From positions 1 to 47,701 of the forward strand of contig PKUG01000202.1 in NCBI GenBank assembly GCA_002869665.1: a stretch of 47,701 nucleotides of DNA, given 5' to 3'. The translations under genes were made by a program, and so were the position numbers. The notes under the pieces were generated by a model. The model was not told the DNA's origin and made no database searches. It was given only the letters and a program-made list of their open reading frames with translations. Of the stretch, positions 1 to 47,701 are shown piece by piece. Origin of the DNA: Desulfuromonas sp. (GTDB lineage: Bacteria > Desulfobacterota > Desulfuromonadia > Desulfuromonadales > Geopsychrobacteraceae). How positions within the stretch are numbered: the stretch's first letter is position 1; the number at the start of each line of letters is the position of its first letter.

Positions 1-213
1 AAAAGTCGGAGTGCAGAATTCTTCGGTTTTTACTCGATCAGCTCCCGTTTTGCGGCAATTCTCGGCCCTCTCTTTTTTGCCGTCGTCGCACAATTCAGCG
101 GAAGCTCAAGGCACTCCATCCTCGGTATCGGACTATTTTTCATTCTCGGCATGTTGCTGCTGCTCAAAGTCGATTTCACCCGCGGACGGCAACAGGCCTT
201 AGAAGATGACTGA
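1..213 (+). CDS. C-terminal fragment of MFS transporter (UMF1/Atg22-like family), truncated by window start
   Basis: Frame 1 is open from base 1 (KSRSAEFFGFYSISSRFAAILGPLFFAVVAQFSGSSRHSILGIGLFFILGMLLLLKVDFTRGRQQALEDD*), ending TGA at 211-213. The listed ORF 11..202 is in a different, spurious frame. Confidence 0.75.
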   Translation, partial: KSRSAEFFGFYSISSRFAAILGPLFFAVVAQFSGSSRHSILGIGLFFILGMLLLLKVDFTRGRQQALEDD

Positions 214-577
214 ACAATTCTTTTAACTCAGGGCCCTGCAGGTCCTGTCGCCCTTATCCATTTCAGCGCATCAATGTTGCTTTGCAACGACAGCTAAAAC
301 ATCGATTCAGTCTCATCCTCTCTTGCATAAACTGCCCATAATTCACCCCTCAGCGACATTTTTCATTTCACTCCAACTTAATGCTTTTCAAAATGCTAAA
401 ACTATGTTTTACTATTTCTGCATATTGATATTCATATACAATTACGCCTCAAATAAAAAGCAAATCTTTAATATCTTTACCCTGTATTTTCAGCATGTTT
501 TGCTGACATCCAATGCCACAAGATTCCGTAAAGCAGTTTTATACTGCCAACATAAAGCAGTTCTGGAGTCCTGCTTA

Positions 578-1642
578 ATGAAGAAAATTCTGATTATCGA
601 CAAGGACGATGTGACATTGCGCAGCCTGCTTCAGGTTTTGCAGCGTTACAGTGATCTGGAAGTCATCGTCGCCAAGGAACGGACCTACATCAGCCGTGCG
701 CTGCAACAGTTGCAGATCGATCTGGTTGTCTCCGATATCGAGGGGACCGAAGAGCGCTGCATGGATCTGATCGAGACCCTGAATCAGCACTACCCGACCC
801 TTCCCGTCGATGTCCTGAGCGTTGATCTTCCCCCCCATCTCGAATCGCGGCTCGGTTCGTTGCATGTCGCCCGCCGGTTCAAGAAACCAGTCGATGCGAA
901 AAAAACCGCCGACACCATCTACCGTCAGCTCACTAAAGGTGCCGCTGGACAGCTGAAAGGGATCAGTCTGACGTCGGTTCTGCAGTTGATGAATATCGAG
1001 CAGAAACGCTGCGCCCTGCACATTCAGTCACCACTCGGCAGCGGCGATCTCTTCATGCATGACGGTGAACTGATTTCGGCCCGCACTGCAACCCTTACTG
1101 GCGTCGATGCCGCTTACCGGATTCTGAGCTGGGAGCATGTCAGCATCGACCTGGTCGACTCCTATCCAGAAATCAAACAGGACATTTTCGTCCCGCTGAT
1201 GCCTTTGGTTATGGAGGCCCTTCGGCTCAAGGATGAACAGAAGCTTCCCGGTGTCGTCCCCCCGCCCCCGTTGGAGAGCGGTGAAAACACGAAAGCCGCA
1301 CCGATTACTTTGATGGAAAAGCAGATCATCGCCGTTCTTGATCGGTTCCCCGGGGTGGTCGAATACAAACTTTACAACCAGCAAAACCTGCTGCGTTTTT
1401 CCCGTTCGGAGCGGCGCCAGGCGAGTGCCGAAATCCCCCCGGTGGATCTCAAAGAGAAGATCGGGCAGATTTCCGTCGCACTGAAAACCGGCAACCTGAA
1501 GCACATGGTCATCAATGAGAAAAATGTCACCTGTCTCATTTTCCCCTTCAAAGACCTGTGGCTGCATGTCGGTCTGCGTCGCGACCAGGCGGCCAACCAG
1601 TTTCTCCAGCAATTCAAAACCAAAATTGAACTACCCACTTAA
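578..1642 (+). CDS. Response regulator receiver domain + DUF4388 (PATAN-like) protein with a C-terminal roadblock-like region
   Basis: MKKILIIDKDD...VVSDIEG...FKKPVD receiver pattern followed by KGISLTSVLQLMNIEQKRCALHI...GDLFMHDGELISA (DUF4388-like). The ATG at 578 is in frame with the listed ORF start 323 and fits the domain start better. Confidence 0.75.
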   Translation: MKKILIIDKDDVTLRSLLQVLQRYSDLEVIVAKERTYISRALQQLQIDLVVSDIEGTEERCMDLIETLNQHYPTLPVDVLSVDLPPHLESRLGSLHVARRFKKPVDAKKTADTIYRQLTKGAAGQLKGISLTSVLQLMNIEQKRCALHIQSPLGSGDLFMHDGELISARTATLTGVDAAYRILSWEHVSIDLVDSYPEIKQDIFVPLMPLVMEALRLKDEQKLPGVVPPPPLESGENTKAAPITLMEKQIIAVLDRFPGVVEYKLYNQQNLLRFSRSERRQASAEIPPVDLKEKIGQISVALKTGNLKHMVINEKNVTCLIFPFKDLWLHVGLRRDQAANQFLQQFKTKIELPT

Positions 1643-1659
1643 AACAGTAGGAGTTTCAA

Positions 1660-2310
1660 ATGGATCAGGCGATTACAACGTTAAAAGAACTGCCGGGCGT
1701 TTTTGGTGTCTGCATTTACGATGCGGGGAACAATCTGGTCGTCAACCAGATGCCCCCCTTCTTTCCGTCTGCGACGCTGACCGGGCTCGGGGCAATGCTG
1801 ACCGATCTCATTAGCCTGACACGCCAGAAACTGTCGAAGGCCAGCGACATCACCTTGCATTTCGACGAGATCTCACTGATCGCCCGCTTCCTCACAGACA
1901 AAACAGTTCTGGTTATCGGCGAGCCCCACATGAACGAACGAATGGTCAGTTATTCGCTCAACATGCTCGGAAAGCCTCAACAAGTCAGCGTCACTGAAAC
2001 GATCCAACCAGCACCTTCAGCAACGGCGCCTGCAGCTCCGGTCGAGCCTCCAGCGATTTCCAGCGCATCCGACAACAGCATTATCGAACCCTATATCACC
2101 GAGCTCAAAAATGCCCTGACCAAAGCTGTCGGGCCGATGGCTGACATTATCTTCGATGACGCTCTCGATCTGTGGCAGCAAGCGGGCGCGACGGATTTTG
2201 CTGCTTTTCTGACAACCCTGCAGGAAGAAGTCAGTAACGAGGACCAGTTCGACCGTTTCCTCGAAGCAGCGGCAACGGAGATCTCCGAAATCAAGGCACG
2301 GGAGAAATAG
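1660..2310 (+). CDS. Roadblock/LC7-like domain protein with an additional C-terminal helical domain
   Basis: MDQAITTLKELPGVFGVCIYDAGNNLVVNQMPP...VLVIGEPHMN resembles the roadblock fold pattern. The C-terminal part SIIEPYITELKNALTKAVGPMADIIFDDALDLW... is a separate domain. Confidence 0.55.
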   Translation: MDQAITTLKELPGVFGVCIYDAGNNLVVNQMPPFFPSATLTGLGAMLTDLISLTRQKLSKASDITLHFDEISLIARFLTDKTVLVIGEPHMNERMVSYSLNMLGKPQQVSVTETIQPAPSATAPAAPVEPPAISSASDNSIIEPYITELKNALTKAVGPMADIIFDDALDLWQQAGATDFAAFLTTLQEEVSNEDQFDRFLEAAATEISEIKAREK

Positions 2311-2311
2311 C

Positions 2312-2659
2312 ATGGCTAAGGCATCTGAATTTATCAGGCAGCTGACGTCTCTGCCCGGAGCTTCCGGCTACCTGTTGTTCAACAACAACGACGGTCGCAT
2401 CCTGGCCCACAACCTGCCGGACCCTCACTACTATATCCCCTGGGCACAGCTTGTCCTTGGGAACAGTGGAAAACTAACCGAGAACCTGAATAACGAACGC
2501 TTACGCGGCGCATCCCTTGGCCAGGGGGGTGCCGGTACCGTTCACCTGTTCCCGGTTCGTCAATACAGTCTCGTTGTCATTCAATCCGGAAGAATCGTCA
2601 ACGATCATCTTTTTGAACAGGTATCCGTACTGGTTCAAGACACAGTCGAACATGGCTAA
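2312..2659 (+). CDS. Small roadblock/LC7-like protein
   Basis: MAKASEFIRQLTSLPGASGYLLFNNNDGRILAHNLPD...YSLVVIQSGRIVNDHLF; starts 2 nt after the preceding stop codon. Confidence 0.5.
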   Translation: MAKASEFIRQLTSLPGASGYLLFNNNDGRILAHNLPDPHYYIPWAQLVLGNSGKLTENLNNERLRGASLGQGGAGTVHLFPVRQYSLVVIQSGRIVNDHLFEQVSVLVQDTVEHG

Positions 2660-2682
2660 TGAAAAGTTGGAGGAGAGGACAC

Positions 2683-3288
2683 ATGCTGTTGAAAACAATT
2701 AAAAGCAAATTGATCTGTCTGCTGGTGGCCTGCTTTATCCTGTTGCCTGCGTTCACCCAGGCCGAGGAGATTGACAGCGCGCTTGACCAGAACGTTTATC
2801 AATGGGCACAACAATGCCGTGATGAAGTTCTTGACCAGTTCAACCTGCTGCTCTCTTCCGGGCAACTGAGCATGGGGCAGCTGTTCGACACCTTCTATAT
2901 CCCGATTCCGAACACCGATCCGCAGAAATTCAAGACCCAGTACGACAAGGTCACCGATGAAATTCTGCGGCCGATCTTCGACCGCTATCTTGAAAAAGAC
3001 GACCGGCTGGTTTTCTTTCTCGCTGTCGATCGCAACGGTTACCTGCCGACGCACAACACCCGTTATGCCCAGCCGTTGACCGGAGATCCCAAAGTTGATG
3101 TGGTGAAAAACCGGACCAAGCGGATGTTCAACGACCGCACCGGCCTCTCAGCCGCACGCAACACGGAGCCCTATCTGCTGCAGAAATACAGCCGCGACAC
3201 GGGCGAACAGATGGCCGATCTCTCGGTCCCGCTCTACGTCAACAACCGTCACTGGGGCGCGATCAGGGTTGGCTACAAGGCACAATAA
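2683..3288 (+). CDS. Secreted stand-alone sensor domain (Cache-like, of the type seen in chemoreceptors)
   Basis: Start ATG 2683 with GGAGAGG upstream; signal peptide MLLKTIKSKLICLLVACFILLPAFTQAEE; NGYLPTHNTRYAQPLTGD...NRTKRMFNDRTGLSAARN...SRDTGEQMADLSVPLYVNNRHWGAIRVGY. Confidence 0.65.
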   Translation: MLLKTIKSKLICLLVACFILLPAFTQAEEIDSALDQNVYQWAQQCRDEVLDQFNLLLSSGQLSMGQLFDTFYIPIPNTDPQKFKTQYDKVTDEILRPIFDRYLEKDDRLVFFLAVDRNGYLPTHNTRYAQPLTGDPKVDVVKNRTKRMFNDRTGLSAARNTEPYLLQKYSRDTGEQMADLSVPLYVNNRHWGAIRVGYKAQ

Positions 3289-3361
3289 AAGCAGATTGAG
3301 TCGCTAACCGCTCACTACAGTCACCAACAACTGTCTCAATATTTTTCAGATTACTGGAGGA

Positions 3362-4264
3362 ATGATGTTTAAGAGAATCAGCGTAAAAGTTACCGTCTAC
3401 GTCAATATTCTGTTATTGATCGTGCTGCTGATCGGCTCATGGTTCATCATCGGCCAACAGAGCCAGAGTCTCGAGGACCAATTGCTCGAACGGGGCAAGA
3501 TGGAAGCCGTCATGGGGGCCAAGATTACCGGCAGGCTTCTGGAGGAGGCCATCGACAACGGCGTTTTCAGTGTCAACGACGCCTTCGATACCGAATATGA
3601 AGAAATCCCCGGTTTCGACCCGCCGAAATACCACACCAAATACGACTTCTATCTCGACAAGGCGCTGCTGGCTGTCGAGGACGAATTCGTCAAGGACGAC
3701 TCAGTTGTCTTTGCTGTTGCCGTCGACAAGAACGGCTACCTGCCGACGCATAACACCAGATACCAGCAGCCGATCACCGGCAACGTCGAGCGCGACAAGG
3801 TTGGCAACCGGACCAAGCGAATCTTCAACGACCCCGTCGGCCTGGCGGCAGCGCAGAACCTGAAAGAAGGATACCTGCAGGTTTACAACCGTGACACCGG
3901 CGAAACCATGTGGGATATTTCGGCGCCGATCATGGTCAAAGGGAAGCACTGGGGCGGTTTCCGGATCGGCTTCTCACTGGTCAAGACCAACGCCCAGAAA
4001 GCCGAACTGACTCAGTCGATCGCCCTGACGATGATCGCCATCCTGCTGGTTTCGATCCTCTCGGTCATCTTCACTGTCGCCAGTTCGCTGCGACCGCTGG
4101 AAGTCCTGACCAAGGCAGCTTCCGACCTCGCGGACGGCAAGGTCGATAACCCGATCAAAGTCGATTCGGCTGACGAGGTCGGTAAATTGGCGGACGCCCT
4201 TGAACGTCTCAGGATCAGTCTGAAGGCGGCCATGGACAGGATCCGCAAGAGAAGAGCCCAGTAA
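3362..4264 (+). CDS. Membrane sensor: TM - Cache-like domain (homologous to previous gene) - TM - HAMP, with no output domain
   Basis: TM1 VYVNILLLIVLLIGSWFII; NGYLPTHNTRYQQPITGN...NRTKRIFNDPVGLAAAQN...; TM2 ALTMIAILLVSILSVIFTV; HAMP LRPLEVLTKAASDLADGKVDNPIKVDSADEVGKLADALERLRISLK, then stop. Confidence 0.75.
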   Translation: MMFKRISVKVTVYVNILLLIVLLIGSWFIIGQQSQSLEDQLLERGKMEAVMGAKITGRLLEEAIDNGVFSVNDAFDTEYEEIPGFDPPKYHTKYDFYLDKALLAVEDEFVKDDSVVFAVAVDKNGYLPTHNTRYQQPITGNVERDKVGNRTKRIFNDPVGLAAAQNLKEGYLQVYNRDTGETMWDISAPIMVKGKHWGGFRIGFSLVKTNAQKAELTQSIALTMIAILLVSILSVIFTVASSLRPLEVLTKAASDLADGKVDNPIKVDSADEVGKLADALERLRISLKAAMDRIRKRRAQ

Positions 4265-4321
4265 TCCAAACAAAACGGGCGCCTCAGATCGAGGCGCCCG
4301 TAAAATAATGTCATGATCTCG

Positions 4322-4346
4322 GGGTGCCTTTGCGGGCACCCTTTTT
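4322..4346 (+). terminator. Rho-independent terminator
   Basis: gggtgcc-tttgcg-ggcaccc followed by TTTTT. A second hairpin, cgggcgcctc-agatc-gaggcgcccg, lies just upstream at 4276-4300. Confidence 0.75.
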
Positions 4347-4381
4347 CAGTATTTCAGCGATTAAACACTCCTACCGCTCCG

Positions 4382-5683
4382 TCAAACGTCAATCACTTCG
4401 GCGACCAGGTGGTCCCCTTCGACTTTGACAATTCTGACCTGAAGAGATTCCCCTTGCTGGCCAGCGTCCAAGGGCAAGAGCACGTTAAGATAGTTTTCGG
4501 AAAGACCTTTTTTCAAACCGTTATCACCCCCACCCTCAAGTATAATCTCAAGAATCTTACCGACAAAGCCAGCGCCATAAGCGGCGAGTTTGCGCTCACC
4601 GATTTCGCGCAAAAGGGCCGCTCGTTCCTTGATTAAATCTCCGGGGAGCTGGTTCGGTAGCCGTGCGGCGGGTGTTCCGGGACGCCTGCTGTAAGGAAAA
4701 ACATGCAGGTGAGTAAACGGCAGGGATTCGAGATAGTCGCAGGTCGCGGCGAATTGTTCCTCCGTCTCACCGGGAAAACCGGTGATGATGTCGAGGCCGA
4801 TCGCCGCATCCGGTTGACGCTGATGAATTCCGCATAACAGGTCGCGATAGAATGCGGTGGTATAATGCCGGTTCATCCGTTTCAGGATACCGTCATCACC
4901 CGCCTGCAAAGGGATATGATAGTGCGGACAGATCCAGGCGGACGTAGCAATATAGTCGAGCAGCTCGGGGGTCAACTCGTTCGGTTCGATAGACCCGAGC
5001 CGCAAGCGTCCCGAGAACGTCGTCGTCTCGATCTTCTGTAACAGGCTCAGCAAATCACGTTGCGGCACCAGATCCTGACCATACTGGCCGATATGAATAC
5101 CGGTTAAAACGATTTCAGCGTAGCCGCCGGCAGTCAGGTTCTCTATCTGATGAAGAATCTCCCCTTCGGCAACCGAACGACTCCGTCCGCGTGCATAGGG
5201 AATAATGCAGTAGGCGCAGAATGCATCGCAGCCGTTCTGGATCTGGACAAATGCCCGGCTGCGTTGGGCAAAGCTTGTCAATGGCAGGGTTTCCGCTTTT
5301 TCGATCTTGCGGATATCGGAGACGATAATTTCTCCGCCGTCACGCTTAGCGGCCAGATAGGTCAGCAGCTCCTTTTTCTCTTCATTGCCGATGACCAGCG
5401 AAACACCAGGGAGTTGATTGAGACTCTGGGGATCGATCTGGGCGTAGCATCCGGTGACAACAATCCGGCATTCGGGATTGATCCGCCGGGCACGCCGAAT
5501 CAGGTTACGCGACTGGGAATCGGTCGCCGCAGTAACAGTACAGGTATTGACGATCACCAGGTCGGCACCAGTCGCAAAATCGACCTGTTGGCAACCCGAG
5601 TTGGCCAGTCCTTCCGCCATGGCAACCGACTCGAACTGGTTGGTCTTACACCCCAGGGTGACAATGGAAAAAGTGCCGCTCAC
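4382..5683 (-). CDS. mtaB: tRNA (N6-threonylcarbamoyladenosine-37-C2)-methylthiotransferase MtaB
   Basis: MSGTFSIVTLGCKTNQFESVAMAEGL...FVQIQNGCDAFCAYCIIPYARGRSRS; radical SAM CxxxCxxC; GTG start overlaps the mnmA stop (GTGA). Confidence 0.9.
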   Translation of the reverse strand: MSGTFSIVTLGCKTNQFESVAMAEGLANSGCQQVDFATGADLVIVNTCTVTAATDSQSRNLIRRARRINPECRIVVTGCYAQIDPQSLNQLPGVSLVIGNEEKKELLTYLAAKRDGGEIIVSDIRKIEKAETLPLTSFAQRSRAFVQIQNGCDAFCAYCIIPYARGRSRSVAEGEILHQIENLTAGGYAEIVLTGIHIGQYGQDLVPQRDLLSLLQKIETTTFSGRLRLGSIEPNELTPELLDYIATSAWICPHYHIPLQAGDDGILKRMNRHYTTAFYRDLLCGIHQRQPDAAIGLDIITGFPGETEEQFAATCDYLESLPFTHLHVFPYSRRPGTPAARLPNQLPGDLIKERAALLREIGERKLAAYGAGFVGKILEIILEGGGDNGLKKGLSENYLNVLLPLDAGQQGESLQVRIVKVEGDHLVAEVIDV

Positions 5684-6759
5684 TCGATCCAGCCCCCACC
5701 GACGACGCGGTCGTCAAGATAGAAAACAGCAGCCTGCCCCGGTGTGATCCCCTGCTCTTCCTCGGCAAAAACGATTCTCGCCCGTCCGCCCGGCAAAGTT
5801 TCAACACGGGCGGGAGCTTCCTTGTGGCGGTAGCGCAAACGGCAACGTGCCTCCAGAACGTCCGGTTCGGGGATCGACCAGTTGGTGTGACACACGGTCA
5901 ATTCAGTTCTGCTGAGATATTTTTTCTCCCCGACGATGACACGCTGTTCAGCCGCATCAATAGAGATAACGTAAAGCGGTTCAGACCAGCCGATCCCAAG
6001 CCCTTTGCGCTGGCCGATGGTGTAACGATAGGCTCCCGAGTGGTGACCGAGAACCTGGCCATCGACATGGACAAGCTCGCCACGAAGAGCGGTTGTCGAA
6101 CATTCACTCTCCAGAAACCGGACATAGTCGCCATCCGGGATAAAGCAGATATCCTGACTCTCCGACTTCTCGGCCACAGACAGTTGCAGTGCAGCGGCAT
6201 GGGCACGCACCTCATCCTTGCTTATGTCACCGAGAGGAAAGAGACACCGGCGCAACTGGTTCTGGGTCAGAGCAAAGAGGAAATAGCTCTGATCTTTCTT
6301 CAGATCACGCCCCTTACGCACCTGGATCATGTCGTCCACGTGTACCACACGGGCATAATGGCCGGTCGCCAGGGCATCGGCACCCAGACGCTCGGCCTCC
6401 TCCAGCAGGCGGCCGAATTTCAACTGCCGGTTGCAGATGATACAGGGGTTCGGAGTCGACCCGGCAAGATAGGAGCCACAGAACGGTTGCACAACCCGTT
6501 CGCGAAAGTCGGCGGTCATGTCAAAGGAGTGGAAAGGGATATCGAGCTGTCGTGCGACCTTCGCAGCTTCGGCGACAACATCATTCGGTGTCGCACCGGA
6601 GGTGCCGCCATCCCAAAGACGCATGGTGACACCGATAACATCGTGCCCCTGTTCTTTGAGCAGAACCGCAGCAACCGTTGAATCGACTCCGCCGCTCATG
6701 GCGACAGCTATCCGTTTTTTTATCACACCATCCTCTTTGATTACTTGAGCTGTCACCAT
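5680..6759 (-). CDS. mnmA: tRNA-specific 2-thiouridylase MnmA
   Basis: RIAVAMSGGVDSTVAAVLLKEQGHDVIGVTMRLWD...PNPCIICNRQLKFG...SQDICFIPDGDY. The start was trimmed from the ORF start (6864) to ATG 6759 because a terminator-like hairpin lies between them. Confidence 0.92.
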   Translation of the reverse strand: MVTAQVIKEDGVIKKRIAVAMSGGVDSTVAAVLLKEQGHDVIGVTMRLWDGGTSGATPNDVVAEAAKVARQLDIPFHSFDMTADFRERVVQPFCGSYLAGSTPNPCIICNRQLKFGRLLEEAERLGADALATGHYARVVHVDDMIQVRKGRDLKKDQSYFLFALTQNQLRRCLFPLGDISKDEVRAHAAALQLSVAEKSESQDICFIPDGDYVRFLESECSTTALRGELVHVDGQVLGHHSGAYRYTIGQRKGLGIGWSEPLYVISIDAAEQRVIVGEKKYLSRTELTVCHTNWSIPEPDVLEARCRLRYRHKEAPARVETLPGGRARIVFAEEEQGITPGQAAVFYLDDRVVGGGWIE

Positions 6760-6782
6760 CACGCGTAGCGGAAACAATAAGG

Positions 6783-6809
6783 AAAAAAGCCCCACAACTC
6801 TGTGGGGCT
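6783..6809 (-). terminator. Intrinsic terminator between iscU and mnmA
   Basis: Minus strand AGCCCCACA-GAGT-TGTGGGGCT followed by a T run (TTTTTT). Confidence 0.7.
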
Positions 6810-6879
6810 CTGCTCTTCCGGTGACATTTATGATCGAATGGCTCACGACACTGTTGAAAGCCAATCTGATTGTCGTGTT

Positions 6880-7251
6880 TTATGCCGAATGCTTTTCCTT
6901 GTAATCCTTGATCGCCTCATGCAGAGCATCAGCAGCCAGATTTGAGCAGTGCATTTTCGCCGGCGGCAGACCGTCGAGAGCTTCGGCAACCGCCTGATTG
7001 GTCAGAATCAGGGCTTCTTCAATTGTCTTGCCGATCGCCATCTCGGTAACCATCGACGAGGTTGCAATGGCGGCACCACAGCCGAAGGTCTTGAACTTGA
7101 CATCCTTGATGATGTTGTCTTCAACCTGTAGATAAATTTTCATGATATCGCCGCAGGAAGCGTTACCGACCTCGCCGACACCATTGGCATTTTCAATTTC
7201 ACCAACATTTCGCGGATTGGAAAAATGGTCCATAACTTTATCTGTATACAT
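6880..7251 (-). CDS. iscU: Fe-S cluster scaffold protein IscU/NifU N-terminal type
   Basis: MYTDKVMDHFSNPRNVGEIENANGVGEVGNASCGDIMKIYL...FGCGAAIATSSMVTEMAIGKT...KMHCSNLAADAL. Confidence 0.92.
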   Translation of the reverse strand: MYTDKVMDHFSNPRNVGEIENANGVGEVGNASCGDIMKIYLQVEDNIIKDVKFKTFGCGAAIATSSMVTEMAIGKTIEEALILTNQAVAEALDGLPPAKMHCSNLAADALHEAIKDYKEKHSA

Positions 7252-7278
7252 ATCTGAATACTCCTTTATCGAATTCGG

Positions 7279-8505
7279 TTAGTGAGGAACTGTAATGGTC
7301 ACCATGCGACATTCGTCACAGGTCAGCGGTGCTGGATCGGTCCGGTTGTACAAGGGGCTCATTTCACGCAGACGTTGTACGATCGGCGGCAACTCCTGAA
7401 GGACGAAATCGATTTCCTCTTCAGTGTTATCAGCACCGAGGCTGAAGCGGGTGCTCGAGTGTGCCAGAACGATTTCAACTCCCATGGCCCCCATGACATG
7501 GGAAGGTTCCAGAGAACCTGAGGTACAGGCCGATCCTGATGAGGCGGCGATGCCTTTCATATCGAAGAACAGCAGCAGCGATTCACCCTCGATGTAGTTG
7601 AAGCTGACATTCAAGGTATTCGGCAGCCGCATGTCCGGGTTCGGATGGCCGTTCAATTTAACTTCGGGAATGCTCGAAAGGATCCCCTGTTCCAGTTTGT
7701 CACGCAGTTTGCGAACATAAGAATAATTTTCTTCCAGATGCGTCCGGGCCAGTTCGCAGGCGACGCCAAGACCGACAATCCCGGGCACGTTGTGAGTTCC
7801 CGCACGGCGGTTACGCTCCTGATGGCCGCCGTGCATGAAACGACCGATCTTGGTACCGCGCTTCAGGTACATCGCCGCCACCCCTTTGGGAGCGCCGATT
7901 TTGTGACCGGAGATCACCGCGATATCGACGTTGGCGTCACGCACATCGAGCGGTATTTTGCCCGCCGCCTGAACGGCATCGGTGTGGAAACGAACTTTAT
8001 GCTTTTTGGCAATTTCGCCGATCTCTTTGATCGGGTAGATGTTCCCCATCTCGTTATTTGCCCACATGACGGAGATCAGGATCGTCTTGTCGGTAATCGC
8101 ACTCTCCAGATCCTGAAGATCGAGCATGCCGTCTTTGTCGACCTTAAGATAGGTCACCTCGAAGCCATCTTTTTCAAGGGCGGCACAGGTCTCCAGCACC
8201 GCCGGGTGCTCAACCGCAGTTGTGATGATATGGTTCCCCTTGTGCTTGAGCGCTTCGGCAGTTCCCTTGATCGCGTGATTGTCGCCTTCGCTGCCGCAGG
8301 AGAGAAAAATAACCTCAGCCGGCGAGCAGTTCATAAGATCCGCAACCTGTTCACGTGCCTTCTCGATAGCGCCACTGACCATCCGTCCGGCCCAGTGGAC
8401 ACTCGACGGGTTACCAAACTGTTCACAGAAGTAGGGCAACATCGCGTCGAGAACTTCTTTCTTGACCGCTGTTGTCGCGTTGTTGTCCAGGTAAATCTTG
8501 TTCAC
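7279..8505 (-). CDS. nifS: Cysteine desulfurase (NifS/IscS family)
   Basis: MNKIYLDNNATTAVKKEVLDAMLPYF...HTDAVQAAGKIPLDV...SGHKIGAPKGVAAMY...SSGSACTSGSLEPSHVMGAMG; GTG start. Confidence 0.93.
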   Translation of the reverse strand: MNKIYLDNNATTAVKKEVLDAMLPYFCEQFGNPSSVHWAGRMVSGAIEKAREQVADLMNCSPAEVIFLSCGSEGDNHAIKGTAEALKHKGNHIITTAVEHPAVLETCAALEKDGFEVTYLKVDKDGMLDLQDLESAITDKTILISVMWANNEMGNIYPIKEIGEIAKKHKVRFHTDAVQAAGKIPLDVRDANVDIAVISGHKIGAPKGVAAMYLKRGTKIGRFMHGGHQERNRRAGTHNVPGIVGLGVACELARTHLEENYSYVRKLRDKLEQGILSSIPEVKLNGHPNPDMRLPNTLNVSFNYIEGESLLLFFDMKGIAASSGSACTSGSLEPSHVMGAMGVEIVLAHSSTRFSLGADNTEEEIDFVLQELPPIVQRLREMSPLYNRTDPAPLTCDECRMVTITVPH

Positions 8506-8536
8506 GGCTTCCTCCGGTTAAGCAAAAAAATGTGGG

Positions 8537-8971
8537 CTAATTATGTGCCGAATTGCAGGCAGCCTGCCTGCGACGGCCTTCTTCAGTCAAATCTTCAAGT
8601 GTCATCGATGCCAGGAAATTGCGAATCTGCAACCCCAGACCACGCCAGACCGCCTGGGTCGTACACTCGCTGTCACACCCGCAACTTCCATCATCATTCA
8701 TACAAGAGAGCGGCATGATCGACTCATCCACCGTATCGATGATTTCGTCGATACGAATCTCCGCTGGATTCCTGGCCAGCAGGTAGCCGCCGCCAGGACC
8801 GCGAATGCTTCTGACGATTTCACCGCGCCGCAGTTTGACGAACAGCTGTTCAAGGTAGTTGAGAGAGATATTTTCGCGCTCCGAAATTTCCTTGATCGAA
8901 ACCGGCAGCCCTTCGCAGATCAGATTCAGACTGACGAGGGCACGTACGGCATATTGAGCCTTGGTCGACAT
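8537..8971 (-). CDS. iscR: Rrf2-family regulator IscR
   Basis: MSTKAQYAVRALVSLNLICEGLPVSIKEISERENISLNYLEQLFVKLRRGEIVRSIRGPGGGYLLAR...CMNDDGSCGCDSECTTQAVW (Cys cluster in the expected region). Confidence 0.88.
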   Translation of the reverse strand: MSTKAQYAVRALVSLNLICEGLPVSIKEISERENISLNYLEQLFVKLRRGEIVRSIRGPGGGYLLARNPAEIRIDEIIDTVDESIMPLSCMNDDGSCGCDSECTTQAVWRGLGLQIRNFLASMTLEDLTEEGRRRQAACNSAHN

Positions 8972-8973
8972 TC

Positions 8974-9678
8974 TCATGAGACAACGTCCTCGCACCGTTC
9001 CGCGCTTTCATAGCGGGCCAGTTCGCTCCTTAAACGCTCCTGTTCCTGTTGCATCTGTTCGATCTGATCTTCCAGTCGGCGCACCTGGTCCATGACACAG
9101 ACCACGGCCTTGGCCACCGGGTCGGGAAGATTGTCGTGATCGAGTTCAACCCTGCCCCGCTTGCCACCGGAGATGACAACCCGTCCGGGGATACCGACAA
9201 CCGTGGCATCCTTGGGCACTTCCTTGACCACAACCGAATTCGAACCGACCTTGCTGTTATCACCAACCGTGAACGGACCGAGTATCTTGGCCCCGGACCC
9301 GACAACAACGTTGTCGCCGAGGGTCGGATGACGCTTTTCCTTGGCCCAGGAGGTCCCGCCCAGGGTTACACCATGATAGAGAGTACAGTTTTCGCCGATT
9401 TCAGCCGTCTCGCCAATCACGACCCCCATACCGTGATCGATGAAGAAACCGCGGCCGATCGTGGCTCCGGGGTGAATTTCGATCCCGGTCATAAAGCGGC
9501 CGACATGCGAGACAAATCGCCCGAGAAACTTGAATTCATGCGTCCAGAGCCAGTGCGCCAGACGATAAAAAAGCATGGCGTGAAAACCGGGGTAACAGAA
9601 CAGGATCTCGAAAACACTTCTCACCGCCGGATCTCGTTCGAATACGACTTTGAAATCTTCTTTCAGTTGCGAGAACAT
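8974..9678 (-). CDS. cysE: Serine O-acetyltransferase
   Basis: [45 protein letters not shown]...[44 protein letters not shown]. Confidence 0.93.
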
Positions 9679-9792
9679 TCTGTCAGCCTCCCCTTACCGT
9701 CCTGTTACCTGCTCCAACCAACCAAACAAAAATGATAAAGTTTCACACATAAAGTGATAATTTTTTACATTTCCTACCATTGTTCTTGGTGT

Positions 9793-9821
9793 GATTTATC
9801 ATACCCGACTATTTCTGTCAA
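9793..9821 (-). promoter_or_regulatory. Candidate sigma70 promoter of cysE-isc operon
   Basis: Minus strand TTGACA (9821-9816), then a weak -10 (ataaat/taaatc) 16-17 bp downstream; lies inside the first IscR-like site. Confidence 0.5.
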
Positions 9822-9825
9822 TTAA
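9801..9825. promoter_or_regulatory. IscR type-1-like binding site 1
   Basis: ATACCCGACTATTTCTGTCAATTAA matches the E. coli type 1 consensus as I recall it (ATASYYGACTRWWWYAGTCRRSTAT) at 22/25 positions by hand count. Confidence 0.75.
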
Positions 9826-9849
9826 TTTTCAAACAATTTAGTCAGGTAT
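9825..9849. promoter_or_regulatory. IscR type-1-like binding site 2
   Basis: ATTTTCAAACAATTTAGTCAGGTAT: about 20/25 by hand count, with a perfect right half-site TAGTCAGGTAT. Confidence 0.6.
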
Positions 9850-9904
9850 TTTTTCATCTCATTCTGGGACAAAATCAGCGCATCCTGAGACAACCTGTTA
9901 AGTG

Positions 9905-9933
9905 TCGACATCTGCCTGATATTCACCTATAAT
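9905..9933 (+). promoter_or_regulatory. Candidate sigma70 promoter of fumarase gene
   Basis: TCGACA (9905-9910) - 17 bp - TATAAT (9928-9933). Confidence 0.6.
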
Positions 9934-10007
9934 GTGCGGGTTTTGCGGGTCGCATGACCATCCTTTATGGCCCTGTTTTTCATTCACATTGTACAAGGAG
10001 AGAGAGA

Positions 10008-11627
10008 ATGCCCGAGTTCAAGTATCAGGATCCTATGCCGCTGAGTGCGGACCCCACCAAGTACTACAAAATCGAAGGTTCCGAACAATTCGTCTCCACT
10101 GAGCAGTTTGACGGCAAGGACGTCCTCAAAGTTGCACCGGAAGGCCTGACCGTACTGGCTAACACCGCGATGCGTGACCTGTCCTTCCTCCTGCGCCCCA
10201 GCCATAACGAGCAGGTTGCCAAGATCCTCAGCGACCCTGAAGCGTCGAACAATGACAAGGGTGTTGCCATGGCTTTCCTGCGTAACGCCGAGATTGCGGC
10301 CAGCTTCGAATTGCCGATCTGTCAGGACACCGGCACCGCAACCATCGTTGCCAAAAAAGGGCAGCAGGTCTGGACCGGCTGCAACGATGCTGAGATGATC
10401 TCTAAAGGTGTATTCAAAACCTATACCGAAGAAAACCTCCGCTACAGCCAAACCGTCGCGCTCGACATGTACAAGGAAAAAAATACCGGTACCAACCTGC
10501 CGGCCCAGATCGATCTCTATGCGACTGAAGGGGAAGCCTACAAGTTCCTGTTCATGGCCAAAGGTGGCGGCTCCGCCAACAAGACGATGCTCTACCAGGA
10601 GACCAAAGCCCTGCTGAACCCGGAGAAACTGGTCTCTTTCCTGGTTCAGAAGATGAAAACGATCGGCACCGCGGCCTGCCCCCCCTACCACTTGGCATTT
10701 GTTATCGGCGGCACCTCTGCCGATGCCTGTATGAAGACCGTTAAACTGGCTACCGCCCGTTATCTCGACGAACTGCCGACCGAAGGCAACGAGCACGGAC
10801 AGGCGTTCCGTGACCTGGAGCTGGAAGAGAAATTGCTTAAGGCTGCTCAAGAATTGGGCATCGGCGCTCAGTTCGGCGGCAAATACTTCGCCCACGATGT
10901 CCGCGTTATCCGCCTGCCGCGTCACGGCGCGTCCTGCCCCGTCGGCATGGCTGTTTCCTGCTCTGCCGACCGTAACATTAAAGCCAAGATCACCAAGGAC
11001 GGCCTGTTCGTCGAAGAGATGGACCGCAACCCGGGCCGCCTGATCCCCGAGCAGTACCGCGGCAAGGGCAGCGCCGGCACCAAGATTAACCTTGATCGCC
11101 CGATGAGCGAAGTCCTCGCCGACCTCAGCAAACTCGAAGTAGGCTCCCCGCTGCTGCTTGACGGCACTATCGTCGTCGGCCGTGACATCGCCCACGCCAA
11201 ATTCAAGGAAATCCTTGACAGTGGCAAGCCGCTGCCCGATTACCTCAAGAACCACCCGATCTACTACGCCGGCCCGGCCAAGACCCCGGCTGGCAAGGCA
11301 TCCGGATCCTTTGGCCCGACCACGGCCGGCCGGATGGACAGCTACGTCGACCTGCTCCAGAGCAACGGTGGCTCCATGGTTATGATCGCCAAGGGCAACC
11401 GCAGCCAGCAGGTCACTGACGCCTGCGCCAAGCATGGCGGCTTCTACCTCGGCTCCATCGGCGGCCCGGCAGCCGTCCTCGCCGAAGAAAACATCAAGAA
11501 GGTCGAGTGTATCGACTTCCCGGAACTCGGCATGGAAGCTGTGTGGAAAATCGAAGTTGTCGACTTCCCGGCCTTCGTCCTCGTTGACGATAAAGGGAAC
11601 GACTTCTTCAAGAAACTCGGTCTTTGA
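10008..11627 (+). CDS. fumA: Class I (Fe-S) fumarate hydratase
   Basis: [22 protein letters not shown]...[24 protein letters not shown]...[50 protein letters not shown] 10008 preceded by AAGGAGAG. Confidence 0.9.
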
Positions 11628-11655
11628 TCGGCTGCATTTCTTTTCTGTGATTATC

Positions 11656-11682
11656 AAAGCCCCGGCGTTACGTCGGGGCTTT
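11656..11682 (+). terminator. Rho-independent terminator after fumarase
   Basis: aaagccccggcg-tta-cgtcggggcttt then tgttctt. Confidence 0.75.
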
Positions 11683-11783
11683 GTTCTTGCATGCTTAACG
11701 TTTGTCCGCTACGGTGATTCGCTGTAGATTCGTCCTCAATCACAAACCTGTTAGCCATTTATTTTCTGCCGGTCTTTATTTAC

Positions 11784-14297
11784 ATGAGCGATAAAATCTT
11801 CAAAATCTACGAAAGTATCGTCCTGCGTCGTCCTTTGATGACCATTCTGGCTATGATCCTGCTGATTATCGGCGTCGGCTATTTTGCCAAAGACTTTCAT
11901 CTCGATGCCTCGGCCGACTCACTGCTCCTCGAAAACGACCAGGACCTGAAATACTTCCGGACGATCAATGATCGCTACGGCAGCAACGAGTTTCTTATCA
12001 TCAGCTACACACCGGGAAGCGATCTTTATGCACCGGAAACCCTGGCTGATCTGCAGAAGTTGCGCTCCAGCCTGTTGAACGTGGAGCGTGTCGACTCCGT
12101 CTTCTGCATTCTCGACGCCCCGCTCATCGACAGTCCGCGCATGAGCCTGAGCGACTTGTCAAATGGCATCCGGACGCTCGAATCTCCGGATATCGATACC
12201 GATCTCGCCCGCAAGGAGTTTCTCCACAGTTCACTCTACAAGGATCTGCTTGTCAGTGCCGATGAAAAGACAACCGCCCTGCAGGTCAACTTCAAACAGG
12301 ATGAAACCTACGACCGCCTGCTGAAAGAACGCAATCAGCTGCGCGAAAAACGCCTGGAAGCTCCACTTACTGCTGCTGAGGAAGAACGCCTCGACCAGGT
12401 CAGCGCCGAATTTGATCGCTACAGCAAGAAACTGACTGATGCTGAAGCAGTCGATATCGCGACGATCCGCGCCATCATGGCCGAGCATCAGGGCGAAGCC
12501 GAGCTGTTTCTCGGTGGGTTGCCGATGATCGTGACCGACATGATCGACTTCATCCGCCACGACCTGGCGTCTTTCGGCCTCGGAGTCCTCGTCTTTCTCG
12601 TGTCGATGCTGCTGCTGATCTTCCGCAGACCACGCTGGATCGTCCTGCCGATGCTCTGCTGTTTCTCTGCAGTCGTCTTCATGTTCGGCTTTCTCGGCTT
12701 GATCGGCTGGAAAGTCACTGTTGTCTCGTCCAACTTCACCTCGCTGCTGCTGATTATCACCCTCTCACTCTGTGTCCACCTGGTCGTCCGCTACAATGAA
12801 CTCCATGAAGAGCTGCCGGGAGCCGATCACGCAACCATGGTCCAGGAGATGATTCGCAGCAAAGCGGTACCGAGTATCTACACCGCGCTGACAACCATCG
12901 TCGCTTTTATCTCATTGCTAACCAGCGATATCCGTCCGGTCATCGACTTCGGCTGGATGATGGCCATCGGCATCAGCTTCTCGCTGGTGCTCTCCTTCGC
13001 ACTCTTCCCAGCCGGGCTGATGCTCTACAAAAATCCGGTCCGCTTTGCCCCGCGCTACGACGTCACCGGCAAAATTACGCGGACTTGCGCCCACTGGGTT
13101 GAAAACCGGGGACCAGCGACCCTGCTCATTTTTGTTGCTCTGGCAATGATCAGCGTTGTTGGCATCACCCGCCTGACCGTTGAGAACCGCTTTATCGATT
13201 ACTTCAAATCGACGACTGAAATTTACCGGGGCATGGAGCTGATCGACCGCAAGCTCGGCGGCACGACCCCGCTCGATATCATCGTTGATGCCGACCCCGA
13301 CTTCTTCACCGCCCGCAAAGAAGAAGCAGCCTTTGAAGACGACGATACCTTCGCTGACGATTTTGCCGATGCCTTCGGCGAACAGGAAGCCGAAGCCGGA
13401 CTTTCCGGGAGCAGCTACTGGTACAGCAGTTACCAGATCCCGACCCTGAAGAAGATCCACGACTATCTCGACGGCTTGCCGGAAACCGGCAAGGTGCTGT
13501 CGATGGCGACCACATTCGATCTGATGCAGCAGCTCAACGGTGATGAGCCGCTCGATAATCTGTCTCTCGCCGTCATTCACAAGAAGCTTCCTGAATCGAT
13601 CGAGAAGGCTCTCTTCCGCCCCTACATGTCCGACGACGGCAACCAGGTTCGTTTCTCCCTGCGCGTCATCGATTCCGAACCGAGCCTGCACCGCGATGCG
13701 CTGCTCAAGCAGATCCGTAGTGACCTGACGGAGAAGATCGGGCTCAAACCGGAGCAGGTCCACCTGACCGGCATGTTTGTGCTCTACAACAACGTCCTTC
13801 AGAGCCTGTTCAGTTAGCAGATCATGACCATCGGCGTCGTCTTCCTGGTCATTCTGGGGATGTTTATTCTCCAGTTCCGCTCTCTGCGCCTGGCGCTCAT
13901 CTCCCTGATTCCTAATCTCATTTCAGCCGCCATGGTGCTTGGACTGATGGGCCTGCTCAATATCCCCCTCGACATCATGACGATCACCATCGCTGCGATC
14001 ACGATCGGCATCGCCGTTGATGACACGATCCACTACATCCATCGCTTCAACGAAGAGTTGCCGCTCGATAACGACCCGCTGGCCGCGATGAAGCGCAGTC
14101 ACGACGGAGTCGGCCGCGCTATGTATTACACGTCGATAACCATTATCTGCGGATTTTCGATCCTGGCTTTGTCTGATTTCATCCCGACGATCTACTTCGG
14201 TCTGTTTACCGGCCTGGCCATGCTTGTCGCCATGTTCGCGAACCTGACCCTACTGCCGCTGCTGCTGTTGCTCTGGAAGCCGCGCTCGGCGAAATAG
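11784..14297 (+). pseudogene. RND/MMPL superfamily transporter interrupted by one in-frame TAG (13815-13817); nonsense mutation or amber readthrough
   Basis: ORF 11784..13817 and ORF 13824..14297 are in the same frame. The reading ...VLYNNVLQSLFS-TAG-QIMTIGVVFLVILGMFILQFRSLRLALISLIPN... is continuous and includes the C-terminal RND membrane domain (ITIGIAVDDTIHYIHRFNEE). Confidence 0.8.
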
Positions 14298-14438
14298 GAT
14301 CACACAGCGTCCTGCCGTGCCTGCCCTCAGCCGGCGGACAGCGAAAAAACTTCGATATTTAACAGAAATAGCTGGCTTTCGTGCGGGAAAAGGTCTATTG
14401 TCCGCGTCTTTGTAAACATCACCAGATGAAGGACCAGA

Positions 14439-16259
14439 ATGACAGAAAACGCCCCCCTTACATTCGCCGACCTGGGTCTCCCCCCGGCCATTCTCCAGGT
14501 TGTTGACGAAATCGGCTATGAATCGCCGTCACCGATCCAGGAGCAGAGCATTCCGCCGCTGCTCGCCGGCAGCGATCTTCTCGGCCAGGCCCAGACCGGG
14601 ACCGGCAAGACCGCGGCCTTTTCATTGCCGCTGCTCAGCCGGATCAACGTCAAACTCAACAAGCCACAAATCCTCGTCCTGACACCAACCCGCGAGTTGG
14701 CCTTGCAGGTTGCCGAAGCGATGCAGACTTACGCCCGCCACCTTAAGGACTTTCAGGTCCTGCCGGTCTATGGCGGGCAGAACATGGGCCAGCAGTTGCG
14801 GCAACTGCAGCGCGGCGTCCAGGCCGTTGTCGGCACACCGGGACGGATTCAGGATCACCTTGACCGTGGCACCCTGAAACTCGACCACCTGACCGCCGTC
14901 GTCATTGACGAAGCGGATGAAATGCTGAAGATGGGTTTTATCGAGGAAGTCGAACAGATCCTCGACCATGCACCCGAGCAGCGCCAGACCGCTCTCTTCT
15001 CGGCGACCATGCCGGCCGAAGTTCTCACCGTTGCCCGGCGCCACCTCAACGAACCGATTGAAATCCGGATCAAGAGCAAGACCTCAACGGTCGAAAAAAT
15101 CGAGCAGCGTTTCTGGCAGGTCAAGGGGCTCCACAAGCTTGACGCCCTGACCCGGATTCTCGAAGCCGAAGATATCGACGGCATGCTGATCTTCGTCCGG
15201 ACCAAGATCGCGACCGTCGAACTGGCTGAAAAACTCGAAGCACGTGGCTTTTCCAGTGCTGCGCTCAACGGCGACATGACTCAGCTGTTACGGGAAAAAA
15301 CGATCGAACGCTTGAAAGAGGGTTCACTCGATATCGTCGTCGCAACCGATGTCGCCGCCCGCGGGCTCGATGTCAAGCGCATCAGCCACGTCGTTAACTA
15401 CGACATCCCCTATGATGTCGAAGCCTATATTCACCGCATCGGCCGCACCGGCCGGGCCGGGCGCGAAGGGAAGGCAATCCTCTTTGTCGCCCCGCGTGAA
15501 AAACGGATGCTGGCAGCGATCGAGCGAGCGACAAAACAACAGATCAAGGCGATGGCCCTGCCGAGCCGTCGTGAGATCACCGACCGCCGCATCCAACTGT
15601 TCAAGGAGCAGATCGCCGGCGCCATGGAGTCGCAGGAACTCGAATTCTTCGAGGAGATCATCGACGACTACCAGTCGGAGTACGATGTCGGCCACCGCAA
15701 GATCGCCGCAACCCTTGCCTATCTGCTACAGAAGGAACGGCCGCTGAAGATAGATGAAATCTTCGCCGCCGAAGAACGGGTCGCCGAAGAAGCGAAAGCA
15801 CCCCGTAAGGCTGCCAACGAAAGAACCGACGACACCGATTTGATGACCTACCGGGTAGAAGTCGGACGAGTTCACGGGGTCCAACCGGGGAACCTTGTCG
15901 GCGCGATCAGTAACGAAGGAAAAATCAACAGCCGCGATATCGGCCGAATCAGGATTTTCGATCAATTCAGCCTTGTCGATCTCCCAGTTGAACTTCCTCA
16001 GGAGACGATGCACAGACTGAAAACCGCCTGGGTCTGCGACGAACAATTACAGCTCAACCCGGATACCGGCCGCAGCGAAGCCTTCACCAAGCGCCCGATC
16101 GGCAGACGTGGCCCAGGAAAAGGCAAATCCGGCGCTCCGCTCAAAGGCAAAACAAGCGGTCCGCCGAGCGGCAAAAAACCCGGCCGGACAGGCGGAAAGC
16201 CCTTCGAATCGCGCAGCAAACCGATTCCACGGCGCAGCAGCAACAAAGGCAAGAAATAG
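14439..16259 (+). CDS. deaD: DEAD-box ATP-dependent RNA helicase (DeaD/CsdA-like with DbpA-type RNA-binding domain)
   Basis: AQTGTGKTAAF, PTRELALQ, VIDEADEML, FSATMP, HRIGRTGRAGREG; C-terminal VGRVHGVQPGNLVGAISNEGKINSRDIGRIRIFDQFSLVDLP, then a basic Gly/Lys-rich tail. Confidence 0.93.
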   Translation: MTENAPLTFADLGLPPAILQVVDEIGYESPSPIQEQSIPPLLAGSDLLGQAQTGTGKTAAFSLPLLSRINVKLNKPQILVLTPTRELALQVAEAMQTYARHLKDFQVLPVYGGQNMGQQLRQLQRGVQAVVGTPGRIQDHLDRGTLKLDHLTAVVIDEADEMLKMGFIEEVEQILDHAPEQRQTALFSATMPAEVLTVARRHLNEPIEIRIKSKTSTVEKIEQRFWQVKGLHKLDALTRILEAEDIDGMLIFVRTKIATVELAEKLEARGFSSAALNGDMTQLLREKTIERLKEGSLDIVVATDVAARGLDVKRISHVVNYDIPYDVEAYIHRIGRTGRAGREGKAILFVAPREKRMLAAIERATKQQIKAMALPSRREITDRRIQLFKEQIAGAMESQELEFFEEIIDDYQSEYDVGHRKIAATLAYLLQKERPLKIDEIFAAEERVAEEAKAPRKAANERTDDTDLMTYRVEVGRVHGVQPGNLVGAISNEGKINSRDIGRIRIFDQFSLVDLPVELPQETMHRLKTAWVCDEQLQLNPDTGRSEAFTKRPIGRRGPGKGKSGAPLKGKTSGPPSGKKPGRTGGKPFESRSKPIPRRSSNKGKK

Positions 16260-16263
16260 CCAT

Positions 16264-16314
16264 AAAAAATCTGCAGAAGCGAAGTGCACCATCTCGCGTC
16301 TGCGGATTTTTTTA
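16264..16314. terminator. Bidirectional terminator between convergent deaD and cfa
   Basis: aaaaaatctgcagaagcg ... cgcgtctgcggattttttt imperfect inverted repeat with A/T runs. Confidence 0.6.
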
Positions 16315-16417
16315 ATAGAGAGAGACACCCCACGGAGAAATGCGTCTTCTCTCTAACTCCTCGTCTCAGTGTCTTTTCTCACGCCACAGCATCCCTGACT
16401 GCAGAGTTTTCTCCAGT

Positions 16418-17557
16418 TCAACGTGGACAATGGTAGCCATCAGGCAGTCCCTGTTTCGACAGAACAATCTGCCAAAGCTGGTTACTGCGCGATCTGAAAG
16501 CTCCCGCACAGGAGAGCAGGTAATACTCCCACATGCGCCGGAAACGCTCATCGTAGTTATCTTTCAGTTGCGGCCAGGCGCACTGAAAATTCTCGTACCA
16601 GGCCATCAGGGTTTTGTCATAATCGAGACCGAAATTGTGCCAATCTTCCAGAACGAAATCCCCTTCAAAACCGCTGCATACCTGCTGGGCGGATGGAATC
16701 ATCCCGTTCGGGAAAATGTACTTGTCAATCCAGGGATCGGTTCGTTCCGTCGGCGTATTTCCGCCGATGGTGTGCAGAAGAAAAAGCCCATCGTCCTTCA
16801 GTAATTCCGCCACCTTGTGAAAGTAGGTACGGTAGTTTTTATAACCGACATGCTCAAACATTCCGATTGAGACAACCCGATCAAAAATCCATCGCAGTTC
16901 ACGATAATCCTGGACCCGAATCTCAACCGGCAGTCCGCGACAATTTTCCCTGGCCAATTCGGCCTGGGCCGTTGAGATCGTAATGCCGACCACTTCGACC
17001 CCGAACTCTTCCGCCATGAAGCGAGCGGTCCCTCCCCAACCACAGCCGATATCAAGTACCCGCTGACCTTTTTCAAGATGGAGTTTTCTGGCGGTCAACA
17101 AAAGCTTATGGCGCTGGGCCTCATCGAGGGTTTCAGCATGGCGCCAATAACCGCAGCTGTAGATCATCCGCTCATCGAGCATACTGCGATAGAGATCGTT
17201 ATCGATATTGTAATGACGTTCACCGACCTGATAGGCCCGTTTCGCAGATTGGCAATTGAGGAGTTTGGCTTTGAGCGCCGCCATAAGGACGACGAAAGAT
17301 CTGAATTTTTCATCGAGTTTGGCTTTGAGCAGACGGGCCGTCAACTGGTCGAGTGAATCGGTTTCCCACCAGCCGTCGACATAAGCTTCACCGAACCCGA
17401 GACTCCCCTGGGCCAGAATCCGCCGGTAGAGATTCCGGTTATTGACCCGGATATCCCACGGTCGTTCGCCGTTAATGACGACATCCGCATGGTCCAGAAG
17501 TTCTTCAATACGCCTGCGCAAACTGATATCCGACATGCTCTCCTCCAGATCAGGCAC
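16418..17557 (-). CDS. cfa: Cyclopropane-fatty-acyl-phospholipid synthase (start may be the internal Met at 17536)
   Basis: QGSLGFGEAYVDGWWETDSLDQL...VLDIGCGWGGTARFMAEEFGVEVVGITIS...FEHVGYKNYRTYF. Confidence 0.9.
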   Translation of the reverse strand: MPDLEESMSDISLRRRIEELLDHADVVINGERPWDIRVNNRNLYRRILAQGSLGFGEAYVDGWWETDSLDQLTARLLKAKLDEKFRSFVVLMAALKAKLLNCQSAKRAYQVGERHYNIDNDLYRSMLDERMIYSCGYWRHAETLDEAQRHKLLLTARKLHLEKGQRVLDIGCGWGGTARFMAEEFGVEVVGITISTAQAELARENCRGLPVEIRVQDYRELRWIFDRVVSIGMFEHVGYKNYRTYFHKVAELLKDDGLFLLHTIGGNTPTERTDPWIDKYIFPNGMIPSAQQVCSGFEGDFVLEDWHNFGLDYDKTLMAWYENFQCAWPQLKDNYDERFRRMWEYYLLSCAGAFRSRSNQLWQIVLSKQGLPDGYHCPR

Positions 17558-17702
17558 AACGAATCGTGTGGCGTGACAAATACAGGAAGAATGACCGGGT
17601 GGCGGTGCTGCTCAAACAGCCTTCGCCATAAAATCACACTGAAGAGAATTCAGCTTGTTTTCCAGATACTTAAACAGCTTATCGGTCAATGTCAAGGGCA
17701 AT

Positions 17703-17749
17703 AAAAAACCCCTGCCGGCGCGGAATTTAGGATTCCGGACGGACAGGGG
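17703..17749 (-). terminator. Terminator after M42 peptidase gene
   Basis: Minus strand CCCCTGTCCGTCCGGAATcctaAATTCCGCGCCGGCAGGGG followed by TTTTTTAT. Confidence 0.65.
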
Positions 17750-17768
17750 GCAGGTCTTTGGAGGATTT

Positions 17769-18842
17769 TTACTGCGGAATGAAGCAGGAATTGATATCGA
17801 TACGCTGAACGACGGCGGCCAACAGGTCGATGGCAGCATCCAGGTCAGCCAGCGCCAGGGTTTCTACCGGCGTATGCATATAGCGCAGGGGGATACCCAG
17901 CAGCGCTGTCGCAACGCCGCCACGGGAAAGCTGCATGACGTTGGCGTCGGTCCCGGTTGCCCGCGGCACACCGATCACCTGGATCGGGATGTTTTGTTCG
18001 GCCGCGGTCGCAACGATCAGGTCAAAAAGTACCGGGTTGATATTGGCCCCGCGGGCAATAACCGGTCCCTTCCCCAACTCGACCCGGCCGATGGTTTTCT
18101 GATCCACCCCGGGATAGTCGGTCGCGTGTGTAACCTCGACAACGATACCGACGTCCGGGTTAACGCCGTAACTGCTGGTTGCACCGCCACGCAGGCCGAT
18201 CTCTTCCTGGACTGTTGAGACAGCGTAAAAATCACAGAGGCAATCTCCGGCAGCATGCAGGCGTTTGGCGACCTCGGTGACGATAAATGCTCCCATCTTG
18301 TCATCAAACGCGCGCGAGGTGACGATATCCCCCTGCAGGCGTGCGACACCGACTGCGAAGGTGACCGGATCGCCGATACGGACCAGCTTTTCCACCTCTT
18401 CCCGGCTGGAACAGCCGATATCGATAAACTGATCCTTCAGCTTGATGACCGTATCACGATCCTTTGCCTCGATCAGATGAATCGCTTTTTTACCGATGAT
18501 CCCGGGGATGACCCCTGCCTGCGTATGAATATTGACCCGCTGTCCCGGTGAAAGGTGGGGGTCTACCCCGCCGATGGCGCCGAATGAGATATAGCCGTGA
18601 TCATCAACGTATTGAACCATGAAGCCGATTTCGTCACAGTGTCCGGCCAGCATCACCCGCGGCCCTTCCGGGTCGCCGAGGCGGGCGACCAGATTCCCCA
18701 TGACATCGGTGGTCAGGCTCTCAACAACTCCGTCAAGTTGCCGACGGATAACCCGCTGGGCCGGCTGTTCGTAGCCGGACGGGCTGGGAGTTTCGACGAG
18801 TTCCTTGAGAAAATCGAATTTCTGGCGGTCCATTCCGATCAC
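17769..18842 (-). CDS. M42 family metallopeptidase (glutamyl aminopeptidase/endoglucanase-like)
   Basis: LKELVETPSPSGYEQPAQRV...MLAGHCDEIGFMV...SRAFDDKMGAFI...STVQEEIGLRGG...ARGANINPVLFDLI. Confidence 0.88.
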   Translation of the reverse strand: MIGMDRQKFDFLKELVETPSPSGYEQPAQRVIRRQLDGVVESLTTDVMGNLVARLGDPEGPRVMLAGHCDEIGFMVQYVDDHGYISFGAIGGVDPHLSPGQRVNIHTQAGVIPGIIGKKAIHLIEAKDRDTVIKLKDQFIDIGCSSREEVEKLVRIGDPVTFAVGVARLQGDIVTSRAFDDKMGAFIVTEVAKRLHAAGDCLCDFYAVSTVQEEIGLRGGATSSYGVNPDVGIVVEVTHATDYPGVDQKTIGRVELGKGPVIARGANINPVLFDLIVATAAEQNIPIQVIGVPRATGTDANVMQLSRGGVATALLGIPLRYMHTPVETLALADLDAAIDLLAAVVQRIDINSCFIPQ

Positions 18843-19492
18843 GCTCCCTTGGCCTTGGCCACCAGCACAGCGGAGTTACTCAACGCTTGCTGATACTGTT
18901 CTTCCGTCATACCGGCACCAAAAGCGATCTTGCGTGCCAACTCAGGAGAAACCAGGTCTCCCGGGGCATGGGCATCGTTATTGATCACCAGCTTGGCACC
19001 GTACTCGGTCGCCAGTTTGGCGACATGACCATTGGTCAGAGAGTGCCCTTTACGGGTTGTGATTTCGAGATAAACACCCATTTCGGCGGCCAGTTGTACC
19101 TCTTCCACGGTGATCAGACCGGGGTGGGCCAGAATATCAACACCAGCCTTGATCGCCGCGAGATTGGTCCCGGCCATGACCGGTTCGACGATCGTCTCAC
19201 CGTGAACGACGATCAACTCCGCCCCCTTGTCACGAGCCAGTTTGGCAACATCGGCGATCGACTTAGGTGGGACATGGGTCAATTCAACGCCGGCAAGCAC
19301 CTGCAGTCCGTTTGCCTCACCGATTTCATCAACGGCGGGAACCAGATTGTCAAGCAGCCAGGCGGTGTTACTGCGGTCCGCATGGTCGGTCAGGGCGATG
19401 GCGCTGTAACCGGCGACCGCAGCCCGACGCACCAGTTCTGCCGGAACTAGCTCGCCGTCACTGAAAAATGTATGGGTATGCAGATCGATCAT
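18839..19492 (-). CDS. PHP-domain phosphoesterase/histidinol-phosphatase-like protein
   Basis: MIDLHTHTFFSDGELVPAELVRRAAVAGYSAIALTDHADRSN...IVVHGETIVEP...VDILAHPGLIT. Confidence 0.85.
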   Translation of the reverse strand: MIDLHTHTFFSDGELVPAELVRRAAVAGYSAIALTDHADRSNTAWLLDNLVPAVDEIGEANGLQVLAGVELTHVPPKSIADVAKLARDKGAELIVVHGETIVEPVMAGTNLAAIKAGVDILAHPGLITVEEVQLAAEMGVYLEITTRKGHSLTNGHVAKLATEYGAKLVINNDAHAPGDLVSPELARKIAFGAGMTEEQYQQALSNSAVLVAKAKGA

Positions 19493-19573
19493 ATGAAAAC
19501 TCCGTTTTCAGATATCAGAGTACAGGCTTCAAGTTTCAGGCATTCAAATCTTCGCCTGAGTTCTGACGCTTGA

Positions 19574-20902
19574 TTACTGATGAGCTAACTCCCCAAGGTT
19601 TGAATTGGTCATCACCTTGATGATTTTCACCGGAACCGTCTGGCCGATGAGTGTTTCCGGTCCGGCAAAATTGACGACCCGGTTCCAGGTCGTGCGCCCG
19701 AACAGCTGCCCCTGCCCCTGCTTGCTCGATCCTTCAACCAGGATCGACTGGACCGTATCGAGGTCCGCGCGCCAGGCAACACTGCTGTTGTGCTGCTGAA
19801 CTGCGAGCAGGCGATCGAAACGTTCCTGCTTCTGCATCGATGACTGATCATCACTGAAGTTCGCCGCAGCGGTCCCTTCCCGCGGGGAGAAGAGGAAGGT
19901 GTAGGCATCAGCATACTCGACTTGTTTCACGACGTCGAGAGTCGCCAGGAAATCTTCCTCGGCTTCACCGGGAAAACCGACAATAATGTCGGTCGTCAAC
20001 CGGATCTCCGGACAGACGCTCTTGAGCCGCGCCACCTTATTCAGGTAGTCAGCCGCCGTGTAACCACGGTTCATCAATTTCAGGATGCGATCAGAACCAC
20101 TCTGTAACGGCAAGTGAATATGCTTGCACAGTTTTTCGAGCTCGCCGAAACAGTCGATCAGCTCGTCAGTCATATCTTTCGGATGAGAGGTCGCAAAACG
20201 GATCCGTTCCAACCCATCGATCGCATTGACCCTGCGTAACAGCTCGGAAAAGGAAATTTCACCCGGATCCTTGATTCCGTAGGAATTGACATTCTGCCCG
20301 AGCAAGGTAACTTCGCGTACGCCCTGTTCAACCAGCTGACGAATTTCGGCGAGGATTTCACCGCTCGGACGACTGATCTCGCGCCCGCGCACATGCGGAA
20401 CGATACAGTAGGAACAGAAGTTGTCGCACCCCTGCATGACGGTGACGAAGCGGGTTACGGTATCGCGGAAGGTGCGTTCTGGAAACAAATCCAAACGGGT
20501 ATCGCGGTCGAGAAACTCGGTCAGCGAGCCACGCTTGCGCCGTTCTTCAACCTGCTGAACCAGCTCCGGCAGACGATGGATGTTATGCGTGCCGAAGACG
20601 AAATCAAGGTACTTGACCTTCTCCAGCATGCGCTCCCCTTCCTGCTGGGCCACACAGCCGCCAACACCGATCATCAGCGCCGGACGCTGGTCCTTGATCG
20701 GCTTGAAGCGTCCAAGGTGTCCATAGACCCGGCGCTCCGCCTTATCACGCACGGAACAGGTATTAAGGAGAACCAGATCGGCCTGTTCTGCCGAATCGAC
20801 CTGGATATAACCGAGACCGCCAAGCAGATCGGCAATCTGCTCGGAATCGACGACATTCATTTGACAGCCGAATGTTTCGAGATAAAACGCTTTACTCATC
20901 AA
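19574..20902 (-). CDS. miaB: tRNA-2-methylthio-N6-dimethylallyladenosine synthase MiaB
   Basis: KAFYLETFGCQMNVVDSEQIADLLGGLGY...VTVMQGCDNFCSYCIVPHVRGREISRP...LGQNVNSYG. Confidence 0.93.
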   Translation of the reverse strand: MMSKAFYLETFGCQMNVVDSEQIADLLGGLGYIQVDSAEQADLVLLNTCSVRDKAERRVYGHLGRFKPIKDQRPALMIGVGGCVAQQEGERMLEKVKYLDFVFGTHNIHRLPELVQQVEERRKRGSLTEFLDRDTRLDLFPERTFRDTVTRFVTVMQGCDNFCSYCIVPHVRGREISRPSGEILAEIRQLVEQGVREVTLLGQNVNSYGIKDPGEISFSELLRRVNAIDGLERIRFATSHPKDMTDELIDCFGELEKLCKHIHLPLQSGSDRILKLMNRGYTAADYLNKVARLKSVCPEIRLTTDIIVGFPGEAEEDFLATLDVVKQVEYADAYTFLFSPREGTAAANFSDDQSSMQKQERFDRLLAVQQHNSSVAWRADLDTVQSILVEGSSKQGQGQLFGRTTWNRVVNFAGPETLIGQTVPVKIIKVMTNSNLGELAHQ

Positions 20903-21048
20903 TTATCACCAACAGCTTGGAGCGGATTAAGTTACTCAGATATCAGAAAAAACCGCACCGTATGCTAAATTACGACGCGGCAGAGGGGATTTAACAGAAT
21001 ATACGGCTGACAGTCAACCGAACAGAACGCAAATCCAGACAAAAAAAC

Positions 21049-21549
21049 TCAAGAACCAGAAATCGGCAGTCGCTGAATGAAAAGCTCGGGATGCTCGATA
21101 CATTCGAGAATCACCGGAGGACATTTATGGAAAGAGAGGCGGATACTGAGCAGGGTCTTGCCATACTTTCTGGTTTTATACCCCTGAAAATCGTTCATCG
21201 GATAACTTTCGGTACGCTGTCCGAGCAACCGGTTACGCACCAACAAACGCCGGTCGGTCAGAGCATAAAAGACCTTCTCCCAGCGCATCCGCGCCAGGAT
21301 AATCGGAACCGGACCGATGAGGAAAGAGCCGATCACCAACACCAGTGGCAACGCCAGCAGCCACGACGAAAGCCCCTGCTCACGGATCAGGTGATAACCG
21401 ATCATCAGCCAGAAGCTGCTGGCCAGGAACAAAACCGTACCGATCAACGCCTGCAACCAATGTCTGAAGGTATAGCAGCGCGGCGCCGGACGCCCCTGCC
21501 AAAGCAGGGTTTCCCCCTTTTCCAGCTGCCAGTCGAGTGAAGTTGTCAT
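21049..21549 (-). CDS. Membrane protein with bacterial PH-like domain
   Basis: MTTSLDWQLEKGETLLWQGRPAPRCY...two hydrophobic segments...VFYALTDRRLLVRNRLLGQRTESYPMNDFQGY. Confidence 0.65.
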   Translation of the reverse strand: MTTSLDWQLEKGETLLWQGRPAPRCYTFRHWLQALIGTVLFLASSFWLMIGYHLIREQGLSSWLLALPLVLVIGSFLIGPVPIILARMRWEKVFYALTDRRLLVRNRLLGQRTESYPMNDFQGYKTRKYGKTLLSIRLSFHKCPPVILECIEHPELFIQRLPISGS

Positions 21550-21593
21550 GTCGTTCTCCGTTATGTGGGTTGATACCACCAAGATTTTCATTA

Positions 21594-21727
21594 CCACTAA
21601 GGCACTAAGAAAAATATTTGTTTTTTCTCTATCTAAGAAACAGGTTTGTCTGCTGACCAATCGCTCGATGTTTCTTCAGAAATCAAAACCATAACCACAA
21701 ACCTTAGAGCCCTTAGTGTCTTAGTGG
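21594..21727. repeat. Small non-coding element bounded by 16-bp inverted repeats (CACTAAG-type)
   Basis: ccactaaggcactaag (21594-21609) and cttagtgtcttagtgg (21712-21727; reverse complement ccactaagacactaag), 15/16 identical. Confidence 0.6.
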
Positions 21728-21738
21728 TGAAAAAAAAT

Positions 21739-23040
21739 TCACCGTCCCAACGTCCGTAATCTGGTTGCCGCCGCTTTACCGAGTTTACCGTTACGATCGG
21801 CCTGGACGACCGATTCGTACAATTGTTTCGCCCGCGTGAAGTTCCCCTCCTGCTCTTCCGCCTGACCGAGCAGATAGGCCGCCTGAACCGTCGGCAACAG
21901 CTTGAGCGACGCATCAAGCTCCGTTACGGCCCGTGCCGACTCGCGGTTCTGCAGGTAGATGTAGCCGAGCCCCATACGTGACTCATAATAATTCGGATCG
22001 GTGTTAACCGCCCGGATCAGGTAACGACGGGCCGGGACAAGATCTTCATTGCGCAGGTAGGCCATACCGAGGGCGCTCAACAACAGGCCGTGATCCGGTG
22101 CCTGCTGCATCGCCTTATGATAAGTTTCAAGCGCCGCAAGTTGATCCCCCTGCTGCTCCAGTTTGCGCGCCTGGTCGTACAGTTCGTAAGCCGCAACGGT
22201 CTTGTCGAGAGATCCCGATGCGCGCCGATAAGCATTCCTGTCGAGCCCCGCCCCGCCCCGGTTATTCCCATAAGTACCAATGATCCGTTGCTCGATCGCG
22301 GTCAGACGATCGCGGGAGAAGGGGTGAGTGCGGAACAGCCCACTGACCCAGTCGGGATTGGTCCCGCTTTCGAACTTGCGCAGAAACAGTTGCTGTAATT
22401 CAACGGCGCCATTAAGTGAATAACCGGAACGGGCCAGATAATCGACACTCAGAGCATCAGCTTCATATTCCTGATCACGGCTATAGCTCTTGCCGAGCAG
22501 GTCCGCGGTCAAGCCGCCGATTCTGGTCAGCGCCTGGCCGTAGCCACTGTCCCCAGCCAAGGCCCCAAGCAGGCCAACCGTCGTCCCCATAAGGGTGCTG
22601 CGTTGAATCTCCTGCACGCTGTGCCGGGCGGTGACATGTCCGATCTCATGGGCGAGGACTGCCGCCAACTGCGCCTCATCCTCCATGCTGACCAATAGCC
22701 CGCGGGTAATGGCAATATACCCACCCGGCAGGGCAAAAGCATTCGGTGAAGATTCGTTAACAACGTTGAAGCGATAGGTCAATTCCGGCCGATGGCTGAC
22801 CCGGGCAAGGCGCTGACCAACACGATCAACATAAGCGTTCAGAGCCGGGTCTGGGTAGACCCCGCCCATTTTCTGCAATGCCTGAGTGTAAGCCTTGCCG
22901 CCAAGCTCAACCTCCTGGTCTACTGTGACCTCCATGATTGCCAGTTCCTTGCGTCCGGTCACGGGGTTGACCGCACAACCGGCGAGGGAAACGGCGAGCA
23001 ACAGGCTCAAAAGCAGAGTGACAGACAGGTTTCTTTTCAT
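21739..23040 (-). CDS. M48 family metalloprotease lipoprotein with TPR repeats (BepA/YfgC-like)
   Basis: MKRNLSVTLLLSLLLAVSLAGCAVNPVTGRKELAIM (lipobox LAGC); VLAHEIGHVTARHS; C-terminal TPR-like repeats. Confidence 0.88.
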   Translation of the reverse strand: MKRNLSVTLLLSLLLAVSLAGCAVNPVTGRKELAIMEVTVDQEVELGGKAYTQALQKMGGVYPDPALNAYVDRVGQRLARVSHRPELTYRFNVVNESSPNAFALPGGYIAITRGLLVSMEDEAQLAAVLAHEIGHVTARHSVQEIQRSTLMGTTVGLLGALAGDSGYGQALTRIGGLTADLLGKSYSRDQEYEADALSVDYLARSGYSLNGAVELQQLFLRKFESGTNPDWVSGLFRTHPFSRDRLTAIEQRIIGTYGNNRGGAGLDRNAYRRASGSLDKTVAAYELYDQARKLEQQGDQLAALETYHKAMQQAPDHGLLLSALGMAYLRNEDLVPARRYLIRAVNTDPNYYESRMGLGYIYLQNRESARAVTELDASLKLLPTVQAAYLLGQAEEQEGNFTRAKQLYESVVQADRNGKLGKAAATRLRTLGR

Positions 23041-23183
23041 TTCACAGACTCCCTGAAGAAAAGCATCGATTGGGCGAACACACAAAATTCCTTAAAAAAG
23101 TTGCGTAAGAACAATCCTGCAACTATAAATGAACACGCATGGCAGTGACAATTATTTGTGCATTGCCGCCATTGGAGCGCCCT

Positions 23184-23723
23184 ATGATTTCAGACCACGA
23201 CGCAGGGATCCTCATCGACCTCGCCCGTGAAACGATTCAGAAACGGGTCAGAAACGAAGACTGCAGCCCGCCCCCACGCCAGGAACCTGCACTGAACGTC
23301 CAGGCCGGATGTTTTGTGACGATCAAGCGCAATGGCCGGCTGCGCGGTTGCATCGGCAATTTTGTTTCAAGTCAGCCGCTCTATCAAACCGTTGTCGACA
23401 TGGCCATCGCCGCAGCGACCGAAGACCCGCGCTTCGCGCCGATGAGTGAGGTCGAACTTGCCGATTTCGAGATCGAAATCACGGTTCTCTCTCCACTGGA
23501 GAAGATCAGCGACATCAATCTGATAGAAGTCGGACGACACGGTATCTACATCGTCAAGGGCTATCAACGTGGCGTTCTGCTCCCCCAGGTTGCCACGGAA
23601 TACGGTTGGGATCGCGAGACCTTCCTGCAACAGACCTGTGTCAAGGCGGGACTGCCGACCGACGCCTGGCAGACACCCGGGATCGATATCTATCGCTTCA
23701 GCGGCCAGATTATCGAAGAATAA
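23184..23723 (+). CDS. AMMECR1-domain protein (AmmeMemoRadiSam protein A-like)
   Basis: GCFVTIKRNGRLRGCIGNFVSSQPLYQTVVDMAIAAATEDPRFAPMSEVELADFEIEITVLSPLE; YQRGVLLPQVATEYGWDRETFLQQTCVKAGL. Confidence 0.85.
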   Translation: MISDHDAGILIDLARETIQKRVRNEDCSPPPRQEPALNVQAGCFVTIKRNGRLRGCIGNFVSSQPLYQTVVDMAIAAATEDPRFAPMSEVELADFEIEITVLSPLEKISDINLIEVGRHGIYIVKGYQRGVLLPQVATEYGWDRETFLQQTCVKAGLPTDAWQTPGIDIYRFSGQIIEE

Positions 23724-23767
23724 ACTGCTCGAAAACTTTCACTTTATATTGTAATAAAGGCAAATAA

Positions 23768-24508
23768 ATGACTGAAATATCAATTGAACTTGTCCCGAGA
23801 AACGAAGCCTCCCTGCGCCGGGAACTGGAACTTGTGCGCGACAGGTTCAGCAGTATCGAACGTATCAACATCCCCGATATCCTGCGTTTCGACATGCGCA
23901 GCTGGGATGCCTGTAAAATCGCCGGTGAATACTTCCCAAAGACGATCCCCCATCTGCGCGCCATCGACTTCGACCCCAACGCACCACTCGATATCGATGC
24001 TGAGATCACCGCCAAAGGGATCGAGGCGGTCCTGGTGATCAGCGGAGATCCGCCACAGGACATGAGTCACAAGATTTACCGCACCGGGGCACTGGAGATG
24101 ATCCGCCGTCTCAAACGTGAGCTTCCCGACCTCAAGGTTTATGCCGGGATGGACCCCTACCGCAGTGGGATCAAGGAAGAGATCGACTATCTACGTGCCA
24201 AGCGTGACGCCGGCGCTGACGCCTTCTTCACCCAGCCTTTTTTCGATCTGCGCCTGATGGACATCTACCAGGGGTTCCTGCAGGATTTCACCATCTTCTG
24301 GGGGGTTTCCCCGGTGCTTACCGAGAACAGCCGCAACTACTGGGAAAACAAGAATAACGCGATTTTTCCACCCGATTTCGTGCCGACCATGGAGTGGAAC
24401 CGCGAGTTCGCCCGCAAAGCTCTGGAGTTCGCCCGCGAAAATGGCGGCAACCTCTACTTCATGCCGATTCGTACCAATATCGGCGATTACCTCGAAGGCA
24501 TTTTATAA
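23768..24508 (+). CDS. metF: Methylenetetrahydrofolate reductase-like protein (short form)
   Basis: SIELVPRNEASLRRELELV...INIPDILRFDMRSWDACK...VLVISGDPPQ...YAGMDPYR...AGADAFFTQPFFD. Confidence 0.7.
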   Translation: MTEISIELVPRNEASLRRELELVRDRFSSIERINIPDILRFDMRSWDACKIAGEYFPKTIPHLRAIDFDPNAPLDIDAEITAKGIEAVLVISGDPPQDMSHKIYRTGALEMIRRLKRELPDLKVYAGMDPYRSGIKEEIDYLRAKRDAGADAFFTQPFFDLRLMDIYQGFLQDFTIFWGVSPVLTENSRNYWENKNNAIFPPDFVPTMEWNREFARKALEFARENGGNLYFMPIRTNIGDYLEGIL

Positions 24509-24554
24509 ACAGTCAATACCGCAAACAACGCCGTAAATCTGAAAGTAAGAGACT

Positions 24555-25316
24555 ATGAAAATCACGTTCCTTGGCGTCGGTTCGCAGTTTTCCGGCCACG
24601 AGCTGTTCCATTCCAACATGATCATTACTGCCGAAAGTGGCAATCGGCTGTTAATCGACTGTGGCAGCGACATCCGCTTCACCCTCCACGAACAGAACCT
24701 GACTCCTGCCGATATCGACGCAATTTACATTTCTCATCTGCACGGCGATCATGTCGGCGGGCTTGAATGGATGGCCCTGAATAATTATTTCACCCTCAAG
24801 CAAAGACGCCCCCGGTTGATCTGCGAGCAAAAGCTGATTGAACAATTGTGGGAGAACTCTCTGAAAGGCGGACTTGAATGCCTCGGGGACCGGAGAATGA
24901 CACTCAACGACTATTTCGCCTGCCACCCAGTGTCTCTGGTTGATGGTTTTCTCTGGGAGCAGATCGCCTTTAAACTCATCAGGATGCCTCATGTTGACGG
25001 CCCGGTCTGCCGCCACGACAGCTTCGGCCTGCTGATCACAGATGCCGCTAAAGGGGCGGCCTTCATTTCGACAGACACGACTTTTCAGCCCGAACTACTT
25101 GAACAGATCTCTGCAGAAGCGGATATCATCTTTCATGACTGTGAAACGACAAAATCGGTCTCATCTGTCCACGCTCATTACAAACAACTACGTACCTTGC
25201 CCGCAGATATTAAAAGCAAGATCTGGCTCTATCATTATCAATCCGGCTCGGATTACCAGCCAGAGCGGGATGGTTTTAAAGGTTTCGTGACCAAGGGGCA
25301 GGAGTTTTTTTTCTAG
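24555..25316 (+). CDS. MBL-fold metallohydrolase (RNase Z-like)
   Basis: MKITFLGVGSQFSGHELFHSNMII...LLIDCGSDIRFTLHEQNL...IYISHLHGDHVGGLEW...IFHDCETT. Confidence 0.85.
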   Translation: MKITFLGVGSQFSGHELFHSNMIITAESGNRLLIDCGSDIRFTLHEQNLTPADIDAIYISHLHGDHVGGLEWMALNNYFTLKQRRPRLICEQKLIEQLWENSLKGGLECLGDRRMTLNDYFACHPVSLVDGFLWEQIAFKLIRMPHVDGPVCRHDSFGLLITDAAKGAAFISTDTTFQPELLEQISAEADIIFHDCETTKSVSSVHAHYKQLRTLPADIKSKIWLYHYQSGSDYQPERDGFKGFVTKGQEFFF

Positions 25317-25376
25317 AAAAATTTCGACTGGGTTACGCTTTCTGGTAAATATACCTGTCTCATCAGACTTGTTGCA

Positions 25377-27614
25377 GTGGGGGAAAAACTGAGAAACCTA
25401 CTAAAATTCACACCCTTCAAGGCGGGCTGTTTGGTTGTCCTGACGGCCTGTCTCCTGTTTCTCTCCTTCGATGAGAAGCCCGACCTGATCGCTGCCCTCG
25501 ATGCACGCGGTATCGATACCATGTTCCGTTTTCGCGGTCAGCAACCGACCAGAGATCAGGTTGTCATCATCGACATCGATGAACAAAGTCTGGCGGCTTA
25601 TGGTCAGTGGCCCTGGCCCCGTAATATCATTGCCGACCTGATCGACCAGGTTCGCGAAGCCGGAGCCAAAGTTGTTGGCTTCGACGTTGTTTTTGCTGAA
25701 CCTGATCGCACTTCGCCCGGATTTGTCCTGGAACAGATCGCCGACAAGATCCCCCAGGCCGTCGTCGCTGAAAATCTCGACGACGTCAGGAATAACCCGG
25801 ACATCGATCACGACCAACTGTTCGGCAAGGCGATCAGCCGCCTCCCTGCGGTTCTTGGCTACATTTTTCTTCACCGTGACGATGGTCTCAAAGATCCTTT
25901 CGCGACTCCGTTCCCATCGCTCAACCTGAGCGTACAACCGGACAACGTCCGCTTCGATCAGTTAACGCTGATCCACGCCTACCGCGCCATCATCAATATT
26001 CCAAGCGTTTCGCAGGCTACGTCCGAGGGTTTCTTCAATTTCCTCCCGGATGCCTCCGGCATGGTTCATAAGGTCCCGCTATTCATGCAACTTGACGGCA
26101 TCCCGTATCCATCACTGGCCTTCGAGATGACCCGGATCGGCCAGGGGCTGGGCGACGCAGAGCTTCAGATTTCACAGCTCTACCATGACGACAAACGGGG
26201 GCTGATCGGGGTGGGACTGGGCGAACAGGCGATTCCGACAGATGACTATGGCCAGATGACGATTAATTATCGCGGTCCGATCGGTACCTTTCCTTACGTC
26301 TCAGCCCTTGATGTAGCGCGAGGAGCTGCCGCAGCACGCCTCAAGGACAAATATGTGCTCATCGGCACCACCGCCGCCGGCCTCAATGATCTGCGCTCGA
26401 CCCCCTTCTCAACGGTATTTCCCGGGGTGGAGATTCACGCCACGATTATCGACAACCTTCTAAGTGGCGATCCCATGCGCCACGACCCGGTTGCCGAACG
26501 CGGTTTCACATTTGTTTTCATTGTCTTAGGCGGAATTTTATTAAGTGCTATCCTTGCCTATGGCAGCCCGCTGATCAGCGGACTGGCAGGTGTAAGCGCC
26601 CTGCTCGCCCCATTAGTCCTGAACTACGCGTTTTATTTCAGCAACAACACCATCATCGGCATGACTTATCCGTCATTCGTGGCATTGACGATTTTTCTCG
26701 TCGTCACCATCTTCAATTACTTCTTTGAAGGGCGAGAGAAACGCTTCATCAATGACGCCTTCGGTCGCTATGTTTCCCCGAAGGTCGTTCAGCAACTGAA
26801 GCGGGATCCGAAACGACTCTCCCTGCAGGGGGAAGAGCGCGAGCTGAGCATCCTCTTTAGTGATATCCGCGGCTTTACCTCACTTTCGGAACAATTGACT
26901 GCCGGGCAACTCGGTCGCTTCATGAACCGCTACCTGACAGTCATGAGCCGTGAAATTCTCGAACATCGAGGGACCCTGGATAAATTCATCGGCGACGCGA
27001 TAATGGCGATCTGGAACGCCCCCCTTGATGACGACGGCCACGCAATCCATGCCGTGCGCTCCGCCCTGGCTATGAGTGACCGCCTGACGGCCCTTTTGAC
27101 CGAGCTGAAAAATGACAACCTGCCGACCTTCGATATCGGCATCGGGATCAACACCGGAGAAGCCAGCGTCGGTAATTTCGGCAGCGAGGAACGTTTCGAT
27201 TACACGGTCATCGGCGACAATGTCAACCTGGCCTCGAGACTGGAAGGGCTGAGTAAAATTTACGGCGTGAGGATCATTATTTCCGAGTCAACCTATACGG
27301 CACTGATGGGGAAGTTCAGTTGTCGACTGCTCGACCGGGTACGGGTCAAAGGTAAGAACAGACCGGTCAATATATACGAAGCGCTCTGTGAAGGTGACCC
27401 GGATGTCCGAGACAAAGAACATCTGGAAGCCTTCAACCGCGCATTGGCCGCCTACTTCGCGACAGACTTTTCACGTGCGGAAGAAATTCTTCTCGAACTT
27501 GTCAACGCTGATCCTCAACCACTGTACCGGCTTTACCTGGAGCGGATCGCCGCTTTTTATACACAACCTCCAGCCCGGGACTGGGACGGGGTCACCACGT
27601 TAAACGTTAAATAA
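25377..27614 (+). CDS. CHASE2-domain class III adenylate/guanylate cyclase
   Basis: Extracytoplasmic CHASE2-like region (DQVVIIDIDEQSLAAYGQWPWPRNIIADLID...), three TMs, then catalytic ELSILFSDIRGFTSLSEQLTA...TLDKFIGDAIMAIWNAP...IGINTGEASVGNFGSEERFDYTVIGDNVNLASRLEG. Confidence 0.9.
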   Translation: MGEKLRNLLKFTPFKAGCLVVLTACLLFLSFDEKPDLIAALDARGIDTMFRFRGQQPTRDQVVIIDIDEQSLAAYGQWPWPRNIIADLIDQVREAGAKVVGFDVVFAEPDRTSPGFVLEQIADKIPQAVVAENLDDVRNNPDIDHDQLFGKAISRLPAVLGYIFLHRDDGLKDPFATPFPSLNLSVQPDNVRFDQLTLIHAYRAIINIPSVSQATSEGFFNFLPDASGMVHKVPLFMQLDGIPYPSLAFEMTRIGQGLGDAELQISQLYHDDKRGLIGVGLGEQAIPTDDYGQMTINYRGPIGTFPYVSALDVARGAAAARLKDKYVLIGTTAAGLNDLRSTPFSTVFPGVEIHATIIDNLLSGDPMRHDPVAERGFTFVFIVLGGILLSAILAYGSPLISGLAGVSALLAPLVLNYAFYFSNNTIIGMTYPSFVALTIFLVVTIFNYFFEGREKRFINDAFGRYVSPKVVQQLKRDPKRLSLQGEERELSILFSDIRGFTSLSEQLTAGQLGRFMNRYLTVMSREILEHRGTLDKFIGDAIMAIWNAPLDDDGHAIHAVRSALAMSDRLTALLTELKNDNLPTFDIGIGINTGEASVGNFGSEERFDYTVIGDNVNLASRLEGLSKIYGVRIIISESTYTALMGKFSCRLLDRVRVKGKNRPVNIYEALCEGDPDVRDKEHLEAFNRALAAYFATDFSRAEEILLELVNADPQPLYRLYLERIAAFYTQPPARDWDGVTTLNVK

Positions 27615-27617
27615 ACA

Positions 27618-29270
27618 TTGAAACAGATGGGGGCTGCCACGCCTATGAGCACAAACGGAACCTCTCAAGCTGACGACAACGGAAAACTACTGCGTAAAGC
27701 CGAGCATTTGATGCTGATCGGTGCTCAGCTGTCTACGGAGAATAATCTCGAAACCTTGCTTGAGGCTATTCTCACCGGCGCCATGGAACTGACGGATGCC
27801 GATGGTGGAAGCCTCTACATCCTTGAGGAGCGAACGCTGTCGTTCAGTCTGATTCACACCAGCTCACTTAACCTTCATATGGGGGGGAGCAGCGAAAGTC
27901 CGATTACCTTCCCGTCCATCCCGCTCGAGCATGCGGACGGTTCACCCAACCTGAACACGATCGTCACCAGCGCCGTCCACGAGAAGCGGCTGATCAACAT
28001 CCCCGACGCCTACAAGAATACGGAATACGACTTCAGCGGAACACACGAGTTCGACCGCAACACCGGCTACCACTCGCAATCCTTCCTGGCCATGCCGATG
28101 CAGGATCACGAAGGGAACATCATCGGTGTCCTGCAGTTGCTCAACGCGACTGACCAGAATAACGCCAAGGTCGTTCCCTTCTCGAGTGAAGACGAACAGT
28201 TGATCGCCGCACTTGCCGCCCAGGCCGCTGTTGCCATCAATCAGAAACGTCTGATCGAAGGGATGGAGAACCTGCTGGCATCTCTGGTCAGGCTGATCGC
28301 AACAGCCATCGACGAGAAGTCTCCACACACGGCGGGACACTGCCGACGGGTGCCGGAAATCACGATGGACTTTGCCCGGGCCATCAACAACTGCAGCGAA
28401 ACATACGGCAACCTGTCCTTTGACGAGAAGCAGATGAAGGAACTGGAGATGGCGGCCTGGATGCATGACTGCGGAAAGATCGCCACGCCGGAGCATCTGA
28501 TTGACAAACGGACCAAGCTGCAGACGGTTGTCGATCGCATCGAACTGGTCGACGCGCGCATCGAGATCATGCGCCGGGATGCCGAGATCGCCTTATTACG
28601 CAGCAGCACTGGTCAAAGTCAGCCGCAAGCGGTAGCCGAGTGCCGTGAAACCCTCGACAAACTTGCTGCTGCACGCACCTTTCTCCACCGCTGCAATACG
28701 GGCGGTGAATTTCTGCGCCCCGAAGATCGCCAACAGATCACCGAACTTGCAGATCTCACGCTACACGTCAGCGATGCAGGTGAGAAAGTTTGCCTACTCG
28801 ACCAGCAGGATGTCAAAAACCTGTTAATCCCCAGGGGAACTCTGAATGATGAGGAACGCAAGATCATTAACAACCACATCGTCTCGACCATCAATATGCT
28901 TGAAGAGCTCCCCTTCCCTGCTTATCTGAGCAACGTCCCCCTGATTGCCGGTGGGCATCATGAGCGGATGGACGGCAAGGGCTACCCGCGCGGCATTCCG
29001 GCAGCAGAACTTCCTATCCAGTCGCGGATCCTGACCATAGCTGATGTATTTGAAGCCCTGACCGCCAGCGACAGGGCCTATCGACGCCCCAACAGCCTCA
29101 AAGAAGCCCTGACCATCATGGGGCACATGTGCCGTGAAGGACATTTCGACCCCGAGCTGTTCACATTTTTCATCCGTGAACGGGTCTACCTACCCTACGC
29201 AAAACGGCATATGGTGGCAGAAAGAATTGAAAACGTTGATCCAGAAACAGTGCTGGCACTCTTTGCCTGA
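27618..29270 (+). CDS. GAF + HD-GYP domain protein (true start possibly ATG 27627 or 27645)
   Basis: GAF: LLEAILTGAMELTDADGGSLYILEE...; HD: HTAGHCRRVPEITMDFA, AWMHDCGKIATPEHL; GYP: GGHHERMDGKGYPRGI. Confidence 0.88.
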   Translation: MKQMGAATPMSTNGTSQADDNGKLLRKAEHLMLIGAQLSTENNLETLLEAILTGAMELTDADGGSLYILEERTLSFSLIHTSSLNLHMGGSSESPITFPSIPLEHADGSPNLNTIVTSAVHEKRLINIPDAYKNTEYDFSGTHEFDRNTGYHSQSFLAMPMQDHEGNIIGVLQLLNATDQNNAKVVPFSSEDEQLIAALAAQAAVAINQKRLIEGMENLLASLVRLIATAIDEKSPHTAGHCRRVPEITMDFARAINNCSETYGNLSFDEKQMKELEMAAWMHDCGKIATPEHLIDKRTKLQTVVDRIELVDARIEIMRRDAEIALLRSSTGQSQPQAVAECRETLDKLAAARTFLHRCNTGGEFLRPEDRQQITELADLTLHVSDAGEKVCLLDQQDVKNLLIPRGTLNDEERKIINNHIVSTINMLEELPFPAYLSNVPLIAGGHHERMDGKGYPRGIPAAELPIQSRILTIADVFEALTASDRAYRRPNSLKEALTIMGHMCREGHFDPELFTFFIRERVYLPYAKRHMVAERIENVDPETVLALFA

Positions 29271-29275
29271 ATAAA

Positions 29276-29307
29276 AAAAGCCCCGATCTTCAAAGGTCGG
29301 GGCTTTT
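29276..29307. terminator. Bidirectional terminator between convergent HD-GYP and GAF genes
   Basis: aaaagccccgatct-tcaa-aggtcggggctttt. Confidence 0.75.
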
Positions 29308-29339
29308 GTTCAGTTCACTTTTATTGACGTAGCGCAGTC

Positions 29340-29870
29340 TCAGTCTTCAAGCAACAGGCTGGGAGCGACGGCGGTTGCAATCGCGGCAAGAGCGTCCAGT
29401 TGCCCACGGGTAAAATCGGCACCGGCCTCAGCGGCCTGCGCTCCCTTCCGGCTCAACTGAATAACCCCGAGCAGCCTGGAACCATCAATGAGCGGCACAC
29501 TCATAATCTTCTGAATCGGCAACTCGGCAACTGCCCCACTCTCACCGGTCGGCTCCAGACGCACCGCCTCAAAAAAAGAAACATGCTTGGTGCCGCTGAA
29601 CTGGTTGTCCAGATAGGGTTTCCGGTCACGGAGGGTCCGTGCACAAAGGGCGTTATGGGCGGTCAGGGGAACCGCACCAATCTTCCCGAGTTTCGGCGGC
29701 CAGACGAAACTCAATTGACTGTCGCTACTGTTGTAACGCAGCACCGCCACTTCCTTCTCATTGACCCCAAAACCATTTGCCAAAGCCTTGGCAAGGGTCA
29801 GCAAACGCTCTTCCCGCTCTGATTTAAGAGACAGGATCTTGACCAGACTGCGGCCGAATTCTTCAACGTT
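29340..29870 (-). CDS. GAF-domain protein
   Basis: MNVEEFGRSLVKILSLKSEREERLLTLAKALANGFGV...CARTLRDRKPYLDNQFS...IMSVPLIDGSRLLGVIQLSRK. Confidence 0.7.
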   Translation of the reverse strand, partial: NVEEFGRSLVKILSLKSEREERLLTLAKALANGFGVNEKEVAVLRYNSSDSQLSFVWPPKLGKIGAVPLTAHNALCARTLRDRKPYLDNQFSGTKHVSFFEAVRLEPTGESGAVAELPIQKIMSVPLIDGSRLLGVIQLSRKGAQAAEAGADFTRGQLDALAAIATAVAPSLLLED

Positions 29871-29944
29871 CATAACACCCCTTCCGACTGTTTTCATTTA
29901 GTTTGTGTCGCCCTGAAATTCCGGCTGACACAATCATTTATACC

Positions 29945-30103
29945 TTAATCGAGCGGATCGAACTTGTCGCGACCGACATAGCACATCGGGCAGACCCAGC
30001 TGTCCGGCAGGTCATCGAAGTCGACTCCCGGTGGGATATCGTTCATCTCGTCCCCTTTTTCCGGATCATAGACATAGCCACAGCAGGTGCAGATATAACG
30101 CAT
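29945..30103 (-). CDS. Rubredoxin (52 aa; absent from the supplied ORF track)
   Basis: Hand translation [52 protein letters not shown]; two CxxC motifs, [20 protein letters not shown] upstream. Confidence 0.93.
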
Positions 30104-30136
30104 GAAGCGACTCCTCAGCGGTTAGAGTTTCCAGGA

Positions 30137-32563
30137 CTATACCGCAAAATATTTCGCCTGCGGATGATGAACGACGATGGCCGAAGTGGTCATTTCCGGT
30201 ACCATCTCAAACGACTCCGTCAGGCTGACACCGATGTCTTGCGGGCTCAACAGCTCGAACAGAGGAACGTGAGCACCGAGATCAGGGCAGGCCGGATAAC
30301 CGAAACCATAGCGCGACCCTTGATAACCCTGGGCCACGTAGGCCTCCATGTCACCACGTTCGGCCTGAATCCCCATTTCAATACGCATCTGCTCATGCCA
30401 GTACTCGGCCAGGGCATCGGTCAATTCAACCCCCAGTCCGTGCAGCATCAGGTAATCGTGATAACTGTCGGCAGCGTAAAGTTCCTGGGTTTTTACGGCC
30501 AGTTTATCGCCAATGGTGACAACGAAAAAGCCGACTTTATCGCCCCCTTCCGCAGCAGTACGGAAGTAATCGGCGATACAGAGCCCCGGCGCACCGGACT
30601 GGCGCGGGAATGAGAAGATTTTATCCCCTGCGCTGCTGCTGACCAGTAATTGCTCCCCTTCACTGCAGCAATCGAAATAGCCGTAGCTGACCGCCGGTTG
30701 CAACCACCCTTCAGCCAGGGCCTGATCCTTGAGCCGGGCATAGAGCGGAAGAACGGTTTCGCGGTTCAGCGTTTCGTACTCTTCCTTGCTCTTCTTGCCG
30801 CGGCGGTAGCCCCAGCGACCGCGGAACAGGGCCGCTTCGTTAAGATAGCCGAAGAGCTTTTCCGCATCAATATCGGTCACGATCCGTTTACCGGCAAAGG
30901 GGACCGGCGGCACATCGTGGTTCCGTTCCAGGGTTTCCTGGCGCCCGGGCCGATTGGTTGCCACAGCGGTTTCATCCCAGGTAGTCGTTTGCAGGGTCCC
31001 CGCTTCGAACTCGCGAATCGCCTTGAGTCCGGCAAAGGCATCGCCGCAATAAACGACCTGTTTTTCATAATTGGGTGCGCAGTCGTTGGCGACAAACTTC
31101 TGGGTCAGGGCCGCCCCGCCGAGCAGGACCGGCTGAGTCAGGCCGGCCGACTGGAACTGAGCCATATTCTCTTTCATCAGCAACGCCGATTTCACCAGCA
31201 GACCGGACAGGCCGATAACATCCACCTGGTATTCCCTGGCCTTGGCAATGATCTCCTCAGCAGGAACCTTGATGCCGATATTATGAACCCGGTAACCGTT
31301 GTTGCTGAGAATGATATCGACCAGGTTTTTACCGATATCGTGGACATCACCGGCCACCGTTGCGAGCAGAACCGAGGTCTGACCCGAATCGGACAGCTTC
31401 TCCATATAAGGTTCCAGCAACCCGACACTCTGCTTCATCACTTCGGCGGACTGGAGCACGAAGGGGAGCAACAGCTCGCCGCGACCGAACAATTCACCGA
31501 CTTCACGCATCGCCGGAACCAGCAGGGTATTGATGATTTCCAGCGGTTCACGTCGGCCACGCAAAGTGGTGAGAAGATCTTCCAGCCCCTCCTTGTCCCC
31601 TTTCAGCACCCGCTGACGTAACAGCTCCTCGGGCGGCACAGCACTTTCGTCAGGATCATCATCCTGCTCGACCGCCTTTTCAAAGTGGTCGATAAAGGTC
31701 ATTAACGCATCAGGATTGCGGTTGAAAAGCAGGTCGTCACAGATCTGCCGATCCTCTTCACTGATCGCTGCGTAGGGGAGCACCTTGGCTGCGTCGACGA
31801 TTGCCGTATTGAGCCCGACTTCAACTGCAGCGTGCAGGAAGACCGAGTTGAGGACTTTACGTGCCGCCGGCCGCAGACCGAAGCTGATATTACTGACCCC
31901 GAGAGTGAAACCAACACCGGGCAGTTCGGCTTTGACCTGGCGGATGGCATTGAGAGTTTCGATGGCCGCATCACGCATGGTCTCATCACCCGAGCCGACG
32001 GTAAAGGTCAGCAGGTCGAAAAGAATATCCTGCGGCCGCATTCCGTGTTTTTCGACAACCAGGGAATAGATCTGTTTGGCGACGGCCACCTTACGCTCAC
32101 AGGTCAGCGCCATCCCCTCGGTATCGATGGTCAGGGCCACGACCGCGGCACCGTATTTCTTTGCCAGGCGACAGATGCGATCCAGGTTCGCACCGCCATC
32201 CTCAAGGTTGATCGAGTTGATAATCGCCCGACCCGGATAAAGCGGCAGCGTCTGCTCCAGGGTCTCCGGGCTGGTTGAGTCAAACATCAGCGGCGCCTTG
32301 CAGGAGCCGGAAAACAGCTTCGTCAATTCCAGCATGTCGGAGATTTCATCTCGCCCGGCATAGGCCACGCAGAGATCGATGACCTGGGCACCGCGGGCTT
32401 CCTGGTCGAGGGCGATCTTGAGGCAGGCGTCCCAGTCTTCGGCAAGCAGGGCTTCACGGAAGGCCTTGGAGCCGTTCGGATTACAACGCTCGCCGATCAA
32501 CAGTGGTGGAATCTCCTGCTGCAGTTCAACCGCCTGGTACAAACTGGCTACGGCTGCTTTCAT
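30137..32563 (-). CDS. metH: Cobalamin-dependent methionine synthase, C-terminal modules (pterin-binding, B12-cap, B12-binding, activation domain)
   Basis: LLIGERCNPNGSKAFREALL...; DVHDIGKNLVDIILSNNGYRVHNIGIKVP (B12 DxHxxG); SRYGFGYPACPDL...ESFEMVPEMTTSAIVVHHPQAKYFAV (activation domain). Start set at ATG 32563. Confidence 0.9.
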   Translation of the reverse strand: MKAAVASLYQAVELQQEIPPLLIGERCNPNGSKAFREALLAEDWDACLKIALDQEARGAQVIDLCVAYAGRDEISDMLELTKLFSGSCKAPLMFDSTSPETLEQTLPLYPGRAIINSINLEDGGANLDRICRLAKKYGAAVVALTIDTEGMALTCERKVAVAKQIYSLVVEKHGMRPQDILFDLLTFTVGSGDETMRDAAIETLNAIRQVKAELPGVGFTLGVSNISFGLRPAARKVLNSVFLHAAVEVGLNTAIVDAAKVLPYAAISEEDRQICDDLLFNRNPDALMTFIDHFEKAVEQDDDPDESAVPPEELLRQRVLKGDKEGLEDLLTTLRGRREPLEIINTLLVPAMREVGELFGRGELLLPFVLQSAEVMKQSVGLLEPYMEKLSDSGQTSVLLATVAGDVHDIGKNLVDIILSNNGYRVHNIGIKVPAEEIIAKAREYQVDVIGLSGLLVKSALLMKENMAQFQSAGLTQPVLLGGAALTQKFVANDCAPNYEKQVVYCGDAFAGLKAIREFEAGTLQTTTWDETAVATNRPGRQETLERNHDVPPVPFAGKRIVTDIDAEKLFGYLNEAALFRGRWGYRRGKKSKEEYETLNRETVLPLYARLKDQALAEGWLQPAVSYGYFDCCSEGEQLLVSSSAGDKIFSFPRQSGAPGLCIADYFRTAAEGGDKVGFFVVTIGDKLAVKTQELYAADSYHDYLMLHGLGVELTDALAEYWHEQMRIEMGIQAERGDMEAYVAQGYQGSRYGFGYPACPDLGAHVPLFELLSPQDIGVSLTESFEMVPEMTTSAIVVHHPQAKYFAV

Positions 32564-33483
32564 GCGTCCACCTCCCTCACCTTCGGCGTCACACCCGCCA
32601 ACCTGCTCGTCAGGGCCCGGATATGTTCCGGACTGGTGCCACAACAGCCACCGACGATACTGACCCCCTGCTCAACAACAAAGCGATACATCTGCTCGGC
32701 GTAATCATCAGGGCTCAAAGGGTAATGAGTCTGACCGTTCACCACCTGCGGCAACCCCTGATTCGGAATGACCGAGATCCGCTTTGGCCAGGTTCGGCTG
32801 AGGTACTGAACGTGAGACTTCATATCATCGGGGCCGGTCGCACAGTTGAGCCCGAGGGAAAACAGCGGGAACGGCTGAAGAGTCGCCACGACGGCAGCGA
32901 TATCCGAACCGACCAACATGGTCCCCTGCTGTTCGATGGTCACCGAAGCCATCACCGGCAGATCGAGTCCTGCAGCCTCAAGCACTTCGAATGCTGAGAC
33001 CAGGGCCGTTTTAGTCTGCAGCAGATCCTGACAGGTTTCGATAATCAAGCAGTCGACGCCGGCCTCAACCAGGGTCTCCACCTGTTCACGGGTCGCCGCC
33101 GCCAGTTCGGCAACAGAAATGTGCCCCAACGACGGCAGTTTGGTCCCCGGGCCGACTGAGCCGGCGATATATTTGTCGCTGCGCTCGCCAATCGCGGCGC
33201 GGGCGTTTTCGACCGCACGGACATTAATCTCTTTGACCTTGTCGGCCAGATCATATTCAGCCAGAACTACTCGTGAAGCACCGAAAGTATCGGTCTCAAC
33301 AACCATGGCTCCGGCATCGAGCATGCTGCTATGCAGGGCGACGATATGTTGTGGGGCCGAGAGGTTGAGAATTTCGTTGCAACCGTCGCAACCGGCCCAA
33401 TCCTGATCAAGAATGTTCATCAGCTGCAAATTGGTGCCACAGGCCCCATCAAAAATCAGCAGCGGTTGTTCAGCAAATTTCAT
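32560..33483 (-). CDS. Homocysteine S-methyltransferase module of split MetH
   Basis: LIFDGACGTNLQLM...DQDWAGCDGCNEILNLSAPQHIVALHSSMLDAGAMVVETDTFGAS...GLNCATGPDDM...GGCCGTSPEHI; stop TGA overlaps the next start as ATGA. Confidence 0.9.
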   Translation of the reverse strand: MKFAEQPLLIFDGACGTNLQLMNILDQDWAGCDGCNEILNLSAPQHIVALHSSMLDAGAMVVETDTFGASRVVLAEYDLADKVKEINVRAVENARAAIGERSDKYIAGSVGPGTKLPSLGHISVAELAAATREQVETLVEAGVDCLIIETCQDLLQTKTALVSAFEVLEAAGLDLPVMASVTIEQQGTMLVGSDIAAVVATLQPFPLFSLGLNCATGPDDMKSHVQYLSRTWPKRISVIPNQGLPQVVNGQTHYPLSPDDYAEQMYRFVVEQGVSIVGGCCGTSPEHIRALTSRLAGVTPKVREVDA

Positions 33484-33665
33484 CGTTGTTCATCCGTGAG
33501 AAAAGCCCTATTGACATGTTTTTAAAAGGATTCGTAGTGTACCCGCACCCCTGCCGACTGTCCAGAGGCAATGCGAAAAACCTTTTTCCAGTCGCACAGC
33601 ATTTATGTTAGGATTCATTGTTTAAAATAATCTATTCAACCCAACCCGGCTGCGAGGAGGCTTAC

Positions 33666-34859
33666 GTGCAGCAGACAGACAAACAACAATCCGGGGGGAA
33701 AAGAAAAAGACTCGGCGATTTTCTGGTCGAAAATGAGATGATCTCAGCTGCCGACCTTGGACGCGTCGTCGAACATCAATCAATCTATGGCGGCAAGTTC
33801 GGCACCTGCCTTCTCGAGCTCAGGCTCCTAGAAGAAAACGTGCTGGCCAAACTCCTCAGTCGCCAACTGATGTTGCATTACATCGATCCGGATCAGCTGA
33901 TGAATATCGCTCCGGAGATCCTGCGCCTGATCCCACCAAAGATCGCCCTGCGCTATTTTATCGTGCCCTACTACCGTGATGAAGGGAAGCTTTTCGTCGC
34001 CATGGGCAACACCGCCAATCGGGGTTTGATCACCAAGCTTGAAGAGCGCCTGAAACTGAAAATTTTACCATTGGCGATGCCTGAAGTTCGTGTCGTCATG
34101 GCTCTCAACAAGCATTACGGCATGCCGATGCCGCCGCGTTTCAAAGCACTGGCAGCGGAGTTCATGCGGCTCGCTGCCGAAGCAGCTGCGGCGGCAGACG
34201 CCAATGGGCAGAACCTGTCAGCAGATGAAGAACAGTAGGTCATTATCCCCAAGCACGCCATCGAGGTCAAAACCGACGATGTCACGACCTGGCCATTGCT
34301 CGGTGAAGATGATGAGGATGATGGTGACGATTATCACCAGAGTGAGCAGATCGGTGAGCGCCCGGAAGGGAGCGAAGAAAAGCTCAACACCCTGTTACGC
34401 AAACTCGTTACTGCCGAAAATCGTAACGACATTGGTCGTGCTATCGTCAATTATCTGACCGCCGATTATCCGCGTTCGGCACTCTTTATGGTGCGTAGCA
34501 ACCTTGTCACCGGCTGGATGTTTGCCGATGAGACCATGATTCCGCAACTTGAACAGGTCACGGTTTCGCTACAGGAATTCTCGGTTTTCAGCTTGGTCGC
34601 AAACAGCCGCGCGCCTTATCTCGGGCCGGTCGTAGATAACGCCGAGAACCGCAAGCTGACCATGTTCTTCGGCACCCAGCCACCGCAGACCGCGCTGGTG
34701 CTACCGCTGACGGTTCAGGAGCGGCTGGTTGGAATGCTCTACCTCCAGGACGAACCGACCAAGCTGGAGATGAAGCGCTCGGAGTTACAATACATCGTCG
34801 GCAAAGCGGAAATGGCCTTCCGGCTGTTGATCTTGAGGAATAAAATCCTCAATTCCTGA
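33666..34859 (+). pseudogene. GspE-N-like (MshEN type) + GAF-like protein interrupted by one in-frame TAG (34236-34238)
   Basis: GTG start 33666 with GAGGAGG upstream; KRLGDFLVENEMISAADLGRVVEHQSIYGGKFGTCLLELRLLEENVLAKLLSRQL. Same frame continues ...SADEEQ-TAG-VIIPKHAIEVKTDDVTTWPLLGEDDEDD... to TGA 34859. Confidence 0.75.
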
Positions 34860-35653
34860 TGAGAATGAATACCCACACGTCTTCCATCGATGCCCAGGCA
34901 ATCAAAAAATATCAGGCGGGCCTGAGTGCCGATGCAGACAAGCTTTACCAGCTCATACTTGACCCCGATCAGCAATTTATCGAGGTTTTATTGAAAAACG
35001 CGGCGCTCAGCGACGACCATCTGGTCATTCTGCTGAAGCGCCGCGACTTGACAACAGAGCTGATCGACAAGATTCATCAGAACAGAAAGCAGACCCTCAG
35101 CCATCGCCTGCGTCTGGCACTGACCAGAAACCCGGCGACGTCCGGAAACCTGATTCGCAGCATACTTCCCTATCTGAGACTTTTTGAACTGGTCGACCTC
35201 TGCCAGCTCCCCGGCGCGAGCCCGGATCAGAAACTGGCTGCCGAGCGTACGATTATCCAGCGCCTGCCGACCACTCCACTGGGGAACAAGATCACCCTGG
35301 CCCGGCGTGGATCGGCGGGAGTTGTCGCCGAACTTCTTAAAGAAGGGGAACCGCAACTGTTCAATGCCTGCCTCGGCAACCCGCGCCTGCATGAAGGTGC
35401 CGTCTATCGTTTCTTGCGCAGCTCTGCAGCGACGGCTGAGACAATTTCCCAGGTTGCCAGACATGAACGCTGGAAGATGCGCCCCAACCTGCGCCAGGCC
35501 ATACTCAAACATCCACGGACACCGGATATCTGGTACCTCCTCTGGTTGCCACAACTTCAACTCCATCTCCTCAAGCAGTTACGCGCTGCCAGTAAAGCCC
35601 AACCGCGCAAACTCTCATTGATCGATAATGAGTTGGAGAAGCGTGGCATGTAG
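34859..35653 (+). CDS. Conserved hypothetical protein, helical-repeat-like (HEAT/DUF2336-like appearance)
   Basis: Start overlaps the previous stop (TGATG). Repeated helix pairs such as NAALSDDHLVILLKRRDLTTELIDKI, RNPATSGNLIRSILPYL, LGNPRLHEGAVYRFL. Confidence 0.5.
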   Translation: MRMNTHTSSIDAQAIKKYQAGLSADADKLYQLILDPDQQFIEVLLKNAALSDDHLVILLKRRDLTTELIDKIHQNRKQTLSHRLRLALTRNPATSGNLIRSILPYLRLFELVDLCQLPGASPDQKLAAERTIIQRLPTTPLGNKITLARRGSAGVVAELLKEGEPQLFNACLGNPRLHEGAVYRFLRSSAATAETISQVARHERWKMRPNLRQAILKHPRTPDIWYLLWLPQLQLHLLKQLRAASKAQPRKLSLIDNELEKRGM

Positions 35654-35825
35654 CATTAACTCCTCCGAGGATTTATCAAACCCGATTTAAACAGCCTTCA
35701 ACAGACGACTTGAGATTTCGACAATCACGGACATAACGGCGATAGTCTTTCAACGGCCCGTTAGGCACTGGATTCCACTGCAGCGACGTGATATTTTTAC
35801 AGAATTCAGTTGCTTGGGGGTATTC

Positions 35826-36965
35826 GTGACCACAACGGACGTAACCGCAGATAAATATCGATTAACAACAAGCGGTGACGAACTGTGTCTGGAGCTTTCG
35901 GGTGAATGGTCGTTCAAGGCCGGGGTACCCGACACCTCTCCCCTCTTCACTGAACTTGCCACCACGCACGGGCAGAAGCTCTCCTTCGATTGCAGCCGTC
36001 TCGAACATTGGGACAGCGGCCTGATGACTTTCCTGATCAACCTTGTTGAGACCTGTGAAGACAAATCGATTGCGATCGACCGGGACTCCCTGCCGACCGG
36101 CGTGAACAAACTTTTCAACCTTTCATCCAACATGCCGGAACGCCGAGCCCAGCATCGCGATCATCCGGAGGACCCGGTTCTCGCCCGGATCGGCCACATT
36201 GCCATTGAAGCCCATCGCACCTGGAGCGATATGCTCGGGTTTATCGGTGAAATTTTCATTGGACTGTTCAACCTGCTGCGTGGTCGCGCCCGCTTCCGTT
36301 TTTCCGACCTGTTCCTGCAACTGGAACTGGCCGGGCCCGCGGCCCTGTTCATCGTCACCCTGATCAGTATCCTCGTCGGGATGATCCTGGCCTTTGTTGC
36401 AGCCGTCCAACTCCGTCTGTTCGGAGCGGAGATATTCATCGCCAACCTGGTCGGACTCGGGATGGCTCGTGAGATGGGTGCGATGATGACCGCAGTCATC
36501 ATGGCCGGTCGCACCGGTGCTGCCTATGCCGCTCAGCTCGGCACCATGCAGGTCAACGAAGAGATCGACGCACTCAGAACAATAGCTGTTTCACCGATCG
36601 ACTTTCTCGTTCTGCCGCGCCTGATCGCCCTGATCATCACCATGCCGCTGCTCTGCATTTATGCCGACTTTATGGGAATTATCGGTGGTGCCGTGGTTTG
36701 CGCGACCATGCTCGACATCTCTTTCTTTCAATATTTTCAGCAGATCCAGGGCTTTGTCGGACTCACCCATTTCTTTATCGGGGTTATCAAAGCCGGTGTA
36801 TTCGGTGTGTTGATCGCTACCGCCGGGTGCTTCCGCGGCCTTCATTGCGGACGTAGTGCATCTGCCGTCGGTTTTGCCGCGACCAGTGCGGTGGTCACCT
36901 CAATCGTCCTGATCATTGTCGCGGATGCCATCATAACCGTACTCTGTCAGGTTCTGGGGGTCTGA
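35826..36965 (+). CDS. mlaE: Lipid-transport ABC permease MlaE with N-terminal STAS (MlaB-like) domain
   Basis: STAS-like LTTSGDELCLELSGEWSFKAG...LSFDCSRLEHWDSGLMTFLINLVETC; MlaE LVGLGMAREMGAMMTAVIMAGRTGAAYAAQLGTMQVNEEIDAL. Start could be 35814 TTG or 35826 GTG. Confidence 0.88.
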   Translation: MTTTDVTADKYRLTTSGDELCLELSGEWSFKAGVPDTSPLFTELATTHGQKLSFDCSRLEHWDSGLMTFLINLVETCEDKSIAIDRDSLPTGVNKLFNLSSNMPERRAQHRDHPEDPVLARIGHIAIEAHRTWSDMLGFIGEIFIGLFNLLRGRARFRFSDLFLQLELAGPAALFIVTLISILVGMILAFVAAVQLRLFGAEIFIANLVGLGMAREMGAMMTAVIMAGRTGAAYAAQLGTMQVNEEIDALRTIAVSPIDFLVLPRLIALIITMPLLCIYADFMGIIGGAVVCATMLDISFFQYFQQIQGFVGLTHFFIGVIKAGVFGVLIATAGCFRGLHCGRSASAVGFAATSAVVTSIVLIIVADAIITVLCQVLGV

Positions 36966-37723
36966 TGACGACAAAACCCCACCTGCGCGTAGAAAATCTG
37001 ACCATGGCTTACGGGGAGACGATCATCCAGGAGCGTCTCGATTTCAGTATTAACCGAGGCGAGATCTTTATCATCATGGGGGGGAGTGGTTGCGGCAAAA
37101 GCACCCTGTTGCGCCATCTGATCGGCTTGATGGAACCAGCCGCCGGGAAAATCTTATTTGATGAGATCGACCTTTGGCAGACCTCGGATCAGGAGCGCAA
37201 CCGAATTATCAGTAATTTTGGCGTGCTTTTCCAAAGCGGCGCCCTCTGGAGTTCGATGACTCTGGGGGAGAATATCGAACTGGTCCTCAAGGAGCACACC
37301 GACCTCACTGACCGGCAGATCGCCGAGGTGGTCGCCTACAAACTCTCGCTCGTCGGTCTATCCCGTTTTGCCGAGTACTATCCGTCGGAAATCAGCGGCG
37401 GTATGCGCAAGCGGGCCGGCCTCGCCCGGGCAATGGCTCTCGATCCCGATGCACTTTTTTTCGATGAGCCCTCTGCGGGCCTCGACCCGGTCAGTTCACG
37501 TCTGCTGGACGATCTGATCCTTGAATTACGTGACAGTCTCGGGTCGACCATTGTCATCGTCAGTCATGAACTGGCCAGTATTTTCGCTGTCGGTGACAAC
37601 TCGATCTTTCTCGATCCGACGGACAAGACCATCATCGCCAGGGGGGCGCCGCAGATGTTGCTGGAAACATCGCAGGATCCCCGGGTGATCAGTTTTCTGA
37701 CCAGGAAGGCCAGACTTAAATAA
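36965..37723 (+). CDS. mlaF: ABC transporter ATPase MlaF
   Basis: Walker A GGSGCGKST, signature EISGGMRKRAGLARAMALDPDALFFDEPSAGLDPVSS. Confidence 0.92.
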   Translation: MTTKPHLRVENLTMAYGETIIQERLDFSINRGEIFIIMGGSGCGKSTLLRHLIGLMEPAAGKILFDEIDLWQTSDQERNRIISNFGVLFQSGALWSSMTLGENIELVLKEHTDLTDRQIAEVVAYKLSLVGLSRFAEYYPSEISGGMRKRAGLARAMALDPDALFFDEPSAGLDPVSSRLLDDLILELRDSLGSTIVIVSHELASIFAVGDNSIFLDPTDKTIIARGAPQMLLETSQDPRVISFLTRKARLK

Positions 37724-37766
37724 CACCGCTTTACATGGAAACCGGTGTTTTGCCAAGGGAACAGCT

Positions 37767-38846
37767 ATGCGTAGACGTAAACGTATCGATCCACGAATCA
37801 TCGGCGCTTTCGTCCTCGGGGCGATCATCCTCAGCGTCTCGGGACTGATTTTTTTTGGTCCCGGCGGCCTGCTCACCGAAACGCGCAAGTACGTGATCTA
37901 CTTCAGCGGCTCGGTCAAAGGCCTGAATGTCGGTTCGCCCGTGCGTTTTCGCGGTGTAAAAATCGGCCAGGTCAAAGATATCAATGTCCGTATCCAGCCG
38001 AGCGAATACACCTTCAACATTCCAGTCTTTATCGAGATTGAACCATCACGGATCAAGTCCGAAGGAGGAAACGAAGGGCTTCTTGACGCCCTCAAAACCA
38101 ACAAGGATCCCATGACCTCGCTGGTCGACAAAGGGCTACGTGCCCAACTACAGCTCGACAGCCTGGTTACCGGACAGCTCTATGTCAACCTCGATATGCA
38201 TCCGGATACGGACGCCAAGTTTCACAGTATCAGCAACGAATTTCCCGAGCTTCCGGCCATCAGTTCCAGCCTGGACGAGCTGAGTGAAACGATCGAGGAA
38301 CTACCGCTCAAGGAAATCGCCAGCAAGCTGATCTCAACAGCTGACGGCATCGAAGCGATCGTCACCTCCCCCGGGCTGCACAAAGCGATCGACAATGTCG
38401 GCAATTCGGCCGAACAGCTAGATCTCATGATCCGCGAACTCAACCGCCAGCTGATCCCCATGGTAACGTCATTGAAAAACACCGTCGAACAGGCCGAACT
38501 GACTATGACCAAGCTCGATGCCCGCATCGAGCCCCTGGCCGACAGTCTCGATGCCACCTTGAGCCAGACCCGCGGGACCATGGCCCACATCGACAGCAAG
38601 ATTGATCCGCTGGATGACCAACTGCAGAAGACCTTGCAAGCTTTCGAAACAACGGCCAAACAGGCAGGCATTGCAGTCGAGCAGATCAGGGAACTGTCCG
38701 GCACCGACTCACAACTCATCGATCAGCTCAGCGTCACCCTGCAGGAGGTCAACAAAGCGGCACGCAAGGTCGCCTATTTCGCTGATGAACTCGAACGCGA
38801 TCCGCAGATCCTTCTGCGTGGCCGCAGCCAAGGAGACACTCCATGA
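37767..38846 (+). CDS. mlaD: MCE-family (MlaD-like) lipid-binding protein
   Basis: TM near N-terminus; YFSGSVKGLNVGSPVRFRGVKIGQVKDINVRI (MCE domain); long coiled-coil C-terminus. Confidence 0.88.
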   Translation: MRRRKRIDPRIIGAFVLGAIILSVSGLIFFGPGGLLTETRKYVIYFSGSVKGLNVGSPVRFRGVKIGQVKDINVRIQPSEYTFNIPVFIEIEPSRIKSEGGNEGLLDALKTNKDPMTSLVDKGLRAQLQLDSLVTGQLYVNLDMHPDTDAKFHSISNEFPELPAISSSLDELSETIEELPLKEIASKLISTADGIEAIVTSPGLHKAIDNVGNSAEQLDLMIRELNRQLIPMVTSLKNTVEQAELTMTKLDARIEPLADSLDATLSQTRGTMAHIDSKIDPLDDQLQKTLQAFETTAKQAGIAVEQIRELSGTDSQLIDQLSVTLQEVNKAARKVAYFADELERDPQILLRGRSQGDTP

Positions 38847-39418
38847 AGCGCCTCTTCGCCTGTTTCGTGCTATTGCTCTGTAGCGCTTGCATACAATTGG
38901 GCAGTGAGCCGGTTTCTACCAGCTACTATCTCCTCAACGGTCTGCCGGCCACAGCTGAGCCCTTATCAACTGACAAGATCACTGTCAGTATCAGTCTCGA
39001 CTATTTCCCGACGTACCTTGAACGGCGGGAAATCGTAACGCATGACACCGACGGCCGCGTGATCATCGCTAAGCATGACGCCTGGGCAGAGCCGCTACAG
39101 GACAACTTTCTGCGGGTTCTACGCAACAATCTGAGTCATCTGCTGCCGCAGGCGCAGATCAATCTGCAGCCGTGGGAAAAGTCCCCAGATGATGCCATTC
39201 ACCTGAACGTGCTGATCAATGACTTCAGCGGCAGACTTAACGAACGTGCCCGTCTCGATATCAGTTGGACCATCACCGCCCCGCAACAGGAAGCCAAACA
39301 GCGCTTCCAGGAAGAGATCGATGTCGCACCCGGCTATTTACCGCTTGTTACCGGCCTCGATCGTGGGTTGGATAATTTCAGCCTGGCAGTCGCGCAGCAC
39401 ATGCTGACCCAAAAATAA
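38843..39418 (+). CDS. ABC-type transport auxiliary lipoprotein (PqiC-like)
   Basis: Lipobox MKRLFACFVLLLCSACIQLGSEPVSTSYYLLNG; 4-nt overlap with the preceding gene. Confidence 0.75.
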   Translation: MKRLFACFVLLLCSACIQLGSEPVSTSYYLLNGLPATAEPLSTDKITVSISLDYFPTYLERREIVTHDTDGRVIIAKHDAWAEPLQDNFLRVLRNNLSHLLPQAQINLQPWEKSPDDAIHLNVLINDFSGRLNERARLDISWTITAPQQEAKQRFQEEIDVAPGYLPLVTGLDRGLDNFSLAVAQHMLTQK

Positions 39419-39450
39419 GAAAAGCCCCCTGTTAACGGGGGCTTTTCTTT
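39417..39450 (+). terminator. Terminator after Mla/MCE operon
   Basis: aagaaaagccccc-tgttaac-gggggcttttcttt. Confidence 0.8.
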
Positions 39451-39498
39451 ATTGATATTCCAGAAAACCGGAATCTTTTCTAAAAAAACTCAGCCGGA

Positions 39499-40917
39499 TC
39501 AGGAGAGAAACGCCTGCCCAGCAGCAATCAATCGGTTGAGCACTTCTTTACTTCCCGCTTCAGCGTAAAGGCGAACCACGGGCTCAGTCCCCGACTTGCG
39601 GAACAGCAGCCAGGAGCCATCGGCAAAGAGATACTTGTTGCCGTCCGTACGGTTGATTGATGCAACCGCATGCCCTCCGATTTCCTGCGGTTCGGCAGCG
39701 AATTTTGCATCCAGACCATCGACCAGATCCGCCGAGAGGCGGATATTGATCCGTTTCGTATAAAATTCACCGACCCTCTGATAGAGATCAGTCAGCAGTT
39801 CCTGTAGAGTCCGCCCTTCAACAGCGACCATTTCGGCCGTCAGCAAACAAGCGAGCACACCATCCTTCTCAGGCACATGCCCGCGCACACTCATGCCGGC
39901 ACTCTCTTCTCCACCGATCAGAATGCGCCCTTCGGTAATATATTCACCGATATACTTGAAGCCGACCGGAGTCTCCAGCACCTTCACCCCGTGATGGGCG
40001 GCAACGGCATCGAGCAGATGAGAGGTGGCAACGCTACGAGCAGCATCGCCGGTCAGGCCCTTACGGCGTATCAGGTAGTCAAACAACAGTGCAAGAATGT
40101 AGTTCGGCTCGATGTAGGTCCCATCACCATCAAGGATACCGAAACGGTCGGCATCGCCATCCGTCGCCAGCCCGAGGGAAATACTAGGATCCTCGCTGAC
40201 CAGCGAAATAAAATCATGGATATGCTCTTCGGCCGGTTCCGGCGGATGGCCACCGAAATAGGGATCGACATGATCATTGAAGGTCACAATTTCGACCCCC
40301 GCTTCACTCAGCAGTCGGTCGAGATACCCTCGCCCCGATCCGTAAAGCGGATTGACTGCGATTTTGATCCCGGAATCGGCAATCGCCTTGAAATCGACCA
40401 ATTCTTGGATTGTTTTGAAGTAATCGCCACGGGGATCGATAAACTCGAACAGGCCCATCTCATCGGCAATATTCAGCGGCATGTCGCGGGCAACGATGAC
40501 CCCGAGCATGGCATTGGCACGTTTCTCGATATCTCTGGTCGTTTCCGGCAAGGCGGGACCGCCGGTGACATCGGAAAATTTGACTCCGTTATAATCGTAG
40601 GGGTTATGACTGGCCGTAAAATTGACCGCACCAGCGGCTTTACGCCGCAGCAGCTCATGAGCGATAACCGGAGTCGGCACATCCCGGTCACAGAGAAACG
40701 CCTTGACCCCGGCCCCCGCGAGCACGCGAACCGCCTCACGGGCGAAATCACGCCCCATGAACCGCGCATCGTATCCAACTACGACCCCTTGTTCAGCGCG
40801 GCCCTGATCATGAAGATGATCGGCAATCGCCTGTATGACAACGCGAACCGTGTCCATGGTGAAATCATCGCAAAGAATTCCGCGCCAGCCTGAAGTCCCG
40901 AATTTTATGTATGGCAT
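39499..40917 (-). CDS. Phosphoglucomutase/phosphomannomutase family protein
   Basis: MPYIKFGTSGWRGILCDDFT...GAVNFTASHNPYDYNGVKFS...LATDGDADRFGILDGDG...GGEESAG. Confidence 0.92.
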   Translation of the reverse strand: MPYIKFGTSGWRGILCDDFTMDTVRVVIQAIADHLHDQGRAEQGVVVGYDARFMGRDFAREAVRVLAGAGVKAFLCDRDVPTPVIAHELLRRKAAGAVNFTASHNPYDYNGVKFSDVTGGPALPETTRDIEKRANAMLGVIVARDMPLNIADEMGLFEFIDPRGDYFKTIQELVDFKAIADSGIKIAVNPLYGSGRGYLDRLLSEAGVEIVTFNDHVDPYFGGHPPEPAEEHIHDFISLVSEDPSISLGLATDGDADRFGILDGDGTYIEPNYILALLFDYLIRRKGLTGDAARSVATSHLLDAVAAHHGVKVLETPVGFKYIGEYITEGRILIGGEESAGMSVRGHVPEKDGVLACLLTAEMVAVEGRTLQELLTDLYQRVGEFYTKRINIRLSADLVDGLDAKFAAEPQEIGGHAVASINRTDGNKYLFADGSWLLFRKSGTEPVVRLYAEAGSKEVLNRLIAAGQAFLS

Positions 40918-41027
40918 GTTCTTCTCCCTGTTCTGAGCAGCAACCTGTTATCCGCATGAACTGATTTCCTGATGGGCCGGATTTTTAAAGAATAGCAAAA
41001 TTATTGCATTTTTGGACATCAATTCGT

Positions 41028-41297
41028 TCAGCGCGACCCTTTTCCACCGGGACGTGCGAACATCAAAACATAAGGGCAATCATCAGGAAGGACTCCCGCC
41101 CTGGCCAGCTCGGTGGTCAACTGGGTACACTCAGGGTGGAGTTTGAAACGCTCCGGATAGATCGTACACAACCCGGTCTCCGTATCCAGATGACGACAGG
41201 GGGTTTGGGTGTAGAGAATTTTACCTCGATAAGACAATTTCTCGTAACAGCAACGGCCACACTGCTCGCAGATGGCATCCCACTCTTCCCTGCTCAT
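41028..41297 (-). CDS. YkgJ/YcgN family cysteine-cluster protein
   Basis: MSREEWDAICEQCGRCCYEKLSYRGKILYTQTPCRHLDTETGLCTIYPERFKLHPEC. Confidence 0.85.
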   Translation of the reverse strand: MSREEWDAICEQCGRCCYEKLSYRGKILYTQTPCRHLDTETGLCTIYPERFKLHPECTQLTTELARAGVLPDDCPYVLMFARPGGKGSR

Positions 41298-41504
41298 CTT
41301 GCTCTCATTATTATCCGTTTCCCGCACCTGCCGATCCTTTTGAAATCATTTATGACTCACACCTGTCATAGTGCCCTGATTCATCACTGTTTGACAATAT
41401 CTCCCGGCACGATTCAGACGATATTATTTAACTTGTACCGTAAAATATGTTGGATTAACGTTGTTCAGCACAGTGGCCATAATCTACTGCCAGGAGAAAA
41501 ACGC

Positions 41505-42377
41505 ATGCAGGTCAACGAACATATACACGCCCTGAAGATCCCCTTTCAGGTCCCCCTTACAGCGGAGATCAAGATTGATCGTTTTGCCTATGTCTACCTG
41601 CTGATCGGCAAACGCATTCACCTGATCGACAGCGGTGTCACCGGATCTGCTGAACTTATTTTTGAGTACATTCGCAGTCTGGGACGGCAACCGGATGAGA
41701 TCGACCACCTCATCTTCACCCATACGCACCCGGATCATATCGGCTCGGCAAAAACCGTCCGGGCCCAGACCGGTTGCACGGTCATCGTGCATGCGGCCGA
41801 ACGCGAGTGGATCGAAAACCCGGAGAGTCAGTTCACTGAACGTCCGGTTCCCGGTTTTTACACGTTGATTGAGGGGGGAGCAACCATTGATCGGACGGTT
41901 GAAGACGGGGGAAGCATTGAGTTGGAGTCCGGTCTCAGTTGTGCGGTCTATCATACTCCGGGACACTCGCGGGGATCCGTGTCTCTGCAACTGAAAAATG
42001 CTGGTGCGCTCTTTACCGGGGATGCGCTGATCTACCCCGGGGACATGCCGATCTATGACGACATCAAAACCTCACTTGCCACGATCGCCCGTCTTGAAAA
42101 GATCGCAGACATAAAATGCCTGTTCTCCTCATGGGAAGACCCTATATCAGAACAGGAAAAAATTGCTGTGCGCATGAATCAAAGTCGCGATTACCTGCTT
42201 AGGATTCACGCAGCTGTCAGTGCCTGTCATGAAGAAAATCCGACAGCTGAATTGCCGGATTTATGTCGTCAGGTTGTTGCCGAACTCGGTCTCCCCCCAC
42301 TGGCCGCCAACCCCCTGGTCGCCAGAGCCCTGGCATCAAGCCTGACCAGTGGCAAGCCGCTAAATATTTCTAGCTGA
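41505..42377 (+). CDS. MBL-fold metallohydrolase
   Basis: ATG 41505 after CAGGAG; HLIDSGVTGSAELIFEYI...HLIFTHTHPDHIGSAKTV...VYHTPGHSRGSVSLQL...LFTGDALIYPGD. Confidence 0.85.
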   Translation: MQVNEHIHALKIPFQVPLTAEIKIDRFAYVYLLIGKRIHLIDSGVTGSAELIFEYIRSLGRQPDEIDHLIFTHTHPDHIGSAKTVRAQTGCTVIVHAAEREWIENPESQFTERPVPGFYTLIEGGATIDRTVEDGGSIELESGLSCAVYHTPGHSRGSVSLQLKNAGALFTGDALIYPGDMPIYDDIKTSLATIARLEKIADIKCLFSSWEDPISEQEKIAVRMNQSRDYLLRIHAAVSACHEENPTAELPDLCRQVVAELGLPPLAANPLVARALASSLTSGKPLNISS

Positions 42378-42473
42378 ACACAGCTTACTATACGCTTTTA
42401 CCCTATTGGTGAAAACCGACCCCAAGTGATAAAGTCATTCATTCTTGAAAAATTGTAACGAACAGGATCAGCC

Positions 42474-43196
42474 ATGAAATCACTTTACATCGCCAAGGTC
42501 GGAACGACCTTTTCCACCACCGCACAACAATTCGGAGATTTCGACCAATGGACAGCTGCACCACTGGCCGACACGAACCTGCCCATCCATGTACTTGACA
42601 TTCAGACGGGTGCCGATTTTCCACAACCGGATGAGTGTGCCGGGCTGCTGATCACCGGCTCACATGCCATGGTCACGGATGAATTGCCCTGGAGCCTGGC
42701 GCTCGAAGAATGGATCAGAGTGTTACTCAGGGAGGAGATACCACTGTTTGGCATCTGTTATGGCCACCAGTTATTGGCGAAAGCTGCCGGAGGCGTTGTT
42801 GATTACCACCCGGCCGGCAAAGAGATCGGCACAGTGGAGATTCATTGTCAGTCTGAAGCCGCAACGGACCCGCTCTTTCACGATCTGCCACAAGACTTCA
42901 CCGGGCACACAACTCATTCGCAGTCGGTTCTCGAACTGCCGCCGGGTGCCGTCCGCCTGGCAGCAAACAACTTCGAACCAAACCACGCCTTCCGCCATGG
43001 CTGTTCGGCCTGGGGGGTCCAGTTTCACCCGGAGTACAGCACCACGATCATGCGTGCCTATATCGAGGAGCAGGCTACGGAACTCGAAGCGAGCGGCCGA
43101 GATCTGCAGCAACTGCTTGCAAAAGTTCGGGAAACTCCGATCGCGACCCTGATTCTGAAAAGGTTTGCTGAATTTGCCGCAGCAAAAATCGCCTGA
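42474..43196 (+). CDS. Class I glutamine amidotransferase (GMP synthase-like)
   Basis: LLITGSHAMVTDELPW...PLFGICYGHQLLAKAAGG...GVQFHPEYSTTIM. Confidence 0.88.
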   Translation: MKSLYIAKVGTTFSTTAQQFGDFDQWTAAPLADTNLPIHVLDIQTGADFPQPDECAGLLITGSHAMVTDELPWSLALEEWIRVLLREEIPLFGICYGHQLLAKAAGGVVDYHPAGKEIGTVEIHCQSEAATDPLFHDLPQDFTGHTTHSQSVLELPPGAVRLAANNFEPNHAFRHGCSAWGVQFHPEYSTTIMRAYIEEQATELEASGRDLQQLLAKVRETPIATLILKRFAEFAAAKIA

Positions 43197-43252
43197 CCTT
43201 ATTCCAAATTACCGTTTATCACCAAATCGACCAGTCTACCAGCGACTGTAAA

Positions 43253-44623
43253 TTACTCGTTTGGTGTCAGCTGATATTTTTCCAGCTTGTAACGCAAGGT
43301 GCCGCGCGGCACATTGAGTAGTCGCGCGGTCCTGGCGACATTTCCATCGCTGAGAACAAAAGCCCGCTCGACCAGTGCTCTTTCAACCTGCCCGACCACA
43401 TCATCAAGAATGACCCCTTCCGGTGGAATTTCGCAGTTGAAAGGAACCTCGTTCTGCGGTGACTCCCCCCGGATCTCGCGCGGCAGCTGCTCGGGGAGGA
43501 TCTGCTCGACATTATGCATGATACAGATACGCTCGACGATATTTCGTAGTTCCCGGACATTTCCCGGCCAGTGATAACGCCTGAGCAGATCCAGCGATTC
43601 GGGGCTGAACCCCCTCATCATCCGATTGAACTCCTTGCTGAAACGCTGAAGAAAATGCTCCAGCAGGATCGGAATGTCTTCGCGCCGCTCGCGCAACGGA
43701 GGGATATGAATCGGAAAAACGTTCAGGCGATAGTAGAGATCCTCACGGAACTCTTTCCTCTCGATGACATCTTTCAAATCAGCGTTGGTCGCGGCGACAA
43801 TGCGGACATTGATGTCGATGTTGCGGTTCCCCCCCAACCGCCGGATCTTGCGATCCTCAAGCACGCGTAGCAATTTGACCTGCAGATTAAGATCCATCTC
43901 GCCGATCTCATCGAGAAAAATCGTCCCCCGATCCGCTTCTTCAAAAAGGCCGATCTTGCGGTTCTTGGCATCAGTGAAAGCGCCCCGTTCATGACCGAAA
44001 AGTTCGGTCTCCAGCAGATTGAACGGCAGCGAACCACAGTTGATCTCGATAAACGGCTGTTCGCGACGAGGGGAAAGTTTATGGATGGCCTGGGCCACCA
44101 GTTCCTTGCCGGTTCCGCTTTCCCCGGTAATCAGAACCGTTGCAGTCTCATGCTTGGCGACTTCGCGAATCTGGTGAAATATCTGTTCCAATGCCGCGCT
44201 ATTACCAACCATGTTGATACCGGCGGCGTCTCGCGATAACCGTTTCACCTTGCGGCGCAGGTTCTGCGCTTCGAGAGCCAGCTTGACGATCAGATGAATG
44301 GCATCAGCCTTGAACGGCTTCTTGATATAGTCGTAAGCACCTATTTTCAAAGCTTCGACCGCGCTCTCCACCGTTCCATAGCCGGTGATGATGATCACCA
44401 GAATCTCCGGATCGACTTCACGCATGGCGCGCAGAACGTCAAGACCGCTGCTCGACCCCAGGTTGAGATCAAGCAAAACCAGACTGATCTCTTCCTCGGC
44501 AACGATTTTGATCGCCTGGCCGGGGTCTTCAGTCGCTATTGTGCGAAAACCGTCCTCGGCAAGAATCCGTTCCAGATTTTCCCGGATAAAGGCCTCATCA
44601 TCGACAATCAGAATATTTTCCAT
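43253..44623 (-). CDS. Sigma54-dependent response regulator (NtrC family)
   Basis: MENILIVDDEAFIRENLERIL; GESGTGKELVAQAIH; ELFGHERGAFTDA; GTIFLDEIGEM; C-terminal Fis-type HTH. Confidence 0.93.
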   Translation of the reverse strand: MENILIVDDEAFIRENLERILAEDGFRTIATEDPGQAIKIVAEEEISLVLLDLNLGSSSGLDVLRAMREVDPEILVIIITGYGTVESAVEALKIGAYDYIKKPFKADAIHLIVKLALEAQNLRRKVKRLSRDAAGINMVGNSAALEQIFHQIREVAKHETATVLITGESGTGKELVAQAIHKLSPRREQPFIEINCGSLPFNLLETELFGHERGAFTDAKNRKIGLFEEADRGTIFLDEIGEMDLNLQVKLLRVLEDRKIRRLGGNRNIDINVRIVAATNADLKDVIERKEFREDLYYRLNVFPIHIPPLRERREDIPILLEHFLQRFSKEFNRMMRGFSPESLDLLRRYHWPGNVRELRNIVERICIMHNVEQILPEQLPREIRGESPQNEVPFNCEIPPEGVILDDVVGQVERALVERAFVLSDGNVARTARLLNVPRGTLRYKLEKYQLTPNE

Positions 44624-44725
44624 CAAACCAGCTCCCACTCTTATCAACCGGCAGACATTGTTTTTACCACCGGGGTTTAACTGACGCTTTGCGCCTGAAT
44701 CTTGCGCGGCACTGACTTCAAGAGA

Positions 44726-47248
44726 TCACACCCGGTCACCCGTGGCACGCCGCAAGGGCAGAGTAAAGCGAATCAGGGTGCCGCTGCCGGGCTTGCTGTC
44801 GATCAGGATTTCACCACCGTGATCAGTCACGATATTGTAACTGATCGCCAGCCCGAGGCCGGTCCCCTGCCCCTTACTGGTAAAGAAGGGCTCAAACACC
44901 AGCTGCAATTTGTCCGCCGGGATCCCGACACCAGTATCGCCGACGAGAATATGGATGAAATCCTCAGCGGTCTCGACCCGGACGGTCAGAGTGCCCCCAT
45001 CAGGCATCGCCTCCAGGGCATTGTTCAGCAGATTGAGCATAACCTGCTTGATCCGGTCGGCGTCCATCATGATTTCTGGCAGATCGGACGGAACCTCCTC
45101 AATCAGCTCAACACGCTGGCGCTGGCACTGCTTGCGCAACAGGAACAGCGAATCCTGAATCACCTTGTCGATACAACCGTGAACAAGCTGCGGTTCCGGC
45201 ATTGAAGCGAAGTGGAGCATTTCATTCACCAGCGATTCAAGCCGTTCGATCTCCCCCAACGCCCGGCGGATCAATTGCTGATCCACTTCCTGCCCCAACA
45301 GGCGGTCGTGCAATTCGTCGAGCAGAAGGCTGACCCCGGTCAACGGATTACGCACCTCATGAGCGATACCTGCTGACATTCGGCCAAGGGACGCCAGACG
45401 ATCCATGCGCGCCATCTGCTGGCGCATATTGACCCGTTCGGTCAGGTCCTCGATCGTCAGCAGGCACCCGGCCTGCCGCCGGAAACTCATCGGAAAAAGC
45501 GCCATCCGGTAGGTCAGGTTCCGCCCGCCACGTTCTAACGGGACATACATCCGATAGGTGTCGTGACGCCTGACGATATCACCACAGAACCAGGATTCCA
45601 GCACGTCCGTGAGTTCTGGCCAGTCGACAAGCAGTTCCTGCCAGGAGCAGTTTTTCACCGGTCGGTTGAGATTGAGAATCCGGCAGGCCGGGCCGTTGAC
45701 CGAGGTGACGTTACGTTCATCATCGAATGTCAGAATTCCCGTTTCAATATTTTCGAAGACCGTATCCTTGAAGTTACGTTCGCGGATAATCTCTTTACGC
45801 GACAGACGCAGGGCTTGCAATGTCTGAAGCAGGCGCTGACGCCGGTTATTGAGTTCTTTGACCATCTGGTTAAAGGAATCGGCCAGGGCCCCAACTTCGT
45901 CGCTGGTTTCTACTTTGACGAGTGGGGAGAGGTTCCCCTGGATCATCCGCAGCGTTCCCTCTCTCAGGGAAAGGAGCGGACGAACGATGCTGTTGGACAG
46001 CATATAGGCCGCAGCGATCACGAGCATGATCGTTAACGAGATGACCAGCCAGGATTGCGCCAGATAATGACTGATCTCCCGCTGGATCAACTGCGCCGTA
46101 GTCAGGGCCGGTTGATGAAACTGTTCGATCTCGGCACCGATAGTGATCCCGCCAAAAATATTGAACCCCTTATAGGGTCCACTGGCGTAATGGATCGGAG
46201 CGTACGCCATGATCTTGCTCGAACCACCGATATTGGTCGTGTCGACGACACCCGACAAACGCTGGCGGACAGCGCGCGCCGCCAGTGGGTAATTGGGATG
46301 GATAAACTCAGCATCCAGCAAATTGAAGGGTATCCGACCGGCATTGACATCTTCGGCAGAGGTGTCCCTGGTATAGGCCGGGACCAAATTGCCGTCAGCA
46401 TCGTAGCCGCGGATATCCCAGAACTTCGGATGGGCAATCGTCCACCCTTCGTCATCAAACATGAAGGCATAATTGGCACTGGCGTATGACGGAAAAACGA
46501 CCGGCTGGTCATCGATCGTCGATATGTGCTGGGTAAACTCCACCAGGTGCCGATGGTCGAGGGAAATGACGACTATCCCCTGAAAAGCTCCCTCGCGGTA
46601 AAGGGGTGTAGAGAAACGGATCACTCCCCGGTATGGCGTCCCCAGAACCGCTTCCGGCGGGGTCTCCACATCCCTGAACTGATCCGAACGGCTGACATAC
46701 CAACCGCTCAACCGCGTCACCCAGATATCTCCCGTTTCAAGCCGGGCAGTCTCATCGAAATAAGTTTCAGTCTTGTATGTTGTCTGGGCTGGATCAGCAA
46801 CCATACGAAGATCCGCAGAGACCTCGCCATCAACAATTCGCAGACGTTCCATGCCGTCGGCATCGATAAAGGCAAGTTCGCTGTAAAGAAGCGCCTGTTC
46901 CCTGGTTTCCAAGGGGGCACCGTTGGTCCCGGACAGATACCAGATTTCACGCCGGTGATTATGGCTGAATTCACGATAAGCCGTAGCCGTGCGCGGAACC
47001 AGGGTCAGATCGAGCAGATCACCCTCGACCTCATTCAGAAACGCGGAAACCTGCTCGGCAACCATCCGCGCACGCTGTTCAAGCGCCTTTGCCGCCTGGG
47101 CGTCCAGAGCTTCTGTCGTCCGCTGGCGCAGGATTTCCTCGACCAGGCTCAGGCTGTGCTGTGAATTGAACAGCAGAATACCGAGCGGCACCAGCGACAG
47201 GAGCAGAAAGGCCCCGAGGACCTTTTTATGCAGGTTCACGCGAAACAT
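44726..47248 (-). CDS. Sensor histidine kinase: dCache - HAMP - PAS - HisKA - HATPase
   Basis: [51 protein letters not shown] (H-box); [34 protein letters not shown]. Confidence 0.92.
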
Positions 47249-47305
47249 ACCGGGAGTATAGAGGAAAAGCGGAGGAAGGAAAAGCATTGCGCATGCTGAA
47301 GGAGA

Positions 47306-47340
47306 AATGAAAACGGGGAGTCCGGCATACCGGACTCCCC
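47306..47340 (-). terminator. Terminator after polyprenyl synthetase gene
   Basis: Perfect 11-bp stem ggggagtccgg-cata-ccggactcccc (47315-47340), followed on the minus strand by GTTTTCATTTC. Confidence 0.75.
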
Positions 47341-47365
47341 GCAGACAACAACGATGTAAATCGAG

Positions 47366-47701
47366 TTACTTATTTCTCGAAACGACAAAATCGGCCAGGG
47401 TGAAAAGCGCCCGACGGGCTTCACAATCTGGAAAAATTTCGAGCAACCCCTTGGCCCGTTCGATCCGCTCGCGGGCCTTGAGGCGTGTGTAGGCGATCCC
47501 CTCGTTGGCATCGATCAAACGGCAGACATAATCCAGATCTTCAGGGAGCAGTTCTTCGGCCTCGACAATACGGGCGACCTGACCCCTTTCTTCAGTGGAG
47601 GCATTGGCGTAAGCATGGATCAGGGGGAGAGTCATCTTCCCTTCGAACAGGTCGTGTCCGCGCTCCTTACCAAAATCTTCCTGATCGGCAACATAATCGA
47701 G
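47366..47701 (-). CDS. ispB: C-terminal part of polyprenyl (octaprenyl) diphosphate synthase, truncated by window end
   Basis: Frame stays open to 47701: LDYVADQEDFGKERGHDLFEGKMTLPLIHAYANAS... Confidence 0.8.
   Translation of the reverse strand, partial: LDYVADQEDFGKERGHDLFEGKMTLPLIHAYANASTEERGQVARIVEAEELLPEDLDYVCRLIDANEGIAYTRLKARERIERAKGLLEIFPDCEARRALFTLADFVVSRNK

Follow-up and report, generated by a model that had tools for sequence, protein, structure and literature searches.

How a receptor that ends directly after its HAMP domain could pass on a signal is the question raised by a five-gene cassette in the window, which is the whole stretch of 47,701 nucleotides of Desulfuromonas sp. that was analysed. 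To our knowledge, AF1503, the prototype HAMP structure, lacks a recognisable effector. When hundreds of genomes are compared, the picture suggests roadblock proteins as the missing output of the HAMP receptor, in a type of bacterial relay that may be widespread and has hardly been described.

Organisation of the cassette

The cassette consists of five open reading frames (g1 to g5) on the + strand within positions 578 to 4264. The features of the locus are listed below.

578 to 1642, + strand: g1, diverged receiver, DUF4388/PATAN domain (aa 123-222) and C-terminal roadblock-like domain (about aa 250-354), assigned from Pfam, alignment and hhalign
1660 to 2310, + strand: g2, roadblock domain (aa 1-104) and STAC-like helical domain (about aa 143-215) with a GPMA motif, assigned from AlphaFold, Foldseek and a profile
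2312 to 2659, + strand: g3, stand-alone roadblock-like protein, assigned from an orthologue over the Robl_LC7 cut-off and the g3 profile
2659 to 3288, + strand: g4, soluble exported copy of the g5 sensor domain with a signal peptide, assigned from sequence and alignment
3362 to 4264, + strand: g5, TM segment, Cache/PAS-like sensor, TM segment and HAMP, ending just after HAMP, assigned from Pfam and alignment
4079 to 4225, + strand: HAMP domain of g5 (aa 240-288), assigned from Pfam, with the AF1503 HAMP as best PDB match
4202 to 4264, + strand: conserved HAMP-terminal tail ERLRISLKAAMDRIRKRRAQ followed by the stop codon, a proposed docking helix, based on invariant residues and the converse pattern search
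4321 to 4342, + strand: rho-independent terminator of the cassette (hairpin)
4275 to 4301, - strand: hairpin that terminates the converging gene (4382-5683)

The genes are separated by 17 nt (g1/g2), 1 nt (g2/g3) and 73 nt (g4/g5), and g3 and g4 either overlap or lie 23 nt apart depending on the start chosen for g4. The likelier start of g4 is the ATG at 2683 with the putative ribosome-binding site GGAGGAGAGG, and g5 probably starts at 3365 rather than 3362. Upstream of g1, the window contains no more than the end of an MFS-like frame. The initial annotation described five same-strand genes ending in a strong terminator. The five genes are as described, but the stronger of the two hairpins (4275-4301) carries its T-run on the minus strand and belongs to the converging gene; the cassette's own terminator is the hairpin at 4321-4342.

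The receptor and its soluble sensor copy

The g5 product is a protein of 300 aa in which HAMP (Pfam E value of 9.3e-10) is the sole cytosolic domain, as indicated by Pfam and by the conserved end of the protein. The absence of an output domain after HAMP was thus read correctly from the sequence, and no MCP signalling domain was identified in g5 by Pfam. The sensors of g4 and g5 are homologous with about 51% identity, which agrees with the earlier reading of one sensor domain in a soluble exported form and a membrane-bound form. The Pfam match of g5 to PocR (E value of 0.022) is below the cut-off and was not used. The NCBIfam matches between g5 and sensor kinases (for example WalK) cover mainly the TM-HAMP part and are far below the cut-offs, and they therefore carry no information on a kinase.

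The possibility that g5 is a frameshifted MCP or kinase had been named as grounds for rejecting the initial annotation. The short HAMP-ending g5 is conserved in 19 of the 60 genomes searched with 55-78% identity, and it is therefore not such a product. The longer MCPs with the same sensor and HAMP in relatives are encoded as separate genes. Those MCPs would also fit a remnant or decoy receptor that has lost its output and does no more than titrate away ligand or other receptors. However, the HAMP domain and tail of g5 are strongly conserved with fixed length in many genera, the neighbourhood is conserved, and the same tail is found on unrelated sensors. A decoy role is therefore considered very improbable.

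Co-occurrence of HAMP-terminated receptors and g2

The set of g1 to g5 is also found in relatives (loci L037, L041-L046, and L054-L056) and in another, distant family of the phylum (L207 and L208). The co-occurrence of the genes hence extends beyond a single family and across the phylum, and the conservation of neighbourhood that the initial annotation called for is borne out. The cassette-bearing genomes include those of Desulfuromonas and Desulfuromusa, among others.

Of the 19 genomes with the short g5, 18 also have g2, and in some of these the two are encoded at separate loci. Among 41 genomes compared for the HAMP-terminated receptor and g2, 20 have both, 20 have neither, and there is one exception. 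Two draft genomes have a receptor and no g2: G033, which encodes g5, and G016, which encodes a dCache-type HAMP-terminated receptor and in which no g2 was detected. The search of 297 genomes with the tail pattern ERLRxSL returned seven matches, all seven beside a g2 gene, and the reversed control returned none. Three matches to MDR[FL]ADSL (L139, L163, and L164) are long MCP-like proteins with an internal HAMP, and another (L153) is not a HAMP; these were left out of the count.

At least five further sensor types are found on HAMP-terminated receptors, which often adjoin g2 homologs. The sensors found on receptors with the HAMP tail are the g5 Cache, Tll0287 with CxxCH, dCache_1, dCache_3, Cache_3-Cache_2, and PilJ. 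The second HAMP-terminated receptor of this genome has a c-heme Tll0287 sensor and is encoded on contig C24. The g2 operons at six of 20 distant loci, and also those at L106-L118, have no HAMP-terminated receptor nearby, and two g2 operons have a membrane-bound kinase in its place. The type A loci carry histidine kinase, PATAN and roadblock genes, and the loci that have only g4 and g5 adjoin priA-mltA-nudix.

Roadblock and STAC-like domains of g2 and g3

No Pfam match was obtained for g2, g3, and g4 of the window. The AlphaFold model of g2 has a roadblock fold, and its Foldseek matches are roadblock proteins including MglB. In g2, the roadblock domain is followed by a fused helical domain that resembles the STAC protein AF1502. 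In the profile search with the C-terminal domain of g2, AF1502 ranks first among PDB chains with an E value of 0.035-0.13, which is below significance alone. This domain is helical with an invariant GP, reads VGPMA in the window compared to LGPx(x)A in the four-helix STAC proteins, and is fused to the roadblock rather than stand-alone. The match of a g2 ortholog to DUF2173 (E value of 0.0022) is below the Pfam cut-off and was not used. The tree of g2 groups the sequences by the type of linked receptor; only its main split was used because the tree has long branches (L048, L129, and L209 among them).

The g3 ortholog at L071:6514-6897 reaches the cut-off of Robl_LC7 (PF03259), and g3 of the window matches the g3 profile, which includes the window's own g3. 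The two proteins initially described as roadblock-like therefore do have roadblock domains, but g2 is also STAC-like and a third roadblock domain ends g1.

These roadblock proteins may instead regulate an MglA-like GTPase encoded elsewhere, with the receptor altering their activity and thereby polarity or pilus activity. The g2 fold is close to MglB, and this genome has an MglB-MglA gene pair (L226, with MglA on contig C151), so the earlier statement that no GTPase is encoded here holds for the cassettes and not for the genome. However, the cassettes examined contain no recognisable Ras-like GTPase, MglA has its own MglB next to it, and the sequences of g2 and g3 are distant from that of MglB, with no Robl_LC7 match in the window. 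The GTPase route is considered improbable.

The g1 protein and the histidine kinase module

The DUF4388/PATAN domain of g1 is above the Pfam cut-off (1.2e-17), and its receiver is just under the cut-off (28.6 compared to 30.2 bits). DUF4388 is reportedly mentioned in a study of Chloroflexi nitrite reductase. In the D-K-D pocket of the window's g1 receiver, the phospho-acceptor Asp and the conserved Lys are retained and the second acidic residue is replaced by Lys; judged from these residues, the local receiver appears degenerate. The C-terminal domains of the g1 family align with a roadblock family at 98.6% (E value of 1e-15) by hhalign. The label of receiver-DUF4388 protein was right for both domains, but it missed the divergence of the receiver and the roadblock domain at the end.

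A soluble histidine kinase precedes g1 in relatives. The kinase is adjacent in all 32 loci with an intact receiver and absent in 11 of the 12 loci without one. It belongs to the usual cassette and is missing in the window, where none is found upstream of g1. In this genome, a histidine kinase is encoded on another contig (C111) with its own g1 and g3 paralogs.

A split two-component system might instead explain the cassette. The receptor would control the soluble kinase via the STAC-like and roadblock adaptors, which would only couple the two as CheW couples MCPs to CheA, and phosphorylated g1 would be the main output. This is consistent with the strict association of kinase and intact receiver, with the overlap of 4 nt between the kinase gene and g1 in several relatives, and with CbrA, where STAC lies between transporter and kinase domains (PMC13022988). 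However, 11 loci keep the core without the kinase and without an intact receiver, the window, L037, L207, and L208 among them. Phosphorylation is therefore not the sole output, and we regard the split two-component system as unlikely.

Proposed relay

We favour, with somewhat better than even confidence, a split relay that would run from the HAMP tail to the roadblock-STAC adaptor and on to the PATAN-roadblock output, with the kinase and receiver optional. From the observed gene conservation, domains, motif, and co-occurrence, we infer its contacts, signal direction, and target as follows. The g5 receptor would sense a periplasmic ligand via its Cache-like domain, and the likely role of the soluble g4 is to share or buffer that ligand or to pair with the sensor of g5. 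The dimeric HAMP would be the entire cytoplasmic part of g5, with the terminal helix ERLRxSLKxAM as its docking surface. The STAC-like domain of g2 would read this tail, the g2 roadblock would pair with those of g3 and the C-terminal part of g1, and the receptor state would reach the PATAN output of g1. Phosphorylation may be an additional, optional input or output in most relatives, which have a soluble PAS histidine kinase and an intact g1 receiver. As for the final target, a first guess is the type IV pilus machinery, because other PATAN regulators act there.

The best PDB matches of the g5 HAMP and of the g2 C-terminus are AF1503 and AF1502, a known genomic pair, and this was counted in favour of the relay. 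Counted against it were the AF1502 similarity below significance together with the VGPMA reading, the lack of linked transport genes, the g2 operons with no HAMP-terminated receptor nearby, and the genomes G016 and G033. The initial annotation had proposed that the output-less receptor signals through the co-encoded roadblock and receiver-DUF4388 proteins. This proposal survives in outline, given the conserved set and a tail motif that matches only g2-linked receptors, with corrections concerning g2, g1, and the kinase.

The bacterial cassette offers candidates for the partner (roadblock-STAC), the contact (the ERLRxSLKxAM tail), and the output (PATAN). If the relay is true, unannotated g2, g3, and DUF4388 proteins and Cache-HAMP "fragments" would share one role and could be found by a simple motif, and roadblock proteins would act in direct coupling to receptors as well as in the regulation of GTPases.

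Comparison with known systems

The initial annotation knew of no described system with this composition and overlooked AF1503-AF1502 of Archaeoglobus fulgidus, a HAMP-only receptor and a STAC protein that form a genomic pair, as described in the available part of PMC4834066. Both systems have HAMP as the sole cytosolic part, a similar tail (ERLRRSLKVAMESLE in AF1503), and, encoded alongside, a helical protein that has a GPxA motif. However, AF1503-AF1502 is archaeal, AF1502 is a stand-alone STAC protein of 68 aa, and transport genes are linked, while roadblock, PATAN or kinase are not described in that part of the source. Such transport-gene linkage was not seen in the cassettes here, nor was a recurring transporter among the neighbours inspected by eye. 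The Tll0287-like (DUF3365, sCache_heme) HAMP protein of Pseudomonas azotoformans is likewise a bacterial sensor-TM-HAMP protein with apparently no output and resembles the receptor on contig C24, but in contrast to g5 its sensor is c-heme, and its partner genes are not described in the available part of PMC12889525.

The SLC5-STAC kinases CbrA and CrbS similarly have STAC flanked by a membrane part on one side and two-component parts on the other. They differ in having a transporter instead of a Cache-HAMP receptor, in being single chains, and in having no roadblock or PATAN. The MglB/MglC regulators of MglA in Myxococcus and Thermus share the roadblock fold of g2, whereas the cassette has no GTPase and its roadblocks are fused to STAC-like or PATAN domains.

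The PATAN regulators PixG, PixE, and LsiR of Synechocystis combine a receiver with PATAN (DUF4388), as g1 does, but here the order is REC-PATAN-roadblock and the gene is linked to a HAMP-terminated receptor. In PatA-type proteins, PATAN precedes REC.

No relevant literature was found on HAMP with roadblock. The esnABCD electrode-sensing network of Geobacter was set aside as an MCP-CheW-CheA-diguanylate cyclase set. The MCP-CheW-CheA system shares the sensor and HAMP, which are found in MCPs, and the logic of receptor, adaptor, and soluble kinase, but the cassette has no MCP signalling hairpin, CheW or CheA. We tentatively suggest, with slightly less than even confidence, that HAMP-terminated receptors with interchangeable sensors, roadblock-STAC adaptors, and PATAN-roadblock outputs constitute a class of prokaryotic transmembrane signalling in its own right, alongside MCP-CheW-CheA and sensor kinases, that would include the archaeal AF1503 type and have one HAMP-tail motif as its marker.

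Cassette genes and terminators

The initial annotation had proposed five same-strand genes at 578-4264 that end in a strong terminator. The five genes (g1 to g5) were borne out by reading of the window sequence. Two hairpins were identified from the same sequence; the smaller ends the cassette, but the larger is not on the cassette strand.

Features of the cassette and its end
From ATG 578, plus strand: g1, 354 aa; receiver (REC) just under the Pfam cut-off, DUF4388 (PATAN) well over the cut-off
Plus strand: g5, 300 aa; HAMP at aa 240-288 (Pfam)
4321-4342, plus strand: cassette-ending hairpin
4275-4301, T-run on the minus strand: larger hairpin

The genes g2, g3, and g4 have no Pfam match and nothing meaningful in NCBIfam. 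The exported soluble protein g4 and the membrane receptor g5 do have a common sensor domain (51% identity). The large histidine kinase encoded at 44726-47287 (minus strand), which includes a HAMP-like stretch, is unrelated to the cassette.

Receptor without an output domain

The g5 protein is a genuine output-less receptor. Its short form was identified in 19 of 60 genomes (the genome of the window plus 59 relatives), where full-length copies have 296-320 aa and 55-78% identity to g5 of the window, and g4 is directly upstream of nearly all of them. The C-terminal motif LERLR-x-SLK-x-AM is almost invariant among the copies, with 9-19 residues from its SL to the protein end. A frameshifted MCP or kinase had been named as the alternative; MCPs with this sensor-HAMP combination are encoded by longer genes of their own. 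The modelled g5 sensor is similar to Cache domains, including the one in WalK, and the soluble g4 offers a handle on its ligand.

Some MCPs of relatives carry the g5-type sensor twice, N-terminal in the periplasm and C-terminal after the MCP domain (L025, L032, L035, L059:8884-11211, and L060:6010-8301). The second copy should be cytoplasmic, and ligand sensing may occur on both membrane sides. A lone g4 is found at L040:5968-6561 with no g5 or other cassette genes nearby.

Gene neighbourhood

The cassette is larger than the five genes first noticed. The expected conservation was found, as g1-g5 recur in relatives (L041-L046 and L054-L056), where a soluble PAS-HisKA-HATPase kinase (HK) precedes them; in several relatives the kinase gene and g1 share a few nucleotides. 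HK-g1-g2-g3 occurs without g4-g5 at L106-L118 and L131-L133. Five genomes (G015, G019, G029, G032, and G035) have g4-g5 apart from HK-g1-g2-g3, and separate g4-g5 pairs adjoin priA-mltA-nudix genes several times. Another contig of the window's genome (C111, L071:6514-9163) encodes HK, an intact REC-PATAN-roadblock g1 paralogue, and a g3 paralogue together, with no g2 gene. It looks as though this genome had divided the canonical operon over two loci. In the wider phylum, g1-g5 are complete except for REC in G118 and G321 (L207 and L208).

The kinase and the receiver are an optional unit. The receiver is intact in 32 of 44 PATAN proteins beside g2, all 32 with a kinase nearby, and 11 of the 12 without an intact receiver have no kinase nearby. 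The window and L037 are both in the latter set; in these two, D-K-D replaces the D-D-E pocket and the phospho-acceptor Asp and conserved Lys are kept. Since kinase and receiver come and go together, the persistent part is the receptor, the roadblock-STAC protein, and the PATAN-roadblock protein.

Association of HAMP-terminated receptors with g2

The association of HAMP-terminated receptors with g2 is general. Homologs of g2 adjoin such receptors at 14 of 20 loci examined in the wider phylum, with sensors of g5, Tll0287, dCache_1, dCache_3, Cache_3-Cache_2, and PilJ types. A second cassette of the window's genome (contig C24, L072:5036-7788) encodes a receptor that ends in HAMP and has a Tll0287-like CxxCH (c-heme) sensor, together with an OmpA-TPR protein, a Robl_LC7 protein, and a g2 paralogue, and this type recurs in relatives (L120-L128, L130, and L135). 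A heme-Cache HAMP protein of this receptor kind is described as NO-binding in a recent report (PMC12889525). The g2 tree separates a mostly Tll0287-linked side from a g5/dCache-linked side (split support 98/91). One set encodes the two parts of g2, roadblock and STAC-like, as different proteins:

L219:2449-5908: domain-shuffled set of REC-PATAN-roadblock, Cache-HAMP receptor, PATAN-STAC fusion, and stand-alone roadblock

At two loci of one distant family (L200:8626-11001 and L202:2879-5152), the kinase beside g1-g2 is itself predicted to have transmembrane helices, and the vicinity lacks a HAMP-terminated receptor.

Among 41 genomes, 20 have both receptor and g2, 20 have neither, and one is an exception (Fisher 8e-11, treating related genomes as independent, with some receptors found by the motif itself and absence calls limited by draft assemblies). 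Written as a DNA pattern (E[IV]GxLx4[DE]R-x-RxSL), the HAMP tail matched seven times in 297 genomes of the phylum; its reversed control matched nowhere. Each of the seven is a receptor already known beside g2 (L207, L208, L210, L214, L072, L126, and the window). A looser earlier pattern gave 29 matches in the 41 genomes, of which 25 are HAMP-terminated; of the other four, three are long proteins in which HAMP is internal, and one is not HAMP. The dCache class among the 25 (L165-L171) has no g2 within several kilobases, and its genomes carry g2 except G016.

Domains and proposed mechanism

The AlphaFold model of g2 has a high-confidence alpha-beta-beta-alpha-beta-beta-beta-alpha domain, assigned by Foldseek to the roadblock fold with MglB among the matches, and, apart from it, a domain of five helices (aa 143-215) whose motif (L/I/V)GP(M/I/V)A contains an invariant Gly-Pro. 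The profile of this second domain, searched against 177,635 PDB sequences, ranks AF1502 (5A1Q) best (E 0.035), and the full-length profile aligns AF1502 to the same part. The best PDB match to g5 is the HAMP of AF1503. The STAC protein AF1502 and the HAMP-only receptor AF1503 are encoded by translationally coupled genes (PMC4834066). Each match is weak or generic alone; the case for STAC is that two cassette genes match both members of one known genomic pair. In context the assignment is strong, but the sequence match taken by itself falls short of significance. The AF1503-type archaeal family is linked to transport genes, and no such linkage was seen around the cassettes. One orthologue of g3 scores high enough for the Robl_LC7 cut-off, and g1 and related proteins have a C-terminal domain that matches a roadblock family (98.6% probability).

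Ligand binding would alter the HAMP state of g5, and the STAC-like domain of g2 would recognise the g5 tail. Through pairing of the roadblock domains of g2, g3, and g1, the state would pass on to PATAN, a step that HK-REC, where present, might tune or replace. The signal may instead run through MglA, since the window's genome (contig C151, L226:520-1694) encodes an MglA-type GTPase, albeit with its own MglB-like roadblock protein directly upstream (both assigned by eye from sequence and a Robl_LC7 match). For the PATAN route, the first candidate target is type IV pili, on which the PATAN regulators of Synechocystis are thought to act, with PixE acting on the motor PilB1 (reviewed in PMC7690835).
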